DNA from: Armatimonadota bacterium | GTDB lineage: Bacteria > Armatimonadota > Fimbriimonadia > Fimbriimonadales > Fimbriimonadaceae | DNA: 64,000 nucleotides | Reading direction: 5' to 3' | NCBI GenBank assembly: GCA_022563855.1 | Contig: JADFMN010000003.1 | Span: 62,001-126,000, forward strand | In this document: positions 1 to 64,000 of the stretch, in pieces | Layout of the letters: every line of letters begins with the position of its first letter | Numbering within the stretch: position 1 is the first letter of the stretch | The notes under the pieces: generated by a model | What the model saw: the letters and a program-made list of their open reading frames with translations, nothing else | What the model was told of the DNA's origin: nothing | Database searches by the model: none | Position numbers and translations under genes: made by a program

Positions 1-2577
1 ACCCTTGGCAGCCTTCGCTTTGACCAGCTCGACCGCCTTTTCCGGCGTCAAGTCAGCAGGGTCGAGCCCCTTGGGGAGGGTCGCGTTGACCTTGCCGTTC
101 TTCACGTAAGGCCCGTACCGCCCGCTCAGCAGTTGCACCGGCCCTTCGAGCCCTTCAAGCTCGCCGAAGTCCTTGATGATCTCCGGGCCAGAGCGCGCCT
201 TCTTTGCGTTCACCAAGAACACGACCGCCTCATCGACTGTGACAGAAGCGCCCTTGCGCCAGTCGCCGACGTTCGCCTTCTTGTCGCCGCAGATCAGATA
301 CGGCCCAAACTTGCCGAGCGCGACGGAGATCATGTCGCCGCTCTCGGGGTGCGGGCCGATCTCGCGCGGGTAGCTGAGGAGGATCGCCAGCTCCTTGTCC
401 CCGATCTCTGCCGGCTTCAGCTCCTTCGGGATCGTGATACGCTTCGGCTTCTTTCCGCTCTTCCTCTCAGCCTCGGTCTGCTCGACCTCCAGATAGTCGC
501 CGAACCGACCTGTCTTGTGGAGCACGCACTGCCCCGTCGCGGGGTCTTCGCCCAGAGCCTGACCGCCCGCCTTCTTCTGCGCCAGAAGTTCGAGCGCTAT
601 CTCCAGCGTCAACTCCGCCGGCGGCAAATCGCCAGGGACGCTGGCCGTGTTGCCGGGGCCGCCCTCCCCTCGCTGGAGGAAAGGACCGTTGCGGCCAATT
701 CGAACGATGATGTTTTCGCCGACGGCGATCGCAGGGAACGGAATATCTTTGCTCAAATGCGTGACCTGCGGCTCGATCCCAGGATGTTCATCAGTGCCGG
801 TATAGAACTCTCGCAGATAGCCAACGTGGTCTAGGTTGCCGTTAGCAATCTCATCAAGCTGTTCTTCGAGCTGCGCCGTAAAGGTCGTATCGACCAGCTC
901 CGTGAAGTTGTTCTCCAGAAGCTCCGTCACGGCGAACGCGGTGAACGTTGGCACTAGTTCTCGGCCTTTCTTGAAGATATATCCGCGGTCTTCGATGGTT
1001 CCGAGGATGCTCGCGTAGGTACTTGGCCGTCCGACGCCTTCTGACTCCAGCTCCTTGACGAGCGACGCCTCGGTGAACCGCGCGGGCGGTCGTGTTGCGT
1101 GCTCGGTCGCGCGGACTTCCTTTGCCGCCAGCTCTTGCCCCTTCTCGAGGGTGGGAAGGATGCGCTCCTTGTTGGCCAAGTCGGCGTCAGGGTCGTCTGC
1201 GCCCTCCACATACGCTTTCAGGAAACCCGGAAAGAGGATGCTCTTGCCGCTCGCAGCAAATACGAACTTCGTGCCGTTGCTCGAGACCGCGATAGAGACT
1301 CTTGTACGCTCAACCTCTGCAGGCTTCATCTGACAGGCGATCGTTCTTTTCCAGATCAAGTCGTACAGCTTGAACTGGTCCGCAGATAGAGAACTCCTTA
1401 CATCCTGCGGTCGACGGGCGAGATCCGAAGGGCGGATCGCCTCGTGAGCTTCCTGAGCGTTCTTAGACTTCGACTTGTACTGCTTCGGCTTGGCGGGAAC
1501 GTGCTCAGCGCCGTACAGGTCGCCAATCACCGTGCGTGCCTGCTTGATCGCTCGATCTGCGAGCGTGAGGCTGTCGGTACGCATATACGTGATCAAACCG
1601 ACCCGTTCGCCGCTGCCGAGGTCGATGCCTTCGTACAGTTGTTGGGCGATTCTCATCGTTCGACGGGCCGTGTAGCCGAGCTTTCGGTTTGCCTCTTGTT
1701 GCAGCGTCGAGGTCATGAACGGCGGTGGAGGGTTCTCCCTGCCCGGCTTCGCATCGATATCTGACACGGTCCAAGGCGAACTTTCGGCGACGGCAGCTTG
1801 GAACGACTGTGCCTCGTTCGCCATGAGCCAGCGAACTTTGTCAGATGAGAGCTGTCCCCGGCTGTCGAAATGCTCGCCCTCCGCGACCCTGGCGTCGTCG
1901 ACGCTGCGCAGTCGCGCGACGAACGATTGCCCGTTTGTCACAAGGGTCGCTTCAACCCCCGAGTACTCGGCGATGACGAACTGCTTGCGCTCTCTTTCAC
2001 GCAGCACGACTAGACGCGTTGCTACCGACTGCACTCTTCCTGCGCTGAGTTTCGGAGCAATTTTGCGCCAGAGCAGCGGCGAGAGCGTGTATCCGTACAG
2101 CCGATCGAGGATGCGCCGCGCCTCTTGTGCACGCACCAACGATTCATCAATATCGCGAGGCGAAGCCAGTGCTTCCTCAATCGCCTCCGGCGTGATCTCG
2201 TGGAAAACGATGCGCTGCACCTTCACGTTCTTGCCGAGCTTGAGAATTTGCAGCACGTGCCACGAAATGCTCTCGCCCTCGCGGTCTTCATCCGTCGCGA
2301 GCAGGACGGACTCCACGCCCTTTGCAGCGGCCCGCAGGTCCGCGACATACTTCTTCTTGTCTGCGGGTATGACGTAGATCGGCGTGAAGTCGCCTTCGAC
2401 GTCGACCCCGAGTCGCGCCCATGGCTTGTTCCTCAGAGCGGCGGGGATGTCGTCGGACCCTTGTGGCAGATCGCGAACGTGACCAAAGCTCGCCCGGACA
2501 TCGTAGTCCTTGCCTAGAAACCGACTGATAGTCTTGGCTTTGGCGGGAGATTCAACGATAACGAGCGTTTTAGACAT
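1..2577 (-). CDS. topA: DNA topoisomerase I (type IA), 3' end cut by window edge
   Basis: Type IA topoisomerase, which relaxes negative supercoils through a tyrosine-linked single-strand break. About 859 codons are present and the C-terminus lies beyond position 1. The protein opens directly with the Toprim start KTLVIVESPAKAKTI, which fixes the ATG at 2577. The active-site tyrosine is in GLITYMRTDS (coded near 1580-1600), followed by GVGRPSTYASI. Toward the left edge are C-terminal repeats of the GRYGPYVKNGK type. No four-cysteine zinc finger is visible in the part present. The gene is transcribed away from the PIN-TRAM gene across a 384-bp gap. Confidence 0.97.
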   Translation of the reverse strand, partial: MSKTLVIVESPAKAKTISRFLGKDYDVRASFGHVRDLPQGSDDIPAALRNKPWARLGVDVEGDFTPIYVIPADKKKYVADLRAAAKGVESVLLATDEDREGESISWHVLQILKLGKNVKVQRIVFHEITPEAIEEALASPRDIDESLVRAQEARRILDRLYGYTLSPLLWRKIAPKLSAGRVQSVATRLVVLRERERKQFVIAEYSGVEATLVTNGQSFVARLRSVDDARVAEGEHFDSRGQLSSDKVRWLMANEAQSFQAAVAESSPWTVSDIDAKPGRENPPPPFMTSTLQQEANRKLGYTARRTMRIAQQLYEGIDLGSGERVGLITYMRTDSLTLADRAIKQARTVIGDLYGAEHVPAKPKQYKSKSKNAQEAHEAIRPSDLARRPQDVRSSLSADQFKLYDLIWKRTIACQMKPAEVERTRVSIAVSSNGTKFVFAASGKSILFPGFLKAYVEGADDPDADLANKERILPTLEKGQELAAKEVRATEHATRPPARFTEASLVKELESEGVGRPSTYASILGTIEDRGYIFKKGRELVPTFTAFAVTELLENNFTELVDTTFTAQLEEQLDEIANGNLDHVGYLREFYTGTDEHPGIEPQVTHLSKDIPFPAIAVGENIIVRIGRNGPFLQRGEGGPGNTASVPGDLPPAELTLEIALELLAQKKAGGQALGEDPATGQCVLHKTGRFGDYLEVEQTEAERKSGKKPKRITIPKELKPAEIGDKELAILLSYPREIGPHPESGDMISVALGKFGPYLICGDKKANVGDWRKGASVTVDEAVVFLVNAKKARSGPEIIKDFGELEGLEGPVQLLSGRYGPYVKNGKVNATLPKGLDPADLTPEKAVELVKAKAAKG

Positions 2578-2961
2578 CCGCGATCCAACGACTGGCGGTT
2601 TTACTCAGAGTACCGACATCGTGTCAACGGGGCTGAGGCCGAATCCTGAAGAATGTTGCGACATGCCCGGGTCGGATGTTCCGCGGAGCATGCCCGCCGA
2701 CGGAACCAGACGGCGGCCAACGCAGTCTCAATGTTGGCTACAATTACTGCGAGTCGGCGTATTCGAGGGTCTCGATGGCGTCAATCGAAACCTGAGCGAT
2801 CGTTGCAACGTTTTAACTAGTAGGCGACTGAGTTTCTAGTTCGGGCTAGATTCGGGTTGAGTCTGTCGAACTCGTGAGACGAGATCAGCGCCGTTGACGC
2901 ATTGATTGGTGGTGCGAATGGTGAGTGAGGTGATCGGGATATAAAGTTCGTCAACATCAAG
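2578..2961. other. intergenic gap between topA and the PIN-TRAM gene
   Basis: This divergent 384-bp gap must hold promoters for both flanking genes. The only element I can point to is a TATAAA at 2940-2945, 16 bases before the GTG at 2962, which could be a -10 box. I see no RNA gene, repeat or ORF worth calling. Confidence 0.5.
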
Positions 2962-4119
2962 GTGATTCTAGCGGTGATAGGCGCCGCGGTAGGTCTCTGG
3001 GCAAGCCTGGAGTACATGCCGTACGCGTTGGACTACCTGTATCAGAACGTTGAAATCCAGTCGTACGGCTCAAGCGAGATGGCGGGTGATGAAACGGTGG
3101 GCACGTCTCCGTACCCGTTTACGGATCGTCCCGCCGCTCAAATAGGCTTGGGATTGCTCGGCCTGCTGATTGGTGGGGCGTGCGGCGCCGCCTTAGCCGA
3201 TGCCGCCACTTTTGTCGGCGTCTGGTGGCGGCGGATGGCGATCGGCAACAAGGTGTCGATATTCGTCGGCCTCATACTCGGCATCATCGGATCGCTGCCT
3301 TTCCTTTCGGCGATCGAAGGGCTGGAGGGCGCGCTGAGAGCACAGGCGACGGTTGGCGTCGTGCTACTGTTCAGCGCCGCCGCAATTCTCGCTCTGCACG
3401 CGATGCGCGACGTCCTTCCATGGCAGAAGGAGTCGGTTCGTCGCCGGAATTCGGGCATCAAGATACTGGACACGAACGTGATCATCGACGGGCGGATTCA
3501 CGACGTCGTGAACGCCGGATTCTTAGAAGGAGAGATTTACGTGCCGAAGTTCGTGCTGGATGAACTTCAGCACATCGCAGATAGTGCCGATTCGCTGCGC
3601 CGTCAACGAGGTCGTCGCGGCCTGGAAATCCTTCTCTTGATGCAGGAGAGCCACAAGCTGGAGATCGGAACGCATGACGCCAGAGTCTCTGCAGACGGAG
3701 ACGTCGATTCGCGGCTGGTGCGGATGGCCAAGTACCTCGGCGGCGACCTGGTGAGCAACGACTTCAACCTCAATAAGGTGGCAAGCCTTCAAGACGTCCG
3801 CGTTCTCAACATCAACGACTTGGCTCTAGCGCTTCGACCCAACGTCTTGCCAGGCGAATACCTCGCTGTCATGATCACGAGAGAGGGTAGCCAATCTGGA
3901 CAGGGGGTTGGATATCTGGACGACGGAACCATGGTTGTCGTCGAAGACGCTGAGGGCCGGACGGGAGAAACACTGAACATATGTATTACGCAGGTCATTC
4001 AAACGGAACGTGGGAAGATGATCTTTGGCGCATTTGACGAGCAACCGGAGGATCAGGGGCAGCACGACCATCGATCGACGGAAGATCACCCGGCCAAGAA
4101 GCAGCCGACGGTAGAGTGA
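2962..4119 (+). CDS. membrane-anchored PIN-TRAM domain protein (YacL-like)
   Basis: Predicted membrane-bound RNase-like protein of the YacL family (385 aa). About four hydrophobic segments fill residues 1-150. A PIN domain starts near residue 168 (LDTNVIIDGRI, with later acidic residues in DVDSRLV and SNDFNLNK). A C-terminal TRAM domain follows (about 290-355), which would bind nucleic acid. The GTG start is the first possible one after an in-frame stop at 2926. The stop overlaps the ispDF start (GTGA), so the two are probably co-transcribed. This resembles the yacL-ispD-ispF order of Firmicutes. The RNA target is unknown. Confidence 0.88.
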   Translation: MILAVIGAAVGLWASLEYMPYALDYLYQNVEIQSYGSSEMAGDETVGTSPYPFTDRPAAQIGLGLLGLLIGGACGAALADAATFVGVWWRRMAIGNKVSIFVGLILGIIGSLPFLSAIEGLEGALRAQATVGVVLLFSAAAILALHAMRDVLPWQKESVRRRNSGIKILDTNVIIDGRIHDVVNAGFLEGEIYVPKFVLDELQHIADSADSLRRQRGRRGLEILLLMQESHKLEIGTHDARVSADGDVDSRLVRMAKYLGGDLVSNDFNLNKVASLQDVRVLNINDLALALRPNVLPGEYLAVMITREGSQSGQGVGYLDDGTMVVVEDAEGRTGETLNICITQVIQTERGKMIFGAFDEQPEDQGQHDHRSTEDHPAKKQPTVE

Positions 4120-5237
4120 GGATCGTCGCGTTTGTTCTAGCGGCCGGCGAGTCTCGGCGCTTTGGTCGCAACAAGATGAGGCTCGACGTTGACGGCCAGC
4201 CGGCGTGGCTCAGGTCTTTCCTCGCATTCGACCGGCACCCCGAAGTTCACAGCACGGGTCTTGTCGTTTCTCGCGATCTGCACGACGAAGTCAAGCGCGC
4301 AGCGCCCAGCGCTGCTTTTGTCGTGCTGGGCGGAGAATCCCGTGCTGAGTCGGCGCGTGCCGGGCTCGCCGCCCTCGACGAGTCATGCGACGTCGTCCTG
4401 ATTCACGATGGAGCACGACCGTATGTGACGCCTGGGGTGATATCGCGCGTAATCCAAGGCGTGATCGACCACGGTGCCGCGTACCCGTGCATACCGGTGA
4501 CGGACACTGTTAGGCTCACGACCAGCGGCGGCCTGCAATCGATCGACCGGGATCAGCTTCATTTTGCGCAGTCTCCGCAGGGCGCAAGGCGAGAGCTGTT
4601 CGAACGTGCGTATTCCAACGGCGACGATGAGTACACGGATGACATCGCGGCAGTGCTGGCGATCGGCGAAGCCGCCATGCCCGTTGAGGGCGAGGTCTCG
4701 AACCTCAAAATCACCTATCCTGGAGACGTTCAGCAGATGAAAGCGCGACGAGAGACGAGGACCGGATTCGGGTACGACATTCACGCGTTTTCGTCCGACC
4801 CGGACCGCGATCTGTGGTTGGGCGGGGTTCGATTCGGGTCTGAGGAGCGCGGGCTAATGGGCCACTCAGACGCCGATGCAGTGCTGCACGCGGTGGTCGA
4901 TGCGCTGCTAGGCGCAGCAGGTCTGGGCGACATCGGCAAGGCTTATCCAGACACCGCGCAGGAGTGGAAGGACGCCCCCTCGTCGCTTTTTCTCCGGGGT
5001 TCCGCGCAGAGGGTGATCGAAATGGGCTGGAGGATCTCCAATATCGACGTCACCGTTATCGCAGAGATGCCTAAAATCGGACCCAGGCGTGACGAAATGC
5101 GACGGACCATCGCTGAGCTTTGCGGGATCGAAACGGAGCGGGTAAACGTCAAGGCGACGACCAACGAGAAGCTCGGCCCGATCGGTCACGCCGAAGGCAT
5201 AGCTGCCATGGCCGTCGTGACCCTAGACAGTTCGTAG
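4116..5237 (+). CDS. ispDF: bifunctional IspD/IspF isoprenoid enzyme
   Basis: Fusion of two enzymes of the MEP isoprenoid pathway (373 aa). Residues 1 to about 210 are IspD (2-C-methyl-erythritol-4-phosphate cytidylyltransferase), with the N-terminal nucleotide loop AAGESRRFGRNK and VLIHDGARPYV. Residues about 214-373 are IspF (2,4-cyclodiphosphate synthase), with GFGYDIHAF, GLMGHSDADAVLH and ATTNEKLGPIG. These keep the zinc-binding Asp and His residues. IspE, which acts between the two reactions, is not in the window. The GTG start overlaps the upstream stop by four bases. It converges on the comF-like gene with only seven bases between stops. Confidence 0.95.
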   Translation: MRIVAFVLAAGESRRFGRNKMRLDVDGQPAWLRSFLAFDRHPEVHSTGLVVSRDLHDEVKRAAPSAAFVVLGGESRAESARAGLAALDESCDVVLIHDGARPYVTPGVISRVIQGVIDHGAAYPCIPVTDTVRLTTSGGLQSIDRDQLHFAQSPQGARRELFERAYSNGDDEYTDDIAAVLAIGEAAMPVEGEVSNLKITYPGDVQQMKARRETRTGFGYDIHAFSSDPDRDLWLGGVRFGSEERGLMGHSDADAVLHAVVDALLGAAGLGDIGKAYPDTAQEWKDAPSSLFLRGSAQRVIEMGWRISNIDVTVIAEMPKIGPRRDEMRRTIAELCGIETERVNVKATTNEKLGPIGHAEGIAAMAVVTLDSS

Positions 5238-5244
5238 GCTAGCG

Positions 5245-5913
5245 CTAGGGCGCCCGCTCCTCGACCTCGCCACAAAACGTGACGGCGAGAACGGACGCCG
5301 CTCCGCGCTGCCTTAGAGCCGCCCCACAAGCGAGCAGCGTCCCGCCGGTAGTCGTGACGTCGTCCACCAGGAGGATCTGTTTGCCTGCGACGTCGGGGCT
5401 GGCCTCGAACGCGCCGATCAGATTCGTGAGCCTGGCAGCCCGGTCAAGCCCGACCTGCGGCGGGGTTGCCCGGATTCGAGCAAGTCGGGAGTGCTGCAAG
5501 ACCACTTCGGGGAACGCCTCGCAAAGCAGTTCTGCCTGGTTGAACCCCCGTAAGCTCTTGCGCGACGCGTGGATCGGCACGGCTACCACGTGGTCGAAGT
5601 CCGGCAGGCCGAGCGACGGCAGTGCATCAAAGAGCAGCTGCGCCATCGGCGCGGCCAGAGCGGTCGATCTGTTGTACTTGAGTTGCTTGACAGCCTGCGC
5701 AGCTCTGCCTTCGAACTCGTAGACGCTGGCAATAGCCCTTACCGCGCTCGTGTCGTGGAACGTCTGAGTCCTTTCTTCAAGCGGCTGCAGTTCGTCTAGA
5801 CACTCTTGGCAGATGGCAGGATTGCCGATGCGCTTGCACAGTTCGCACCGGTCCGGGTAAAGCCATCTCAGTGGCGCTTCGAATACCCTTCTCAGCCTTT
5901 CCACAGAGATCAT
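5245..5913 (-). CDS. ComF family phosphoribosyltransferase-like protein
   Basis: ComFC/GntX-type protein (222 aa). An N-terminal cysteine cluster (CELCKRIGNPAICQECL, about residues 22-38) looks like a zinc ribbon. The C-terminal PRTase fold carries the PRPP loop ILLVDDVTTTGGTL near residue 182. In naturally competent bacteria ComF helps single-stranded DNA enter the cytoplasm; elsewhere the role is unclear. No other competence gene is next to it. ATG start at 5913. Family assignment is firm, role is inferred. Confidence 0.85.
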   Translation of the reverse strand: MISVERLRRVFEAPLRWLYPDRCELCKRIGNPAICQECLDELQPLEERTQTFHDTSAVRAIASVYEFEGRAAQAVKQLKYNRSTALAAPMAQLLFDALPSLGLPDFDHVVAVPIHASRKSLRGFNQAELLCEAFPEVVLQHSRLARIRATPPQVGLDRAARLTNLIGAFEASPDVAGKQILLVDDVTTTGGTLLACGAALRQRGAASVLAVTFCGEVEERAP

Positions 5914-5932
5914 TCTGACCTAAACAAATCGA

Positions 5933-5954
5933 AGGCCTCGCTTTAATGCGAGAC
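5933..5954 (-). terminator. possible terminator hairpin downstream of the LuxR-type gene
   Basis: GGCCTCGC and GCGAGACC form a stem (7 of 8 pairs) around a six-base loop between the LuxR-type gene and comF. On the minus strand it is followed only by a loose T-rich stretch, so it is a weak intrinsic terminator at best. Confidence 0.35.
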
Positions 5955-5997
5955 CTCCAATTACCACCCTGAGATTTATTGATATAGAATGATGTGC

Positions 5998-6273
5998 TTA
6001 CGCTTCGCCCTGAGTGTGGCCGAAGAACGGCTCGAATGGGATGAGCCCCAATCGCGTCGCTGCTCGAAGAGCCTGAACACGGTTGTTGACCTGAAGCTTG
6101 TCGTAGATGTTCGCTAAGTGAAAATCCACAGTTCGCTTCGAGACAACCAGCCTGTCAGCAGCTTCCTTGCTGCTGTGGCCTTGCGCAATCAGACTCAAAA
6201 CCTTAATCTCAGTCGGCGTAAGCCGCACACCACGTGTTGAATCGTTCGTTCTTCCAGTACCAGGCATAGCCAT
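5998..6273 (-). CDS. small LuxR-type HTH transcription factor
   Basis: Stand-alone GerE/LuxR-type DNA-binding domain (91 aa). The helix-turn-helix covers about residues 19-75 (LTPTEIKVLSLIAQGHSSKE, then the recognition helix around VSKRTVDFHLANIYDKL). There is no receiver or ligand domain, as in GerE itself. I chose ATG 6273 because an AGGGA-type ribosome site precedes it; a TTG at 6294 would add seven residues. Its targets are not evident, and it is not clearly in an operon with galK or comF. Confidence 0.8.
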   Translation of the reverse strand: MAMPGTGRTNDSTRGVRLTPTEIKVLSLIAQGHSSKEAADRLVVSKRTVDFHLANIYDKLQVNNRVQALRAATRLGLIPFEPFFGHTQGEA

Positions 6274-6398
6274 TAACCCATCCCTCGCTTCCAAGACTCG
6301 CTAGCCGCCTGACTTACTCCTTCCATACCGAACCTAGATTTTGAGATCAGAACTTAAAAATTCCAACAATTCTGATCCAGTCCCTAGTTCCCAGGCTT

Positions 6399-7538
6399 TC
6401 AGCCGATGACTCGTGCGCCATCGACCGCCTGGCAAACCAGCAGGTTCGGGTTCAAATTCGGCTCGGTTACCCTGAATTCGTCTTCGGTCTGCGTCACAAA
6501 CGGTTTCACCTGGTTAGCTTGAACCAGGGCAACGCATGCGCCGCCGAAGCCGGCTCCAGTCAGCCGAACCCCTATGCAGCCGGCCGATCGCCTTGCGGCC
6601 TCGACCATAGCATTCAGCCCATCCGAGCTCACCTCAAAGTCGCTTCGCAGGCTTTCGTGGCTTGCTGCCATGATCGCCCCGAGCTGGTCCAGCCTGTTCT
6701 CGGACAGTGCGTCCAGGAACTGCTTGCACCGCTCGTTTTCGCTGACTACGTGGTGTGCTCGCCTATATAGGACTGAGCCTCTATCGGTCCATGTTCCATT
6801 TAGGTCGCTCAAAGATGCGTCTCGCAGGGCCTTCACACCCAGCGCCTGACTCGCCGCCGTGCAGGATTCACGCCGTTCGTTGTACGGAGCGCTCCCGAGG
6901 TCGCGGCGCGATCCGGTGTCGCACAGCACGATCTCGATAGCGGCCGGGATTTTCGCGTAGGTGACATCGAGCGTGCGCGTGTCGATGAACATGGCGTGGC
7001 CAGCACGTCCCAGCGCACAGGCTAGCTGGTCCATAACCCCGCACTGCACGCCCGCGTGGACGTGCTCGCACTCCTGAGCCAGTAGCGCAAGTCTCTTTGC
7101 GTCAGCGCCAAGGGAATCCAGGTGATTCCAGAGCACCGCGAAGGCGAGTTCAAGGGCGGCGCTGCTGCTGACACCGGATGCCGTCGGCAGGTCAGAGCAG
7201 ACCACGGCCTGGATGTTAGTGCTCAGGGGCAATCCAGCCCGCCGCATGGTCCACGCCATTCCCGCCGCGTACCGGCCCCACCCTTCCTTTGGCGACTCCT
7301 GCCCGACGTCGAACGGAGTCGACTCGCCAAACTCGCTCGAAAACAGTTCAGACGGTCCGTCGGTCGCAGAAGCCGCGACCGCGATGTGCCGGTCGATCGC
7401 GACGGGGAACACGAATCCATCGCTGTAGTCCGTGTGTTCGCCGATCAGGTTGATGCGGCCAGGCGCAATGGAAATCGCCTCTGGGCATGAGCCGAATCGA
7501 TCCTCAAACAGCTTGCGCGCTTCATCGATGGGCTGCAC
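6399..7538 (-). CDS. galK: galactokinase
   Basis: GHMP-family sugar kinase (379 aa) making galactose-1-phosphate from galactose and ATP (Leloir pathway). The signature PGRINLIGEHTDYSDGFV is at about 26-43, the ATP loop PTASGVSSSAALE at about 118-130, and the third GHMP motif GVRLTGAGFGGACVAL near 337-352. No galT or galE lies nearby, so the gene stands alone. The GTG at 7538 has TAAAAT seven bases upstream, which implies a leaderless mRNA. It is divergent from the M20 peptidase gene. Confidence 0.95.
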   Translation of the reverse strand: MQPIDEARKLFEDRFGSCPEAISIAPGRINLIGEHTDYSDGFVFPVAIDRHIAVAASATDGPSELFSSEFGESTPFDVGQESPKEGWGRYAAGMAWTMRRAGLPLSTNIQAVVCSDLPTASGVSSSAALELAFAVLWNHLDSLGADAKRLALLAQECEHVHAGVQCGVMDQLACALGRAGHAMFIDTRTLDVTYAKIPAAIEIVLCDTGSRRDLGSAPYNERRESCTAASQALGVKALRDASLSDLNGTWTDRGSVLYRRAHHVVSENERCKQFLDALSENRLDQLGAIMAASHESLRSDFEVSSDGLNAMVEAARRSAGCIGVRLTGAGFGGACVALVQANQVKPFVTQTEDEFRVTEPNLNPNLLVCQAVDGARVIG

Positions 7539-7545
7539 AAGTACG

Positions 7546-7551
7546 ATTTTA
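7546..7551 (-). promoter_or_regulatory. -10 box TAAAAT of galK, leaderless spacing
   Basis: TAAAAT on the minus strand ends seven bases before the GTG start of galK, so transcription should begin at or beside the start codon. Confidence 0.55.
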
Positions 7552-7682
7552 ACCTGCGCACGGCCAACTCTGGCATGGATACCAGGGATTCGCGCGGGTT
7601 CGCGTGGAAGTACAAACGTGGTGCATCGAGGTCCAACGCCGCCCGGGCCTTCGGTGCTCCTTCTTCGTTAAGCCTTCCTGGG

Positions 7683-7688
7683 TATCCT
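7683..7688 (+). promoter_or_regulatory. -10 box TATCCT of the M20 peptidase gene, leaderless spacing
   Basis: TATCCT ends six bases before the ATG at 7695, and no Shine-Dalgarno sequence lies between. Confidence 0.5.
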
Positions 7689-7694
7689 CCGCCG

Positions 7695-9101
7695 ATGACC
7701 GATTCGGTTCTGGAGAACATGCGCGAATGGCTCGCGCAGCACGAAGACGAACTCCTTGAGCAGTACCGAAAGCTGCTGCAGTTTCCCTCCATCGAGAGCG
7801 ATCCCGGCCCGAATGCCCCGTTCGGCGACGCTAACCGCCAGGCGCTCGACTACATGCTCTCGCTGGCGTCCGACGCCGGTATGCAGACCAAGGACATCGA
7901 AGGGTACTGCGGGTACGGGGAGTTTGGTCAGGGCGAGAAGATGGTCATGACGCTCGGCCATCTCGACGTCGTGCCGGTCGGGCACGGATGGAAGCACGAG
8001 CCTTTCGGCGCGGAGATCGACGACGGCTACGTGTTCGCCCGTGGGGCGGTCGACGACAAGGGACCGACGATGGCGGCGTTCTTTGCGGCGCGGGCTCTGA
8101 AGGAGTGCTATCCGGACCTCGGCTGCCGATTTCGCGCGGTGTTCGGGTGCAACGAAGAGTCGGGGTTCAAGTGCGTCGAAAGGTACAACGAGACCGAGGA
8201 ACCGCCGACTTTCGGCGTCGCCCCGGACTCTGACTGGCCGCTGGTTCACGCCGAGAAGGGGATCGCGAACCTCATCGTCGAGGCGCCGCTGATCCAAGGC
8301 GACGTCGAACTGCTGGAGATCACCGGCGGGCAGAGGCCGAATATCGTGATCGACTCCTGCACGGCTCGTGTCAAGGTGGCTGACGACGCTCGACAGCACG
8401 TCGCCGACAAGATTGAGGACGCCTGGGATCGCAACGTAAGGACAAGTTGGTCCGGCGACGTTCTGACCGTTGAGGCGATCGGCAAGGCGGCTCATGGCGC
8501 GCGCCCTTATGGGGGAGACAGCGCTGCGATCCGAGTGCTGCGCCATTTGCGCGAGATAACCCCTCTACCCGTTCAAGAGGAGTACGAAAGCCTGTTCGAG
8601 ATCCCTCAGCTTCAGGGCGAAGGCATCGGCATCCAGGGCGCAGACGAAGTGAGCGGCGCGCTGAGCTGCAACCTCGGAATCATCGAAACCACCGACTCTC
8701 ACCTCCGATTCACCCTGAACGTCCGGTACCCGGTGACGTGGAAGGGAGAAGAGCTAAAGCGGCGTTGTGAGGAGAAGCTCGCTGAGATCGACAAGGGTTA
8801 CAGGCTGGCGGAAATGACGGACAGTCCGTCGCTGTACTTCCCGCTCGACCACCCGATGGTGAAAGCGATCTGCGAGGTGTACGAGGCCGAGACGGGTGAA
8901 ACCAAGGAGCCGGGCGTGATGGGCGGGGGCACCTACGCTCGCGCGGTTCCGAACACGGTCAGCATCGGCACCGGATGGGCCGGCGACGGCCAGGCGCACG
9001 AGACCGATGAAAAGCTGAAGATCGAGCACCTGTTTAAGATGAGCCGGATTTACGCGCATATCCTGTACCGTCTGGTGAACCTCGCGGAGGAGTCTCCGTA
9101 G
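7695..9101 (+). CDS. M20 family dipeptidase (PepV/Sapep-like)
   Basis: Zinc-dependent aminoacyl-dipeptidase of family M20 (468 aa). Metal-site motifs in order: GHLDVVPVG (His and Asp ligands), ARGAVDDKGP (bridging Asp), GCNEESGFKC (catalytic Glu and Glu ligand), VAPDSDWP (Asp ligand), and a late His in the AHETDE stretch. The lid domain sits in the middle (about 210-340), as in PepV. Likely cytoplasmic peptide turnover. The frame is open back to 7575, but ATG 7695 fits the family N-terminus and has a leaderless-type -10 box just upstream. The PepSY gene follows after 12 bases. Confidence 0.9.
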   Translation: MTDSVLENMREWLAQHEDELLEQYRKLLQFPSIESDPGPNAPFGDANRQALDYMLSLASDAGMQTKDIEGYCGYGEFGQGEKMVMTLGHLDVVPVGHGWKHEPFGAEIDDGYVFARGAVDDKGPTMAAFFAARALKECYPDLGCRFRAVFGCNEESGFKCVERYNETEEPPTFGVAPDSDWPLVHAEKGIANLIVEAPLIQGDVELLEITGGQRPNIVIDSCTARVKVADDARQHVADKIEDAWDRNVRTSWSGDVLTVEAIGKAAHGARPYGGDSAAIRVLRHLREITPLPVQEEYESLFEIPQLQGEGIGIQGADEVSGALSCNLGIIETTDSHLRFTLNVRYPVTWKGEELKRRCEEKLAEIDKGYRLAEMTDSPSLYFPLDHPMVKAICEVYEAETGETKEPGVMGGGTYARAVPNTVSIGTGWAGDGQAHETDEKLKIEHLFKMSRIYAHILYRLVNLAEESP

Positions 9102-9113
9102 TCTCTTAGGAAG

Positions 9114-9635
9114 ATGTATAGGACGCTCCGGAAAGTTCACAAGTGGATCGGCGTGTTCGCCTGCCTGTTTCTGATGACAATGGCGTCGACCGGATTCCTG
9201 CTGGCGATCAAGAAGCGTGCGGAGTGGCTCCAGCCCGCAGTGATCGTTGGAGGGCAGATCGACGGGCCTCAACAGGTCATCGGCATGGACGATGTGTTCG
9301 AGGCCGTGCGCGGGGAAGAGGGGTTTGAGTCGTTCGAGGACATCAACCGGATCGACTACCGCCCCGACGACAACGTCTTTAAGGTGCGCAGCGCCGACAG
9401 GCTCCACGAGGTCCAGGTCGACGGCGCGACAGGCGAAGTGCTGAAGAAAGCGCCGCGCAACGACCAGCTCACAGAGAACATCCACGACATGTCGTTCTTC
9501 AGCGATGCGATGCACGATTGGTGGCTGCCTGTCGTCGCCGTCGGGCTGTTCACGCTCGGCCTGACGGGCGTGGTCTTGTTTTTCACGCCGTACGTCCGCC
9601 GCTGGAAGTACCGGCGTAGCCTGCGGGAGGAGTAG
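9114..9635 (+). CDS. PepSY-associated transmembrane protein
   Basis: Membrane protein of the PepSY_TM type (173 aa). One transmembrane helix lies at residues 8-32 after the typical RTLRKVHKWIGVFACLF start. A periplasmic PepSY-like region follows (about 55-118, ending VQVDGATGEVLKKAP), then a second helix (about 138-160). In other bacteria such proteins sit near iron uptake or reductase systems, but none is visible here. It follows the M20 gene closely and is probably in the same transcript. Function unknown. Confidence 0.75.
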   Translation: MYRTLRKVHKWIGVFACLFLMTMASTGFLLAIKKRAEWLQPAVIVGGQIDGPQQVIGMDDVFEAVRGEEGFESFEDINRIDYRPDDNVFKVRSADRLHEVQVDGATGEVLKKAPRNDQLTENIHDMSFFSDAMHDWWLPVVAVGLFTLGLTGVVLFFTPYVRRWKYRRSLREE

Positions 9636-9657
9636 TGCTGAGTGGAGAGGGTCGAAA

Positions 9658-9726
9658 TACAGTCCCCTCTCCCTGAGCCTAGGGGGAGGGTTAGGGAGGG
9701 GGTTCGGACAAGCACAGTCCTTTCCG
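9658..9726 (+). repeat. GA-rich palindromic dispersed repeat, copy 1
   Basis: A pyrimidine arm (CCCCTCTCCCTGAG) and a purine arm (GGGGGAGGGTTAGGGAGGG) form a loose hairpin followed by the tail ACAGTCCTTTCC. The same layout recurs at 11701, 13867, 13922 and 30183, always in gaps and in the same orientation. Confidence 0.75.
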
Positions 9727-9782
9727 ATAAAGCGGAATCGGTTTCCTATTTTGCTGAGCGCTACCGTTGATCGACGCTTCCT

Positions 9783-9825
9783 CGGACTAAGAGTCCGAAG
9801 GCCGGGATGCGGACTAAGAGTCCGC
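9783..9825 (+). repeat. paired GGACTAAGAGTCC hairpins
   Basis: Two short perfect hairpins (CGGACT-AAG-AGTCCG) lie 11 bases apart. Positions 9805-9832 match 62886-62913 exactly over 28 bases, so this is a dispersed element. Confidence 0.7.
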
Positions 9826-9948
9826 GCTCCGAACGATCCCGAACAACTCCGAACCAAGCCGAGCGATCTGCTCAAACTTCTTGTTCATTGCAATCGCCTC
9901 ATTACGCCCGGCCAAATAATGCAGCGCCGAGCGACCGTAGCCAAACTG

Positions 9949-10269
9949 CTACCGCACTGACGCCCGCTCTCGAGTGGCGACTGCGGTTGAGTCGCCGCTG
10001 AGTGTTCGGACGAGCCGTCCGGTTGCCGAGAGGTTGAGGTCTCGCACGAGAGTGTGAAACGGCCCGTTCTCATCGACGAACAGCTCGCGGTTCACGGCTT
10101 CGTCTTCGAGGTTGAGAACTGCCACCAACTGGCCGCCCTCAGTGATGAACGAGTCGGAGGACAGGACACCCGGCATATCTGCAATGGACTGGCGGACTTG
10201 CTCTATTTGCGAACGGAACAGCGATGATTTTCCAGCAAGCGGCTCACACGTGATGACGGTGATGTACAT
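9949..10269 (-). CDS. small ABM-like (antibiotic biosynthesis monooxygenase fold) protein
   Basis: A 106-aa protein starting MYITVITCEPLAGK, with the length and beta-alpha pattern of a dimeric alpha-beta barrel ABM protein. GPFHTLVRDL near residue 70 aligns with GPFQQLMAEH in the paralogue at 11223-11513. Both paralogues flank the peroxiredoxin gene on the same strand. The frame opens upstream at 10437, but ATG 10269 follows an AAAGGA ribosome site and matches the paralogue start. Substrate and exact activity unknown. Confidence 0.65.
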   Translation of the reverse strand: MYITVITCEPLAGKSSLFRSQIEQVRQSIADMPGVLSSDSFITEGGQLVAVLNLEDEAVNRELFVDENGPFHTLVRDLNLSATGRLVRTLSGDSTAVATRERASVR

Positions 10270-10482
10270 GGTTTTCCTTTCAAAGGAGGACGCAAAATCT
10301 CTCCAATAAAGTGCAGTATAACGCGGTCTACAGGGGGGCTGATCCCGGGCTTTCTTCCGGTTATCAACACAGTTTTCAACACGCGGTGGCGGAACGTTCA
10401 GGTCGCCGCGCCGAGGGAAAAAAGACAGAGCGCGCAAGATGTCTTGCGCGCTCCGCGATCTTGAGAAGCTTGTGATCGTCGG

Positions 10483-11133
10483 CTAGACAGATGCCGGCGT
10501 CTTGCCAGGCTGCTTCGTCACCCGCAGGTAAGGCTTCTGCTCGTCCCAGCCGTCCGGGAACATGCTTTTGGCGTCGTCGTTGCTCACCGACGGAAGGATG
10601 ATCACGTCCTCGCCCTGCTGCCAATCGACCGGCGTTGCGACCTTGTAACTGTCGGTCAGCTGCAGCGAGTCGACGACCCGCAGGATTTCGTTGAAGTTGC
10701 GGCCCGTCGGCGCCGGGTAGGTCAGCGTCAGCCGCAGCTTCTTGTTCGGGTCGATGATGAACACCGAGCGCACGGTCATCGTGTCGTCCGCGTTCGGGTG
10801 GATCATGCCGTAGAGCGACGCGACCTTGCGGTCTGCGTCAGCCAGGAGAGGGAAGTTGAGCGCGATGCCCTGCGTGTCCTCGATGTCGCCGATCCAGCGC
10901 GCGTGATCCTCGGCGGTGTCGCAGCTCAGGCCGATGACCTTGACGCCGCGCTTCTCGAACTCGCCTTTGAGCTTCGAGACCTGCCCGAGCTCGGTAGTGC
11001 AGACCGGAGTGAAGTCCTTGGGGTGGGAGAAAAGGATCGCCCACGAGCCGTCGATGTAGTGGTGAAAGTTGATCTGACCTTCGGTCGAATCCTGAGTAAA
11101 GTCAGGGACCTGGTCGCCTAGTTGCAATGACAT
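10483..11133 (-). CDS. Prx6-type (1-Cys) peroxiredoxin
   Basis: Peroxide-reducing enzyme of the Prx6 class (216 aa). The peroxidatic cysteine is in FTPVCTTELG (about residue 46), preceded by the conserved SHPKDFTPV. Arginine and downstream motifs (LRLTLTYPAPTGRN) and the long C-terminal arm typical of Prx6 are present. ATG 11133 has a GAGGAAGGA ribosome site. Two small ABM-like genes lie 89 bases upstream and 213 bases downstream on the same strand. This suggests a small oxidative-stress cluster (inference). Confidence 0.92.
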   Translation of the reverse strand: MSLQLGDQVPDFTQDSTEGQINFHHYIDGSWAILFSHPKDFTPVCTTELGQVSKLKGEFEKRGVKVIGLSCDTAEDHARWIGDIEDTQGIALNFPLLADADRKVASLYGMIHPNADDTMTVRSVFIIDPNKKLRLTLTYPAPTGRNFNEILRVVDSLQLTDSYKVATPVDWQQGEDVIILPSVSNDDAKSMFPDGWDEQKPYLRVTKQPGKTPASV

Positions 11134-11222
11134 GTTTCTGTTTCCTTCCTCGTCGAATTATCGCGGTACGTGTGCATAGTATCAGCTACGAGCGCTCTCG
11201 CGGTTCCAGCGGTTCGATTGTC

Positions 11223-11513
11223 CTAGCCGATCTCCTCGCCTCGTTCGGAAGAGACACATTCGCTGACGTCCTCGAGCCGGTGTTCGGCCATCAGCTGCTG
11301 GAACGGCCCGTCCTCAGCGTGAACGAGTCTGTGGTATGTCGGCTCATCGGTGTAGCACACAGTGACCACGACCTGCCGTTGTTTGTTCTTAAACGAGTGT
11401 AAGGACTCGATTCCGGGCATGGACCTCAGCTTCCCACGCACGAGCGCGCTCATCTCTCCGAACTCAGTCTCCTTCCCAGGATGGACCTCCCATCTGGATA
11501 CAACGATGTACAT
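11223..11513 (-). CDS. small ABM-like monooxygenase-fold protein (paralogue)
   Basis: A 96-aa protein beginning MYIVVSRWEVHPGKETEF, a typical ABM-domain first strand, with EDGPFQQLMAEHRL near residue 72. It resembles the 106-aa gene on the other side of the peroxiredoxin. ATG 11513 was chosen over an upstream start at 11579 because it begins the fold. It lies 89 bases upstream of the Prx6 gene. Function inferred only from fold. Confidence 0.65.
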   Translation of the reverse strand: MYIVVSRWEVHPGKETEFGEMSALVRGKLRSMPGIESLHSFKNKQRQVVVTVCYTDEPTYHRLVHAEDGPFQQLMAEHRLEDVSECVSSERGEEIG

Positions 11514-11628
11514 CGTACTGCTCCTGGCCGGAACCCGGCCTGCGCCAAAGCATAGCGGATTTGAGCCAGGATGGGTCAAGCAAGCTCGGCCGAAATGCCT
11601 CTACCGAGGCTTCAACGTCTGCACCCGT

Positions 11629-11656
11629 GCTCCTTCGATCCGCTCAGGATGACGGG
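11629..11656 (-). repeat. CCTGAGCGGATCGAAGGAGC dispersed repeat, single inverted copy
   Basis: Reverse complement of the unit that forms the tandem array at 62274-62500. Confidence 0.65.
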
Positions 11657-11700
11657 TGCAGACCTCACCGCGTGCGGAGTGCTGAACGGCAGGCTAGAGA

Positions 11701-11768
11701 GCAGTTTCCTCTCCTCGCACCTCGGGGGAGGGTTAGGGAGGGGGTCCAAACAGAAACAGTCCTTTCCA
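11701..11768 (+). repeat. GA-rich palindromic dispersed repeat, copy 2
   Basis: Purine arm GGGGGAGGGTTAGGGAGGG and tail ACAGTCCTTTCC are shared with copy 1. Confidence 0.75.
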
Positions 11769-11832
11769 CTTCGGTGCCTCCGAAGCATGCGAGAGGCACC
11801 AAGCGCCAAGAATCGGAGGCAAAGGAATAGGC

Positions 11833-12123
11833 GAAGTCTCTGCCGATCAACTCAAGGAAGCTGTAGAGCGCCTGCACAACTGTCGTGCGGCTCTCCGTGG
11901 CGTAGAGGCGGTCCACGAGACGTTTGAGGGTGAGACCGTCTGGGAGGGCTCCGTTCACGTCTTTGAGGTCACAGGCCACCTAGAGGCAAAAGTCTGTTAC
12001 GCCTGGTCGTCACCGATTGAGGGCGCTGATAGCCGCCAGTTCTATGCAGTGCTGAAAGTACCGCCAATAAATAATCCCGCAGATGCAGTCAGAGCATCTA
12101 TACTAAGTGCAGGAGGGGGATAG
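11833..12123 (+). pseudogene. small conserved-looking reading frame without a start codon
   Basis: An open frame of about 96 codons reads EVSADQLKEAVERLH near its start and KVCYAWSSPIEGADSRQFYA further on, ending in TAG at 12121. It has gene-like composition and a coherent fold pattern, but no ATG, GTG or TTG at its beginning. The GA-rich repeat sits about 65 bases upstream, so the 5' end may have been lost to repeat insertion. It ends 15 bases before the beta-protein-like gene and may once have shared its operon. Could also be a live gene with an unusual start. Confidence 0.5.
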
Positions 12124-12138
12124 CCCCACTAATCAATT

Positions 12139-13188
12139 ATGAGCGACACACTGTATTATCCGATTCTCAAGGGCAAGCAAGGAGAATTCCGCGCCCTTGG
12201 GCTACTCGGTGCAAAAAAGCTCCAAATCACTCCGGTGATTGAGCTTGTACCCGTACCGTTCGACTACGCCGAAAACAAGCCTAAGAAGTCCCTGGCTGAC
12301 CATGTTGCTGCAGTCCCTAAACAGGTCGTAAAGGGCTGGGGCAACGGTGAGGCCTGGATAGACCCGCATGACCTCGCGAAGGATGCTGGGGCCGCGTTGG
12401 CCCAGTGTCTGACAGAGGGGCGGGCCTTGAATGCAGCTTTTGTACCCGTCATCCGAGTCGAGTCAACCGCGCCCGTTATCCAAGCGGCTAAGAACGGAGT
12501 AACGACCGACGGACGCGGCATCGTCCTGCGAGTTACTAGCAAGCACTTGACGGACTGGGCCGTAACCGGTCCGAAGCTTACAAAGATGCTTGAAGATGTG
12601 GGAGCCTCACGCAAGGACGCTCACTTGATCCTTGACTTTGGCCCGATTGGTTCGGACGTGACTGTTCTGGCGATGGCTGCCGTTTCGATAGTGCGGTCTG
12701 TACCAACGCCGAAGGCATGGAAGTCTTTGGCGGTTGCCTCAGGTGCTTTCCCTAAGGACCTGGCAGCCGTGAAGCGACTCACTATAGCCCGTCTGCCACG
12801 ACTCGACTATGATCTCTGGTCGCGCATTATAATGTCAGGCGATCTGCCGCGCCGACCGATATTCGCAGATTATGCGGTCGGCCATCCTGAGTGGACGGAG
12901 CGCGACTTTCGTATGCTCACGATGAGCGGGAGTATCCGGTACACCGGCGGCAAAGACTGGGTTATCGTCAAGGGTACGAGCGTCAAGAAGGACAAATGGG
13001 TACAGATGCGGCAGCGATCCAAGGATTTGATGGCTCAACCCGAGTTCAGCAAGCTTTCCTGGGGCGACACGTTCATTGAGAACTGTGCGAACAACACGGG
13101 CAACACTGGAAACGCCACGACATGGCGTCAGGTCGGAACGGTTCGGCACATCGTCAAGACTCTGAAGCAGACCGCCAGCCATCCCTGA
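12139..13188 (+). CDS. beta-protein family (T4 beta-like / sce7725-type) protein
   Basis: A 349-aa protein starting with the family-like phrase YYPILKGKQGEF and later ITPVIELVP, RVESTAP, HLILDFGPI and RRPIFADYAVGHPEW. These features resemble the phage T4 beta-protein family, often found beside sce7726-family genes (recalled, not searched). No membrane segment or known catalytic motif is visible. ATG 12139 follows a purine-rich GGAGGGGG. Its 3' end overlaps the convergent sce7726-like gene by 35 bases. Biochemical role unknown. Confidence 0.6.
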   Translation: MSDTLYYPILKGKQGEFRALGLLGAKKLQITPVIELVPVPFDYAENKPKKSLADHVAAVPKQVVKGWGNGEAWIDPHDLAKDAGAALAQCLTEGRALNAAFVPVIRVESTAPVIQAAKNGVTTDGRGIVLRVTSKHLTDWAVTGPKLTKMLEDVGASRKDAHLILDFGPIGSDVTVLAMAAVSIVRSVPTPKAWKSLAVASGAFPKDLAAVKRLTIARLPRLDYDLWSRIIMSGDLPRRPIFADYAVGHPEWTERDFRMLTMSGSIRYTGGKDWVIVKGTSVKKDKWVQMRQRSKDLMAQPEFSKLSWGDTFIENCANNTGNTGNATTWRQVGTVRHIVKTLKQTASHP

Positions 13189-13723
13189 CCGCCAGCTTAT
13201 GCCTGACGGCGGCTGATAGTTCGTCCCAACTTAGGGAGTCGGCCAGCTTGCGCCAGAGATACGGTCTCGGGCGACTCGACAGGCCCTGTTGGAGCCCATG
13301 CTCCACCAACAGGTCCCAAGCCTCGTCACGCCAGAGCAATTGGGCGAACGAGTATGGATCGAGTGCCGGGTTCGGTTTAGAGGGGCGGACGTCGTTTAGA
13401 GTCAAACCGCATTGCGACGGACTTGCAACCATGACTCCCCACCAATCAGGCACACGCCGCATGACTTCGTCAAGATGGCTGGGGCCTACCACGATTGTCA
13501 TGCTATCGAGTGTACGTCCGTAAACTCGAATCTGACCCTCTAGCCTCTGTAGAGTATCGCGCTCGCTCTTGATCTCGTAGCCGTTCAGGGCTCCATTTAT
13601 CACTACCATGTCCACTCGCGCCTCCCCTTGGCAGAGGCCGAGTTCGTCCAGGATCAGGGCGTCGTCCGTATACTCCTGCTCCAAGAATCTTCGTAATTCA
13701 GCGCGGATGTCCCTATCGCGCAT
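13154..13723 (-). CDS. sce7726 family protein
   Basis: A 189-aa protein with RDRDIRAELRRFLEQ at the start and EARVDMVVINGALNGYEIKS around residues 33-52. The D-x15-ExK layout in that stretch, with the basic IKSE context, looks like a PD-(D/E)xK nuclease core, so it may be nuclease-like (inference). It overlaps the 3' end of the beta-protein-like gene tail to tail, which would give antisense 3' ends. The recurring pairing of these two families suggests one functional unit, possibly defensive. Confidence 0.65.
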   Translation of the reverse strand: MRDRDIRAELRRFLEQEYTDDALILDELGLCQGEARVDMVVINGALNGYEIKSERDTLQRLEGQIRVYGRTLDSMTIVVGPSHLDEVMRRVPDWWGVMVASPSQCGLTLNDVRPSKPNPALDPYSFAQLLWRDEAWDLLVEHGLQQGLSSRPRPYLWRKLADSLSWDELSAAVRHKLAVRDGWRSASES

Positions 13724-13866
13724 CGCTTATACCTCTGGACGGGCAATGGGGCAAGAACGATCTTCCGAATCTGTTGAACCGTGATGAGCCATGCCTTGCC
13801 ATTCGTTGTCTCATGTGGCCCCGCCGGGAGCCTAGGGTACCTGTCAAAGTCAAATTAGGACACTAC

Positions 13867-13919
13867 CGGGAGAGGGCTAGGGTGAGGGTGAGGGGTTAAA
13901 CAATGAAAGTCCTTTCCGC
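13867..13919 (+). repeat. GA-rich palindromic dispersed repeat, variant copy 3
   Basis: GGGAGAGGGCTAGGGTGAGGG-like arm ending in AAAGTCCTTTCC; a shorter variant directly before copy 4. Confidence 0.65.
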
Positions 13920-13921
13920 TT

Positions 13922-13993
13922 TTATCCCCTCCCTTGCGCCGAAGGCGTGGCGGAGGGTCAGGGAGGGGGTCCAAGCAGAAACAGTCCTTTCCG
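13922..13993 (+). repeat. GA-rich palindromic dispersed repeat, copy 4
   Basis: CCCCTCCC arm, GCGCCGAAGGCGT central hairpin, GGAGGGTCAGGGAGGGGG arm and ACAGTCCTTTCC tail. It lies immediately 3' of miaB. Confidence 0.75.
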
Positions 13994-14008
13994 CAAATCC
14001 CTCGGAGG

Positions 14009-15400
14009 TCAGACGACCTCGGCCGAAACGCCCCAGCGATGCCCGTCTACAACCCTTACGGGCACCGTCTCGCCCTTCAGCTTCTGCGCATCGCCCTTGA
14101 AGTGCGCCATGCGGAAGCAGGGCGTGTAGCCCTGCAGCATCTCGGGGTTTTTCCGCGAACGGCCTTCGACTAGCACCTTCAGCTCTCGACCGACCAACTC
14201 GCGGTTGCGCTCGCCTCCGATCGCGTTCTGCACCTCGATAAGCTTCTGTAGTCGCGCTCTGCTAGCCTCCGCTGGCACCTGCTCCATGTCGGCGGCTGGC
14301 GTGCCCGGCCGGGGCGAATACCGGAACATGTAGGCGCCGTCGAACCGGATCTTGCGCATCATGTCCAGCGTGCCCTCGAACTCCTCCTCCGTCTCGCCTG
14401 GGAAGCCGACGATGATGTCGGTCGTCAGCCCGATGTGCGGAACGGTTGACCGCAGTTCGTCCACGATATCCAGGAACGACTCGACGGTGTACAGCCGCTT
14501 CATGCGCTTGAGCAGGTCGTTGTTGCCCGCTTGCAGAGGCATGTGGCAGTGCTCCATCACCTCCGGCACGTCGCGGATCACCTCGATAAGATCGGTCTTG
14601 AAATCGCGCGGATACGGAGACGTGTACCGAATGCGTTCGATCCCAGGAACCCCGGCAACGAGCTGCAGCAGCTTGCTGAAAGGCACGCGCCCCTCGGCTA
14701 GGTTCTTGCCGTAAGAGTTCACGGTCTGCCCGAGCAGCGTGACCTCTTTCGTGCCGAGTTCGGCGAGCCGACGGATCTCTTGCACGATGTGCTCCGTCGG
14801 TCGCGACCGCTCGCGCCCGCGTGTGGACGGCACGATGCAGAAGGTGCAGAACTTGTCGCATCCGTATTGGATCGGCACGTGCGCTTTCAGTTTGCCGCTC
14901 CGACCGAGGTAGCGCTGAGGGATGTCGGTGACGACTGCGCCCTTGCGAGGCGGCAGCTCCAGGCGCGTTTGAAAGCGGCGGGTCTGCAGAGCGTCTTGGA
15001 CGAGTCCCGGAATCTGCTTGATCTGCGCGGTGCCAACTACGAAGTCCACGTGCGGGTTTCTTCGCCTAATCTCATCTGCACGAATTTGGGCCATGCAGCC
15101 AGCGACTCCGATCACCTGCTTGCGCTGGTTTGTCTCCCGGGGGCGCAACCACCCCAAAAACGAGAACGCCTTCTGCTCCGGCTTGCTGCGGACGCTACAG
15201 GTATTCAAGATGACGACCTGAGCATCGCGCACGGATTGTATAGGTTTAAGGCCAATATCTTGTAGATACAGTGCTATCTGCTCGCTGTCCTCCTCGTTCA
15301 TCTGGCATCCCCAGGTCTGCACGAAAAAGGTGCCGGGAACGACAGATTCACGGCGTTCTACCGGTTTGGAACTGGACTTGATGAAAGCGACGTTGGACAT
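14009..15400 (-). CDS. miaB: tRNA-2-methylthio-N6-dimethylallyladenosine synthase
   Basis: Radical-SAM methylthiotransferase (463 aa) that modifies A37 of tRNAs reading UNN codons. The UPF0004 domain carries three cluster cysteines (TWGCQMNEEDSE, LNTCSVRSK, GVAGCMAQ). The radical-SAM triad is YGCDKFCTFCIVPSTRGRE near residue 180. A C-terminal TRAM domain ends the protein (about 400-463). ATG 15400. It is divergent from the VKOR-DsbA gene, with about 90 bases between starts. The tRNA thiolase gene mnmA lies one gene away, but on the other strand. Confidence 0.96.
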   Translation of the reverse strand: MSNVAFIKSSSKPVERRESVVPGTFFVQTWGCQMNEEDSEQIALYLQDIGLKPIQSVRDAQVVILNTCSVRSKPEQKAFSFLGWLRPRETNQRKQVIGVAGCMAQIRADEIRRRNPHVDFVVGTAQIKQIPGLVQDALQTRRFQTRLELPPRKGAVVTDIPQRYLGRSGKLKAHVPIQYGCDKFCTFCIVPSTRGRERSRPTEHIVQEIRRLAELGTKEVTLLGQTVNSYGKNLAEGRVPFSKLLQLVAGVPGIERIRYTSPYPRDFKTDLIEVIRDVPEVMEHCHMPLQAGNNDLLKRMKRLYTVESFLDIVDELRSTVPHIGLTTDIIVGFPGETEEEFEGTLDMMRKIRFDGAYMFRYSPRPGTPAADMEQVPAEASRARLQKLIEVQNAIGGERNRELVGRELKVLVEGRSRKNPEMLQGYTPCFRMAHFKGDAQKLKGETVPVRVVDGHRWGVSAEVV

Positions 15401-15478
15401 AGCAGCGAGCGACCTTTCGCCGCAGATAGGATACCTTTGGAGGTGGCCCGGTGCCTTGAAGCCCAGGGCGCGGGCCCG

Positions 15479-15484
15479 TATACT
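15479..15484 (+). promoter_or_regulatory. -10 box TATACT of the VKOR-DsbA gene, leaderless spacing
   Basis: TATACT ends six bases before the GTG at 15491. Confidence 0.6.
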
Positions 15485-15490
15485 TACGCT

Positions 15491-16612
15491 GTGACAACAA
15501 TTTGGATCAATCGAGCGATCGTTGCACTTTCGGCCGTCGGGATCGCGATAGCCGCGTCGCTGTCATATTTCATCTTGAACGACCTGCTGATTCCGTGCAG
15601 CGGAAAGCTCGGCTGCCAATGGGTCCAAATGCATCCGTCGAGCCATGTCGGCGACATTCCCGTCGCATTCATCGGATTGGCCGGCTACGTGTTTCTGTTC
15701 GCTCTCGCAGTCGCGCGTACGCTCGTCGGCGAGCGCAAGTACCGCATCCTGACTATGGTAGGCGCGATCAGTGCATTTGCCGGTCTCGCGTTTAGCGGCT
15801 ACCTCATGTACATGTCGTTCGCCGTGATCGGACAAACGTGCGAGTGGTGCGTCTCGTCGTTCGGAACGATCATGCTGATCGCGATTCTTCACGCTGCGCT
15901 GTTGCAGTACGGCACAGCCAAGAAGCAAGATCAGCCAATCGGCTCAATGGTAGCCGCCGGAGCGATCATGTTGTCCTTAGGATTTGTGGCGTACAAGGCC
16001 GATCAGACCACCCGGTCGGCAGACCTCATCATGGGTATGGTAGATACGGGCATCAGCCTTGAGGAAGCCTTGCCCGATTCGAGCAAGATCCGGGGCGATG
16101 CGAACGCCAAGATCACGATGTTGGAGTTCGCGGATATGAACTGTCCCGCGTGTCGCAGGGCGTACCCGCTTGTCAAGAAGATCGTAGACGCCGGTGGAGT
16201 GAGATTGGCTTATCGACACCTGCTGCTGCCGGGGCACGAAACGAGCCTCGATGCAGCGGTCATCTCGGAGTATGCGGCGACACAAGGGAAGTTTTGGGAG
16301 TTCCTTGATTTGGTCTTTGCTCCGGAGAACACACTGCGCGTGAGGTCGCGAGCGGGGCTGTTGCAGATAGGCGCACAGACCGGCCTGGACAAATCTGAAT
16401 TGCGCAAGATCTTCAGCGGGGAGGGCGATGAGGAACTCTGGGGGGCAGTTGTGGACGACATGGCAATGGCGGAAAAGAGAATGACAGTCCCTGTTACGCC
16501 GACGTTCATCATCTTTGTCGATGGCAAAGAGCCCTTGGCCATTGGCGCTCACAAGCTTGAGAAGACGCTGGATTCGGCGCCTTACAAAGCTCTTCGAGAC
16601 GCAGGACGATGA
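15491..16612 (+). CDS. VKOR-DsbA fusion (disulfide-bond forming membrane protein)
   Basis: Oxidative protein-folding enzyme (373 aa) joining a vitamin K epoxide reductase domain to a DsbA-like thioredoxin domain, so quinone reduction and thiol oxidation sit in one chain. The VKOR part has about five transmembrane helices, loop cysteines in PCSGKLGC and the active site TCEWC. The second domain has NCPACRRAYP and the cis-proline VPVTPTF. GTG 15491 was chosen because TATACT lies six bases upstream; the frame is open to a TTG at 15437. mnmA overlaps its stop (ATGA). Confidence 0.9.
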   Translation: MTTIWINRAIVALSAVGIAIAASLSYFILNDLLIPCSGKLGCQWVQMHPSSHVGDIPVAFIGLAGYVFLFALAVARTLVGERKYRILTMVGAISAFAGLAFSGYLMYMSFAVIGQTCEWCVSSFGTIMLIAILHAALLQYGTAKKQDQPIGSMVAAGAIMLSLGFVAYKADQTTRSADLIMGMVDTGISLEEALPDSSKIRGDANAKITMLEFADMNCPACRRAYPLVKKIVDAGGVRLAYRHLLLPGHETSLDAAVISEYAATQGKFWEFLDLVFAPENTLRVRSRAGLLQIGAQTGLDKSELRKIFSGEGDEELWGAVVDDMAMAEKRMTVPVTPTFIIFVDGKEPLAIGAHKLEKTLDSAPYKALRDAGR

Positions 16613-17685
16613 GGCGCAAGCAAATTGTCTGCATAGCGATGTCGGGAGGGGTAGACAGCTCGGTCGCGGCGGCGTTGCTGAAAGACGAGGGCCACGACGT
16701 CATCGGTGTGACCCTCCAGATTTGGCAGGAGAGCCAGCGCGACCCGCGGCACGCCGGGTGCTGCTCGCTGGGGGCGGTCGACGACGCCCGTCGGGTCGCC
16801 CAGATTCTCGACATTCCGCACTACGTTCTCAACTTTCAGGACGAATTCAGAGAGAGCGTGATCGATGAGTTTGTCAGCGAGTACGCTGCCGGGCGGACGC
16901 CGAATCCATGCGTGACGTGCAACAAGACGGTGAAGTTTGCAGAACTGTTGAAGACCGCCGAGGAGCTTGGGTGCGACCGTCTTGCAACGGGGCATTACGC
17001 GAGAATACGGTTCGACAAAGCCACCGATCGGTATCAGTTGCTGAGGGCGAACGGCTCGCAGAAGGACCAGAGCTACGTCTTGTATATGCTCAGCCAAGAG
17101 CAACTGGCTAAGATCTGGTTCCCTATCGGAGAGCTGGCCGACAAAGCGTCGACGCGGAAGTTGGCGAGAGAGTACGGACTGCCGGTCGCCGACAAGCCCG
17201 ATAGCCAGGAGATCTGTTTTGTCAGCGAAGCCGGGGGGTATCGCGAGTTCCTCGCAAAAAAGATCCCCGACGCGATGAAATCCGGGGAGATGGTGGATCG
17301 GGATGGAAAGGTCTTGGGCAGGCACACCGGGGTCGCCAACTACACCGTCGGACAGCGGAGAGGTCTTGGGATTTCATCGAGCGACCCTTTGTACGTGTTG
17401 GAGATCAGGCCGCAGGCGAATCAGATCGTGGTCGGACCGGACGAGCAGCTGTTGGAGACGGAAGTTCTTTTGGAGGACGTCGTTTGGAGCGGGCTTGACG
17501 AGACTGACCTTCCTACGGCCGTTAGCGCAAAGATTCGGTACAACATGGATGCCAAGGCGGCAACCATCCTTGGCGGCGACGACCCGAGAATCATTTTCGA
17601 CGAACCGGTTCGGGCGGTGACGCCGGGCCAGATCGCGGTAGCCTATCGAGGTGAGGCCGTGGTTGCTGGCGGCACAATTCGGTGA
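16609..17685 (+). CDS. mnmA: tRNA-specific 2-thiouridylase
   Basis: Makes s2U34 in tRNAs for Lys, Glu and Gln (358 aa). The PP-loop is AMSGGVDSSVAAALL at residues 8-22. Catalytic cysteines are in NPCVTCNK (about 102) and SQEICFV (about 203). GHYARI and GQRRGLG are also present. Its ATG overlaps the VKOR-DsbA stop by four bases, and the next small membrane gene starts one base after its own stop. It therefore belongs to a four-gene operon (15491-18264). Confidence 0.96.
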   Translation: MRRKQIVCIAMSGGVDSSVAAALLKDEGHDVIGVTLQIWQESQRDPRHAGCCSLGAVDDARRVAQILDIPHYVLNFQDEFRESVIDEFVSEYAAGRTPNPCVTCNKTVKFAELLKTAEELGCDRLATGHYARIRFDKATDRYQLLRANGSQKDQSYVLYMLSQEQLAKIWFPIGELADKASTRKLAREYGLPVADKPDSQEICFVSEAGGYREFLAKKIPDAMKSGEMVDRDGKVLGRHTGVANYTVGQRRGLGISSSDPLYVLEIRPQANQIVVGPDEQLLETEVLLEDVVWSGLDETDLPTAVSAKIRYNMDAKAATILGGDDPRIIFDEPVRAVTPGQIAVAYRGEAVVAGGTIR

Positions 17686-17686
17686 T

Positions 17687-18049
17687 ATGGAATCTGAAAG
17701 CCTCGTAATCGGTGTTCTGATCGGTTTTGTAGTGCTGTTGCTGGCGCTGGCTGTGCTGGCGGTCAACAGCCTCCTGGCGACCCGGCGCGAGCTCGGGCGC
17801 ATCAACAAGAAGCTCGAAAACCTGACGGGCAGGGTGGCGGAGCAGCAAAGGGCGATCGACGCTATCAGCGCTCAACTCTCGGAAAGATCGCGCGATCCGC
17901 TCGGCGCGATCCTGGACACCGTCAAGCGTTGGAAGGAGAAAGGACTCATCCCGGCACTTGCACTGTTAGGATTGAAGCTATTTCGGGCATACTTAGGAAA
18001 GAGGAGGAAAGCACTCCCAACTAGCGACGACACGGAGAAAACCGAATGA
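17687..18049 (+). CDS. small single-pass membrane protein with coiled coil
   Basis: A 120-aa protein of unknown function. A hydrophobic helix (about residues 6-28) is followed by a predicted coiled coil (RRELGRINKKLENLTGRVAEQ and on to about 75) and a basic tail. ATG 17687 lies one base after the mnmA stop; an upstream frame from 17651 would overlap mnmA. The next gene, YtxH-like, overlaps its stop by four bases. Confidence 0.7.
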   Translation: MESESLVIGVLIGFVVLLLALAVLAVNSLLATRRELGRINKKLENLTGRVAEQQRAIDAISAQLSERSRDPLGAILDTVKRWKEKGLIPALALLGLKLFRAYLGKRRKALPTSDDTEKTE

Positions 18050-18264
18050 GTAGTTCCGACGACAAGAACGCGATTGTTTATTTATTGGCAGGATTTGGAC
18101 TGGGTGCGCTTCTAGGCGCAGTAGCTGGCGTTCTTTTTGCGCCGAAGCCCGGCTCTGAGACCAGAGAGCAGGTTGCCGCAAAGCTGAAGGCGATGAAGGC
18201 GAAGAGCGAGGACTGGATGGCAGAGCAGAAGGCGAAGCGAAAGGGCGCCGCCGACTCGAACTGA
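18046..18264 (+). CDS. YtxH-like small membrane protein
   Basis: A 72-aa protein with one glycine-rich transmembrane helix (LAGFGLGALLGAVAGVLFAP, about residues 14-33) followed by a charged Lys/Ala helix. This is the usual YtxH/general-stress pattern. The ATGA overlap with the gene before it indicates translational coupling. Function unknown; the family is often stress-linked. Confidence 0.75.
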   Translation: MSSSDDKNAIVYLLAGFGLGALLGAVAGVLFAPKPGSETREQVAAKLKAMKAKSEDWMAEQKAKRKGAADSN

Positions 18265-18293
18265 CCCACGGCGTAAGCTCGGTCCGAAAGTAG

Positions 18294-18299
18294 TACAAT
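18294..18299 (+). promoter_or_regulatory. -10 box TACAAT of the AI-2E-type transporter gene
   Basis: TACAAT ends nine bases before the GTG at 18309; no Shine-Dalgarno sequence lies between. Confidence 0.5.
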
Positions 18300-18308
18300 C
18301 ACGCCATC

Positions 18309-19514
18309 GTGGGATGGCGGATCGCCCTATGGATAGGGCTCGTAGCGCTGGCAGGCGCGCTTCTCTATGCTGTTCGCGGCATCTTGATGCCGTTTGTCGT
18401 GGCGTGGCTGATCGCCGTGCTGCTCGAGCCTGTCGTTCGCAAGCTCCGCCTCAGGGGCATGTCGCGCGGAAAGTCGGTCGCCCTCATCACGGTGGGTTTT
18501 TTCCTGCTGGCCGGCGCGCTCGTCGTTGCGGTTGCGCCGAAGGTGAGTTCACAGCTGACCGGATTGACGGGTGCCACACAGCTACTGACAGATCGGATCG
18601 CTGACGAGCGTTCGAACGCGAACTTTTTCCTGCGTTGGAATCCCGCCGTCAAGGCACAAGCGCCGGGGCCGGTCGGCTGGTTTGACCAAGCCCTAGAGGA
18701 GTTCAGCCCGATTCTAAAGTCGGTCGGGCTGCCTAACACTCGGCGGGCGATCATCGATCAGTACATCGAGCCGAGAAGGGAAGACATTCTCGGAATCATT
18801 TCAAACTTTTTCAACGGCCTCGTCGGCATGATCGGGAGCGCGGCGTCGCAGGTACTCCTTCTGCTGTTCACTCCGATCTTCGCCTACATGATGCTGCTCG
18901 AGATGGAGAACCTTCGGATGAGGACGTCCAGTTGGATTCCGCCTGCCATTCGGGCGGACACGATGGCGATCATTTCGGACATTGGCGACGTGTTCAAGAA
19001 CTATCTGCGCGGCGTCTTGATGGGGATCTCGGTGCACATTCTGATATCTGCGGTGATATTCAGCCTTCTTGGCATGCCGTATTCGATTCTCATGGCGATC
19101 CTGGCCGGAGTGCTCTCGCTCGTGCCGTTCCTGGGTGCGTTGATGACGGGCGTCTTGATCTTCCTCGTGACCGGCCTCAGCGATGTTTCAGGAAACTGGT
19201 TTATGACATTCAGTTCGCCGTGGGTGTTCGCCGGTGTGCTCGTCGGAGTGTATATCGTCGAGTCAACTCTGTACGACAATTTGGTCTACGCCCGGATCGT
19301 CGGCAAGTCGGTCGATCTTCACCCGCTCGTTTCTCTTTTCGTTATCTTTAGCGGTGGGGCGCTGTTCGGTTTGCCAGGGATGCTGATCGCGTTCCCGCTG
19401 GCGGGTTCCATCAAGATTGTTCTCGGTCGGCTGCTTCGTTTGACGAACAAGCCCGACGACTCAGCTCTGCGGTTGCCTGCGACCCCCTTGCGGCATCGCA
19501 CTGGCTCCGGTTAG
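18309..19514 (+). CDS. AI-2E family transporter (PerM-like)
   Basis: Multi-spanning membrane protein (401 aa) of the AI-2E exporter/PerM family. About seven or eight helices are visible: two at the N-terminus, a soluble stretch at about 90-175, then the family core with LLLFTPIFAYMMLLEME, FKNYLRGVLMG and YDNLVYARIVGKSVDLHPL. The substrate cannot be told from sequence; members export AI-2, ions or remain unassigned. The GTG start has a leaderless-type -10 box. Its 3' end overlaps the convergent kinase gene by 54 bases. Confidence 0.9.
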   Translation: MGWRIALWIGLVALAGALLYAVRGILMPFVVAWLIAVLLEPVVRKLRLRGMSRGKSVALITVGFFLLAGALVVAVAPKVSSQLTGLTGATQLLTDRIADERSNANFFLRWNPAVKAQAPGPVGWFDQALEEFSPILKSVGLPNTRRAIIDQYIEPRREDILGIISNFFNGLVGMIGSAASQVLLLLFTPIFAYMMLLEMENLRMRTSSWIPPAIRADTMAIISDIGDVFKNYLRGVLMGISVHILISAVIFSLLGMPYSILMAILAGVLSLVPFLGALMTGVLIFLVTGLSDVSGNWFMTFSSPWVFAGVLVGVYIVESTLYDNLVYARIVGKSVDLHPLVSLFVIFSGGALFGLPGMLIAFPLAGSIKIVLGRLLRLTNKPDDSALRLPATPLRHRTGSG

Positions 19515-21698
19515 ACGGCGGGCAAGATCGCTCGCCGATAGCTCGACGGACTCTTTGCCCGACTCCAAGGTGACGCTGAGCGTTATCGGCTCTACTTGAA
19601 TGTGCCACGGCTCGTCGATCCCCTTGAAGTGGACGGTCAACACACCGTTGTCGGCTGACGCACTGGCGACGTCTCTCACCAGTTCAACGCGCTTCCGCAC
19701 GAGCCCCAACGATATGCGGCCGTCATTGACTACGAAACGCAGCCACTTGCCGACGATCGACGCGTCCGTGCCAGGCGCAACGTCTGCTGCTCGCCCCTTC
19801 CACACCAGATCGGGCCGTCGCGGATCGAGGGCGATCTCGTTGTGTTGGTACGCCTCTCGCAGCGCATCTGTGATATCTTGATCGAGCGTGTCTTCGTCGC
19901 CCGAGGCGGGCAAGTCCTGGGAGATTCTGTGCCAGTCCTCCAGCGAATGGCGTTCGCCGGCGCGGCCTCGTAGCATCGCATGGCCCGTATGCACGAGTTC
20001 CAAGCTCTCACCTTCCGCATCGTCGAACTCGGTCTCGCAGGCATGGCAGGCGAATCCGGGCTTGCCGGACTCTTTTCCGACCGCTAACCAGGGGACAAGG
20101 TCGACGCGCAAAAGCTCTCCGCCGTACCTGACCACGAAGCCGTACGGATCGCGCGTGTCGTCGCTCAAGAGCGTGATCTTCTCGTTCGCGCGGAAGAAGT
20201 CCGCGCCGCAAGCTTCGCAGTGGCAGTTACCCGAGTCAGGCCTCAAACCGGCAGCGACTCGCGCCCATTCGTCCGGATACAGCTTCGTCCAACCGTCGTT
20301 CATCGGGTCGCTCGTGGTCCTCTCCCAGCGGCCGTCGCGCATGACGTCGAACTGCGCGCGGCACACGTCGCAGATCATCGTCTTCGCAGCTCTTCCGCTG
20401 TCGTCGTGCCACTCGCTCCACGGCTTGGCCGTGCCGAGGCCGTCGCGCCAGTCCTCTCCTTCCTTCTTAAGCGCGAAGTCGCAGTTTCCGCAAAGCACGA
20501 CGCCTGTATTCAGAAAACCGAACCGCTTTACAGGCTTCATTATTCCGGTATCGCACTTGGGACAGACGCCCGGTCTATGCTCGTTGTCGACCGCGTGGAG
20601 GATTCCTCCGCGGCACGTCGCGCACGACTGCTCGTGAATGTTGCGCATCTTCAGTCGCCCCTCTCTGCAGACTGGGCACTGATCTTTGCCCAACGGCTCG
20701 GGACGGTCGAGGACGTTTCCGCAGGCCGGGCATTGGCGCGGGCTGTACTTGAATCGCAAGAGCCTCGACCGCTTTTCGTCCAGCGCGAGCACCCGGTCGG
20801 CCTCGGACTGGACGTCGAGAGTGCCGTGCAGAATCGCGCGAAACTCCTCCGCCGACTGGGGGCGCTCGGCCAGCAGCATCGACAGCGCGGACTCGACTGC
20901 CGCAGCGAGGTTCGGAGGCGTGTCCGGTCGCACGGACATCAACGGGATCACTGGCGTTCCCGCCAGCCGATCGTGGACTCCAGTCGGCGGAATACCGGTC
21001 AAAAGAGTATAAGCTAACGCAGCTAAGCTATACAGATCAGTTGCAGGGCTTCGGCGCTCGCTTTCCAGGATCTGTTCAGGCGGAGCGTAGCTGGGGGAGA
21101 ACTGAACGCCGTGTGCGCTGGTGAGATCTGCGTGCCACTGCCGCGCCGAACCGAAGTCTATCAGGTGCGCTTGACCGTCGTCGGCAAGCAGTACGTTCGA
21201 CGGCTTAACATCCAGGTGCAGCAGCTTACGTCTGTGCAACTGCTCGAGCGATTCCAGGAGCTGCTCCACGATGCTGGTTACGTCTTCCACGCTCATGGCG
21301 CCAGATTGAGCCACGATTTTAGAAAGTGGGGTCGCGTTCGGAACGTAGTCGGTCACGAGATACGCAGTTTGATGTTCGTCGAAGACGGACCGGAAGTTCG
21401 GGACGCGCGATATCGCGACCCTGCGCAGGATCCGGGCTTCTGCCGTGAACTGCCGTCTCAACCGCTGCGCCTCAGCCGGCCCGATGAACGAAAAGTCGAG
21501 GTCGTCGTTGTCGAGCCTCCGTGTTGCTTGCGGCGCAAGCTCCTTCAGTACGGCGTCGTCACCTCGAACCAAGTCTTCGACAAGATAGGTGATGCCGAAC
21601 CCGCCACGACCCAAGAATCGACCGACGGCGTACCGGTCGTCGAGCAGCGTTCCTTCTCTCAGCGGCAGCGGTTGAAACTTCGGCATTGGCCAATTCAC
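19461..21698 (-). CDS. Ser/Thr protein kinase with multiple zinc ribbons
   Basis: Eukaryotic-type kinase of 745 aa. The kinase domain at residues 20-300 has the glycine loop GRGGFG, the strand-3 lysine in VLKEL (K52), the catalytic loop HLDVKPSN (Asp163, with Leu instead of Arg) and DFG (Asp181). Residues about 325-590 carry roughly six CxxC pairs (CPACG, CPVC, CATC, CPKC, CGNC, CDVC, CEAC, CHAC), suggesting stacked zinc ribbons. There is no transmembrane helix, so it is cytoplasmic. GTG 21698 or ATG 21686 could start it. Targets are unknown. Confidence 0.88.
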   Translation of the reverse strand: MNWPMPKFQPLPLREGTLLDDRYAVGRFLGRGGFGITYLVEDLVRGDDAVLKELAPQATRRLDNDDLDFSFIGPAEAQRLRRQFTAEARILRRVAISRVPNFRSVFDEHQTAYLVTDYVPNATPLSKIVAQSGAMSVEDVTSIVEQLLESLEQLHRRKLLHLDVKPSNVLLADDGQAHLIDFGSARQWHADLTSAHGVQFSPSYAPPEQILESERRSPATDLYSLAALAYTLLTGIPPTGVHDRLAGTPVIPLMSVRPDTPPNLAAAVESALSMLLAERPQSAEEFRAILHGTLDVQSEADRVLALDEKRSRLLRFKYSPRQCPACGNVLDRPEPLGKDQCPVCREGRLKMRNIHEQSCATCRGGILHAVDNEHRPGVCPKCDTGIMKPVKRFGFLNTGVVLCGNCDFALKKEGEDWRDGLGTAKPWSEWHDDSGRAAKTMICDVCRAQFDVMRDGRWERTTSDPMNDGWTKLYPDEWARVAAGLRPDSGNCHCEACGADFFRANEKITLLSDDTRDPYGFVVRYGGELLRVDLVPWLAVGKESGKPGFACHACETEFDDAEGESLELVHTGHAMLRGRAGERHSLEDWHRISQDLPASGDEDTLDQDITDALREAYQHNEIALDPRRPDLVWKGRAADVAPGTDASIVGKWLRFVVNDGRISLGLVRKRVELVRDVASASADNGVLTVHFKGIDEPWHIQVEPITLSVTLESGKESVELSASDLARRLTGASAMPQGGRRQPQS

Positions 21699-21730
21699 CT
21701 AATTGTGGCTTCCAATGCCCCCCATAAAGC

Positions 21731-21736
21731 TACACT
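21731..21736 (+). promoter_or_regulatory. -10 box TACACT, leaderless spacing
   Basis: TACACT ends seven bases before ATG 21744. Confidence 0.5.
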
Positions 21737-21743
21737 CACGGCG

Positions 21744-22550
21744 ATGGGTTTGATCTATCTTGCACTTGTTCTCGCGCCGTTTCAGTACGGTTTCGATGCG
21801 ACAACCGCGATCGAGTACGAAACAGCGATGACCTTTGACGGGTTCATTCCCGTGCTGGGCGGGACCGAGGGGCTAGTCGTCGTCACCATGGGCCTGTCGG
21901 TAGTCGGCGAGGCGCCAGCGCGAAAGAACGCGATTCAAGCGGTCAGCGAAATCACGAGCTTCAAGATCACCTTTAACGACGCGACCCTTCCGTTCGGCCT
22001 GGAAAGCGTAACGGAGTTTTTTCCAAGAACCAAGATCGAGCTGTCGCCGAGCGGGAAGATCCTGAAGACCGACGCGCCGGACACCAGACCGCCGATTCGT
22101 TTGCCGGGGCTGGATGTGAAGCGGTTTCCAGACATCACTTACGTGCCGATCGTTTTTCCGAAGACAGACCTCAGCGTGGGATCGGAGTGGACGTTCGAAA
22201 AGCCGTTCAGCGACGGTCCGATGAAGTATAGATGCAAGCTGTTGAAGATCGATGGCGACCTGATCACTGTTGCTATGAAGATCGACCAGGAGTACGAGAC
22301 GCTAGAAAACGAGGCGCTCGAAGTGGTCGACGAGCGAGAGGAAGCGGTGCGCTCCGTCAAGACTGTCATGACAGGACAAGGCACGGTCGTGTTCGACGTT
22401 CGGGAGGGGCTCGTCCATTCGCTCAAGATGGTCGCAGAGTCGACGGGCGAAGAGTTCAGCATGGACGGGGAGATGCTGAAAACGCGAAAGCTCAGCACGA
22501 CCATGGAACTGGTCAGGAAAGTTGATTCACGCAGCGGCGAGTCAGCCTGA
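21744..22550 (+). CDS. secreted protein of unknown function
   Basis: A 268-aa protein with a short hydrophobic N-terminus (MGLIYLALVLAPFQYGF) that looks like a signal peptide. The rest is mostly beta-strand (for example VFPKTDLSVGSEWTF and GTVVFDVREGLVHSLKM), of the type seen in large periplasmic beta-rich domains. No catalytic motif was recognised. The frame is open far upstream across the kinase gene, but ATG 21744 has a leaderless-type promoter and a signal peptide. It is divergent from the kinase gene and 51 bases upstream of ligA. Confidence 0.7.
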   Translation: MGLIYLALVLAPFQYGFDATTAIEYETAMTFDGFIPVLGGTEGLVVVTMGLSVVGEAPARKNAIQAVSEITSFKITFNDATLPFGLESVTEFFPRTKIELSPSGKILKTDAPDTRPPIRLPGLDVKRFPDITYVPIVFPKTDLSVGSEWTFEKPFSDGPMKYRCKLLKIDGDLITVAMKIDQEYETLENEALEVVDEREEAVRSVKTVMTGQGTVVFDVREGLVHSLKMVAESTGEEFSMDGEMLKTRKLSTTMELVRKVDSRSGESA

Positions 22551-25492
<2,942 letters not shown>

Positions 25493-25501
25493 GATTTTGG
25501 A

Positions 25502-26362
25502 ATGACACGCTGGCTTATCGGGGTTCTGATCGTCTTCGGCTCTTGCGCTGCTGCTCCCGTGCAGGATCGCCAGTGGGGGCCGCCACAGGACCTGTGCGAG
25601 TTGGACGATCCGCAGATCGATGAAAGCTCTGGCGTTGCGGCGAGCAACATAGAAGCAGGCGTCTTCTACACCCACAACGACAGCGGAGACAAGGCCCGGT
25701 TCTTCCGCTTCAACAGAGACGGCGAAGTCGAGGGCACCTACGAGCTAGCACTTATCGAAGCGAGGGACTGGGAGGACATGGCGAGCGCGGTGGTTGATGG
25801 AAACCCCTACATCTACCTCGGCGACATAGGCGACAACGCCAGAGTCCGCGACGAGATCGTGATCTACCGTGTGCATGAGCCGACGTGGACAGACGATGGT
25901 TTTTACATTCTCTTCGAAAGCTACACGCTCAAATACCCCGACAAGGCGCACGACTGCGAAGCAATGTTCGTCACGCAGACTGGCGACATCTACCTCGTCA
26001 CAAAGGCGAGAGACGGTGTCACCGGCGTTTACATGCTTAAGAAGCCAACAGGATCGGGAAGTTACACCCTGCGGCACATCCGGAACATCCCAGTCGATAC
26101 GAAGGGCTTCGGCGGGACTTGGGTGACAGGTGGGGATGTCTCACCAGATGGCAAGCATGTCGTAATCCGTACATATAGCGCAGCGCTGGAGTACGAAGTG
26201 CCGGAAGAATTCGAAGATTGGGTGAATCAAGAGCCGAAGCAAATCCGCCTCCCGATCGAAGTACAGGGCGAGGCGATCTGTTACAGCAAGGACGGGCACT
26301 ACCTGATTACAACCAGCGAAAGGGCGCCTTGCCCAGTTTCGATTTTGCGGCTGAAGAACTAG
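25502..26362 (+). CDS. secreted beta-propeller-like protein of unknown function
   Basis: A 286-aa protein with a signal peptide (about residues 1-20; GSCAAAP might be a lipobox). The body has repeated beta-strand blocks: IDESSGVAASNIEAGVFYTHN, DWEDMASA, YIYLGDIGDNA and SPDGKHVVIRTY. The DESSG...THNDSGD opening recurs in uncharacterised propeller-like extracytoplasmic proteins (recalled). No enzymatic motif was recognised. It starts nine bases after the glycosylase gene. Confidence 0.65.
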   Translation: MTRWLIGVLIVFGSCAAAPVQDRQWGPPQDLCELDDPQIDESSGVAASNIEAGVFYTHNDSGDKARFFRFNRDGEVEGTYELALIEARDWEDMASAVVDGNPYIYLGDIGDNARVRDEIVIYRVHEPTWTDDGFYILFESYTLKYPDKAHDCEAMFVTQTGDIYLVTKARDGVTGVYMLKKPTGSGSYTLRHIRNIPVDTKGFGGTWVTGGDVSPDGKHVVIRTYSAALEYEVPEEFEDWVNQEPKQIRLPIEVQGEAICYSKDGHYLITTSERAPCPVSILRLKN

Positions 26363-26459
26363 TGGTCGGAGGCCGTCAGGCCCCTGATCGTTGAACTCAT
26401 TTGAACCTGGCCGCGCGCCAGATCACAGGCTCATAATCGGCTTAATGGGTATATTCTGT

Positions 26460-26499
26460 GCCTGCCTCCTTCGACGGCGAACGGCTCCGGGCGGCAGGC
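26460..26499 (+). promoter_or_regulatory. 5'-UTR hairpin next to the start of the 3D-domain gene
   Basis: GCCTGCC (26460-26466) pairs perfectly with GGCAGGC (26493-26499), and the ATG follows five bases later. A TATATT at 26450-26455 could be the -10 box, so the hairpin would be at the 5' end of the mRNA. It could block ribosome access; no riboswitch class was recognised. Confidence 0.4.
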
Positions 26500-26503
26500 C
26501 AGT

Positions 26504-27187
26504 ATGCGTAGGATCGCTTATTTCGCGGCGGTTGTTTTCCTCACTCTTCTCCTAAACTCGGTGCTTGCGCTGCAGTCATCGCCGAAAGGGAGCGAGGTCG
26601 TGCTCCGTGTCGAACACGTTCGCTTGCCGTACCAGGTCAAGTACGTCTTTGACAACCAGATGCAGAGCGGCGCCTTGCTGAAGTTCGGATACGGTGTCGA
26701 AGGCCGAATCGTCCGTGAGTTTCAGCAGATCGTTCGAGACGGCACTGTGATCGACGAAAAGCTGATCCGAGAAACGGTCACAGATCCTGTGCCGGCGATC
26801 TTCAAGATGGGCAGGCCTAGCAACCGCGGTGTGTCGAGCGGCACCTACACGCGCGCGAAAGTCGTCGAGATGGAATCGACCGCATATACGCCGGATGCGG
26901 GCCGCAGGCATCCGACTTTCCTTACCTATACCGGCACCAAAGCGGAGTACGGCGCGATAGCCGTTGACCCGCGAGTTATCCCGCTTGGGACGCTGATGTA
27001 TGTCGAAGGTTACGGATTTGGGATCGCGGAGGACACCGGATCGGCGATCAAAGGGAACATAATTGACGTGTGCATCGAGGGCCGAAAGGAAGCGCTACGG
27101 TGGGGAAGACGGCAGGTGAAGGTTCACATCTTCGAGAACGTGATCGAGCTGCCGAGCTCAGAGACACCCTCGAACGGCACGGGGTAA
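26504..27187 (+). CDS. G5/3D-domain cell-wall protein (YabE/MltA-related)
   Basis: Exported peptidoglycan-active protein (227 aa). A signal peptide covers residues 1-24. A G5-like segment follows, then a 3D domain from about 120, with MESTAYTP, AVDPRVIPLGTLMYVEGYG, AEDTGSAIKGNIIDVC and the final VKVHI. The three aspartates that name the domain (AVDP, AEDTG, IIDVC) are present, so lytic transglycosylase activity is likely. Its 3' end overlaps rsmA. The order matches Firmicute yabE-(rnmV)-ksgA without rnmV. Confidence 0.87.
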   Translation: MRRIAYFAAVVFLTLLLNSVLALQSSPKGSEVVLRVEHVRLPYQVKYVFDNQMQSGALLKFGYGVEGRIVREFQQIVRDGTVIDEKLIRETVTDPVPAIFKMGRPSNRGVSSGTYTRAKVVEMESTAYTPDAGRRHPTFLTYTGTKAEYGAIAVDPRVIPLGTLMYVEGYGFGIAEDTGSAIKGNIIDVCIEGRKEALRWGRRQVKVHIFENVIELPSSETPSNGTG

Positions 27188-27936
27188 GGCTGACCAAGCG
27201 CCTCGGACAGCACTTTCTGATCTCAGATCGCGTGGTCGACGAGATCGTCTTGCTTGCTTCCGGCTATGAAGGCGTTCTTGAGATCGGCCCTGGGGCAGGT
27301 GCGCTCACCACCAGACTTGTCGAAGGCGCTACCAGAGTTACAGCAATCGAGTTCGACAAACGCATGATCGCGATTTTGTCCGAGATCTGCCCTGGCGCGA
27401 CGGTTGTCGAAGCGGACGTGCTCAAGGTTGATTTAGGCGAGTTGTTGGAGTCGTTGCCAGCGCCGCGCTGCGTCGTCTCGAACATGCCGTACAGCATCAC
27501 CGGTCCGCTGCTGACTAAGATCGCCGCGCAGCGCGAACGGATCGACTCGGCGATACTGATGATGCAACGGGAGGTCGGCGAGCGCGTGTTAGCTTTGCCC
27601 GGTGATCGTAGGCGCGGCTCGCTGTCCTTGTTCTTGCAGCTGCAGTTTTCGATCAGCAAAGTCTGCAATGTGCCGCCGGGGGCGTTTGTTCCGAGACCGA
27701 AAGTGTCCAGCGTCGTGCTTCAGCTGACGCCGCTTGACGGTACTGTTTCGCAGCAGGTGTTCGATGTCGTGCGAGCGGGTTTTGTTCAGCCGCGAAAGAC
27801 GCTTGTCAACAATCTCTCTGGCGATTATGCCAGGATCAAAGTCATCGACGCAATCGTTGCTCTTGGTCTGAGCGAATCGATCCGTCCGCACCAGCTCGAG
27901 GACGAGCATTGGATCGAATTGGGAAGCCGGTTATGA
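27100..27936 (+). CDS. rsmA: 16S rRNA dimethyladenosine transferase
   Basis: KsgA dimethylates two adjacent adenines near the 3' end of 16S rRNA during 30S maturation (278 aa from this start). Motifs: KRLGQHFLISDRVVDEIV, the SAM loop VLEIGPGAGALT, and catalytic SNMPYSITGPLL, where the usual N-L/P-P-Y reads NMPY. PPGAFVPRPKVSS closes the core. GTG 27100 was chosen for the AAGGA site about nine bases upstream; GTG 27070 is possible. The gene overlaps the 3D-domain gene by about 90 bases and queG by four. Confidence 0.95.
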   Translation: MGKTAGEGSHLRERDRAAELRDTLERHGVRLTKRLGQHFLISDRVVDEIVLLASGYEGVLEIGPGAGALTTRLVEGATRVTAIEFDKRMIAILSEICPGATVVEADVLKVDLGELLESLPAPRCVVSNMPYSITGPLLTKIAAQRERIDSAILMMQREVGERVLALPGDRRRGSLSLFLQLQFSISKVCNVPPGAFVPRPKVSSVVLQLTPLDGTVSQQVFDVVRAGFVQPRKTLVNNLSGDYARIKVIDAIVALGLSESIRPHQLEDEHWIELGSRL

Positions 27937-28877
27937 AACAGCAGGTGTGCGACTGGGCGCGTGAAGTCGGTTTCGATCTTGTCGGAATTGCGGATGTGCA
28001 ACCGGCTACGACTATCGCTAACTATAATGCATGGATCGATCGGGGACTGCACGCGGGAATGGAGTATCTGCACGAGCAGCGCGAGCTGCGAGAGCAGGTG
28101 ACTAACCTCCTGCCCGAGGCACGCTCGGCTCTTGTCGTTGGGTTGAACTACCATCAGAATGTCTCACATAAAGAGGGGTTCCCGAGGATCGCGCAGTACG
28201 CGCTTGGACGGGACTATCACAAGGTGATGCGTGGCAAGCTGCGGCAGTTGGGACGGTGCATTACAGACCATGATTCAGGTTTAAAATGGCAGGCCTGCGT
28301 GGATTCTGCGCCGGTTCTGGAAAGGGAGATGGCGATGCGCGCGGGGCTGGGGTGGATCGGAAAGAACACTTGCCTGATCGACTCGCATCGTGGCAGCTGG
28401 TACTTCATCGGCGTCTTGCTTCTTTCGCTGGAACTGGAGCCGGATGAGCCTGCGGTAGGGAGTTGCGGCACCTGTACTATGTGCATAGACGCGTGTCCGA
28501 CTGGGGCGATCGTGCCGCACGAAGACCGGTGGCAGATCGACAGTTCGAAGTGCATTAGCTATTTAACTATTGAGCATAAGAATGAGTTTAATAAGTCGCA
28601 ACAAGAACTAGTCGATGACTGGACATTCGGATGCGACATCTGCCAAGACGTGTGCCCGTTCAACAAAGCTCGCGAAGCGCATCCTTTGCGTGCTACGGAG
28701 ACGACGGAGAGCGACTTCTTAAAACGGCGCGAGTGGCCGTCGCTAAAGGAGCTTGCTCAAATCGATTACGACGAGTGGGACAAGTTGACGCGCGGATCGC
28801 CTGTGCGTCGGGCAGGTTTCGACGGTCTGCGGCGCAACGCGCGCGCGAATCTCGCCAACGCTTCTCAGAAAAAATAA
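27933..28877 (+). CDS. queG: epoxyqueuosine reductase
   Basis: Last enzyme of queuosine synthesis (314 aa), a cobalamin-dependent reductase with two 4Fe-4S clusters. Cluster motifs are [16 protein letters not shown] and CDICQDVCPFN, with CISYLTIEH between them. The N-terminal cobalamin-binding part contains EMAMRAGLGWIGKNTCLI. ATG 27933 overlaps the rsmA stop. Together with rsmA, mnmA and miaB the window holds four RNA-modification genes, but not in one operon. Confidence 0.95.
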   Translation: MKQQVCDWAREVGFDLVGIADVQPATTIANYNAWIDRGLHAGMEYLHEQRELREQVTNLLPEARSALVVGLNYHQNVSHKEGFPRIAQYALGRDYHKVMRGKLRQLGRCITDHDSGLKWQACVDSAPVLEREMAMRAGLGWIGKNTCLIDSHRGSWYFIGVLLLSLELEPDEPAVGSCGTCTMCIDACPTGAIVPHEDRWQIDSSKCISYLTIEHKNEFNKSQQELVDDWTFGCDICQDVCPFNKAREAHPLRATETTESDFLKRREWPSLKELAQIDYDEWDKLTRGSPVRRAGFDGLRRNARANLANASQKK

Positions 28878-28889
28878 AACGCGCGCGGC

Positions 28890-30068
28890 CTACAGAGCTT
28901 CGATCAAAACTGCGGTCGCTTCGCCGCCACCGATGCACGGTGTTGCGATCGCGTACTGTCCGCCGCGCCGACGGAGTTCGTGCAACGCCGTGATGACCAG
29001 GCGCGTTCCCGTCATCCCGATTGGGTGGCCGATGCTGACCGCGCCGCCGTTGACGTTCAGTTTGTCGCTCGGGATGCCAACCTTGTCGGCAACGACGAGC
29101 GCGACGACGCTGAACGCCTCGTTCACTTCGAACAGGTCGATGTCGTCAACAGTTTTGCCGGTGGACTTCAGTAACTTTTCAATCGCGAACGCGGGAGCGG
29201 TGGTGAACCACTCCGGCTCCTGCGCGTGCGACGCGTATCCGACTATCCTACCGATCGGCTTGAGACCGCGCTTTTCGGCCTCTGCGGCGCTCGACAGCAC
29301 CGTCGCGGCCCCTCCGTCGTTGATGCTGCTGGCGTTTCCGGCGGTCGTGACGCCCTCTTTGCCGAACGCTGGCCGCAGTTTGGGCAGCTTCTCCGGCTTT
29401 CCGCGCCCCGGCTCCTCGTCTTGCGAAACCAGGATCGGGTCGCCTCTTCTCTGCGGAATCGAGACCTCCACAATCTCGTCTACAAACTTGCAGGCCTCTT
29501 GTGCCGCCAATGCCTGGGCGTAGCTGTTTGCAGCGAATGTGTCTAACTTTTCCCTGCTAAAGTTGAACTCAGCGGCAGTCTTGTCGCCGCAGGTTCCCAT
29601 GTGGCAGTCGTTGTACGCATCCCAAAGACCGTCGTGGACCATGCTGTCGATGAGCGTTCCGTCGCCGAGCCGGTACCCCTGCCGAGCCTTGTCGAGGATG
29701 TACGGCGCGTTGGTCATGGACTCCATCCCACCGGCGACCATGATCCTGGCGTCGCCGAGCTTGATCGCCTGGGCCGCGAGCATGATCGTCTTCATGCCCG
29801 AGCCGCACACCTTGTTGACCGTCGTGCACGGCACGCTGCTCGGGATTCCCGCGCCGATGCTCGCCTGGCGAGCGGGCGCCTGCCCCTGGCCCGCGCTTAG
29901 CACGTTGCCCATATAAACCTCGTCGATATCAGCTCCGGCGACACCTGCGGATTCGAGCGCCGCCCTGATCGCGATCGAGCCCAGTTCATGGGCCGACATC
30001 GACGCTAGCGCGCCCTGAAACGAGCCGATCGGGGTGCGCTTTCCGCTGAGTAGAACAACGTCTTCCAT
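28890..30068 (-). CDS. acetyl-CoA acetyltransferase (thiolase)
   Basis: Thiolase of 392 aa, normal length. The nucleophile cysteine is in TTVNKVCGSGMKT (about residue 90), the catalytic His in NVNGGAVSIGHPIGMTG, and the second cysteine in CIGGGEATAVLIE near the end. It is closest to biosynthetic thiolases (AtoB/PhaA), which condense two acetyl-CoA. The direction of flux cannot be told. ATG 30068 has an AGAGGA site eight bases upstream. Convergent with queG, 12 bases between stops. Confidence 0.95.
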   Translation of the reverse strand: MEDVVLLSGKRTPIGSFQGALASMSAHELGSIAIRAALESAGVAGADIDEVYMGNVLSAGQGQAPARQASIGAGIPSSVPCTTVNKVCGSGMKTIMLAAQAIKLGDARIMVAGGMESMTNAPYILDKARQGYRLGDGTLIDSMVHDGLWDAYNDCHMGTCGDKTAAEFNFSREKLDTFAANSYAQALAAQEACKFVDEIVEVSIPQRRGDPILVSQDEEPGRGKPEKLPKLRPAFGKEGVTTAGNASSINDGGAATVLSSAAEAEKRGLKPIGRIVGYASHAQEPEWFTTAPAFAIEKLLKSTGKTVDDIDLFEVNEAFSVVALVVADKVGIPSDKLNVNGGAVSIGHPIGMTGTRLVITALHELRRRGGQYAIATPCIGGGEATAVLIEAL

Positions 30069-30182
30069 TCTTCAATTCCTCTGTCTGGAGATTACCTGCC
30101 TGGGAGAGACGCGACCCGGGCTGATGATCCCGCCTCCGCACGGCAACTCCCCTCCCACAGCGACCCCAGAAAGATGGCCGCG

Positions 30183-30253
30183 TCTCCTCTCCCCTTGAGG
30201 GAGAGGATTGAGGAGAGGGGGCGAGACAGAGGCAGTCCCTTCCTCCTTTCCGG
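30183..30253 (+). repeat. GA-rich palindromic dispersed repeat, copy 5
   Basis: CTCCTCTCCCC and GGAGAGGGGG arms with a tail resembling CAGTCC...TTTCC, 5' of the thiolase gene and at the left border of the toxin island. Confidence 0.65.
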
Positions 30254-30266
30254 ACCAGCGCTCCGT

Positions 30267-30294
30267 TGGCTCACGGGCTGTCGCGCCGTTCGCC
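30267..30294 (+). repeat. 28-bp direct repeat, left copy
   Basis: Exact 28-base match to 37957-37984 in the same orientation. The two copies flank 7.7 kb of mosaic toxin-related genes. Confidence 0.75.
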
Positions 30295-30363
30295 TCCGTG
30301 GCAAATAGGCGCGGTTGCACACCGCCGTAGTCGTGTGCGACAAGAGAAATTCCAGAAAAGGGC

Positions 30364-30392
30364 TTGACAAAACAGCGCGACATCACTATCTC
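30364..30392 (+). promoter_or_regulatory. copied RHS promoter (TTGACA-17-TATCTC)
   Basis: TTGACA at 30364-30369 and TATCTC at 30387-30392 with a 17-base spacer. The position and flanking bases match the promoter of the intact RHS gene (40942-40970). Confidence 0.6.
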
Positions 30393-30422
30393 CTTTTTGA
30401 CGGCCGGAATTCGGCTGTGGAG

Positions 30423-30590
30423 ATGAAGATGAAATTGAACGGTAGGGTTGTGAAGAGAGCAAACGCATTTGCGCTCCGCGTGTCTTGCGTCGGACTGTCG
30501 GTGCTGATGGCGTACAGCACGGGCGCCAGCGGATTCAACTACCTCGCTCGGCTGACGCCTTCTTCGGTACCTGCTGGCTCGGTACCGTAG
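30423..30590 (+). pseudogene. 5' fragment of an RHS gene (signal peptide only)
   Basis: Codes for the signal-peptide region of the intact RHS protein almost unchanged (KLNGRVVKRANAFALR, then LSVLMAYSTGASGFNYLARL), with its promoter. Identity stops abruptly at about 30555. Only about ten unrelated codons follow before a stop at 30590. It is thus the detached front end of an RHS gene; a short exported peptide could still be made. Confidence 0.8.
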
Positions 30591-30618
30591 CGTCGAATAG
30601 GCTCTGCTAAAATGAGGA

Positions 30619-33042
30619 ATGGCGAGGTGCGTCCTTGTAGCGTCACATCCTGATGGAAGCGCGATGTGCACTGAGAAGTGCAGGTGTGTCTTCGCTCCTC
30701 TTGGCGGGGTCGCCGTGGAGGAACGCCGGAAGTGCGTGTACCTGTTCCGTGGGACTTCAACTGCTCTTGATGCGGCCAGGTCGCTAAGAGAGGCTGTCGG
30801 CGAGGATGCGCCCGTCACGATAGCCCTCGCAGAGATCGGCCAGTACACGACCGGGCGGTGGATTTCAAAGCTGTCCGAGGTCTCGTCCAAGGCAGTTCCC
30901 GGCAGCTTGCTCGGGGTCGGCGAGATCGTCGAAAAGCTCACAAAGGTCATCGACCCCGGGGAGACTCAGGAACTTGGGCGTCACTCCTTCAGCGACCTGA
31001 GTCCGCCAGAGCGCGTTATTGCGTTCGACGTTCATTTCATGTACCCCGAGAAACCTGGACTGAAGGGCCTGGACCTGTACGACCACACCTTACCTACTCT
31101 GTTCGACTCGTTCGTGGGGCGCGAAAGCCTCATGGACAGAATCGAACTGTCGATCCGGGCGAGTCGGCTGGTAACCCTCACCGGATGCGGAGGGGCGGGA
31201 AAAACAAGGCTTGCGACCCAGGCTGCCGCGCGGATTCTTGGCGAAGGAGTGGAGATCTGTAGAATCGTCTACCTTGCGCCGGTGACAGGAGTAGACAGCG
31301 TAGGTCAGGCCTTGGCCGACCAGTGTGGCGTGACCGGCGGGGGCGTCGATGCGGTCGTTGACGAGTTCCGCTCGAAGTCTTGCCTGTTCGTCGTGGACAA
31401 CTGCGAGCACGTCCTTGCAGGCGCGCGGTCTGCGATCCTCGACATACTCTCGCACGTTCCAAGGTCACAGGTGATCGCGACCTCGCGCGAAGCGCTCAGC
31501 GTCGGTGGCGAGATCGTTATCGAAGTGCCTCCTCTGCCGGAAGCTAGAAGCCTGTTCATCGAGCGCGTGCAAGAGCGAAGGGCAATCTACGATCCCGATC
31601 TGGCGGAACTCGACCTTATAGACGAGATATGCTCAAGGGTAGCCGGTCTGCCTCTTGCTATTGAGCATGCTGCCGGGCACTCGTCAGTAATTGGCGTTAG
31701 TGAGTGCCTTGCTCGGCTGAAGATAGGACTAAAGGACCTCCGTATGGACGGCGAAGACAGGCACCTGACTATGGAAGCGACGATAAGGTGGAGCTATGAC
31801 CTGCTGGATCAGGATGAGCGCGAGTCCGCGGAAATCCTCGCTGGCTTCAGCAGTTCTTTTCAGCTCGTAGACGCCGAGGAAGTGCTTTTTCGCGAGTCAG
31901 CCTACATCGTACTGACCGCCCTGGTCAGGAAGAGCCTGGTCGTGAGGTCGTTCGACAAGGAAGGCCAGCCTTGGTTCCACATGCTGGCGCCCGTCCGGGA
32001 GTATTCGATTTCTCGACCATCCGAAATCCGTTCACAAAGGATGCGAGATTACGTTGAGCGGCTGATCAACGAGGCGTATGCCTACTCCGAAGGTGAGAAG
32101 ACGGACAGAGACTTCAGATTCCTTGCCAAGAGGTATGCGACTGTCCGAACTATTCTCCAAGAGATCGTCTCGACGGGCGATCCGGCTGGCAAGTCTCTCT
32201 GCACAAAGATGACGAGGTTTTGGACCGAGTACGGGCACGTTTTCGACGGTATCCGGCTTATTACGGAATGCTTGCTCGATCAGTCTGGCGAGTATTCTCC
32301 GGAGGCGGACAACGCGCTTGCCGTCATGCTATGGGTCAATGGCGACTTCGACGAAGCCGAGGGGCAGTTCAGGCTGTTGTTGGAGGAAGCCCGAAAGCGA
32401 AACGACAACCTTTGGGTGGCGAGCGTGCTATCTAACCTCGGAAGTCTGAAGAACCAAAAAGGTGAGTACGAAGAGGCGCGGCAGTATCTGGTGGAAGCGT
32501 TCAACTTGCTGCTAGTCGAAGGCGACGTTCCACGATGGGCGAAGAGTGCCGGCAACCTTGCTAATCTGCTTTTGCAGATAGGCGAGTACGGGGAGGCGGT
32601 CAGTGTCCTGGAGCGAACGCTCTCGACCGATGGCGGTTTAATCCCGGTCGAGACAATCCACATGCTAAGGCTGAATCTTTGTGATGCGCTCAGGCTCACG
32701 TCGAATGTAGCAGAGTGCGTTGGTATACTTGATCTGTTGATTGCATCTGGCATGGACAATCCGGCAACTGCGGCTCCAACCGTACTAAGGCTCTCGCTGG
32801 TGCTGTGCCTAACTGAACGCTACGAACAGGCCGCTAGAACGCTCGGGGTGGCGAAAGTGCTGTACGAGGAGATTGAAGGCGCCGGATTCGCACCTCGGCA
32901 GGGGATGGTCGACGAGATCGAGGATAGTCTGAGGGACGCACTGTCCGAGGATCGCTGGCGGGAGCTTGAGCTTGTCGGCAAGCTCTTGAGTCCTGAGGAC
33001 GTACTTCCTGCCGTCATGGACCTTTTAAGGGACATTTCGTAG
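30619..33042 (+). CDS. STAND NTPase with TPR repeats and a cyclase-derived N-terminus
   Basis: A large signal-transduction ATPase (807 aa). Residues about 117-170 (LGRHSFSDLSPPERVIAFDV, then LPTLFDSFVGRE) match the linker that joins class III adenylate cyclase domains to STAND ATPases, but no cyclase catalytic motif is left upstream. NTPase motifs: Walker A GCGGAGKT (189-196), Walker B LFVVDNCEHV, sensor TSREAL, GLPLAIE. TPR-like helices fill about 560-770. TAAAAT lies five bases before ATG 30619. It is embedded in broken RHS parts, which suggests insertion. Role possibly regulatory or defensive (inference). Confidence 0.82.
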   Translation: MARCVLVASHPDGSAMCTEKCRCVFAPLGGVAVEERRKCVYLFRGTSTALDAARSLREAVGEDAPVTIALAEIGQYTTGRWISKLSEVSSKAVPGSLLGVGEIVEKLTKVIDPGETQELGRHSFSDLSPPERVIAFDVHFMYPEKPGLKGLDLYDHTLPTLFDSFVGRESLMDRIELSIRASRLVTLTGCGGAGKTRLATQAAARILGEGVEICRIVYLAPVTGVDSVGQALADQCGVTGGGVDAVVDEFRSKSCLFVVDNCEHVLAGARSAILDILSHVPRSQVIATSREALSVGGEIVIEVPPLPEARSLFIERVQERRAIYDPDLAELDLIDEICSRVAGLPLAIEHAAGHSSVIGVSECLARLKIGLKDLRMDGEDRHLTMEATIRWSYDLLDQDERESAEILAGFSSSFQLVDAEEVLFRESAYIVLTALVRKSLVVRSFDKEGQPWFHMLAPVREYSISRPSEIRSQRMRDYVERLINEAYAYSEGEKTDRDFRFLAKRYATVRTILQEIVSTGDPAGKSLCTKMTRFWTEYGHVFDGIRLITECLLDQSGEYSPEADNALAVMLWVNGDFDEAEGQFRLLLEEARKRNDNLWVASVLSNLGSLKNQKGEYEEARQYLVEAFNLLLVEGDVPRWAKSAGNLANLLLQIGEYGEAVSVLERTLSTDGGLIPVETIHMLRLNLCDALRLTSNVAECVGILDLLIASGMDNPATAAPTVLRLSLVLCLTERYEQAARTLGVAKVLYEEIEGAGFAPRQGMVDEIEDSLRDALSEDRWRELELVGKLLSPEDVLPAVMDLLRDIS

Positions 33043-33062
33043 CTTCGACTCAGAACTGTGCG

Positions 33063-33068
33063 TATAAT
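33063..33068 (+). promoter_or_regulatory. -10 box TATAAT of the 148-aa gene
   Basis: TATAAT 41 bases before ATG 33110. The leader carries an AGAGGTGA ribosome site, so this gene is not leaderless. Confidence 0.55.
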
Positions 33069-33109
33069 GGGTCGGTCGCTTCGGCGATCAACTAAGAGGT
33101 GAAACAGAA

Positions 33110-33556
33110 ATGAATATACCAACTTTTATTGGAAACGGCATCAGCCCAATCACGAGCACACCGCCACCAAACGTGGCTCCGACTTCAGCAGGCTACAGCA
33201 CCTCATTTGGCGCGGTGGAAGTGCTGCTGTCAATGACACAGCCTATTCCGCCCCTGGTCGACGAGGGGCAACTGCCCTCGTTCAACCTCACTTACCACTT
33301 CGAGGAGTTCTATCTTGAGATCCAGAACGGAGTTGTAAACAGGGTCGATATCGCAGGTCAGACCATAGACTGGTCGGCCTCCGAACTTAACCAGGACGGC
33401 ACGATCAGCGTCGATCTGGGAGTTATCAGACCGTACGACCTGGTGGGCAAGTCGTACCTTGGGGAGAAGTACACGTTTCTTTCCTGCGATGCTGTCTTGA
33501 TTGAGAACGGAGTGCCCAAGCCAGTATCATGGGTGGTGCGGATGAAGCACTCATAG
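33110..33556 (+). CDS. unknown protein, 148 aa
   Basis: No family was recognised. The N-terminus is rich in Pro, Thr and Ser without a signal peptide. The rest alternates beta-strands (FNLTYHFEEFYLEIQNGVV, DIAGQTIDWSASELNQDG). It has its own promoter and ribosome site and ends at a strong intrinsic terminator, so it is a complete transcription unit. It lies between the STAND ATPase and the AlbA_2 gene. A partner or sensed ligand of one of them is possible but unproven. Confidence 0.65.
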   Translation: MNIPTFIGNGISPITSTPPPNVAPTSAGYSTSFGAVEVLLSMTQPIPPLVDEGQLPSFNLTYHFEEFYLEIQNGVVNRVDIAGQTIDWSASELNQDGTISVDLGVIRPYDLVGKSYLGEKYTFLSCDAVLIENGVPKPVSWVVRMKHS

Positions 33557-33581
33557 TAGCGGCTTCGTTCCGAAACTTGAG

Positions 33582-33608
33582 GGGCACCGGCAATCCGGTG
33601 CCCTTTTT
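33582..33608 (+). terminator. intrinsic terminator after the 148-aa gene
   Basis: GGGCACCGG-CAAT-CCGGTGCCC, a perfect nine-pair stem with a four-base loop, is followed by TTTTT. It ends three bases before the next start codon at 33612. Confidence 0.85.
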
Positions 33609-33611
33609 AAT

Positions 33612-34127
33612 ATGGATGAAGCCAGCGAAGACAGATCCGTAGAATCAAGCAGACTTGAGTACAAGTCTGCGCTGCTTTGGAACAAGAGGAGCGGTCGAAA
33701 GGACGGAGACCTGCGTGCTGGTGTGCTTAGGACGATCGCAGCGTTCGCCAACTCGGACGGAGGCGATCTCATTATTGGAATTGCAGACGACGGGTCCGTT
33801 CACGGCATCGACGACGAAGTAGCCGAGCTGTTTCAAGACAAGCACCTCGACAGATACGAGGCTCTGTTGCACGAACACGTAAGGAACTCCCTGTATCCTC
33901 ACCCACACGCGGGCTACACGGTCTCGATGGAGATGCGGGGAAAACGGACTGTCTGCGTCGTCGGCGTCTCGGCGATACCCGGCGTCACGTACGTCGTCAG
34001 CAAGAACGAATCGGGAAAGAAGCAGCACGAAGTTTACGTCCGAACAGGAAATAGGACGATTCGGCTAGTAGATGTCGATCGAGACCGATTCGTAACGTCC
34101 CGCCTCGGTGGCACTTGGCCTTTTTGA
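33612..34127 (+). CDS. AlbA_2 (Schlafen-like) domain protein
   Basis: A 171-aa protein made almost wholly of an AlbA_2 domain. Motifs are ESSRLEYKSALLW near residue 14, then LRTIAAFANSDGGDLIIGI and GSVHGID. Such domains are found alone or fused in putative DNA-binding or ATP-binding regulators and in some defence genes. No second domain is present. The ATG follows directly on a terminator, so it needs a promoter within or just before that hairpin, or depends on readthrough. It ends about 30 bases before the subtilisin scrap. Confidence 0.8.
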   Translation: MDEASEDRSVESSRLEYKSALLWNKRSGRKDGDLRAGVLRTIAAFANSDGGDLIIGIADDGSVHGIDDEVAELFQDKHLDRYEALLHEHVRNSLYPHPHAGYTVSMEMRGKRTVCVVGVSAIPGVTYVVSKNESGKKQHEVYVRTGNRTIRLVDVDRDRFVTSRLGGTWPF

Positions 34128-34160
34128 GATTCGCGCGAAGGAACACACAAGCTCAGACCA

Positions 34161-34292
34161 CTAAGTCTTGACGAATGAGTTGGCCGGTGTCACGCCCTTC
34201 CAGGTGAGGACTGTCGCGGACATGTTTTTGACAGCGGTCGTATAGGTCGCAGTCGGAGCGTTTCGAAGTTGGAACTTTACGGTGCCGTCCGA
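34161..34292 (-). pseudogene. 3' fragment of the subtilisin gene
   Basis: The minus strand codes for a 43-residue copy of the C-terminus of the subtilisin at 38984-40729. SDGTVKFQLRNAPTATYTT here equals SDGTVTFQLRNAPAATYTT there, and both end in a Thr codon and TAG. It abuts the RHS 3' half without a gap. Confidence 0.85.
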
Positions 34293-35739
34293 GACGGTCG
34301 CATTCGAGCCCCGTTCGCGGCCTCTTTCGGTGATCGTCTGGGATTCTTTGGGCGTTGAGATCGAGCGGAAGGAGTACGTCTGGGACGTCGCCTCGCGGGT
34401 GACCGACGCGCTAGAGGGCGGGGTGTGGTCCGCGTACTCGTTCGACGCCATCGACCAGCTGATCGCCGAGGCGAAGCCGTCTGTCAGCTACTCCGCTTCG
34501 TACTCGTTCGACGCGAACGGAAACCGTCTTTCCCGCACGGTCAACGGCGTTACCGAGACGTACGCCTACGACGACGCGGACAAGCTGCTCTCGATCACCG
34601 GCGGGTTCAACCCGCGCACGTACTCCTACGACCTTGCTGGCCGCACGACCGCTATCTCCGGGGTCGGCGGCACGACGCAGTTCGACTACGACTACGACGG
34701 CCAGGTGACGCAGATCACGTACCCGAGCTTGGCGACGGATTCCTTCACGTACAACGGTCTCGGCGCGCGGGCGACTTCATCGGGCGTCAGCGGTTCTCGC
34801 ACTTTCAAGCGGGGCGGGCTAAGCGTCACCTCGCCTGTTCTTTCGGACGGGGTCGCGCAGTACACGCCGGGGATCTCGCGCCGCGAGAACGAGGTCTCGA
34901 CGTTCCAGCACTCGGGTCTGAAGAACGCCTCCGCGCAGTCTTCCGCTTCCGGGGCGGTCACCGCCTCGCGCGTCTACGACGCCTACGGCAACCTCGTGTC
35001 CTCGACCGGCACCTGGCAAGGGCCGTTCGGCTACGGCGGCGCCTTCGGCTACCAGGAGGAGGCCAACGGCCTCAAGCTCCTCGGCCACCGCTACTACGAC
35101 CCCGACACCGGGCGATTTCTGACCCCCGATCCGATTGGAAGTGGACGGAATTGGTACGCCTACATAGACAACAGTCCTGTCAGCGGATTTGACGCGTCAG
35201 GGTTGGTTCGAATCGATATTGCAGCTGGTGCTGCAGCGACAGCGGAGGAGGCGTCCCTTTGGCGCGCGGTGTACACGCTGATTCCAAACTGGCTCAGATG
35301 GCTCGCCGGTGCAGGACCGGGTGTTGGCGTCACAGCAAGCCAGATTGGACGACATGCTGTACGATCTGGCAGGCTTCCGCAACTCGCGCGTCAAGCTGGA
35401 GAGACGGCCAGAGGATACGGCTTCCGCTTTCACCAGTTAGGGAAGCGGTTCCAGACGGACACGCTGAGGCTTGATAAGGTGATCGAAGGTACGAGAATGA
35501 GACCGGACATTCTGGATAAAACAACAAAGACGATTATCGAGATAAAGCCGTCCAACGCCCGGCAGATCGGCGTGGGCACTAATCAGTTGCAAAGATACCT
35601 TGAGGCAGCACAGCGCGCGTATGGAGGCGATTGGAAGGGGCAGGTATGGACCTACGATATGCCGCCTCCCGTCCAGTTCAACATTCCCAGAACCATCGGC
35701 GGTTTCGGATCGTTTGCCAACAGTGGCTTCTTCAATTAG
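34282..35739 (+). CDS. 5'-truncated RHS protein with nuclease-like C-terminal tip
   Basis: RHS/YD-repeat 3' half (up to 485 codons). Residues about 9-285 are nearly identical to the end of the intact RHS core at 41004-45152, including RYYDPDTGRFLTPDPIGSGR. The tip after the core differs completely. It contains RPDILDKTTKTIIEIKP, an Asp...ExK arrangement followed by Gln residues (TNQLQRYLEAAQ), which suggests a PD-(D/E)xK nuclease toxin (inference). There is no signal peptide. The 5' edge is fused to the subtilisin scrap, so it may be a silent tip cassette. Confidence 0.75.
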   Translation: MPSETVAFEPRSRPLSVIVWDSLGVEIERKEYVWDVASRVTDALEGGVWSAYSFDAIDQLIAEAKPSVSYSASYSFDANGNRLSRTVNGVTETYAYDDADKLLSITGGFNPRTYSYDLAGRTTAISGVGGTTQFDYDYDGQVTQITYPSLATDSFTYNGLGARATSSGVSGSRTFKRGGLSVTSPVLSDGVAQYTPGISRRENEVSTFQHSGLKNASAQSSASGAVTASRVYDAYGNLVSSTGTWQGPFGYGGAFGYQEEANGLKLLGHRYYDPDTGRFLTPDPIGSGRNWYAYIDNSPVSGFDASGLVRIDIAAGAAATAEEASLWRAVYTLIPNWLRWLAGAGPGVGVTASQIGRHAVRSGRLPQLARQAGETARGYGFRFHQLGKRFQTDTLRLDKVIEGTRMRPDILDKTTKTIIEIKPSNARQIGVGTNQLQRYLEAAQRAYGGDWKGQVWTYDMPPPVQFNIPRTIGGFGSFANSGFFN

Positions 35740-35757
35740 CTGGAGTAGTATTTAGAT

Positions 35758-36279
35758 ATGGACTCAGACAATGTCAACGAGGCCCGAGAGGCGATCGAGA
35801 GCACGGTCAAGCGGTACTTCGTCGGAGTGCGGGGGTTCAGGATCCGCAGGCGGCACTACTTCAAGAATCTTGACGGTGTTCAACACGCCGCCTTTCTCGC
35901 AAGAGGTTCGTACGGCCCGGACTACGATATGGACTACCAAGCGACCTTGCTGTGTGGCGAAGACAGTGATCTCAAGTCATACGCAAGAGTGTCAGATATC
36001 TTCGGCGGCATCGGTTGGCTGAGCGGGCGGAAACCAGGAGTACTTGAGATAATGGACGCGGCTATCGAAATGCCAGTGCTAGCTCGAATCAACCGTATCC
36101 AGACCTTATTGGAAGAGGATGCGGAAAAGTGGTATAGCCGCGTCAGTACGCCCGAAGACCTCCGGAAAACGATCAGAGAGGCTTGGCACGACAAACTCAA
36201 GAACTACATTCCGATGGCAAAGGGAGCGCTGAAAGTCGGCATCGACCCGTGGCCAGAGGGCAAGCCCGACTACATCTGA
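35758..36279 (+). CDS. candidate immunity protein of the nuclease-like tip (paralogue 1)
   Basis: A 173-aa soluble protein starting 18 bases after the RHS-tip stop, the usual place for an immunity gene. It is highly similar to the gene at 37411-37932, sharing STVKRYFVGVRG, YFKNL, LQTLL-like RIQTLLEEDAEKWYSRVSTP, and KGALKVGIDPWPE. The middle (about 45-65) differs, as expected for a toxin-contact surface. No known immunity family was recognised. Assignment rests on position and duplication. Confidence 0.65.
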   Translation: MDSDNVNEAREAIESTVKRYFVGVRGFRIRRRHYFKNLDGVQHAAFLARGSYGPDYDMDYQATLLCGEDSDLKSYARVSDIFGGIGWLSGRKPGVLEIMDAAIEMPVLARINRIQTLLEEDAEKWYSRVSTPEDLRKTIREAWHDKLKNYIPMAKGALKVGIDPWPEGKPDYI

Positions 36280-36419
36280 CTACAAAATGACTACCGCGCC
36301 TCGTGACCGTTCATTATTCGCATGGCCGATCGCATTCCCCGTGTTTATGTCGGAATGTTCTTGGGCGGTTCGGTAGGCGTAATGTATATGATAGCACTCG
36401 AGTAATACTGTAGGCGAGA

Positions 36420-37298
36420 ATGAATGTCATCCATAGGACTTGGAACCGATTCTGGGGATTGATCACTGAGAAGCGCGACATGAGCGCCCTTGACGCGGCG
36501 ATTCTGGAAGCCTTCGTCCGTCGGTTACCGCCGAGCCTCGGCGACATCGCGCAGGATCAAATTTCTGCGATCACGCGAGTTGCACATAAACCAGCGGACC
36601 AGTGGATCGGTCTAGTCCTAGGTCGGCGTTCTGCAAGATCGGAGCTGCCGATGTTTCCAAATCGCTATCCATCTAGCACCGCGGCGTTTGTTTTTGGTGC
36701 CTCTGGTGGTAACGATTACCGAGCCAATATTGTCGTAAATTGCGGGCTACTTGACTCGATCGCACTGTCGGAGCCGCCGGGAGATTTGCCGACCGATGTC
36801 TCAGCGGAGAACTTCGAAGTCGTGTTGGTGAACGATCTTGATACTCCAGGCGAGAACCCCGAGGCAATACCCATCGATCAGCTCGAAAGCGCGCAGGCTA
36901 GATCGTTCTCGGAATCTCACCATGCGACAGAGTTTTTTCCACCGAAAAGCCAAGAGATCGTTGATGCATACCAGAGATTTCTCGGGTCGCCATTGCCTGC
37001 GGATTTCTTGCAGCTCGTCGAACACGTCGATGGCTTCAAGACTGAGCATTGGGATTTCCTCGGTGTATCCGGCCGGATCATGGTTTGGCCAACACGTGAG
37101 TGCATCAAGTCTATTGCGGAGGACGACGAGTGCTTGTTCGGCATCTGTTTCGTCGCAGACGACAGAGAGGGACGTTACTATCTGTTAAGCGAGGTAGACG
37201 CGGACCTACAGCCGCTGGAAACCGACCTGCGCGGAGCGCTTGTAGAGCTGGAATCTCATTTGAAGGATTACCATGCCGATATTGCTGGCGAAGAGTAG
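36420..37298 (+). CDS. SUKH/SMI1-KNR4-like protein, candidate immunity protein
   Basis: A 292-aa soluble protein. The C-terminal half (about 170-285) has the SUKH pattern: VDAYQRFLGSPLPADFLQLV, then HVDGFKTEHWDFLGV and a late beta-rich stretch. SUKH proteins are common immunity proteins of polymorphic nuclease toxins. The N-terminal 150 residues resemble nothing I know. It sits between the two candidate immunity paralogues. No toxin of its own lies directly upstream, so it may be a leftover immunity gene. Confidence 0.65.
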   Translation: MNVIHRTWNRFWGLITEKRDMSALDAAILEAFVRRLPPSLGDIAQDQISAITRVAHKPADQWIGLVLGRRSARSELPMFPNRYPSSTAAFVFGASGGNDYRANIVVNCGLLDSIALSEPPGDLPTDVSAENFEVVLVNDLDTPGENPEAIPIDQLESAQARSFSESHHATEFFPPKSQEIVDAYQRFLGSPLPADFLQLVEHVDGFKTEHWDFLGVSGRIMVWPTRECIKSIAEDDECLFGICFVADDREGRYYLLSEVDADLQPLETDLRGALVELESHLKDYHADIAGEE

Positions 37299-37320
37299 TT
37301 GGGACAGGACGCAGCTCAGC

Positions 37321-37392
37321 CCCGATCCTCTTCCTATTACCGGCAGCATCGGCGGCTTCCGCTCTTTCGCGACCAGCGGCTACATGAAATAG
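37321..37392 (+). pseudogene. 3' scrap of an RHS toxin tip
   Basis: An open stretch ends IGGFRSFATSGYMK-stop, matching IGGFGSFANSGFFN-stop at the end of the nuclease-tip gene (35739). It is followed by a paralogue of the same candidate immunity gene. This is the tail of a second, deleted toxin cassette. Confidence 0.75.
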
Positions 37393-37410
37393 CCGGAGTA
37401 TCATCAAGGC

Positions 37411-37932
37411 GTGGAGTCGGACAAGGTCATCGAAGCCCGAGAGGGGATAGAGAGCACGGTCAAGCGGTATTTCGTCGGGGTACGGGGCTTGCGCGTGCGC
37501 AGGCGGCACTACTTCAAGAACCTAGAGGGTGTGCAGCACTCAGCGACCTTGAGTATCAGTTCCTGGTCGCCGTACTTTCGAATAATGTACTGTGCGACCC
37601 TTCTTTGCGACGAAGACAGAGACCTCAAGTCGTACGCAAGGGTGCCGGACATCGAGGGCGATCTCGGCTGGTTGAGTGGGCGGAAAAGAGGAACACTTGA
37701 GATAATGGACGCGGCTGTCGAAATGCCGGTGCTAGTTCGAATCAACAAGATTCAGACTCTATTGGAGGAGGATGCGGAAAAGTGGTACAGCCGCGTCAGC
37801 ACACCCGAAGATCTCAGGGCGACCATTACGGAGTCCTGGGACGGCAGCGTAAAGAACTATGTGCCGTTTGCTAAGGGCGCGCTGAAAGTCGGCATCGACC
37901 CGTGGCCAGAGGAGAAGCCGGAAGGCATCTGA
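37411..37932 (+). CDS. candidate immunity protein (paralogue 2), orphan
   Basis: A 173-aa protein closely related to the one at 35758-36279. The two ends are nearly identical and a divergent block lies around residues 43-62 and 80-90. It begins with GTG 18 bases after the stop of a toxin 3' scrap, the same spacing as in the first cassette. With its toxin gone it is an orphan immunity gene, perhaps protecting against relatives that keep the lost tip. Confidence 0.65.
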   Translation: MESDKVIEAREGIESTVKRYFVGVRGLRVRRRHYFKNLEGVQHSATLSISSWSPYFRIMYCATLLCDEDRDLKSYARVPDIEGDLGWLSGRKRGTLEIMDAAVEMPVLVRINKIQTLLEEDAEKWYSRVSTPEDLRATITESWDGSVKNYVPFAKGALKVGIDPWPEEKPEGI

Positions 37933-37956
37933 TTGCGTTGAGACTTCCGCGCATTG

Positions 37957-37984
37957 TGGCTCACGGGCTGTCGCGCCGTTCGCC
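37957..37984 (+). repeat. 28-bp direct repeat, right copy
   Basis: Exact match to 30267-30294, same orientation. Confidence 0.75.
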
Positions 37985-38079
37985 ATTTAACCGTTCGCCC
38001 ATTGCGCTGAACCGCCCGGTAAACTGACAGCCCTGTTCGCCCAGAAGTCGCGCAGGGAGGTTGGCGTCGAAAAACGGCC

Positions 38080-38442
38080 ATGGCACTCGAAGAAAGGAAT
38101 GAAAGGACGCTGAGTCCACGCGTGGTTATCGTCGCGTTGTTGCTCGTGGCGATCATCGTTTACTCGCTCGTGGTCATCTGGGGCAAGTTGCCCGATGGAC
38201 GAAGTACGTTAGCAGACCGAACTACCTTGTTGGCTGTAGTGAGCTCTTATTACAAGCAGACCGGAGAGGTTCCCGATGATGTGGACGACTTGATGGAACA
38301 GTATCGGAAACTGGACTACAAATTGCCCCGCTAGGAGATCGAAAACCTGGACATACAGCTAATCGAAGATGAGAGGAAGATCAGAATCACGTACGTGATG
38401 GATGAGCGAAGCTTCGACGTTACAATCAATGCGAGGCGATGA
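38080..38442 (+). pseudogene. amber-interrupted copy of the caspase-tip partner gene
   Basis: Aligns over its full length with the gene at 45149-45481 (YYKQTGEVPDDVDDL here, YYKQTGEVPNNLDDL there). A single TAC-to-TAG change at 38332-38334 stops it. After the stop the frame stays intact for 35 codons (RKIRITYVMDERSFDVTI) to the matching TGA at 38440. Just upstream the tail of the RHS frame is also conserved (PWHSKKGMKGR, stop at 38111-38113), so the duplicated block included the toxin 3' end. Recent inactivation is likely. Confidence 0.85.
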
Positions 38443-38478
38443 AACCCGCGACGGGTCGAGCATCGTCCAAAGCAATTG

Positions 38479-38913
38479 ATGACAAACTTCAAACACGTCG
38501 CATCGTTGGTCCTGGTGGCCGTTGCTGGATGCAATCTGGCTGTACTGCTCCAAGACCGGGAGAGCCTCGAACAGCAGCGGTCGCTCGTAGAGCACCAGGT
38601 CAATTCGCTGTACGGCGAGGGGTATGACGGGGCGGACTTGCGGGCTCTGGATGCCGCTTGGGAAGTGTTTACCCAGACGAAAGGGCTGAAGGGTTCAGAG
38701 CTTGACAAACAGAACTACTGGTTCGAGATAGAGGCCGGGCGCGCGCATCGGATCGTCGAGATATATCCTAAGCCCAGACCGGAAAACGAACCCGAGCCAC
38801 CCGAACTGCCGATGGCTTCGGACTACTGGCTGTGGGGTACCGAAGGGGTGTTCTGGGTCAACAAGGCCACGTTCGAGGTCGATGGAAAGTTCGTGTATCC
38901 GACTGACCGGTGA
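38479..38913 (+). CDS. lipoprotein of unknown function
   Basis: A 144-aa protein with a signal sequence ending in the lipobox-like VAVAGC (cysteine about residue 18). A coiled-coil-like stretch (QDRESLEQQRSLVEHQVNSL) follows, then a Pro-rich middle (KPRPENEPEPPELP) and a C-terminal block WGTEGVFWVNKATFEVDGKF. ATG 38479 follows a TTG one codon earlier. It lies downstream of the amber-interrupted gene and ends at a strong bidirectional terminator facing the subtilisin gene. No family recognised. Confidence 0.65.
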   Translation: MTNFKHVASLVLVAVAGCNLAVLLQDRESLEQQRSLVEHQVNSLYGEGYDGADLRALDAAWEVFTQTKGLKGSELDKQNYWFEIEAGRAHRIVEIYPKPRPENEPEPPELPMASDYWLWGTEGVFWVNKATFEVDGKFVYPTDR

Positions 38914-38927
38914 GCGTAAGAAGCGAC

Positions 38928-38962
38928 TTTGTGGCGAAGCCACTAACCGGCTTCGCCACAAA
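38928..38962. terminator. bidirectional intrinsic terminator
   Basis: TTTGTGGCGAAGCC-ACTAACC-GGCTTCGCCACAAA, a perfect 14-pair stem with a seven-base loop, lies between the convergent lipoprotein and subtilisin genes. The A/T ends give a U-tract in both directions. Confidence 0.85.
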
Positions 38963-38983
38963 TGAACACACAAGCACAGACGA

Positions 38984-40729
38984 CTACGTCTTCTCGTACT
39001 CGTTCGGCGGTGTCACGCTGTCCCAGGTCAGACCCGAAGCAGACACGCTGTCGACGACGGTCGTATAGGTCGCAGCCGGAGCGTTCCGCAGTTGGAACGT
39101 GACCGTGCCATCCGAACCGGTCGTCGCGGTTCCGACCCACGAGCCGCCATCGTTGTTGGACAGGGTGATCGTGACCGTAGCGCCGGCCACGACTGCGCCG
39201 AGGTTGTCGAGCAGCGCGATCGTGACGCGCAGGTTCTTAGTGCCGCCCCTGCCGCCGGAAGTCGAGTAAGTGATCGCCGAGACGGAGACTTCGGTCGCCT
39301 CTTCTGGCGGGCTGCCGACGGTGATGGTGACCGACTTGCTGCCAGTCTTGTTTCCGGAATCCGTCGCGCTCGCGGTGATCGTGTAAACGCCGTCGGGCAA
39401 AGTCGCCTGGAAGCTGCCGCCGGTGCCGATCTCGCCGAGGCCGGTCGCGGTCCAAGTCATCGAACTGGTGAGCGTTCCGTCTTCGGTGTCGGTCGCCGAA
39501 CCGGCAAAGCTAATGCTCGCGCCTGATGCGAAGGTCGCACCGTCAGAGGGGCTAGTGATCGTGACGACCGGGACGTCGTTGGGAGGGCCGATGTCTGCCG
39601 CCTCGTCGGCGTCAACGATGCCGTAGCCGAACAGCGGGTCCCAGCCCGCATCGCCCAGGTCGTCAGCGGTCATGATGAGCTGCGCGCGAACGTCGGTGTT
39701 CAGCGTCATGCCAGCGGCGATGACGAGCGCCGCCGCGCCAGCGACGTGCGGGGACGCCATGGAAGTACCGCTGAAATTAACGTATCCGCCGCCGAGTTTC
39801 GTCGATTTGATGTTGGACCCCGGCGCCGCTATCTCGACGTCCGGTCCGGTGCTGGAAAAGCTTGATCTTGTGTCGTCCGAAGTCGTCGATGCGACGGCGA
39901 TAACGGACGCATACCGCGCCGGGTAGCCGACCTTGTCGCCCTTGCCCTTGCGGTTGCCGCTGTTGCCGGCGGCAGCGACGTGAATGATGCCTGCCGCGTA
40001 CGAGTTGTCGAACGCGGCCTTGACGGCGACGCCAGGATCGGAGCTGCTGCCGTAGCTGTTGTTCGTCACTTGAATGCCGTTGTCGACGCACCATTGCAGC
40101 GCCGCGATGATGTCGCTCCATGATCCGCTGCCGCTGGAGTTCAGAACCTTGACGCCGTATAGGCTCGCGAGCGGCGCCATGCCGACCACGCCAACGCCGT
40201 CATCTTCCGCCGCGACCGTGCCGGCCACGTGCGTGCCGTGCTTGTAGTCGTCCATGGGGTCGTTGTCGTTGTTGACAAAGTCGTATCCGCCCATGAAGTT
40301 TCCGTCGAGGTCCGGATGCGTGTAGTCGATTCCGGAGTCGATAATGGCGACTTTCACGCCCAAACCTTTGTTTCCGCCGTCGTGTACGAACCCAGCGCCG
40401 GTTCGCTTGACGCCCCACGTGTTGTCCAGTTCGGCGTCAATAGCGTAGACGATGCCGTCAAGGTCGACGGCAATGACGTTCGGGTTCCTTTCGAGCCCGT
40501 CGATCGCCGCAGACGGGATGGTCGCCGCGATCGCGCGAACCAGGCGATAGGTGTACTTGATCGTGCCACCTGCGCCGCGTACCAGTGCCTGCTCGGCCGG
40601 GCCGGGTTGATGAGAGAACGAGATGATGACGGGGACTCGATCGCCGCCTTGGGCGACAGCAGTCAGCGGCGCACCCAACGTGAGCGCAGCAGCGATGATT
40701 GAAAAGAGAAGTAATCGGCGGCAATTCAT
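38984..40729 (-). CDS. secreted subtilisin-like serine protease (S8) with Ig-like C-terminus
   Basis: Exported protease of 581 aa. A signal peptide covers residues 1-26. An I9-type propeptide follows (about 30-100, ending NPNVIAVDLDGIVYA). The catalytic triad is Asp in AIIDSGIDYTHPDL, His in HGTHVAGTVAAE and Ser in FSGTSMASPHVAGAAAL. Residues about 380-470 form an Ig-like or PKD-like domain, and about 485-581 a second Big-type domain (VTITLSNNDGGSW). It is divergent from the intact RHS gene, 274 bases apart, and may process it (inference). Its 3' end is duplicated at 34161-34292. TATAAT on the minus strand near 40797-40802 is its likely promoter. Confidence 0.93.
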   Translation of the reverse strand: MNCRRLLLFSIIAAALTLGAPLTAVAQGGDRVPVIISFSHQPGPAEQALVRGAGGTIKYTYRLVRAIAATIPSAAIDGLERNPNVIAVDLDGIVYAIDAELDNTWGVKRTGAGFVHDGGNKGLGVKVAIIDSGIDYTHPDLDGNFMGGYDFVNNDNDPMDDYKHGTHVAGTVAAEDDGVGVVGMAPLASLYGVKVLNSSGSGSWSDIIAALQWCVDNGIQVTNNSYGSSSDPGVAVKAAFDNSYAAGIIHVAAAGNSGNRKGKGDKVGYPARYASVIAVASTTSDDTRSSFSSTGPDVEIAAPGSNIKSTKLGGGYVNFSGTSMASPHVAGAAALVIAAGMTLNTDVRAQLIMTADDLGDAGWDPLFGYGIVDADEAADIGPPNDVPVVTITSPSDGATFASGASISFAGSATDTEDGTLTSSMTWTATGLGEIGTGGSFQATLPDGVYTITASATDSGNKTGSKSVTITVGSPPEEATEVSVSAITYSTSGGRGGTKNLRVTIALLDNLGAVVAGATVTITLSNNDGGSWVGTATTGSDGTVTFQLRNAPAATYTTVVDSVSASGLTWDSVTPPNEYEKT

Positions 40730-40941
40730 AGCGGTACACCAGGGTTAAACAAGATATCGGCCAATCAAGCGGCCAAACCTAGTTTGCTTTACGCCATTAT
40801 ACGACGATTCGACTCACGGGATTGTTCTACGATTGGCGATACTGGCAATTTTCGCAGGTTGCCCAGCCGCTATTCTTACTTGGAGCGGACGTTTGCCGGG
40901 CGATCAGAACGATGCTCCGACGCCGAGCGGCGAAAAGGGGC

Positions 40942-40970
40942 TTGACAGATCCGCACGAATTGTGTATATG
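40942..40970 (+). promoter_or_regulatory. RHS gene promoter (TTGACA-17-TATATG)
   Basis: TTGACA at 40942-40947 and TATATG at 40965-40970, spacer 17, 33 bases before ATG 41004. The same arrangement is copied at 30364-30392. Confidence 0.7.
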
Positions 40971-41003
40971 CTTTATGACGGTCGTAATTCGGCTGCGGAG
41001 AAA

Positions 41004-44000
41004 ATGATGAAACTGAACGGTAGGGTGGTAAGGAGAGCGAACGCGCTTGCGCTCCGAGCGTCTTGCGTCGGCCTGTCGGTGCTGATGGCGTACAGCACCG
41101 GTGCCAGCGGGTTCAACTACCTCGCTCGGCTGACGTACGAAGAGATCCTCGAGGCCGCCGCGCAGCGTCGCCCTCGACCCGCGCCGTACTCGACCAGCCC
41201 GATCATCATGCCTGCGAGAAAGGGCTCCGTCGGTCGTGATCCGGTTTTGCGCGGCGGAATGTGGAGCGCGGAGGACCTTGCCGTGCTAGCCCGAGCAGAA
41301 CAGCAGCGGGCGGTTCGATTCCTCGAAAGGCACCCTGAGCGGCTGCAAGCGAGCATCAACCCGACTCCAGTGCCGCTACTCGGTGGACCCGGCGGCCCTT
41401 CCGGCTCGCCCGTGCCTGGCGAGGGGTTCGGCGGAGCAGCTTCGGGGCGCAGCTTCGCAACCTACCACGAAGTGCCGATAGGTCTGCCGCCGCCGGGCTG
41501 GGACGACGACGGGGGCGGAGACACGGACGACGGCGGCCCACCGGGCTCGCTCGGCGGGCCAGGTGGCACAGGCGGTATTCCCGGCGATCTGCAGAACAAC
41601 CTCAACACGAACACCGGGAACTTCTTGACGATCCTGGGGCTCACCGGCTGGAACGCGCCGGGGGATTCGTTCGTGGACTTCACGATCGTCCACAACTCGA
41701 TGATGACCACGGAGATCGGCGCGATCACCGACATCGGCCACTCGTGGAGCCACACGTACAGCAAGGAGATCATGTTCTACGGGAACGGTGGGGGCCCGGG
41801 CATCGACTGGGCGTTTCTGATCTGGTCCGACGGCCAGCGGCTGAAGTTTGTGGAGTCCGGCAACCCCGGCGAGTTCGTCTCGACCCAAGGGTACGCGGCC
41901 AAGCTGTACAAGTTCATAGGCGGGTTCCGCGTCGAGACGAAAGACGGCTGGAAGTACCACTTCGACGACGACGGTTTCTTGACGGGCGAAGAGGACGCGT
42001 GGGGAAACCTCGTGACGATATGGAGGACGTTCGGCGGCGATATCATCCAGGTCTCGGACGAGGTCGGTCGCAGCCTGAACTTCACTTACAACGGCTGGGG
42101 CTACATCACCAGCATCACCGCGCCGGACGGCAAGATCATCTGGTTCAACCACGACCCCTCGGGCAACTTGCTGAAGGTCACTTTGTGGCCGCTCGATATG
42201 CAGTCGTACTCCTTCGACTTCACCTACGACGGCAACCACAACATCCTGACCGAGACGACGCCCGGAGGCAAGACTTGGACTTTCGCCTACGACACGAGCG
42301 ACCGGGTGATCTCGTCGCAGAACCCGCTGCTGAAGACTTGGACGATCGTCTACACGCTCGACTCGGCGATCATGTACGATCCGCTGGGCAACTCGGTCTG
42401 GCACAACTACTTCGAAGGGCGGCTCACCAGCATCAGGGACGAGGCTGGGTTCTACGCTTACTACTGGTCCGTTCCAAGCAACAAGCGCCTTCTAGCGCAT
42501 TATAAGGACCGCAATGGCGGGGACTGGTACTGGACGTACGACTCGAACGGCAACGTCCTGACCGAGAAAGACCCGTTGTTGCGAGTGTGGTCGTACACAT
42601 ACGATTCGCGGAATCTGCTGAAAACTGTAGAAGACCCAGCCGGGAAGATTTGGGATCTCGACTACGGCAGTTTCCCCGAAACTCCGGCTCCGATAAGGGT
42701 CATCGACCCGATGGGGCGCGGCGCGGAGACGAGCATCGCGTACGACACGGACGGCAACGTGATCGCGGTCATCCGCGATCTGCCCGCCGGACCAGACGTC
42801 ACCCTTTCGGCGTTTTGGTACGACGTGTATAAGAGCAACGTTATCAAGGCGCACACTTACGGCCCGCGCGAGAGCGAATCGACCGCGACCTACGACATCA
42901 TGGGCCGCGTTCTTACCGCGACCGATGCTGCGGGTGAGACCATTTCCATGCTGTACGACGACTGGGGCCGACCAATTGGAATGCTTCACGGAGACCTGAC
43001 CGGAGTGTCTGTCGTTTACGACCTGGACAGCCAGGTATTAAGTGGGACCGATGAATTGGACCGCACGGTGAACATGTTCTATGACGCGCTAGGACGGCTT
43101 GCGTCAATGGACAATGCAAAGAGCGAAACAACGAGTTTTGCATACGACGATGCGAATCGCCTAACTGACATCACCAACGCGCGTGGCAAGACCCGAACGT
43201 ACACCTACACTGTGCGCAGCGAGGTGTATACGTTGCTGCTCCCCGACGGCGCGCTCGAATCGTGGAGCTACGACGGGGTGGGCAACACGACTTCGTACAC
43301 CAACCCGCTCAACCAGACCATCACTTACGATTACAGCACTGCGCTAGAGCAGATATTGGTCGACTATCCGACCGGCGTCGACACGGCGTTCGCCTACGAC
43401 ACATTAGGTCGCATGACCTCGATGACAGACGCAACCGGCGTTTCGTCCTGGTCGTTCAACGACGCGAGCGATGTCACCCAGGTCGTCACTCCGCAAGGCA
43501 CTATTAACTATGCGTACGACACATGGGGTCGCACGACTTCGGTCACCGAAGTCGGCGTCGGCACGACAACATACAATTGGGACTTCGCCTACGATGTGCC
43601 CACCTCAATGACCAACGCGTTCAACGAGACGACATCTGTTCAATTCGATGGTTTTGGCCGTGTTTACCGCACCAATCTGCCCAACGGAACGTACGAGATT
43701 GTGACATTTGACGCACGTTCGAGACCTTCGTCTGTGGTTGTGCGAGATTCGCTTGATGTTGAGATAGACCGGAAGGAGTACGTCTGGGACGCTGCTAACC
43801 GGGCAACCAATGCGCTTGAGGGGGGTGTGTGGTCAAACTACACCTACGACGTTATCGACCAACTCATCGCCGAGGCGAAGCCGTCTATTAGCTACTCGGC
43901 GTCGTACTCCTTCGACGCGAACGGCAACCGGACTTCGCGCACGGTCAACGGCGTTACCGAGACGTACGCCTACGACGACGCGGACAAGCTGCTCTCGATC

Positions 44001-45152
44001 ACCGGCGGATTCAACCCGCGCACGTACTCCTACGACCTCGCCGGTCGCACGACCGCGATCACGGGGGCAGGCGGCACGACGCAAATCGCTTACGACTACG
44101 AAGGGCGTGTGACGCAAATCACGTACCCTAGCTTAGCGTCTGATTCGTACACCTATAACGGCGTTGGAGCACGGGCATCTGCGATTGGTGTAAGCGGATC
44201 GCGAACGTTCAAACGCAACGGCCTCGGTGTGGTCTCTTCTGTTCTATCTGATGGTGTTGCGCAGTATACGCCTGGCGTTTCACGCCGCGAGAACGGCGTC
44301 TCGACATTCCAACATTCGGGACTGAAGAACACTTCCGCGCAGTCGTCTGCGACAGGCGCAATTTCTGCTTCCCGAGTGTACGATGCCTACGGTAATACGG
44401 TCTCCTCAACCGGCACTTGGAAAGGCCCATTCGGTTACGGCGGTCCGTTCGGCTACCAGGAGGAGGCCAACGGCCTAAAGCTCCTCGGCCACCGCTACTA
44501 CGACCCAGACACCGGTCGTTTCCTTACAAGAGACCCGATTGGCAGCGGACGGAATTGGTACGCCTACGCAGGCAACAGCCCTATCGTTCGCGCTGATGCC
44601 AGCGGTCTTGAGTACGTCGTCGTAGTTAGAGGAAGCCAAGTCGACGGCGAGGACATCAACGAAGACACGGACGCCATCATCAGAGACATTCAGGACAAAT
44701 ACGGAAAGGAAAACGTAGTTGTTGTCAGTACTGCGGAAGATGCGTACAAGGAGCTTGCGGAAGAGGATGCTGGCGTTCTGATTATTATTGGCCACAATTC
44801 GGTTTATGAAGGGGGTGGTGAATGGGACCCAGACATTCACGCGTCGTTCTATGTGGAAGACGGAAGTAGCATTGACCCGCACGAAATCTCTCGCCGTAGA
44901 GGAGGAAGAAGACTAGATCGAATTGAGCTGGTGCTCTGTGACTCTCTCGCAAATCCAGGTCAGGCAGCGGCCTGGGGTAGATTGAGTGATGGAAATCTGT
45001 ACGGATCGTACGGGCCTCTAGCAATTAACTGGTACGCAAAAGGACTTAATCGATTGACAAAATACGACCCTAGTCGCGTGAGAGTTGAACCAAATTGGTG
45101 GAACAGTATCTGGCCATGGCACGGGAAGAAAGGAAAAAAGGGACGCGGATGA
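41004..45152 (+). CDS. RHS/YD-repeat polymorphic toxin with caspase-like tip
   Basis: A 1382-aa secreted RHS protein. The signal peptide is in the first 40 residues, and a Gly/Pro-rich linker follows (GGPGGPSGSPVPGEGFGG and GGGDTDDGGPPG). YD repeats run from about 220 to 1180, ending at the RHS core signature RYYDPDTGRFLTRDPIGSGR. The unique tip of about 185 residues has LIIIGHNS (His1264) and LVLCDSLAN (Cys1312). This His-Cys dyad with strand-like surroundings resembles caspase/CHAT peptidases (inference). The frame opens at 40833, but the promoter lies inside that stretch, so ATG 41004 is preferred. Confidence 0.88.
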   Translation: MMKLNGRVVRRANALALRASCVGLSVLMAYSTGASGFNYLARLTYEEILEAAAQRRPRPAPYSTSPIIMPARKGSVGRDPVLRGGMWSAEDLAVLARAEQQRAVRFLERHPERLQASINPTPVPLLGGPGGPSGSPVPGEGFGGAASGRSFATYHEVPIGLPPPGWDDDGGGDTDDGGPPGSLGGPGGTGGIPGDLQNNLNTNTGNFLTILGLTGWNAPGDSFVDFTIVHNSMMTTEIGAITDIGHSWSHTYSKEIMFYGNGGGPGIDWAFLIWSDGQRLKFVESGNPGEFVSTQGYAAKLYKFIGGFRVETKDGWKYHFDDDGFLTGEEDAWGNLVTIWRTFGGDIIQVSDEVGRSLNFTYNGWGYITSITAPDGKIIWFNHDPSGNLLKVTLWPLDMQSYSFDFTYDGNHNILTETTPGGKTWTFAYDTSDRVISSQNPLLKTWTIVYTLDSAIMYDPLGNSVWHNYFEGRLTSIRDEAGFYAYYWSVPSNKRLLAHYKDRNGGDWYWTYDSNGNVLTEKDPLLRVWSYTYDSRNLLKTVEDPAGKIWDLDYGSFPETPAPIRVIDPMGRGAETSIAYDTDGNVIAVIRDLPAGPDVTLSAFWYDVYKSNVIKAHTYGPRESESTATYDIMGRVLTATDAAGETISMLYDDWGRPIGMLHGDLTGVSVVYDLDSQVLSGTDELDRTVNMFYDALGRLASMDNAKSETTSFAYDDANRLTDITNARGKTRTYTYTVRSEVYTLLLPDGALESWSYDGVGNTTSYTNPLNQTITYDYSTALEQILVDYPTGVDTAFAYDTLGRMTSMTDATGVSSWSFNDASDVTQVVTPQGTINYAYDTWGRTTSVTEVGVGTTTYNWDFAYDVPTSMTNAFNETTSVQFDGFGRVYRTNLPNGTYEIVTFDARSRPSSVVVRDSLDVEIDRKEYVWDAANRATNALEGGVWSNYTYDVIDQLIAEAKPSISYSASYSFDANGNRTSRTVNGVTETYAYDDADKLLSITGGFNPRTYSYDLAGRTTAITGAGGTTQIAYDYEGRVTQITYPSLASDSYTYNGVGARASAIGVSGSRTFKRNGLGVVSSVLSDGVAQYTPGVSRRENGVSTFQHSGLKNTSAQSSATGAISASRVYDAYGNTVSSTGTWKGPFGYGGPFGYQEEANGLKLLGHRYYDPDTGRFLTRDPIGSGRNWYAYAGNSPIVRADASGLEYVVVVRGSQVDGEDINEDTDAIIRDIQDKYGKENVVVVSTAEDAYKELAEEDAGVLIIIGHNSVYEGGGEWDPDIHASFYVEDGSSIDPHEISRRRGGRRLDRIELVLCDSLANPGQAAAWGRLSDGNLYGSYGPLAINWYAKGLNRLTKYDPSRVRVEPNWWNSIWPWHGKKGKKGRG

Positions 45153-45481
45153 GTTTTCGCACAGTTGTAGTCGGGCTGTCGTTGCTCGCAGTCATTACCT
45201 ACTCATTTGTAGTTATAGTAGGCAAGTTGCCGAACGGGCGCAATACAATGACCGATAGAACGACCCTACTAGTTGTTGTAAAGTCTTACTACAAGCAGAC
45301 GGGGGAGGTGCCGAATAATCTGGACGACTTGAAGAACCAGTATCAGAAACTGGGTCATGATCTGCCCCGTTACGAGATCGAAAACCTGTACATACAGCTA
45401 ATCGAAGATGAGAGGAAGATCAGAATCAAGTACGTGATGAACGAGAGAAGCTTCGACGTTACGATCGATGCGAGGCGCTGA
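45149..45481 (+). CDS. small membrane protein, candidate immunity protein of the caspase-like tip
   Basis: A 110-aa protein with one N-terminal transmembrane helix (VVVGLSLLAVITYSFVVIV) and a soluble part with YYKQTGEVPNNLDDL, a motif style also seen in pseudopilin-like proteins. ATG 45149 overlaps the RHS stop (ATGA) and has an AAGGGA site; ATG 45116 is an alternative, also conserved in the amber-interrupted copy at 38080. Coupling to the toxin tip and duplication with it point to immunity (inference). Confidence 0.65.
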   Translation: MSFRTVVVGLSLLAVITYSFVVIVGKLPNGRNTMTDRTTLLVVVKSYYKQTGEVPNNLDDLKNQYQKLGHDLPRYEIENLYIQLIEDERKIRIKYVMNERSFDVTIDARR

Positions 45482-45482
45482 T

Positions 45483-45541
45483 TCTCGACGTTCCAGCACT
45501 CGCGTCTGAAGAACACTTCCGCGCAGTACTCGGCTTCTGGC
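45483..45541 (+). pseudogene. 59-bp RHS core scrap
   Basis: About 55 bases resemble the RHS core stretch coding STFQHSGLKNTSAQ (as at 44305 and 34897). It stands alone between the small membrane gene and the murJ stop, marking the right border of the shuffled region. Confidence 0.75.
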
Positions 45542-45548
45542 GTGTCGA

Positions 45549-47144
45549 TTACTCTCCTGACTTGTTCCGGTTGCTGCGGGCGGCGGCCTCGGCGTACTTC
45601 GTCTCCGGCATTTTGATCAGCTTTGCGACGAAGTAGTAGGTCCAGGCGAAGAGCAGGAACACGATCGTGAGCGCTCCTAGGTACAGGAAGTTGCCGAATC
45701 GGTCGCTGAGGCCTGCAATCGCAATGCTGCCGAACCATGCGACGGGAACTGCGACCGCCGATGCGACCAGCGCCTTGCCAAGCGTCTGGAAGACTCCTCT
45801 GATATTCAGGCCGCCGATCTCGCGCCTGATCGCGAACAAGAGAGCGGTCGCGAGGACGATGGCCGCGATGGAGGCCGCTACTGCGAGCGACTCAGGAGGG
45901 GACTCCAACTTGTGCAGTGCGAACACCGCGCCTCCGAACAGCAGAGTCGTCGCGGTGCCAAAGAGAATCGGCGTCAGCGTCTTCTGCACCGCGTAGTACG
46001 ACCTCATCAGAACCGGCTGAAGGCACCAGGCGAACACTCCGATGCCGAACATCTGCAGCATCGCGGCCGTTCGCGCCGTGTCTGCGGCGGTGAACGCACC
46101 GCGCTCGAACAGCGCCTGCACGACCGGCTCCGGCGCGACCAGGAAGAACGCCGAGATCGGAACGGTGAGGAAGAGCACCGTTCGCAGCGTCTTCTCCAAC
46201 TGGTCGCGGTACAGATCCATGCGGCCTTGCGCGAAGAACTGTGCCAAAGCCGGGAAGACGGCGAGCGCCAAAGCCTGTCCGAACACGCCGAGCGGAGCCT
46301 GCATCAGCCGGTTGCCGTACTCGATCGCTGTCGTCATCCCGACTTCGCCCAGCGAACTGACGCTACGCAAAATCATGCCGAAGACGCCGGGCAGAGATAG
46401 ACCGAGCACGACCGGCAGCATCAGCTTTAGGACTTTCTTCACGCCCTCATGCCTGAGGTCCAGAGAGAGCTTGAACGTCACTCCCATACGGCGGATCACG
46501 GCGAACGGGATGACGATGTTGCCGATGTAGGCCCCGACCAGCGCGCCCCACGACATCCCCAAGACGCCAAATCCCGCGACGTTCGCCAGCACGACCGCGC
46601 CAAAGATGATGCCGAGGTTGTAGACGTTCGGCGCAAGGCCCGGTACCGAGAAGACCTGCCGAGCGTAGAGCGTTCCCAGCATGATGCCGCCAATGAAGAA
46701 CGCGTACTGTGCAGGCACGACAATGCGGCTCATGTGGACGACCAAGTCGACGAACTCAGGACCTCGGGCCGCAGCGCCTGGCGCGAAGATGCCGACAAGC
46801 GGCTCCGCGAAAATCCATGAGAACACGATGAAGGCGCCGACGATGATCGACATCAGTGTAACGATCACGCTGAAGACGTGCCATGCCTCTTCCTCCCTGC
46901 CCGTGTGCAGATACTCGGAGAAGACCGGGATGAACGCCGCGCTCAAAGCCCCGCCGGCAATCAGGTAGAAGAGCAGGTCCGGGATCTGAAAGGAGAGGAA
47001 GTAAGCGTCAGTCAGGTCCGACTGACCGAACTTCGCGCCGATCACCATGTCGCGAACCATCCCAAGAACGCGGCTCAGCAGCAGGGACGCTGCCATGATC
47101 AAGCTTGCCTTGCCGACGTTGGGTCTCGGTGACGATTCGCCCAC
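45549..47144 (-). CDS. murJ: lipid II flippase MurJ
   Basis: Polytopic MOP-superfamily flippase (531 aa, about 14 helices) that moves lipid II to the outer leaflet for peptidoglycan synthesis. Typical N-terminus: SLLLSRVLGMVRDMVIGAKF, SDLTDAYFLSFQIPDLLF, and GGALSAAFIPVFSEYL. GTG 47144 has CATAAT eight bases upstream, a leaderless-type layout. The two thioredoxin genes lie upstream on the same strand, separated by a hairpin. Confidence 0.94.
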   Translation of the reverse strand: MGESSPRPNVGKASLIMAASLLLSRVLGMVRDMVIGAKFGQSDLTDAYFLSFQIPDLLFYLIAGGALSAAFIPVFSEYLHTGREEEAWHVFSVIVTLMSIIVGAFIVFSWIFAEPLVGIFAPGAAARGPEFVDLVVHMSRIVVPAQYAFFIGGIMLGTLYARQVFSVPGLAPNVYNLGIIFGAVVLANVAGFGVLGMSWGALVGAYIGNIVIPFAVIRRMGVTFKLSLDLRHEGVKKVLKLMLPVVLGLSLPGVFGMILRSVSSLGEVGMTTAIEYGNRLMQAPLGVFGQALALAVFPALAQFFAQGRMDLYRDQLEKTLRTVLFLTVPISAFFLVAPEPVVQALFERGAFTAADTARTAAMLQMFGIGVFAWCLQPVLMRSYYAVQKTLTPILFGTATTLLFGGAVFALHKLESPPESLAVAASIAAIVLATALLFAIRREIGGLNIRGVFQTLGKALVASAVAVPVAWFGSIAIAGLSDRFGNFLYLGALTIVFLLFAWTYYFVAKLIKMPETKYAEAAARSNRNKSGE

Positions 47145-47152
47145 TGCGAGAC

Positions 47153-47158
47153 ATTATG
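47153..47158 (-). promoter_or_regulatory. -10 box CATAAT of murJ, leaderless spacing
   Basis: CATAAT on the minus strand ends eight bases before the GTG at 47144. Confidence 0.5.
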
Positions 47159-47176
47159 TCGCGATTCACCGATCTA

Positions 47177-47208
47177 CCGGGCGGGCGCGACTGATCTAAT
47201 CCGCCCGG
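47177..47208. terminator. hairpin between the thioredoxin and murJ genes
   Basis: CCGGGCGG (47177-47184) and CCGCCCGG (47201-47208) form an eight-pair stem with a 16-base loop. There is no U-tract, so it may be a transcript-end or stability hairpin rather than a strong terminator. Confidence 0.4.
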
Positions 47209-47231
47209 CGGGACTGTTCCAAGGGGAATGC

Positions 47232-47543
47232 CTAGATGTACTGTTCGAGGAGTTGCTCGATCGTTTCCTTCGACGCGGCGCCGACGATTCGATCAACCTC
47301 TTGACCGTTCTTATACACGACCAGAGCGGGGATGCTCATGATCCCGTACCGACCGGCGAGTTCGCCATGCTGGTCTACGTCGACCTTGACGATCTTGGCC
47401 CTGCCTGCGAACTCCTCTTTCAACTCGTCAATAATAGGTGCGATCGCTTGGCACGGCCCACACCAAGTTGCATTGAAGTCCACAAGGACGGGGATATCTG
47501 ACTGCAAAACGTCTTTCTCGAAGTCTAAAGTTGCTGTGTTCAT
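47232..47543 (-). CDS. thioredoxin (paralogue 1)
   Basis: Cytoplasmic thiol-disulfide oxidoreductase (103 aa) with the active site ATWCGPCQ and the cis-proline SIPALVVY. It pairs with the similar gene directly upstream. ATG 47543 was chosen; GTG 47549 would add two residues. No thioredoxin reductase lies nearby. It may serve the peroxiredoxin or other reductases; which of the pair is the main thioredoxin cannot be told. Confidence 0.92.
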   Translation of the reverse strand: MNTATLDFEKDVLQSDIPVLVDFNATWCGPCQAIAPIIDELKEEFAGRAKIVKVDVDQHGELAGRYGIMSIPALVVYKNGQEVDRIVGAASKETIEQLLEQYI

Positions 47544-47639
47544 GTACACAGAGTCCCGCTGACGCCAAAGCGGTTCCTGAGGCGGGACTTTGGCGGTTCT
47601 CGTTCGAAAAACCCAGCAATGACGGAATTCTGCCGGACG

Positions 47640-47963
47640 CTAGACGTACTTCTCGATCAGGGCCCTGATATCCTCTTTCGAGCCAGCGCCGACCTTGCGG
47701 TCAACCTCTTGGCCGCCCTTGAACACCAGCAGCGCCGGGATGCTCATGACCCCAAATCTGGCGGCCAGATCGCCCTCTGAGTCCACATCGACCTTGAACA
47801 CCTTCGCCTTGCCGTCAAGCTCATTGGAGATAGCTTCGACGTGAGGCGCTATCGCTAGGCAAGGGCCGCACCAAGCTGCCCAAAAGTCGATCATCACAGG
47901 CAATTCGGATTCAATGACTTTCTTCTCAAAGTCGGCTTCGGTCAAGGCAAGATCGGCACCCAT
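47640..47963 (-). CDS. thioredoxin (paralogue 2)
   Basis: A 107-aa thioredoxin with AAWCGPCL and the cis-proline SIPALLVF. Sequence is close to paralogue 1, mostly in the core (VDVDSEGDLAARFGVMSIP here, VDVDQHGELAGRYGIMSIP there), so the two arose by tandem duplication. ATG 47963 has a GGAGA site. Likely transcribed together with paralogue 1 (96-base gap). Confidence 0.92.
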   Translation of the reverse strand: MGADLALTEADFEKKVIESELPVMIDFWAAWCGPCLAIAPHVEAISNELDGKAKVFKVDVDSEGDLAARFGVMSIPALLVFKGGQEVDRKVGAGSKEDIRALIEKYV

Positions 47964-48112
47964 TCAGTATTCTCCGTTCGAATCGAGCTTGAACCCGATC
48001 GCGTCAGGTATACCACAAGCGGTTTTTCCGCCGGACGTGTAACCACGCCGAGCGGGCAGAACGTCTGATTGTATACGAGAGTATCTCGACTGTGAGGAAC
48101 TGGATTTAGAAG

Positions 48113-48931
48113 ATGAATTTCAAGGTAATGGCAGTTGCCGCCGTACTGGGCGGAATGTTTGTGATAGACGCTCAAGAGGCCACCACGTCTACCCGGCAAG
48201 ATCGAGCCGACGAGACGGTGGCTGAAAACAGCCTAGTCGGCGTGAATCTGTTTGATACAGGGCTGTCATTGCTGGACAAGTTCGGTTCGCCGGTCAACAT
48301 CGCTGCGCTGACGATTGGCAGCGGCGGCGTTGGTCCAGGCGGTGGATTTGGCGGCGGGGGAGGCGCTGGCGGAGGAGGGGTCGGTGGTCGCCCATCCCCT
48401 GGCGCGGCCGGCTCTGGAGCGCGCGTTAACCGGCCTGGCACGGGCGTTCTTGGCAACCCATTCAGCGCGACCGACCCGCTGAACGTGTTCGGCCAAGCTG
48501 GGCCCAACATGGCGGACGAGGGCGCCCGTCCTGGCCAGGGCAGCGACACCAACCGGGTTGGTGGCGGAGGTGGCGGAACTGTTGGTGGAGGCGGTTCGGA
48601 AGCTGGGGAACGCGTTCTTTACACTCGATGGATTTATCATCAGCCGACGAGCCGCTACGGCTTTGTCATCGACAAGAACCAGCGCGTGATCCAGATCGAA
48701 GCGGTAGGTCTGTTGGACAGCAACGTGAAAACGGATCGGGGCATCACGTTCGGCTCTACGTTCGAGGACGTCGTGCGCGCTTACAACGTGCCCGATGCGT
48801 ACGAGATCAGCGGTACCACGCTGGTCATGCGCTACCTAGTCCGGGATCACGTCGCCTTCAGACTGTCGAAGCTCGACGCGAATAAGCCGCATCAGGTCAC
48901 GGGAATCGTCGTAGCCGCTGGCAAGCAGTAG
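48113..48931 (+). CDS. secreted protein with Gly-rich linker, unknown function
   Basis: A 272-aa exported protein with a signal peptide at residues 1-20. Residues about 40-60 (GVNLFDTGLSLLDKFGSP) and about 195-265 (RWIYHQPTSRYGFVIDKNQR, then TFGSTFEDVVRAYNVPDAYE) look like two halves of one ordered domain. They are split by about 100 residues of Gly-rich, low-complexity sequence. No family recognised. It ends 17 bases before dnaG on the same strand and may be co-transcribed. Confidence 0.7.
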   Translation: MNFKVMAVAAVLGGMFVIDAQEATTSTRQDRADETVAENSLVGVNLFDTGLSLLDKFGSPVNIAALTIGSGGVGPGGGFGGGGGAGGGGVGGRPSPGAAGSGARVNRPGTGVLGNPFSATDPLNVFGQAGPNMADEGARPGQGSDTNRVGGGGGGTVGGGGSEAGERVLYTRWIYHQPTSRYGFVIDKNQRVIQIEAVGLLDSNVKTDRGITFGSTFEDVVRAYNVPDAYEISGTTLVMRYLVRDHVAFRLSKLDANKPHQVTGIVVAAGKQ

Positions 48932-48948
48932 AACGAACAAGAGAACAG

Positions 48949-50658
48949 TTGGCCGATGATCGCGATCTCATTAAGTCCAGGATCGACCTAGTCGATCTGG
49001 TTGGGCGCGAGGTCGAACTAAAGAAATCTGGAAAGAACTGGAAGGGTCGCTGTCCGTTTCACGACGACAGCAACCCTTCTTTTTACGTCAGTTCCGAGAT
49101 GGGGCACTACCAGTGCTTTTCGTGCGGTGAGAAAGGGGATGTGTTCACATGGGTGATGAAGACCCAGAACGTCGATTTCGTCGACGCGCTCAAGATCCTT
49201 GCCGACCAGCTGGGCATCAAGCTGAAGCGCCGAGGCGGAGTTGAGAAAAGCAAGCGCGAGACGTACCAGCGGGCGATGGACGCCGCGCTTGCGTACTTTC
49301 GCAGTCAGCTTGAGCTGTCTGCCCCGGCGAAGAGCTACTGCGAAAGGCGAGGACTGGACGCGGACACGCTGGCCGCGTGGGAGATCGGCTACGCGCCCGA
49401 CGTCGGAGACGCGTTGGCTCGCCATTTGAAGAGCGAGGGATTTTCGCTGCAGGACTGCCGGGAGGTGTTCCTGGTTGAGCGGTCGGGACAGGAGTTCTAC
49501 GACAAGTTCCGCGGCAGACTCATCTTTCCGATTCGAGACGAGCGCGACCGACTCGTGGCGTTCGGCGGACGAACGCTCGGAGACGGACACCCCAAGTACA
49601 TCAACAGCTCAAAGACTCCGATCTACGACAAGGGGCGCGTTCTGTACGGTCTGCACAAGGCGCGTGAGGCGCTGAAGCAGTCCAAGACGATCGTGTTGGT
49701 CGAAGGGTACACGGACACGATCGCGTGTCATCGCGCGGGGCTGAAGACGGCGATCGCGAACCTCGGCACGGCGCTGACGTCGGATCAAGCTCGGCTTCTG
49801 GCGCGCTGGTGCGAAAAGGTCGTGGTTCTGTACGACTCGGACGAGGCCGGGCAGAAAGCCGCCGAGCGGTCTGCGGACATCTTGAAGGACACCGGCGTCG
49901 AAGTGAAGATCGCGGTGATGAACGAGGGCGACGATCCGGACACGCTGCTGAACTCTGGCGGCGCCAAGGCGGTTCAAGCGGTCGTCGACAACGGGATCAA
50001 GCCTCTGGAGCACAAGGTCAAGCGGCTTGAACAGTTGTACGGGTTGGACGATCCAAAGTATTGGAGCGCGGTAGCGGCGGCGCTCGCGAGCGCGGACCCG
50101 CGCGACCGGGAGGAGATCATCATGCCGATCGCACAGCGGGATCCGACGATTCGAGACCCTGAGCGATCGGCGAGCGCCCTGCGCGAGAAAGTCCGCAAGA
50201 TCAAGATCGCCGATCCGAAGGCCGCGAAGGCGACGGCGCAATCAGCGCCGGAATCGGATCAGATCACCGGAGTGGAACGGGCGGTGTTCCTCGGATTTAT
50301 GGACGAAGAAATGCGGAAGGCGGGATGGTCGGCGTGCTGCGACACAGAGATTTTCGTGACGGCGGCCGCAGCGAGGCTGGCCGAGGCCATCGCCAGCGCC
50401 TGGCCCAACGAAGCCCCGTCCGGGCAGCCTACCGATTGGATCGAAGAGCTGCAGCCGGGAGAGCTGCGAGAGCAGTTGCTGGCGCTGTCGGTGCGGCAGA
50501 GCACCCCTTTGCAGGAGAGCGAACTGGCGACGGCCATCGAGCGCCTTCAGGCCGGCAAAACGCGTCGAAAGGTCGCGGAGATGCGGCAGGATTCAATGAC
50601 CAGCGACGACGACCTCATGGCGATCCACGGCATGCTCAAGCAGGGGAAGACCGAATAA
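48949..50658 (+). CDS. dnaG: DNA primase
   Basis: Makes RNA primers for replication (569 aa). The N-terminal CHC2 zinc finger is CPFHDDSNPSF followed by YQCFSCGEKGD. The Toprim catalytic core has VLVEGYTDTIA and VVLYDSDEAG. The C-terminal DnaB-interacting region is shorter and more divergent than in E. coli. The start is TTG (48949), since the zinc finger begins about 30 residues later. It is followed by a sigma-70 gene, like the classic dnaG-rpoD order. Confidence 0.95.
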   Translation: MADDRDLIKSRIDLVDLVGREVELKKSGKNWKGRCPFHDDSNPSFYVSSEMGHYQCFSCGEKGDVFTWVMKTQNVDFVDALKILADQLGIKLKRRGGVEKSKRETYQRAMDAALAYFRSQLELSAPAKSYCERRGLDADTLAAWEIGYAPDVGDALARHLKSEGFSLQDCREVFLVERSGQEFYDKFRGRLIFPIRDERDRLVAFGGRTLGDGHPKYINSSKTPIYDKGRVLYGLHKAREALKQSKTIVLVEGYTDTIACHRAGLKTAIANLGTALTSDQARLLARWCEKVVVLYDSDEAGQKAAERSADILKDTGVEVKIAVMNEGDDPDTLLNSGGAKAVQAVVDNGIKPLEHKVKRLEQLYGLDDPKYWSAVAAALASADPRDREEIIMPIAQRDPTIRDPERSASALREKVRKIKIADPKAAKATAQSAPESDQITGVERAVFLGFMDEEMRKAGWSACCDTEIFVTAAAARLAEAIASAWPNEAPSGQPTDWIEELQPGELREQLLALSVRQSTPLQESELATAIERLQAGKTRRKVAEMRQDSMTSDDDLMAIHGMLKQGKTE

Positions 50659-50692
50659 CCCCGCGCGAGCCGTGTACTCAGCCTCTAGCTAG

Positions 50693-50698
50693 TATAAT
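50693..50698 (+). promoter_or_regulatory. -10 box TATAAT of the sigma factor gene
   Basis: TATAAT 32 bases before GTG 50731. The leader contains GGGAGAAAAGG as ribosome site. Confidence 0.55.
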
Positions 50699-50730
50699 AG
50701 AGCTGTTCACGAAAATTTCAGGGAGAAAAG

Positions 50731-51465
50731 GTGGGGAAGTCCACGACATTTGGGGAGATTCGACCGACCGTATCAGCAGGCAGGGCGTCTGTTCGTCGCC
50801 CGTTCTTGACCGCAGAAGAGGAGTGTGGCTACGCCAGGCGCGCCGGGACCGGATGCCGAGAGTGCAGAGAGCGGTTGATCGAATCGCACCTGCCGCTGGT
50901 CGTCAGCATTGCTCGGCGCTACCGTCTTGATTCGTGCGCGCTTGAGGACGCCGTCCAAGACGGCTTTCTCGGGCTGATCAAAGCCGTCGATCGGTTCGAC
51001 GTCAACAAGGGCGTCCGCCTGAGCACCTATGCCGGTTGGTGGATTCGCCGAGGGATTCAGTTGGGCCTTCGGCAGCGGGACGCCTTTCGGATGCCAAACG
51101 GGGCCAGGCACGGTCGATCGTCTCGTGAGCCCACGCTGCGACGCCTGATCGAGACCGTGCCATTAGACGAAGGGATCTCCGACAGGCTTTCGTCGAACGG
51201 AGACGAGATCGGTTTGGAGTACGCGTTGCACGGACAGTTCGTGCAAGTAATTGGAGACGCTTTGGCCGATCTGCCTGCCAGGGAGCGAAGCATCCTGATC
51301 ATGCGATTTGGTCTCTTTGGCGATCACGAACGAACGCTCTCAGAAGTCGGCGCGACCCTCGGCGTATCGAGGGAGCGTGTGCGGCAGATCGAGCAGACCG
51401 CGCTTTGTCGCTTGAAGATCGGACCAAAAAGTGACGCCCTGGCCGCGCTGATCGATGAGACGTAG
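50731..51465 (+). CDS. sigma-70 family RNA polymerase sigma factor
   Basis: A 244-aa sigma factor with region 2 (LPLVVSIARRYRLDSCALED, then DGFLGLIKAVDRFDVNKGV, STYAGWWIRRGIQLGLRQRD) and region 4 (LPARERSILIMRFGL, then GVSRERVRQIEQTALCRLK). Region 1.1 and the long insertion of primary sigma factors are missing, so it is an alternative or reduced group 2/3 factor. It has its own TATAAT promoter after dnaG. Which promoters it reads is unknown. Confidence 0.9.
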   Translation: MGKSTTFGEIRPTVSAGRASVRRPFLTAEEECGYARRAGTGCRECRERLIESHLPLVVSIARRYRLDSCALEDAVQDGFLGLIKAVDRFDVNKGVRLSTYAGWWIRRGIQLGLRQRDAFRMPNGARHGRSSREPTLRRLIETVPLDEGISDRLSSNGDEIGLEYALHGQFVQVIGDALADLPARERSILIMRFGLFGDHERTLSEVGATLGVSRERVRQIEQTALCRLKIGPKSDALAALIDET

Positions 51466-51470
51466 ATTTC

Positions 51471-51600
51471 AGTTGGCAGTTGGCAGTTGGCAGTGGGGGA
51501 AGGGTCTAGGGTCGAGTCCCGAGTCCCGAGGCAAATCCGAACCACCCCGAACCAACCCGAACCAACCCGAACCAATCCGAACCTCGGACTCTCAGTCCGT
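51471..51600 (+). repeat. short tandem repeats
   Basis: Three TTGGCAG heptamers (about 51473-51493), a doubled GAGTCCC, then five near-perfect CCGAACCAAC decamers (51535-51580) and a GGACTCTCAGTCC hairpin. Confidence 0.65.
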
Positions 51601-51611
51601 TGCAAATACTC

Positions 51612-51642
51612 TTGGCAATACCGTGCATGCCGGTCGTATAAT
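51612..51642 (+). promoter_or_regulatory. promoter of the first paralogous lipoprotein gene
   Basis: TTGGCA (51612-51617), 19-base spacer and TATAAT (51637-51642), then a GAGGAAGGA ribosome site. The second paralogue has the same design. Confidence 0.55.
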
Positions 51643-51663
51643 GACGTTGAGGAAGGATTGCAC

Positions 51664-52170
51664 ATGAAGCACACATACACCTATTTAGTGACCGTTGCCC
51701 TACTCCTCGGGCTCGGCTGTTCCGGAAAGATCACCGTTGACGCAGAGGCTCAGAAGTTCATCGGCACTTGGGTCGGCAAGCCCGAGATGTCCGATGCCGA
51801 CATGGCGGAAATGCGCCAGCAAACGAGCGAAGAGAACATTAAGTTCTTGCAGGAGAAGATGGTCTGGACCGTGGAGATTTACGGCGATGGAACGTATCAG
51901 ATGGAGATTCCGAAAATCTTCGTGGAAATTCCGCCGTTCAAGGATACGTGGTCGCTGGACGGCGACAAGCTTACGCTGGCTTCCTCTAGCGCGAGCGTGC
52001 GTTGGAGCGGCTCGGGAGACGATGAACCGGGCTGGGACGATATGTCAAATGCCGAAATAACGCCTGACAATGAGCCGATGGTCCTCAGGGTTGAGGCTAA
52101 CGGGACGGAACTCGTTTGGATTGACGACGCAAATCAGACGACTTCTCATGTCGTTTTCAGGCGGAAGTAG
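51664..52170 (+). CDS. lipoprotein of unknown function (paralogue 1)
   Basis: A 168-aa protein with signal sequence and lipobox LGLGC (cysteine at about 19). The body resembles small lipocalin-like or stress-response domains: AQKFIGTWVG, YGDGTYQMEI, DTWSLDGDKLTLAS and a final VVFRRK. The same elements in the same order occur in the gene at 53574-54065, on the other side of pheA. The frame extends upstream to 51487, but promoter and ribosome site fix ATG 51664. Function unknown. Confidence 0.75.
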   Translation: MKHTYTYLVTVALLLGLGCSGKITVDAEAQKFIGTWVGKPEMSDADMAEMRQQTSEENIKFLQEKMVWTVEIYGDGTYQMEIPKIFVEIPPFKDTWSLDGDKLTLASSSASVRWSGSGDDEPGWDDMSNAEITPDNEPMVLRVEANGTELVWIDDANQTTSHVVFRRK

Positions 52171-52340
52171 CAGCCTGAGGAGGCGGGATTCTCCGCATCG
52201 ACCTTTGGTGGCGCAGAGAATTTTGCGGGCCCCCTGTCTCCGAAACGGCCCGCACGACCCTCTGTTCGCTGTTTATGCCAGCCGTAGCCGTCATTGGAAC
52301 GACCCTTGAGGGGTGACTGCACCGTAATCGGACCAACGAG

Positions 52341-53444
52341 ATGGCAGAGCGCGAACCCCCACGGGACATGGACTCGATCCGCGAGGAGATCGACAGGATC
52401 GACGAGCAGTTCGTCGAACTGTTGCGCGAGCGCGCGTCCTTGGCCCAGGCCATCGGCAAGCTGAAGGGCACGGACGGCAAGCCGTTCTTCACGCCAGAGC
52501 GCGAGCGGCAAATTTACGAGAAGCTACAGAGCGTCGAGGTCGGCCCGTTGCGCCATGAGCAGGTGATCGCCGTGTTCCGCGAAGTGATCAGCGCGGCGCG
52601 GGCTTCCGAAAAGCAGATGTCGGTCGCCTACTGGGGGCCGGAAGGCACGTATTCCCACCTGGCCGCCGTCAAGACGTTCGGCAGGAGCACCGCTTTCGAG
52701 CCGGTCGATTCTATCGAAGAGGTTTTCAAGGCCGTCGAGAACAACCGCTGCGACTACGGCGTGGTGCCGATCGAGAACTCGATCTTCGGTGTCGTTCCGG
52801 AGACGCTCGACATGTTTCCGCAGACGAACGTTCGCATCTGCGCGGAGACGTTTGTGCCGATCCACCACAACCTGGCTTCCATGGCGGTCTCTTTCGATGA
52901 GATCGAGCGGGTGTACGCGGGGCCGCAGCCGTACAACCAGTGCCGGCATTGGCTGCACGCTCATCTTCCCGGGGTAGAGATCGTGAACGTGACGCCGACC
53001 TCGCGCGCGGCGCAGATGGCTGTCGAGGACAAGAAGGGCGCGGCGATCGCGAACAAGATTTGCACGGAGCTTTACGGCCTGAACGTTTTGGAAGAGCACA
53101 TCGAGGACCGCGCGAAGAACTCGACGCGGTTCGTCGTCGTGGGATACAACGAGCCAGCGCCATCGGGCAAGGACAAGACGTCGCTGATGTTCTCGCTGCG
53201 CAACAAGCCGGGGCAGCTGTACACGGTGCTCGGCTCGTTCGACAAGCACGGCGTCAACCTGATGATGATCGAGTCGCGGCCTGCGCAGCGGGCGGCATTT
53301 GAGTACATCTTCTACGTGGACTGCACCGACCACCACACGAGCCCGCACCTCACGGCGGCGATCCATGAGATTAAGGAGTTCGCCCTGGAGACGGTCCTGC
53401 TGGGGAGTTATCCGAGTAACGACCCGAACCTTGTATCGATCTGA
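52341..53444 (+). CDS. pheA: chorismate mutase / prephenate dehydratase
   Basis: Bifunctional phenylalanine-pathway enzyme (367 aa). An AroQ chorismate mutase domain (about 1-90, IREEIDRIDEQFVELLRERA) is followed by prephenate dehydratase (about 92-275, WGPEGTYSHLAA, VPIENSIFGVV, with Thr/Ser contacts around NSTRFVV) and a C-terminal ACT domain with GVNLMMIESRP. The ACT domain is the usual site of phenylalanine feedback inhibition. ATG 52341. The gene is enclosed by the two paralogous lipoprotein genes. Confidence 0.95.
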   Translation: MAEREPPRDMDSIREEIDRIDEQFVELLRERASLAQAIGKLKGTDGKPFFTPERERQIYEKLQSVEVGPLRHEQVIAVFREVISAARASEKQMSVAYWGPEGTYSHLAAVKTFGRSTAFEPVDSIEEVFKAVENNRCDYGVVPIENSIFGVVPETLDMFPQTNVRICAETFVPIHHNLASMAVSFDEIERVYAGPQPYNQCRHWLHAHLPGVEIVNVTPTSRAAQMAVEDKKGAAIANKICTELYGLNVLEEHIEDRAKNSTRFVVVGYNEPAPSGKDKTSLMFSLRNKPGQLYTVLGSFDKHGVNLMMIESRPAQRAAFEYIFYVDCTDHHTSPHLTAAIHEIKEFALETVLLGSYPSNDPNLVSI

Positions 53445-53498
53445 TTCTGTTCAGAGGTCGCTGGGACGGTTGTCCCGCCGATCGTTCTGTCCGCGTTG

Positions 53499-53520
53499 GA
53501 GCCGATATTGATTTCGGCTC
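53499..53520 (+). terminator. hairpin after pheA
   Basis: GAGCCGA-TATTGATT-TCGGCTC, a seven-pair stem followed by TTG; a weak intrinsic terminator about 55 bases after the pheA stop. Confidence 0.4.
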
Positions 53521-53550
53521 TTGCTAGAGCGGTCTTTCCAGTCGTATACT
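53521..53550 (+). promoter_or_regulatory. promoter of the second paralogous lipoprotein gene
   Basis: TTGCTA (53521-53526), 18-base spacer and TATACT (53545-53550), followed by GAGGAAGGA before ATG 53574. Confidence 0.55.
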
Positions 53551-53573
53551 GAGTTCTGAGGAAGGATCAAGAA

Positions 53574-54065
53574 ATGAAACGCATTCAAACGAGCCTTGCA
53601 GTCATTGCCGCGCTCATCTGTTGCAGCTGCGCGAAGAAGATCACGATCGACGGCGAGTCTCAGGAATTCATGGGGTCGTGGATCGGATCGATCGAGCTTT
53701 CAAGCGCAGAAATTGCTGAAGCCAAGCGTACGATGAACGCAGAGAGTTTCAGTGCATTGCAGGGGGTGTTGACGATTGAATTTGAGCTGTTGGGCGACGG
53801 AACCTACCGTATGTCGATGTCGACGATGAAAGTGCCTTTTGAGGACACTTGGTATCTGTACGGCAATACTCTGACTTTGGCTTCATCAGGTGTGAGCGGG
53901 GAATCGAGCGACTCAGGAGACGAAAGCTCGAGCAATTTGAGGGAGGAAGACATGGTGCCGAACAAGGTTCCGATGTTCCTCGGTGTCGAAGCGGACGGTG
54001 AGGAGCTTGTCTGGAGAAACGGCGCCCAGAACACGGAATCGAGGTTTGTGTTCAAGAGGAAGTAG
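53574..54065 (+). CDS. lipoprotein of unknown function (paralogue 2)
   Basis: A 163-aa protein with signal sequence and lipobox-like CCSC (cysteine at about 20). It shares the block order of paralogue 1: SQEFMGSWIG, LGDGTYRMSM, DTWYLYGNTLTLAS, a Ser/Asp-rich insert and a final FVFKRK. Promoter and ribosome site also match, so the whole unit was duplicated around pheA. Function unknown. Confidence 0.75.
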   Translation: MKRIQTSLAVIAALICCSCAKKITIDGESQEFMGSWIGSIELSSAEIAEAKRTMNAESFSALQGVLTIEFELLGDGTYRMSMSTMKVPFEDTWYLYGNTLTLASSGVSGESSDSGDESSSNLREEDMVPNKVPMFLGVEADGEELVWRNGAQNTESRFVFKRK

Positions 54066-54155
54066 AATCCGGTTGCGCTGCGGACTGGCTGGAAGAGCCC
54101 GGCCATCCTAGTCAGGCTCGAAGGAGCGCTCCCCCGCCATTCGTGTCGTCGAATC

Positions 54156-54911
54156 CTAGAACGGCCCGAACGGGAAGTTCGAATTGGGAGGGAAGAACCC
54201 GAAGCTTCGGCACCGTTCTGGTTTCATCCACTCCGACTCGTCCCAGTCCTTGCCGTCCAGCTCCTTGATTTCTGCGCCGAGTTCGCGCGCGAGCAGCACT
54301 CCCGCCGCCGCGTCGTAAAGGCGAACGCCGTTCGTAATCACCGCCCTAAGCTCGCGATCGACGAACTGCGCGGCTTCCACGACAAACGATCCGATGTGCC
54401 GGACCTTTCCCGGCAGCTTGTGTCGAAACGGGAGGCTGCAGTCACCGTATCCGACCAGCTCGTGCCGCAAGATATCGCCCGGGGGGATCGGTTCCATCGG
54501 CGTGCCGTTGACGGTCGCTCCCTGTCCCGCAGCGCCAAGATAGCACTTGTCGAAATCCGGCAAATGGATGCACCCCAGGGAGAGCTTGTTGTCAACGATT
54601 AGCGCCAGCGACACACCCCAGAGCGGCTGCCCGAAAGTGAAATTGCTCGTGCCGTCAACCGGATCCAGCACCCACAGTCGCCCGTCTTTCGCGGGCTCGA
54701 ACTCCGACTCTTCACCCCAGACCGCGTCGTTTGGGCAGAGTTTCGAAAGTTGCGAGCGGACGTAATCTTCGACCACGCGGTCCGCGTTGGTCACGATGCT
54801 GCCGTCCGGCTTGAGTTCGGTTCGGAGTTGTTCGCGCTCTGCGATAGCCAGATCGCCAGCCGCGCGGCAGATGCGTTCGATCTCCGGAAGGAGCGCGTCG
54901 GGTTCGCTCAC
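54156..54911 (-). CDS. inositol monophosphatase family protein
   Basis: Lithium-sensitive-type Mg2+ phosphatase (251 aa). Metal-site motifs are WGEESEF (Glu), LDPVDGTSNFTFG (Asp-x-x-Asp-Gly-Thr) and a late RLYDAAAGVLLARELG, where the usual W-D-x-A-A reads YDAAA. The substrate could be inositol phosphate, histidinol phosphate or another sugar phosphate. GTG 54911 was chosen over ATG 54941 because CATAAT lies six bases upstream. Confidence 0.9.
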   Translation of the reverse strand: MSEPDALLPEIERICRAAGDLAIAEREQLRTELKPDGSIVTNADRVVEDYVRSQLSKLCPNDAVWGEESEFEPAKDGRLWVLDPVDGTSNFTFGQPLWGVSLALIVDNKLSLGCIHLPDFDKCYLGAAGQGATVNGTPMEPIPPGDILRHELVGYGDCSLPFRHKLPGKVRHIGSFVVEAAQFVDRELRAVITNGVRLYDAAAGVLLARELGAEIKELDGKDWDESEWMKPERCRSFGFFPPNSNFPFGPF

Positions 54912-54917
54912 ACCTCG

Positions 54918-54923
54918 ATTATG
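54918..54923 (-). promoter_or_regulatory. -10 box CATAAT of the inositol phosphatase gene, leaderless spacing
   Basis: CATAAT on the minus strand ends six bases before GTG 54911. Confidence 0.55.
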
Positions 54924-54961
54924 GCACTCCCGACAGGCCAAGCTGGACCGTCTGGCTGAGG

Positions 54962-54967
54962 TATTCT
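54962..54967 (+). promoter_or_regulatory. -10 box TATTCT of the tRNA-Gly gene
   Basis: TATTCT 14 bases before the mature 5' end of the tRNA. Confidence 0.45.
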
Positions 54968-54981
54968 GTCGGTCTTCACGA

Positions 54982-55056
54982 GCGGGAATAGCTCAGTGGT
55001 AGAGCGTCTCGTTGCCAACGAGGATGTCGCGAGTTCGAATCTCGTTTCCCGCTCCA
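54982..55056 (+). tRNA. tRNA-Gly (anticodon GCC)
   Basis: Complete cloverleaf: acceptor stem GCGGGAA with TTCCCGC, D-loop TAGCTCAGTGGTAGAGC, anticodon loop TTGCCAA (GCC, reading GGC/GGU), variable loop, T-arm GCGAG-TTCGAAT-CTCGT. The discriminator U is followed by an encoded CCA (55054-55056). Confidence 0.97.
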
Positions 55057-55135
55057 GCTTTGAACCTGCAACGCTTGATCCTCATCTGCGGCATATCCCG
55101 CGAGACCAAAATATGAACGAGACTCGGGAGAAGCG

Positions 55136-56317
55136 ATGAAGACGATAGACAACATCATCGTATACGGCGATCCGATCGACGAGGGGGCGATGTCCCAGAT
55201 CAGGACAACGCTGAAGACGGCTGCGCGAGCTTGCATGATGGCCGACCATCACAAGGGGTACGCAGTGCCGATCGGCGGCGTCGTGGCGTACAAGGGCGCA
55301 GCCTCTCCGTCGGGGGTTGGGTACGACATCGGGTGCGGCAACAAGGCCGTGAAGCTCAACGTAATCGCGGGCGACATCGATGTGCCAAAGATACTGGACG
55401 AAACGTGGGGCGTCTTGAGCTTTGGCATCGGGCTCCAGAACGCCGAGACTGTCGAACATGAACTGTATGAGGACCCACTTTGGCGCGAGTCGGAGTTCTT
55501 GAGGGCCAAAGGCGGGAAAATGCTTCAGCTCGCCAGGGGCCAACTGGGAACCATCGGGAGCGGAAACCACTACGTCGATATTTTCGAGGACGAAGACGGC
55601 TTCGTATGGGTCGGGGTCCACTTCGGATCGCGGGGGTTCGGTCACAAGACCGCCACCCACTTCCTGAAGCAAGCCGGGGCGAAAGACGGCATGGACGTAG
55701 AGCCCTGCGTTCTGCCTCTTGACTCAGACCTTGGCGAGCAGTACTGGAAACACATGGAGCTTGCGGGCCGATACGCCTACGCTGGACGCGACTGGGTGTG
55801 CGAAAGGGTGGCCAAGATCATCGGCGGGGACGTCGTCGATGAGGTTCACAACCACCACAACTTCGCTTGGAAGGAGCAGCACTTCGGAGAAGAGTACGTC
55901 GTGGTCAGAAAGGGCGCAACGCCTGCGTTTCCGGGACAGCGCGGGTTCGTCGGCGGGTCGATGGGCGACGACTCGGTGATCGTAGAGGGCGTCGAAAGCA
56001 CCGAGTCGGAGGACATCATGTACTCGACGATCCACGGAGCTGGCCGGGTCATGTCACGAACGCGAGCGGCTGGCAAGATGGATTACAGAACACGCACTCG
56101 CAAAGGCGGTGAAGTTACAGAGGAGATGATGCGCGAGTGGATCGGTAAAAAGGGCGTTCACTTGCGGGGCGGCGGGTGCGACGAGTCACCGCACTGCTAC
56201 AAAAGACTGGACGAGGTGTTGGAGCATCATAAGTCCACGATCCGCGTCACGCACAGGCTGAGGCCGCTGGGCGTAATGATGGCCGGGGGCAACGAGTTCG
56301 ACCCTTACAGGGACTAG
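55136..56317 (+). CDS. rtcB: RtcB-type RNA ligase
   Basis: Mn2+/GTP-dependent ligase joining 2',3'-cyclic phosphate or 3'-phosphate ends to 5'-OH RNA ends (393 aa, short for the family, as in RtcB2-like forms). Motifs: MMADHHKGYAVPIGGVVAY, GVGYDIGCGNKAV (metal-binding Asp and Cys), IGSGNHYVD (metal His), and HGAGRVMSRTRA with the guanylated histidine at about 302. ATG 55136 has a GGGAGAAG site. It follows the tRNA-Gly gene by 79 bases, which may be chance or a link to tRNA repair. Confidence 0.92.
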   Translation: MKTIDNIIVYGDPIDEGAMSQIRTTLKTAARACMMADHHKGYAVPIGGVVAYKGAASPSGVGYDIGCGNKAVKLNVIAGDIDVPKILDETWGVLSFGIGLQNAETVEHELYEDPLWRESEFLRAKGGKMLQLARGQLGTIGSGNHYVDIFEDEDGFVWVGVHFGSRGFGHKTATHFLKQAGAKDGMDVEPCVLPLDSDLGEQYWKHMELAGRYAYAGRDWVCERVAKIIGGDVVDEVHNHHNFAWKEQHFGEEYVVVRKGATPAFPGQRGFVGGSMGDDSVIVEGVESTESEDIMYSTIHGAGRVMSRTRAAGKMDYRTRTRKGGEVTEEMMREWIGKKGVHLRGGGCDESPHCYKRLDEVLEHHKSTIRVTHRLRPLGVMMAGGNEFDPYRD

Positions 56318-56371
56318 CAGTAGCTGCTGGTCAGCGTCAACGCCGAATTCTAATCTCGTTTACTTCTACTC

Positions 56372-57802
56372 TCAGTCGAAGTTCCAGCGCGTACGGTGAG
56401 AGCGGAATCGTCGCTCCATCAACACCGCGGCCTGCGCGACCAACTCCGGCCGAGATGCCGCCAGATCGTTCGACTCAGCCACGTCTTTGGCGAGATTGTA
56501 GATTTCAATCGGCTCAGGCTTGCCCTGCTTGTACAGTCGGATCGCCTTGTAGTCGCCGAACCGCACGGCCTGCGACTTGCGACCGTGAAACTCCCAGTAC
56601 AGGAAGTCGTGCGACGCCTGCTCTCCGCCAGTCAGAGTCGGCAAGAAGCTGAGGCCGTCGACGTCGGCAGGTACGTCGGCTGACACGATCTCGGCCAGAG
56701 TCGGAAGCACGTCCCAGAACGCCGAGACGTGATCTGTCTCAGACCCGGGGGCGATCTTCCCAGGCCAGCGGGCGACCATCGGCACGCGAATCCCGCCCTC
56801 GTACAGCGACGTCTTCAGCCCGCGCAAACCAGCGGTGCTATTGAAGAACTCGCTGTCCGTTCCGCCGTTGAAAGTCGGGCCGTTGTCGCTCGTAAAAACC
56901 ACCAGCGTGTTGTTGGCAAGCCCAAGCGAGTCGAGCAAGTCGAGCATCCGACCGATGTCGCGGTCCATGCGCGTGACCATCGCCGCGTACGCCGCCCTCG
57001 GCTCCATGTGCGGCAGATAACCACGATCTCCGACGTAAGGCTCGGTGTCGAACTGCCCGCTGTACTGCGCCAGCGAATCGTTGGGCACTTGCAGCGCAGC
57101 GTGTGGGACCGGAGTCGCAAAGTAAAGGAAGAACGGTCGGTCCTTGTTGTCCTGGATGAACTTCAGCGCACGGTCAGCCATCATGTCGGGCGCGTAGTCC
57201 TTGCCTTGAAACGGTGCGTAGCTCGCTGGGTCGGTCGGGTCGCCTGCCAGCTTCTGATGCGAGTCGAACCAGCCGTTGCCGGTGAACACCTCGGTGTCGT
57301 TCTCCCACAGCGACTTGGGGTAGTAGTTGTGCGCCCTGCGCTGGCACAGGTACCCGAAGAAGTAGTCGAACCCCTGGTTGTTCGGCGCGCCGCTCGTGCC
57401 AGGACCGCCGAGACCCCACTTGCCGATCGCTGCCGTCGCGTACCCTTTTTCTTGCAGCATTCGACCGATCGTGAACGTGTCGTCAGGCAGCGGCTCTTGG
57501 CCTTCGCCGTCGAACTCGCCCCAGCCGCCGATCTCCGAGTTGTCGCGAATGTAAGAGTGCCCCGTGTGCTTTCCAGTCAACAGAACGCAGCGCGACGGCG
57601 CGCACACCGTGCTGCCGGAGTAGTGCTGCGAAAACTTGATCCCCTCCGCCGCGATTCGGTCGATGTTCGGCGTCTTGATCTTCGTCTGTCCGTACGCCCC
57701 GACCTCGCCGTACCCGAGATCGTCCGCCATGATGTAGATGATGTTCGGCAGAGCCGCTGGATTTGAAACTGTAGCGGAGAGCGCGAAAGCGGCGAGCAGC
57801 AT
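56372..57802 (-). CDS. sulfatase (arylsulfatase-like, formylglycine type)
   Basis: Sulfate-ester hydrolase of 476 aa. A signal peptide (about 1-17) precedes the metal motif IIYIMADDLGYGEVG. The formylglycine signature CAPSRCVLLTGKHTG has the cysteine to be oxidised. Further motifs are GKWGLGG and FTSDNGP. Secreted or periplasmic; the natural sulfated substrate is unknown. ATG 57802 lies nine bases after the birA stop and has its own leaderless-type -10 box overlapping that stop. Confidence 0.92.
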   Translation of the reverse strand: MLLAAFALSATVSNPAALPNIIYIMADDLGYGEVGAYGQTKIKTPNIDRIAAEGIKFSQHYSGSTVCAPSRCVLLTGKHTGHSYIRDNSEIGGWGEFDGEGQEPLPDDTFTIGRMLQEKGYATAAIGKWGLGGPGTSGAPNNQGFDYFFGYLCQRRAHNYYPKSLWENDTEVFTGNGWFDSHQKLAGDPTDPASYAPFQGKDYAPDMMADRALKFIQDNKDRPFFLYFATPVPHAALQVPNDSLAQYSGQFDTEPYVGDRGYLPHMEPRAAYAAMVTRMDRDIGRMLDLLDSLGLANNTLVVFTSDNGPTFNGGTDSEFFNSTAGLRGLKTSLYEGGIRVPMVARWPGKIAPGSETDHVSAFWDVLPTLAEIVSADVPADVDGLSFLPTLTGGEQASHDFLYWEFHGRKSQAVRFGDYKAIRLYKQGKPEPIEIYNLAKDVAESNDLAASRPELVAQAAVLMERRFRSHRTRWNFD

Positions 57803-57808
57803 GGTGCG

Positions 57809-57814
57809 ATCTTA
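57809..57814 (-). promoter_or_regulatory. -10 box TAAGAT of the sulfatase gene, leaderless spacing
   Basis: TAAGAT on the minus strand overlaps the birA stop codon and ends six bases before ATG 57802. Confidence 0.5.
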
Positions 57815-58525
57815 CCGCTTGCCGAGGATCGCATCAGCTGCGTAGACTTTGCGCTCGATTCCATCGACTGTGCAGATCAGCTCGCCCTGCTCGCCGATGC
57901 GCGTCGCGACGGCTTCTTCGCCACCGACAAGCTTGAAAACCTTGCCCGGCGTGTCGTCTCGTGGCGACCAGACGGGCGCAAGGGACGCCCAACTGTCTGG
58001 CTCGGGAAGGGAAGCGATGCAGTCTAAGATCGACTCGGCCACCGCTCGCGGGTCAGTCCGCACGCCCCGCTCGATCAACACGCTCGTCGCCTTTGCCGAA
58101 ATCTCAGATGGCATGGAAACCTGGTTCAGGTTGATACCAACGCCGATCACGGGAACCCCGGAAACCAGCTCGGTCAGAATCCCGCCGATCTTCTTGCCGT
58201 TCAGGAGGAGGTCGTTCGGCCAGTGGAGCCTGCAGTCGAGCGCCTCGGCTGCCGCCGCCGCGACGGCCATCCCAACGAGCCACGGGGAGTGGTGACTGCG
58301 GTAACTTGGATAAAGCAGCGACATCGTGAGGGAGTCGTTTGCGGCGCTGAGCCACGCCCTGTCGAACCGTCCGCGACCATGAGTTTGGTGTGACGCAAAG
58401 ATCACGCCGGGAAGTGCTTCGGCACCAAGCGCGATCAGGTCGGCGGCGACGTCCTGCGTTGATGACACGGAGTCCTGGAACATCCACGGACCGTCGTCGA
58501 GGGGCGATTTCACTGTAGCCGTCAA
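57812..58525 (-). CDS. birA: biotin--[acetyl-CoA-carboxylase] ligase
   Basis: Attaches biotin to the carboxyl-carrier protein (237 aa). Motifs: VSSTQDVAADL, the biotinyl-AMP loop HGRGRFDRAW, LHWPNDLLLNGKKIGGILTE and GVGINLN. There is no N-terminal DNA-binding domain, so it is a ligase only and not a repressor. The listed start is TTG 58525; a GTG four codons later is possible. It starts eight bases after the upstream unknown gene and is probably in the same transcript. Confidence 0.93.
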   Translation of the reverse strand: MTATVKSPLDDGPWMFQDSVSSTQDVAADLIALGAEALPGVIFASHQTHGRGRFDRAWLSAANDSLTMSLLYPSYRSHHSPWLVGMAVAAAAAEALDCRLHWPNDLLLNGKKIGGILTELVSGVPVIGVGINLNQVSMPSEISAKATSVLIERGVRTDPRAVAESILDCIASLPEPDSWASLAPVWSPRDDTPGKVFKLVGGEEAVATRIGEQGELICTVDGIERKVYAADAILGKR

Positions 58526-58532
58526 TGATAGC

Positions 58533-59024
58533 CTATGCTGGCTCTATATCGAGATCGCAGCGCGCCGCAAGCTCGACGACCAAGGTGGAGTACGAGACGT
58601 CGAGCCCGTTTCTGATCCAGCCGATCGGCACTCTTACGCGTCCAGAGACCAGGTGCGCGACGGGCTTCACGGTCATCGATCCGCCCGCGTACTTCACCTC
58701 GTACCGGTCGTTTGTTTTCGCAATGATGCTGTCCACGTCCTCATAACGAATCCGCTTCGTACCGAGCGCGAGCTGCACTTCCAAGACATCGTCGTCGAAT
58801 CGGTAGACGGTATCTTCGATCTGACGTTTGACGATATCGACGGCCGCCATGCGACCGATGTCGAGCGCGGCTCCGGCGACGTTGACGAGGCTCTTCTTGA
58901 TATCAGATTTTGACGCACCCTCAGCTGCGGCTTTCGTTCGCCGCTTTGCACTTTCGACAGCCGCGTCCGAGCCCGCGCCGAACCAGTGCAGCAGGTCGGG
59001 GGAGCGGTAGGTGACGGAATCCAT
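58533..59024 (-). CDS. unknown protein, 163 aa
   Basis: No family recognised. The first half is helical and basic (ESAKRRTKAAAEGASKSDIK and AALDIGRMAAVDIVK). The second half is beta-rich (DVLEVQLALGTKRIRYEDVD, YEVKYAGGSMTVKP). No signal peptide or membrane helix. It starts 12 bases after the arginine-kinase-like stop and ends eight bases before birA, so it is the middle gene of a probable operon. Confidence 0.7.
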   Translation of the reverse strand: MDSVTYRSPDLLHWFGAGSDAAVESAKRRTKAAAEGASKSDIKKSLVNVAGAALDIGRMAAVDIVKRQIEDTVYRFDDDVLEVQLALGTKRIRYEDVDSIIAKTNDRYEVKYAGGSMTVKPVAHLVSGRVRVPIGWIRNGLDVSYSTLVVELAARCDLDIEPA

Positions 59025-59036
59025 GCAGATACGCCT

Positions 59037-60068
59037 CTAGCGCTGTTCCAAGCGCTCACGGACGAATACGGCTCTATGGCGCGATGCGATGCGTTGGTCC
59101 TGGGTTCCTTGCACGTCGAGCGTGGAAATCCACCGATCGACCTCTCGGTGGGAGAACGCGAAATCCGGCAACCCAGCGCTGCTAGCCCAGCGCACCCAGG
59201 CAAAAACGCGCATCGCGTCGGCCAAGCTGATCTCCGTCGATCCGATGGCGTAATCCCGCGCTTGTTCAGCCTTATCCTGCAGCTCCGACCTGCGAACCTC
59301 CATTCTCGCCTTCTGCTCCTCTTCGATGAGGTACTCGCCCGCGCCGACGAACTCGGGCATCCTCTGCTCGGTCGTACTCACTTGAAAGAACGCGCCCACC
59401 GCGCGGCTGGACTCGCCGAACAGGCCGCGCGCGGTCAGTCCCCAAGCCGACAACGCTTTCAGCACGTTCATGAGCCGCTTTGTGTGGGCAAGCCCGATCA
59501 GGTGGAACAGGGCAGATCGCCGGCGAGCGTGGCCGAGGTTTGACGGGCTCGCGGTCAGGTAGCCGAGCTGGTCGCTGTGCATGAACTGTAGCCGGCTGGC
59601 CAGTTGTGAGAGCACGCGATCACCCGCAGCCTGCGCCGTCACGATCGACCAGCCGGGGGTGAGCGCCTGTAATCTCAGATGGTCCTCCTCGTTGACCATG
59701 ATGCTGACCGTCTTGCCCCGGTCCAGCAGTAGCGCCCGGCCCGGGTCGTTGCATCGAAACTCCGGCGAGACCAGGCGGCTGCCGAGCATGAAATCGCGCT
59801 CGGCGTGCGTGAGGTTTTCGTAAGTTGCGAGATCCAGCTCCGCGTCCTCGACGGCGTCTTTTACGAGCTGTAGTATCGTCGTCAGCTCGTGTTCGCTCGC
59901 GTGGTGCGGAAACGGGAACTCGCGGAGGTTTCGCGCGTACCGCTGGCGCGAGCTGATCACGATCTCCGAGATAGGCGCGTCGCCTTCGAGCCACGCGGGC
60001 GTCGGCATGCCGCTCAGAACCATCTTCTTCCAAGTCTCAGAGTCCGGCGTAGTTTCTTGCATCTGCAC
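59037..60068 (-). CDS. McsB-like protein (ATP:guanido phosphotransferase family) lacking the catalytic cysteine
   Basis: Homologue of protein arginine kinase McsB (343 aa, normal length). Family landmarks: SSRQRYARNLREFPFP (39-54; usually SSR-IRLARN), MVNEEDHLRLQAL, GYLTASPSNLG (169-179) and GAFFQVS. In McsB the last-but-one stretch reads GYLTSCPTN, and its cysteine is catalytic; here Ser174 takes that place and the Arg-rich region after it is altered (GHARRRSALF). Activity is therefore doubtful or changed. No mcsA, clpC or ctsR gene is nearby. GTG 60068 or the ATG two codons on may start it. Confidence 0.85.
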   Translation of the reverse strand: MQMQETTPDSETWKKMVLSGMPTPAWLEGDAPISEIVISSRQRYARNLREFPFPHHASEHELTTILQLVKDAVEDAELDLATYENLTHAERDFMLGSRLVSPEFRCNDPGRALLLDRGKTVSIMVNEEDHLRLQALTPGWSIVTAQAAGDRVLSQLASRLQFMHSDQLGYLTASPSNLGHARRRSALFHLIGLAHTKRLMNVLKALSAWGLTARGLFGESSRAVGAFFQVSTTEQRMPEFVGAGEYLIEEEQKARMEVRRSELQDKAEQARDYAIGSTEISLADAMRVFAWVRWASSAGLPDFAFSHREVDRWISTLDVQGTQDQRIASRHRAVFVRERLEQR

Positions 60069-60176
60069 GGCGATGTTATCCGAAAACTGCTGCAGAGGGT
60101 CGAGCGGCTCGCGTCTTGGTTTAACTGTAGAATCTCACGAGCTACGCACCAAACGTCCGGGCTCCGTCGTTCAGAT

Positions 60177-61307
60177 TTAATCCGACAACTGCCCGATTAC
60201 CCACCAAGAGAACCCAGCGGCACAAATGATTATTGAGCCAAAGAAGAACGTCCCTAAACTCTCGAAGGCGACAGCCGCCAAGATGAGAAACCCACCATAC
60301 AGGGCGTTGACAATCATCAGAACTCGGGCCAGGTATTGCAACCACCAAATCTGAAACAGAAGTCCGAGGGCGACGATTATGTTTGCAACTCCGATAACAA
60401 CAGCGAGTTGACCGGAGTCTGCAAACGAACCGGTGAGAACTAGCGCTATTCCTCCCAGCAGCCAAAGCACCGCGATGATGACGTACGTGAGTTCTATCCA
60501 AGATTTTGACGGGATGTCGTCACGATTAGCGAACTGGCTCGTCCGTTTGGTCGGGTCTCCAATTCGCTTGCTACAGGTTGGGCATATGATGGCCCACTTC
60601 ATGACTTTCGCCGCTCCGCAGGGGCAAGTGATCTCGTCGGGGCTGCGTGTCGGGCGCGGTACTTGGTGTTTAGGCGCCGGCCGTGCCTGCAAGCCGTGTA
60701 GATGGCGGGCATGTTCGAGAGACGGCTCGTTTGCTATCTGCTGAGCGAGTGTTGCGACTCCGGGATTGCCGGGATTCGCTACCTTGGCGTCATCCAGGAC
60801 TTGAAGCGCCTTCTTGTGTAGATTAGCGGCAAGTAGGTGCTGGATGAACGGGATTGCAGTCTCGGGCGCGTTGTGCGATAGCTTATTGGCACGTTCTAGG
60901 TCATGCTCGCCGTGTCTGTCGCCTGCCTCCAGTCTTTCCTTGCCATTCGCTAAGAGGAGCCGGATCAACTCACGTTTTGCCACTTCGTCATTTGGCTGCA
61001 CTTTGAGCGCTTCATCGAACGCAGGAATGGCCGTTTCGATGTCTCCGCTTAGGCTGTGGGACATGGCAATTCCGAAATAAGCTTGGCCGTCATTCGGGTC
61101 TAGCCCGATTGCAGATCGAAAAACTCGGATTGACTCAGCGTACTTGCCTAATGCCTGAAGAGAAAATCCGAGCGAGCACCAAGTTTCCGCTGAACTTGGA
61201 TTGACATCTGCAGCGCGCAAGAAGCAGTCGGCAGCCTCGACATACCTCCTGTTTTGGAAGTGATCGTGTCCCGCCTGGTTCAACTCTTGCCATGACAGTT
61301 CGGCCAT
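60177..61307 (-). CDS. TPR, zinc-ribbon and transmembrane protein
   Basis: A 376-aa protein in three parts. About four TPR repeats (residues 1-205; for example AETWCSLGFSLQALGKYAES) are followed by a Pro-rich linker and a four-cysteine ribbon (CPCG and CPTC, about 230-250). About four transmembrane helices end the protein (from about 275). The TPR part would face the cytoplasm. Function unknown; possibly a scaffold for membrane complexes. ATG 61307 has a GAGAAG site and starts the first TPR; the frame opens at 61373. Confidence 0.75.
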   Translation of the reverse strand: MAELSWQELNQAGHDHFQNRRYVEAADCFLRAADVNPSSAETWCSLGFSLQALGKYAESIRVFRSAIGLDPNDGQAYFGIAMSHSLSGDIETAIPAFDEALKVQPNDEVAKRELIRLLLANGKERLEAGDRHGEHDLERANKLSHNAPETAIPFIQHLLAANLHKKALQVLDDAKVANPGNPGVATLAQQIANEPSLEHARHLHGLQARPAPKHQVPRPTRSPDEITCPCGAAKVMKWAIICPTCSKRIGDPTKRTSQFANRDDIPSKSWIELTYVIIAVLWLLGGIALVLTGSFADSGQLAVVIGVANIIVALGLLFQIWWLQYLARVLMIVNALYGGFLILAAVAFESLGTFFFGSIIICAAGFSWWVIGQLSD

Positions 61308-61362
61308 CTTCTCGCGCCAACGTCCGTCTAATCTTGGTCGTCGCAACGGACGCAAGTCAAGG

Positions 61363-62235
61363 CTACGACACAAATGGGTGATCGCTGTGCTTGCGGTAGC
61401 CGACGAGCTTGATGCTGCCGTCGGATTCGCAGTGCAGCACCGAGTAAGCGTTGTTCTGATCGCCGCCGCCCTCGACCATAGCGGTGAGTGTTACGTAGTT
61501 CACGCCGTCGATCTCATTGAGTTCGTTCGTGTGCGAATGGCCTTGGAACACAGCCGCGACCTTGGCTGAATCGGAGAGAATGGAGCGGACTTCGCTCGCT
61601 GAGTGCACGGCGTAGTGGTTCGGCTTGTCGAGGTCCACGCGCTGGTGGACGAAGACGAGCGTCGGCAGATCGGTGGTATCTAAATCGCTCTTCAACCACT
61701 CGCGCTCCTCGGCGGGGATCTCCGTGTCCGTCCAATCGAAGTCGCCCCTGTAGTACGGCTCGCCGTCTTTGCGGAAGCAGGCGTCGAGCACGACGATGTG
61801 CCAGCCTTCTACGTCGCTAGAAAAGTACGACTCCTTCTGTCCGACCGTGCGAAGGAACTCGCTCTTGTTCAAGCTGTACACGCAGTGGTTTCCGAGCACG
61901 TACATCGTCGGTGCGTCCGCCTGCATGAACTGGTGGTTGATCTGCCGCAAGAACGCAAGCTCCGCTGCCCGAGACCGCGCGTCGGCAGCGTCGATCAGGT
62001 CGCCTGTTTCAATCGCGAAGGTAACTTCTTCTCGTCGGAAAATCTCGACCGCCTCCTGCATTTTGGTCAGGGATTCGCTGTAGTGCCGCGTGCCGCGGGT
62101 GTCGGCGTCGGCGTAGTGCGCGTCAGTCAGGATGCCGATCTTCAGCAGGCCAGGCCTTGAGACGCGCGCCAAAAGCGAAGGCGACAGAGCGAGCAGAGTC
62201 GTGCCCGCCAAGAACTCACGTCGCGATACGGACAT
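61363..62235 (-). CDS. Tat-exported metallophosphoesterase
   Basis: Calcineurin-like phosphoesterase (290 aa) with a twin-arginine signal (SVSRREFLAGTTLLALSPSL). Metal ligands occur in order: LTDAHY, ETGDLID, LGNHC, FVHQ and QGHSHTN. The GNHD/E motif reads GNHC here. The substrate is unknown; related exported enzymes cleave phosphodiesters or nucleotides. ATG 62235 has TATACT seven bases upstream, a clear leaderless layout. Confidence 0.88.
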   Translation of the reverse strand: MSVSRREFLAGTTLLALSPSLLARVSRPGLLKIGILTDAHYADADTRGTRHYSESLTKMQEAVEIFRREEVTFAIETGDLIDAADARSRAAELAFLRQINHQFMQADAPTMYVLGNHCVYSLNKSEFLRTVGQKESYFSSDVEGWHIVVLDACFRKDGEPYYRGDFDWTDTEIPAEEREWLKSDLDTTDLPTLVFVHQRVDLDKPNHYAVHSASEVRSILSDSAKVAAVFQGHSHTNELNEIDGVNYVTLTAMVEGGGDQNNAYSVLHCESDGSIKLVGYRKHSDHPFVS

Positions 62236-62242
62236 GGCGCGC

Positions 62243-62248
62243 AGTATA
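62243..62248 (-). promoter_or_regulatory. -10 box TATACT of the phosphoesterase gene, leaderless spacing
   Basis: TATACT on the minus strand ends seven bases before ATG 62235. Confidence 0.6.
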
Positions 62249-62273
62249 TCTTGCTGGAATTGGAAGGTGGCGT

Positions 62274-62500
62274 GTCATCTTGAGCGGATCGAGTTGGCAG
62301 GGAGCTAGCCCCAGACCCGTCATCCTGAGCGGATCGAAGGAGCAGGGAACTAGCCCCAGACCCGTCATCCTGAGCCGGCCGGCAGAGCATGGAGCCAGCC
62401 CCAGACCCGTCATCCTGAGTCGGCCGGGAGAGCATGGAGCCAGCCCCAGACCCGTCATCCTGAGCGGATCGAAGGAGCGCGGGTCTGGGGCGGTCGCTTC
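62274..62500 (+). repeat. 45-bp tandem repeat array, five units
   Basis: Units start at 62274, 62319, 62364, 62409 and 62454, each beginning GTCATCCTGAG and most ending TAGCCCCAGACCC or CAGCCCCAGACCC. Units 2 and 5 contain CGGATCGAAGGAGC; units 3 and 4 share a different middle (CGGCCGG..AGAGCATGG). No unique spacers, so not CRISPR. Confidence 0.85.
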
Positions 62501-62860
62501 TGGGCGAGCCTGTCCTGAGCGGATCGAAGGAGCACGGGTCTGGGGCGGTCAGCTCGACTACGACTTTGTGGTGAGATCAGTAATCCTCCACCGCGCTCCT
62601 TTCCTTCGATCCACTCAGGACAGGCTCGCTCAGGATGACGGTGGGGGATTACTGAACTCCACTTCTCGACCCTCCGGACCGAAGACTCGGGACTTCCCAA
62701 CGTCGCCGCGCTACTCGTTGACAGCGACCGGCTTGCGCTGAATCCGGGTCCCTCTCCCAGCCTGCAGGCTAACGACGATCGCTGCTGTTCGCGGCTGGGG
62801 GAGGTTAGGACGGGGCCCAGTCGCCAGCGGGCAAACTCTGCAAGAAGAGGAATCGCCCGC

Positions 62861-62906
62861 ACGTGGACTGAGAGTCCACGTGCCTGGATGCGGACTAAGA
62901 GTCCGC
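62861..62906 (+). repeat. paired GGACT..AGTCC hairpins, second locus
   Basis: ACGTGGACTGAGAGTCCACGT (62861-62881) and GCGGACTAAGAGTCCGC (62890-62906) are the counterpart of 9783-9825. Confidence 0.7.
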
Positions 62907-62917
62907 GCTCCGAGGCG

Positions 62918-63418
62918 CTATTCGTTGACGGCGACTGGCTCAGACGGTTCAGTTTCTGCAGCGACTGGGCGGACCGGCTCGAGGAGCATCTCCTTTGTAA
63001 AAATGAACTCGTCGCGGTCGTAGTTCGCCAGTTCGAAGTCCTTTCTCAGTACGATAGCTCCGGTTGGGCAGGCGTCTTCGCAATAGCCGCAGAAGATACA
63101 GCGCAGCATGTTGATCTCGTACCGCACGGCGTACCGCTCTCCGGGCGAGACGCGGTTCTCATCGGTGTTCTCCTCGGCTTCGACGTAGATGCACCGAGCG
63201 GGGCAGGCGCCCGCACAGAGCGAACACCCGATACACTTCTCCAGCCCGTCGTCGTACCGCGTCAGAACGTGCCGCCAGCGAGTGCGATCGAACTGCTCGC
63301 GCCGCTCTTCCGGATACGAGATCGTCACCTTTTTCCGCCAGAGACGACGGTATGTCAAGGCAAACCCCTTCGCGATCGGCTTGATGACGTCGCGGAAGAC
63401 TTCGAACCGCACGCTCAA
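62918..63418 (-). CDS. nuoI: NADH-quinone oxidoreductase subunit I
   Basis: Complex I subunit (166 aa) carrying two 4Fe-4S clusters in the electron path to quinone. Motifs are [12 protein letters not shown] and [16 protein letters not shown]. The N-terminus [21 protein letters not shown] is typical. TTG 63418 overlaps the nuoB stop (TTGA); GTG 63412 is an alternative. Direct nuoB-nuoI linkage departs from the usual nuoA-N order. Confidence 0.93.
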
Positions 63419-63951
63419 GAGCTTCTGCCCTCCAGAACTTCGTCGTCGTGCAGGGTTCTTGCTTTCCCCTCCAAAACCTTCAGCTCTTTCCACGTCGTCT
63501 TGCCGCCAGCCTTGATCTTCTGCTGCAGCTTCATGATGCCGTAGATCAGCGCGTCCGGCGACGGCGGGCAGCCCGGCACGTAGACGTCGACCGGGATGAT
63601 CTGATCGACGCCCTGCACGATCGCGTAGTTGTTGTAGACGCCGCCGCTGCTCGCGCACGCGCCCATGCTGATGACCCACTTGGGCTCCGGCATCTGGTCG
63701 TAGATCTGCCGCAGCACCGGGGCCATCTTCTTGCTGACGCGCCCGGCGATGATCATGAGGTCGGCCTGGCGCGGGGTAGCCCTGAAGGCCTCTGAGCCGA
63801 ACCTAGCGAGATCAAACCGGCTGGCGACCGAAGACATCATCTCGATCGCGCAGCAGGCGAGGCCGAACGTCAGCGGCCACAAAGAGTGCGCGCGGGCCTG
63901 GCTGACGGCCCAATCGACGGTCGTCAAGATCACGTTGCCGCCCGTCTGCAC
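63415..63951 (-). CDS. nuoB: NADH-quinone oxidoreductase subunit B
   Basis: Complex I subunit (178 aa from GTG 63951) that binds cluster N2 next to the quinone site. Motifs: [26 protein letters not shown] and [16 protein letters not shown], giving the four cluster cysteines. The frame stays open to the right window edge with gene-like codons, so the true start may lie beyond 64000. It overlaps nuoI by four bases. Confidence 0.94.
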
Positions 63952-64000
63952 ATCCCCTATGACAGGGGTCGCGCTGTCGTGTGCTACTACCGTCTCGATG

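Follow-up and report, generated by a model that had tools for sequence, protein, structure and literature searches.

Background

Caspase-type domains have been counted among the modules of polymorphic toxins since 2012, when Zhang et al. listed Tox-Caspase (PMC3482391), a domain with a His and a Cys that mostly serves as a releasing peptidase and in some proteins stands at the C-terminus, where it is a likely toxin. Its carriers include RHS proteins, and the immunity protein listed for it is Imm36, which has a BH3703-like fold (PMC3482391). In a limited search of the open-licence literature, the term Tox-Caspase was found only in that paper, and no tested caspase-type interbacterial toxin with an immunity protein was found. 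Two other described systems bear on the locus presented here: Csx29, a CHAT protein of CRISPR type III-E whose H615 and C658 are 43 residues apart (PMC10028731), and Cpe1-Cpi1, a tested papain-like cysteine peptidase toxin with its immunity protein, also found on RHS carriers (PMC12136450).

We analysed a stretch of 64,000 nucleotides from an Armatimonadota bacterium (hereafter the window; coordinates are positions in it and the features described lie on the + strand), in which an RHS gene ends in a tip of 179 residues and overlaps a small gene. We propose that the tip is probably a caspase-like (clan CD) cysteine peptidase toxin of an RHS system and the overlapping gene its membrane-anchored immunity protein. 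That the tip and its partner form a toxin-immunity pair is, in itself, very likely.

Comparison with described systems

As in Tox-Caspase, a His/Cys domain, here predicted to be caspase-like, comes last in a polymorphic toxin, RHS proteins are among the carriers and a probable immunity gene is adjacent, and it is plausible that the window system works like this predicted class. It differs in that the tip has no detectable similarity to the catalogued CHAT/C14 models, and in its partner, a single-helix membrane protein where Tox-Caspase has Imm36. With CHAT domains (PF12770) the tip shares a His and a Cys at the ends of successive strands (predicted ones in the tip), 43 to about 52 residues apart, and its 'LCDS' recalls the 'ACDS' of some CHAT domains of the phylum; however, it has 'HN' where CHAT mostly has 'HG', is 179 aa long against 289 model positions, and sits on an RHS protein whereas CHAT sits on TPR proteins. 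The likeness to the caspases and metacaspases of Peptidase_C14 (PF00656) lies in the predicted fold and the best Foldseek matches. Cpe1-Cpi1 likewise pairs a cysteine-peptidase toxin used between bacteria with the product of a neighbouring immunity gene, but has a papain-like fold and T6SS/CDI delivery, whereas the window has a predicted caspase-like fold, no T6SS sheath gene and a membrane-anchored partner.

The original prediction had considered a protease tip paired with a membrane-bound immunity protein to be uncommon. This overstated the novelty, since caspase-like C-terminal toxins, RHS proteins included, were already in the 2012 list (PMC3482391). A caspase-type tip was thus already a known idea. 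What is new is a sequence-orphan tip family, the membrane anchor of its partner and 'HN' in place of 'HG'.

The RHS carrier gene

The RHS gene (41004..45152) encodes 1382 aa from the ATG at 41004, within an open frame that extends over 40833-45152. It comprises 13 YD/RHS repeats (Pfam RHS_repeat, E 1e-53; TIGR01643, E 2.5e-49) and a conserved RHS core end (Rhs_assc_core) at 44379..44609, '...RFLTRDPIGSGRNWYAYAGNSPIVRADASGLE' (TIGR03696, E 1.5e-17; residues 1183-1259 of protein P0001, E 4.6e-16), the repeats and core end expected of an RHS polymorphic toxin. The tip starts at 44613, directly after the core end as defined by TIGR03696. At the other end of the protein, a basic start followed by a weakly hydrophobic stretch (41004..41111, mean hydropathy 1.36) gives the N-terminus a weak resemblance to a Sec signal, as judged from hydropathy only. 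VipB (type VI sheath) is absent from the genome of the window, which is 96% complete, and type VI delivery is therefore unlikely; the PAAR domain that would mark a type VI secreted RHS effector was also absent from the Pfam scan.

Sequence features of the tip

The tip (44613..45149, 179 aa), predicted from its relatives, AlphaFold2 and Foldseek to be a caspase-like toxin domain, is the C-terminal-most domain of the RHS protein, followed only by a short Trp/Lys-rich tail. Its two motifs, 'VLIIIGHN' and 'IELVLCDSL', carry the candidate catalytic His (44793..44795, tip residue 61) at the end of predicted strand 3 and the candidate catalytic Cys (44937..44939, tip residue 109) at the end of predicted strand 4. 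Counting from the ATG at 41004 reproduces the numbering of the original prediction, which had pointed out His1264 and Cys1312, 48 residues apart and each after a hydrophobic run. The usual motif of clan CD is 'HG', where the tip has 'HN'. A His and a Cys that each follow a hydrophobic run, 39-86 residues apart, arose in 64 of 200,000 shuffles of the tip; this pattern was chosen after the tip and the families were known, so that the test is moderate evidence only and, for this reason, the relatives described below are given more weight.

Searches of Pfam, NCBIfam, PHROGs and PADLOC gave no family match for the tip, PDB sequences contained no relative, and plasmids, phages and IMG/VR yielded no match. 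Neither CHAT (PF12770) nor Peptidase_C14 (PF00656) matched it above the Pfam cut-off, and the GHG and Cys motifs of the latter ('[SA]GHG ... D[ASC]C') are not found in it. Weak matches to GRDA, DUF356, NblA and Sec61beta in the family libraries lay far below the cut-offs and were rejected.

Predicted fold

The AlphaFold2 model of the tip, built from a two-row alignment (pLDDT 61, pTM 0.62), has strands at residues 2-7, 35-38, 55-61, 103-110 and 137-143 with helices between them. The resulting order, strand-helix-strand-helix-strand(His)-helix-strand(Cys)-helix-strand, is the caspase strand order, and a His at the end of strand 3 with a Cys at the end of strand 4 is the layout of clan CD. With Foldseek, ranks 1-12 in the PDB were all caspases for the window tip (E 0.0024-0.019, probability 0.54-0.98, TM-scores 0.30-0.37), and caspase-domain proteins took ranks 2 and 5 in the viral library. 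The model of a relative's tip (see below) has an identical order of elements at a lower pLDDT of 56; MALT1 paracaspase occupied its ranks 1 and 2, mixed with CheY-like folds (E 0.2-0.5). For neither model did any Foldseek match reach an E-value < 0.001, and TM-scores were about 0.3-0.4.

Profiles were compared with hhalign, using a two-row tip query against C14, CHAT and, as a control, receiver alignments collected from the same phylum. With this two-row query the tip was not significantly similar to C14 (P 0.76) or to CHAT (P 0.39), and the receiver control came out above both (P 0.014). The receiver alignment spans a helix near tip residues 38-57, outside the conserved His and Cys blocks, while the non-significant CHAT alignment places the tip His on His and the tip Cys on Cys. 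The His-Cys spacing is 48 in the tip, 48-63 in C14 and mostly 44-58 in CHAT; a CHAT example from the phylum, 'VLHIAAHH' + 47 + 'LVVLSACDS', is close in layout to 'VLIIIGHN' + 48 + 'IELVLCDS'.

The caspase fold claimed originally is supported in part: by the predicted alpha/beta fold, by the His and Cys at strand ends and by the rank of the caspases, but not by the profiles, and model confidence is low to middling. Likewise, of the profile search and structure prediction that had been proposed as checks, the libraries name neither CHAT nor C14, while caspases are the best fold matches, at this same level of confidence. Given the weak E-values and TM-scores, the model confidence and the non-significant profile comparison, we describe a caspase-like fold of the tip as likely on the strength of the model, but unproven.

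Relatives of the tip in the phylum

A search of 291 Armatimonadota genomes recovered relatives of the tip in one other genome (G100), where they occur twice: as the L009/L006 copy (L009 = G100:C53) and as the L005 copy (G100:C50). Each shares about 50% identity with the window tip, and the IGHN and LCDSL blocks are invariant across all three. The L009/L006 copy stands on an RHS core piece and differs in its N-terminal part from the window carrier; in L009 this core piece is short and lies behind a further set of tip and partner. The family is found on a different core in L009, as exchange between carriers would have it. An in-frame TGA breaks the L005 copy; no core was identified in front of it, and it was compared piecewise or with the in-frame stop kept. 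Among the tips, pN is about 0.36 against a saturated pS, so that non-synonymous divergence is well below synonymous divergence.

Matches in G045 (E 0.001) and G238 (E 0.006, in a frame full of stops) were rejected as chance, the blocks being absent in an open frame, as were two matches within the window's own genome (E 0.15-0.26), which had no His/Cys blocks where inspected (L003 left out). The other set in L009 consists of an RHS tip at 3843-5096 (+) of that locus, with a weak match to DUF3750 (E 2.8e-4, below the cut-off), and of a single-helix partner that overlaps it at 5078-5434 (+), a near copy of which lies at 9162-9518.

The partner gene and its copies

The partner gene, a probable immunity gene, occupies 45149..45481 and starts at the ATG of 'GGATGAGT' at 45149, where 'ATGA' is common to it and the RHS stop. 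It encodes 110 aa with one N-terminal transmembrane helix: residues 6-24 form a hydrophobic stretch with a mean Kyte-Doolittle value of 2.65, against 0.02 for the next best window. Coordinates and hydropathy confirm the four-base overlap and the 110-aa single-helix membrane protein first reported. The partner had no Pfam match at E <= 1 and no match to an Imm family, and is not Imm36.

A single-helix gene lies directly 3' of the tip at all three loci (window, L005 and L009). The L005 partner begins with a GTG in a four-base overlap with the toxin stop, and the ATG of the L009 partner is two bases past the toxin stop. All three proteins have a single helix, at the N-terminus, and share a weakly conserved block, 'R...SY...G..P'. 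Those of L005 and L009 are 20-27% identical to the window partner (the tips being about 50% identical), a low identity that fits the expectation for specific immunity.

A search with the three-partner profile also revealed a decayed second partner copy at 38076..38442, about 7 kb upstream of the intact one, with 75.7% DNA identity to 45112-45481 and an in-frame TAG at 38332. In front of it stand the final 37-38 bases of a toxin gene copy, and we read the two together as the remains of an older cassette. The two partner copies have a dN/dS of 0.15. Together, the recurrence of the pair and this decayed copy support a toxin-immunity cassette. The decayed copy is a mosaic with respect to the gene at 45149, with 66% identity before the TAG (143/216) and 92% after it (102/111; Fisher P 1e-7), a pattern suggestive of gene conversion in the 3' part.

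The surrounding degraded RHS region

Directly after the partner lies a 58-bp RHS core remnant (45483..45540), 87.9% identical to 34895-34952 in the core of an upstream RHS piece and partly to 44299-44343. That upstream piece (34282-35739, +) is a displaced RHS core piece with 79% DNA identity to 43690-44585, and it carries a Tox-REase-9 tip (E 3.7e-9), which has a restriction-endonuclease fold; similar core ends thus bear different tips. By analogy with known RHS biology, the remnant after the partner, the decayed cassette and the short core piece of L009 may be interpreted as typical of exchangeable tip cassettes.

The piece is followed by two copies of a 173-aa gene (35758-36279 and 37411-37932, both +; 75% aa identity, no family match), between which lies a SUKH-1-like gene (36420-37298, +; E 5e-4, below the cut-off); these three genes (35758-37932) probably make up a small polyimmunity locus that serves the Tox-REase-9 tip. 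An 84% copy of the first part of the RHS gene (40934-41135) lies at 30356-30557 (+), over 10 kb upstream, so that the stretch 30.3-38.4 kb probably represents an RHS locus of older date that has degraded. Immediately 3' of the decayed partner copy, 38476-38913 (+) codes for 145 aa with one hydrophobic stretch, at the N-terminus, and may be another orphan immunity gene. Most of the degraded RHS region lies between the two copies of a 163-bp direct repeat (34138-34300 and 38961-39123, 77%).

Proposed function

The gene layout, the conservation of the His and the Cys and the recurrence of the pair are direct observations, around which the following scheme can be drawn. The RHS protein would be exported via the Sec pathway, and its core may, by analogy with known RHS biology, enclose the tip and free it by self-cleavage. 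In a neighbouring bacterial cell, the His61-Cys109 pair would then cleave a protein. The immunity protein would be anchored in the inner membrane, N-terminus inside, and bind the tip through its soluble, periplasmic part. This topology (N-in, C-out) is suggested by the mostly basic N-termini of the partners, the charge difference across the helix of the window partner being small. If the soluble part is periplasmic, the tip would act in or pass through the periplasm, a step that depends on the predicted orientation of one helix. More tentatively, HN/LCDSL tips could form a separate family of clan-CD peptidases, so far known from only two genomes of the phylum, whose members kill from the membrane face or the periplasm and are countered by a protein inhibitor anchored in the inner membrane; this extension is conceivable but somewhat doubtful.

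The alternative that deserves most attention keeps the RHS toxin but gives its tip another Rossmann-like alpha/beta fold (flavodoxin-like, receiver-like or that of another enzyme), with the His and Cys used for other chemistry or for structure. Indeed, the tip is modelled best over residues 1-61, which form a generic beta-alpha-beta-alpha-beta unit, the Foldseek matches include receiver and flavodoxin folds, and the hhalign receiver control outscores the caspase families. Nevertheless, caspases alone fill the first 12 PDB ranks for the window tip, the receiver alignment misses the His and Cys blocks, and these conserved blocks coincide precisely with the two strand ends that clan CD uses; we consider such a fold rather unlikely.

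A role as a caspase-like self-processing domain that releases something else, rather than as the toxin, would agree with most caspase-like domains of polymorphic toxins being releasing peptidases (PMC3482391). It is highly improbable here, where the tip holds the C-terminal-most position that the same study assigns to toxins, with only the Trp/Lys-rich tail after it, and where a partner gene recurs alongside. Broken RHS and partner copies nearby and the in-frame TGA of the L005 tip might instead point to a dead or ornamental tip in a decaying cassette, next to an unrelated small membrane protein; against this, the window copy is intact over 1382 aa with both candidate residues present, and in tips and partner copies alike non-synonymous divergence is well below synonymous divergence, which makes this reading very unlikely. 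A caspase-like peptidase toxin with a membrane-anchored immunity protein therefore remains our preferred reading.

Conclusions

The locus adds a polymorphic toxin to the Armatimonadota, a phylum for which a literature search on RHS toxins returned almost nothing, and only loosely related work. Its membrane-anchored partner raises the question of whether a caspase-like toxin acts outside the cytoplasm. Finally, because the tip is short and self-contained, shows a clear His/Cys pair and has a single gene as its partner, the locus would permit a caspase-type toxin to be tested together with its immunity protein.

Follow-up and report, generated by a model that had tools for sequence, protein, structure and literature searches.

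A McsB lineage with serine at the catalytic cysteine position in Armatimonadota, probably an active protein-arginine kinase

A stretch of 64,000 nucleotides from an Armatimonadota genome (hereafter the window) encodes a homologue of the protein-arginine kinase McsB in which the position of the catalytic cysteine is occupied by a serine (Ser174). Comparative sequence evidence indicates that this protein is probably a catalytically active McsB-type protein-arginine kinase, and that it represents a phylum-wide subfamily in which the thiolate has given way to Ser or, in a few lineages, to His or Asp. The cysteine counts as the catalytic hallmark of both McsB and the phosphagen kinases, and the C167S variant serves as the usual kinase-dead control. 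A phylum that has fixed a C167S-type change in an otherwise frozen active site is a direct test of the need for a thiolate: either the cysteine is dispensable or a whole phylum uses a natural "kinase-dead" McsB. We found no paper that deals with Ser-type McsB or with any McsB of Armatimonadota; most subscription papers lay outside the coverage of the search, which makes this weak evidence of novelty.

Fold and active site of the Ser-type protein

The gene (positions 59037-60068, minus strand) starts with GTG and encodes 343 amino acids; an alternative ATG start lies two codons in. The host assembly (G000, with the window at C3:62001-126000) comprises 3.18 Mb and is 96% complete; by sequence, its closest relatives belong to the Fimbriimonadaceae. 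The product contains the PF00217 catalytic domain (120.2 bits, Pfam gathering cut-off 22.4), and McsB structures align to its residues 24-274 (E 1e-37). An AF2 model built from 63 aligned sequences (pLDDT 93.8, pTM 0.91) has its best PDB match in 6fh1, with a TM-score of 0.82 over 339 columns. Both 6fh1 and 6tv6, which are McsB structures, are matched over the full length (TM 0.82-0.83), dimerisation domain included, so the predicted fold is the two-domain McsB fold of a phosphotransferase domain and a C-terminal dimerisation domain. The protein is thus a member of the PF00217 family with McsB architecture. We did not file it as a canonical McsB because three defining features fail: the catalytic cysteine, the RDxxRA motif and the NCBIfam McsB equivalog cut-offs (182.7 versus 385 and 166.7 versus 500). 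We place it instead in a Ser-type McsB lineage that probably works like the canonical one. A whole-genome search for a second, canonical McsB, proposed in an earlier note on this DNA, returned none (next match E 0.14).

The shared PF00217 catalytic domain family also raises the possibility of a kinase for another guanidinium substrate, for example free arginine, as in bacterial phosphagen kinases. This is very improbable, given that the N-terminal phosphagen-kinase domain was not found (PF00217 is the only domain matched), that the full-length match includes the McsB-type C-terminal dimerisation domain, and that relatives of the gene adjoin mcsA and clpC.

Alignment of the active-site stretch (GYLTASPSNLGHARRRSALFHL) against its 22-letter counterpart in McsB structures places TASPSN opposite TSCPTN, and the catalytic Cys of the CPTN signature is absent. 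The earlier note had read a serine in place of this residue, and the alignment bears it out: Ser174 (codon AGC at 59549-59547, minus strand) corresponds to Cys167 of Bacillus subtilis McsB. No intact cysteine aligns at the catalytic position, the only one in the protein being residue 106. A compensating cysteine elsewhere was ruled out, as the best cysteine column is occupied in only 48 of the 135 Ser-type homologues. Ser174 is followed by P175-S176-N177 (59538-59546, minus strand), in which the Asn is invariant and the +2 residue, Thr in all 75 Cys-type sequences, is variable in Ser types.

The remaining catalytic residues are in place. R41-R43-R46 (59931-59948) correspond to R29, R31 and R34 of B. 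subtilis McsB, and the NEEDHxR motif N126-E127-E128-D129-H130-x-R132 (59673-59693) carries Glu120/121 and R125, with its Glu, Asp, His and Arg invariant. R183 (59520-59522) corresponds to R176, and R214-G-L-F-G-E219 (59412-59429) spans R207 to E212, with Arg and Glu invariant (all minus strand). The ATP-binding arginines R29, R34, R125, R176 and R207 and the catalytic E121 and E212 are therefore all present. Lys substitution has shown that R29, R31, R34, R125, R176, R207 and R337 are essential in B. subtilis McsB (PMC7235348). The stretches HARRRS (within GHARRRS) and RYARN, listed as deviations in the earlier note, were read correctly but are no functional oddity, since their arginines (R183; R41/R43/R46) are kept. 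The phospho-arginine (pArg) receptor is a different matter. Only a remnant of its RDxxRA motif persists (A328-S-R-H-R332-A333, 59070-59087, minus strand), in which R337 and D338 are lost and R341-A342 are kept; in B. subtilis, R337K abolishes activity (PMC7235348).

These differences give substance to a second alternative, a natural pseudokinase, in which the fold would still bind ATP, arginine side chains or both and would serve ClpC as an adaptor or read degrons, with no phosphate transfer. The C167S variant of B. subtilis McsB is used as a kinase-dead protein that keeps its kinase-independent adaptor function (PMC7235348), and this laboratory allele is what the natural protein carries. The lost receptor residues and the clpC genes adjoining mcsB in many Armatimonadota point the same way. 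We consider this reading unlikely, although it is the most serious of the alternatives, because of the pattern of conservation described below.

Conservation and selection across the phylum

McsB genes from Fimbriimonadales, the rest of the Armatimonadota and other phyla were aligned (B. subtilis numbering). Among 145 Armatimonadota homologues, the catalytic-cysteine site is Ser in 135, His in four, Asp in two and Cys in four; Ala, Gly, Thr and Asn never occur. The site is Cys in 71 of 73 sequences from other phyla and Trp in the other two. Serine is thus a near phylum-wide rule in Armatimonadota and no local loss, which answers the question of the earlier note whether it is conserved in a clade. 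The two Trp-type proteins (TAWPTN; L040 and L066) come from Bacillota and are not sister sequences; both genes adjoin clpC, and that of L040 also adjoins mcsA.

R29, R31, R34, E120, E121, D122, H123, R125, N170, R207, G211 and E212 are each 100% conserved in the 145 Armatimonadota sequences, and R176 shows no exception among the 225 aligned sequences. A dead enzyme should have lost some of these residues, yet both catalytic glutamates and six arginines are invariant. The restriction of the site to Ser, His, Asp and Cys likewise argues against a pseudokinase.

The Armatimonadota sequences come mostly from metagenome assemblies, and single odd cases may be contamination. On a FastTree phylogeny of 184 rows, with the catalytic site masked, a minimum of nine state changes is required at the site, five of them between Cys and non-Cys; long branches make some placements, and with them the number of origins, uncertain. 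Two of the Cys-type Armatimonadota sequences (L119 and L120) sit within the Ser clade and look like Ser-to-Cys returns. The other two (L168 and L174, from families f7 and f9) cluster with canonical McsB, and their McsA has the UVR tail; these may represent the ancestral state, transfer or contamination.

Several lines of evidence suggest that the serine itself is maintained. Purifying selection is strong (dN/dS 0.013-0.36, mostly below 0.16, in 16 measurable pairs). The serine is encoded by AGY codons in 74 genes and by TCN codons in 61, with at least 15 switches between the codon families on the tree. Each switch requires two base changes and passes through Cys or Thr unless these are simultaneous, so that Ser must have been regained repeatedly. 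This pattern, together with the lack of Ala, Gly, Thr and Asn, suggests that Ser is under selection, a result that a pseudokinase would not lead one to expect. Pro-Thr follows the cysteine in 75 of 75 Cys-type sequences, including the four from Armatimonadota, and is found in only six of 135 Ser types. In creatine kinase, the residue two positions after the cysteine lowers the pKa of that cysteine, and given this role, the drift of the +2 Thr in Ser types is consistent with a site freed from the need for a thiolate.

A decaying gene, or an assembly or contamination artefact in which the serine is meaningless, would be in line with the broken and relocated operon of the Fimbriimonadales, the low NCBIfam scores and the predominance of metagenome-assembled genomes. 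It is scarcely credible in view of the purifying selection, the intact gene in nearly all Fimbriimonadaceae members examined and the recurrence of Ser in 135 genes, which come from many separate assemblies.

Gene neighbourhoods and the reduced McsA

In many Armatimonadota outside the Fimbriimonadales, the Ser, His and Asp types have a gene with four CxxC motifs upstream, clpC downstream, or both, forming mcsA-mcsB-clpC or mcsB-clpC clusters. The upstream genes match the NCBIfam McsA model with scores below its cut-off and lack the UVR tail. The operon is dispersed in Fimbriimonadales, where family f5 keeps mcsB-clpC and mcsB is isolated in Fimbriimonadaceae. The genome studied here has no mcsA-mcsB-clpC cluster, and the earlier note was right that mcsA, clpC and ctsR are absent nearby. 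This holds only locally for two of the three, since the genome does carry genes for ClpC and a reduced McsA, and one for ClpP, at other sites. No CtsR turned up in the 61 genomes sampled from the order, in a search whose control was positive in Lactococcus. No match to the LMW-PTP family, which would indicate a YwlE-type arginine phosphatase, was detected in the genome.

The NCBIfam McsA model is uninformative in these relatives, as it mostly hits the UVR tails of long frames (600-700 amino acids) or short zinc fingers. UvrB or UvrC would give such UVR-tail matches, so a McsA profile specific to Armatimonadota was needed. This profile hits a single gene in each of 50 of the 61 genomes, and identifies in the genome studied here a reduced McsA (G000:C1:71258-71636, minus strand, E 2.1e-7), a candidate activator that keeps zinc finger 2 (CPLCGW...GCGLCHSVF) and has lost the cysteines of the first finger. 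McsA and McsB co-occur: both are present in 48 of the 61 genomes, McsB only in five, McsA only in two and neither in six (Fisher p 2e-4, kinship among genomes being ignored). In Staphylococcus aureus, the catalytic cysteine of McsB is oriented by a loop with which the C-terminal zinc finger of McsA makes contact (PMC12467219). Retention of this one finger of the putative activator while the remainder was lost counts against a pseudokinase.

In 33 of 33 loci (a few genomes are counted twice), the reduced mcsA comes immediately after ilvE, in the same orientation. Across Fimbriimonadales it overlaps or abuts ilvE (for example at L261, 2758-3136, minus strand), and annotation easily misses it.

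The ClpC of this genome (G000:C9, 835 amino acids) carries both TEHxLLG motifs (STEHLLLGL and GTEHLLLGL). In B. subtilis ClpC, the Glu of both motifs binds phospho-arginine. Elsewhere, an open reading frame (L235, G000:C3:309000-316000, 2805-4161, plus strand) encodes stand-alone ClpC-type N-domains with STEH and GTEH motifs and no ATPase domains; the product might read phospho-arginine as a free protein. Four other genomes (G006, G011, G013 and G016) likewise contain short Clp_N reading frames.

At the locus itself, mcsB is followed by an uncharacterised gene of 163 amino acids (58533-59024, minus strand) and a birA-type biotin-protein ligase (57812-58525, minus strand). The uncharacterised gene follows mcsB in 26 of 80 Fimbriimonadaceae loci, in some with birA also. 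Its family is single-copy, specific to Fimbriimonadaceae and sister families, and carries the motif KPxAHLVxGxxRVPVGWxRNGxEVPY. The product has no Pfam match above cut-off, and its AF2 model (pLDDT 77.6) suggests long helices and a beta domain resembling bacterial PH domains. A role as a new McsB partner is disfavoured, as the gene occurs without mcsB in five genomes (G022, G038, G050, G052 and G054) and is missing from family f2, in which mcsB is present; the two probably have no functional partnership.

Proposed mechanism and comparison with known systems

The active-kinase reading is favoured by the invariance of the other catalytic residues in 145 Armatimonadota sequences and by the Ser-type genes that lie beside mcsA and clpC in many of them. 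The repeated codon switches, low dN/dS, two apparent Cys returns, coupling of Cys with Pro-Thr, co-occurrence with McsA and its retained zinc finger 2, TEHxLLG motifs of ClpC and presence of ClpP support it further. Counting against it are the use of C167S as a kinase-inactive variant in B. subtilis, the loss of R337, the scores far under the NCBIfam cut-offs, a tiny own-genome McsA lacking the first zinc finger, and the missing LMW-PTP phosphatase. Of the options in the earlier note (pseudokinase, degron-binding adaptor or use of another residue), we favour the last, with Ser itself in the role of the cysteine.

Three in-plane hydrogen bonds reach the guanidinium in arginine kinase, from Cys271, Glu225 and Glu314 (PMC11075012). 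Conservative changes of Cys271 leave about 1% of the rate, a cost of about 100-fold (PMC4169622). A serine could make the same bond without the charge, and an active enzyme that is slower or differently tuned is therefore to be expected. In the mechanism we propose, MgATP would be held by N170 and by R29, R34, R125, R176 and R207, five of the six arginines that never vary. The substrate would be an arginine in a protein, whose guanidinium E121 and E212 would polarise and orient, in the manner of canonical McsB and arginine kinase. Ser174 would take the place of the thiolate and offer the guanidinium N-eta1 a hydrogen-bond partner that carries no charge. The Thr at +2 may tune the thiolate in Cys types, and would have drifted once it was no longer required. 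Activation would proceed through zinc finger 2 of the reduced McsA. ClpC, in which both TEHxLLG sites are kept, would then recognise the phospho-arginine mark, and ClpCP would degrade the tagged protein. Regulation must differ from that in B. subtilis, since neither the pArg receptor (R337/D338) nor the UVR tail of McsA nor CtsR is present, and this genome also lacks a YwlE-type phosphatase.

At the scale of the phylum, the better part of the evidence leans towards nearly all Armatimonadota running McsB-ClpCP degradation by arginine phosphorylation without the phosphagen-kinase thiolate (Ser, His or Asp instead), with a UVR-less and sometimes zinc-finger-2-only McsA and with the pArg receptor lost. 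The comparative data suggest that arginine-phosphorylation tagging operates here without CtsR or classical pArg-receptor control. Natural Ser, His and Asp versions, together with the two putative Cys returns, are on offer for the question of the thiolate, and the reduced McsA of Fimbriimonadales outlines a minimal McsA. Were the proteins dead, Armatimonadota would instead hold a conserved set of natural pseudo-arginine-kinases, likewise something new.

The Ser-type protein resembles the canonical McsB of B. subtilis and Geobacillus stearothermophilus (6fh1, 6tv6) in its two-domain fold (TM 0.82), in all catalytic Arg and Glu residues, and in being the only McsB-like gene in a genome that has ClpC and ClpP. 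It differs in having Ser for Cys, no +2 Thr and no R337/D338, and its gene lies away from mcsA and clpC in a genome without a detected CtsR. The B. subtilis C167S mutant (PMC7235348) carries the identical substitution at the identical position, whereas the Ser type is natural, phylum-wide and accompanied by further changes near the site, in the regulatory domain and in the activator. In the S. aureus McsA-McsB complex (8gqd), the McsB fold is matched (TM 0.75) and McsA zinc finger 2 has its counterpart in Fimbriimonadales; in contrast, Fimbriimonadales McsA has no UVR tail, that of this genome has no first zinc finger, and Cys157 is replaced by Ser. Finally, the arginine and creatine kinases (e.g. 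1sd0, arginine kinase C271A) share the catalytic domain and residue set, although the Ser type lacks their N-terminal phosphagen domain and has the McsB-type C-terminal domain instead. For Cys271 of arginine kinase, the title of the study of Gattis (2004) speaks of "partially active mutants".
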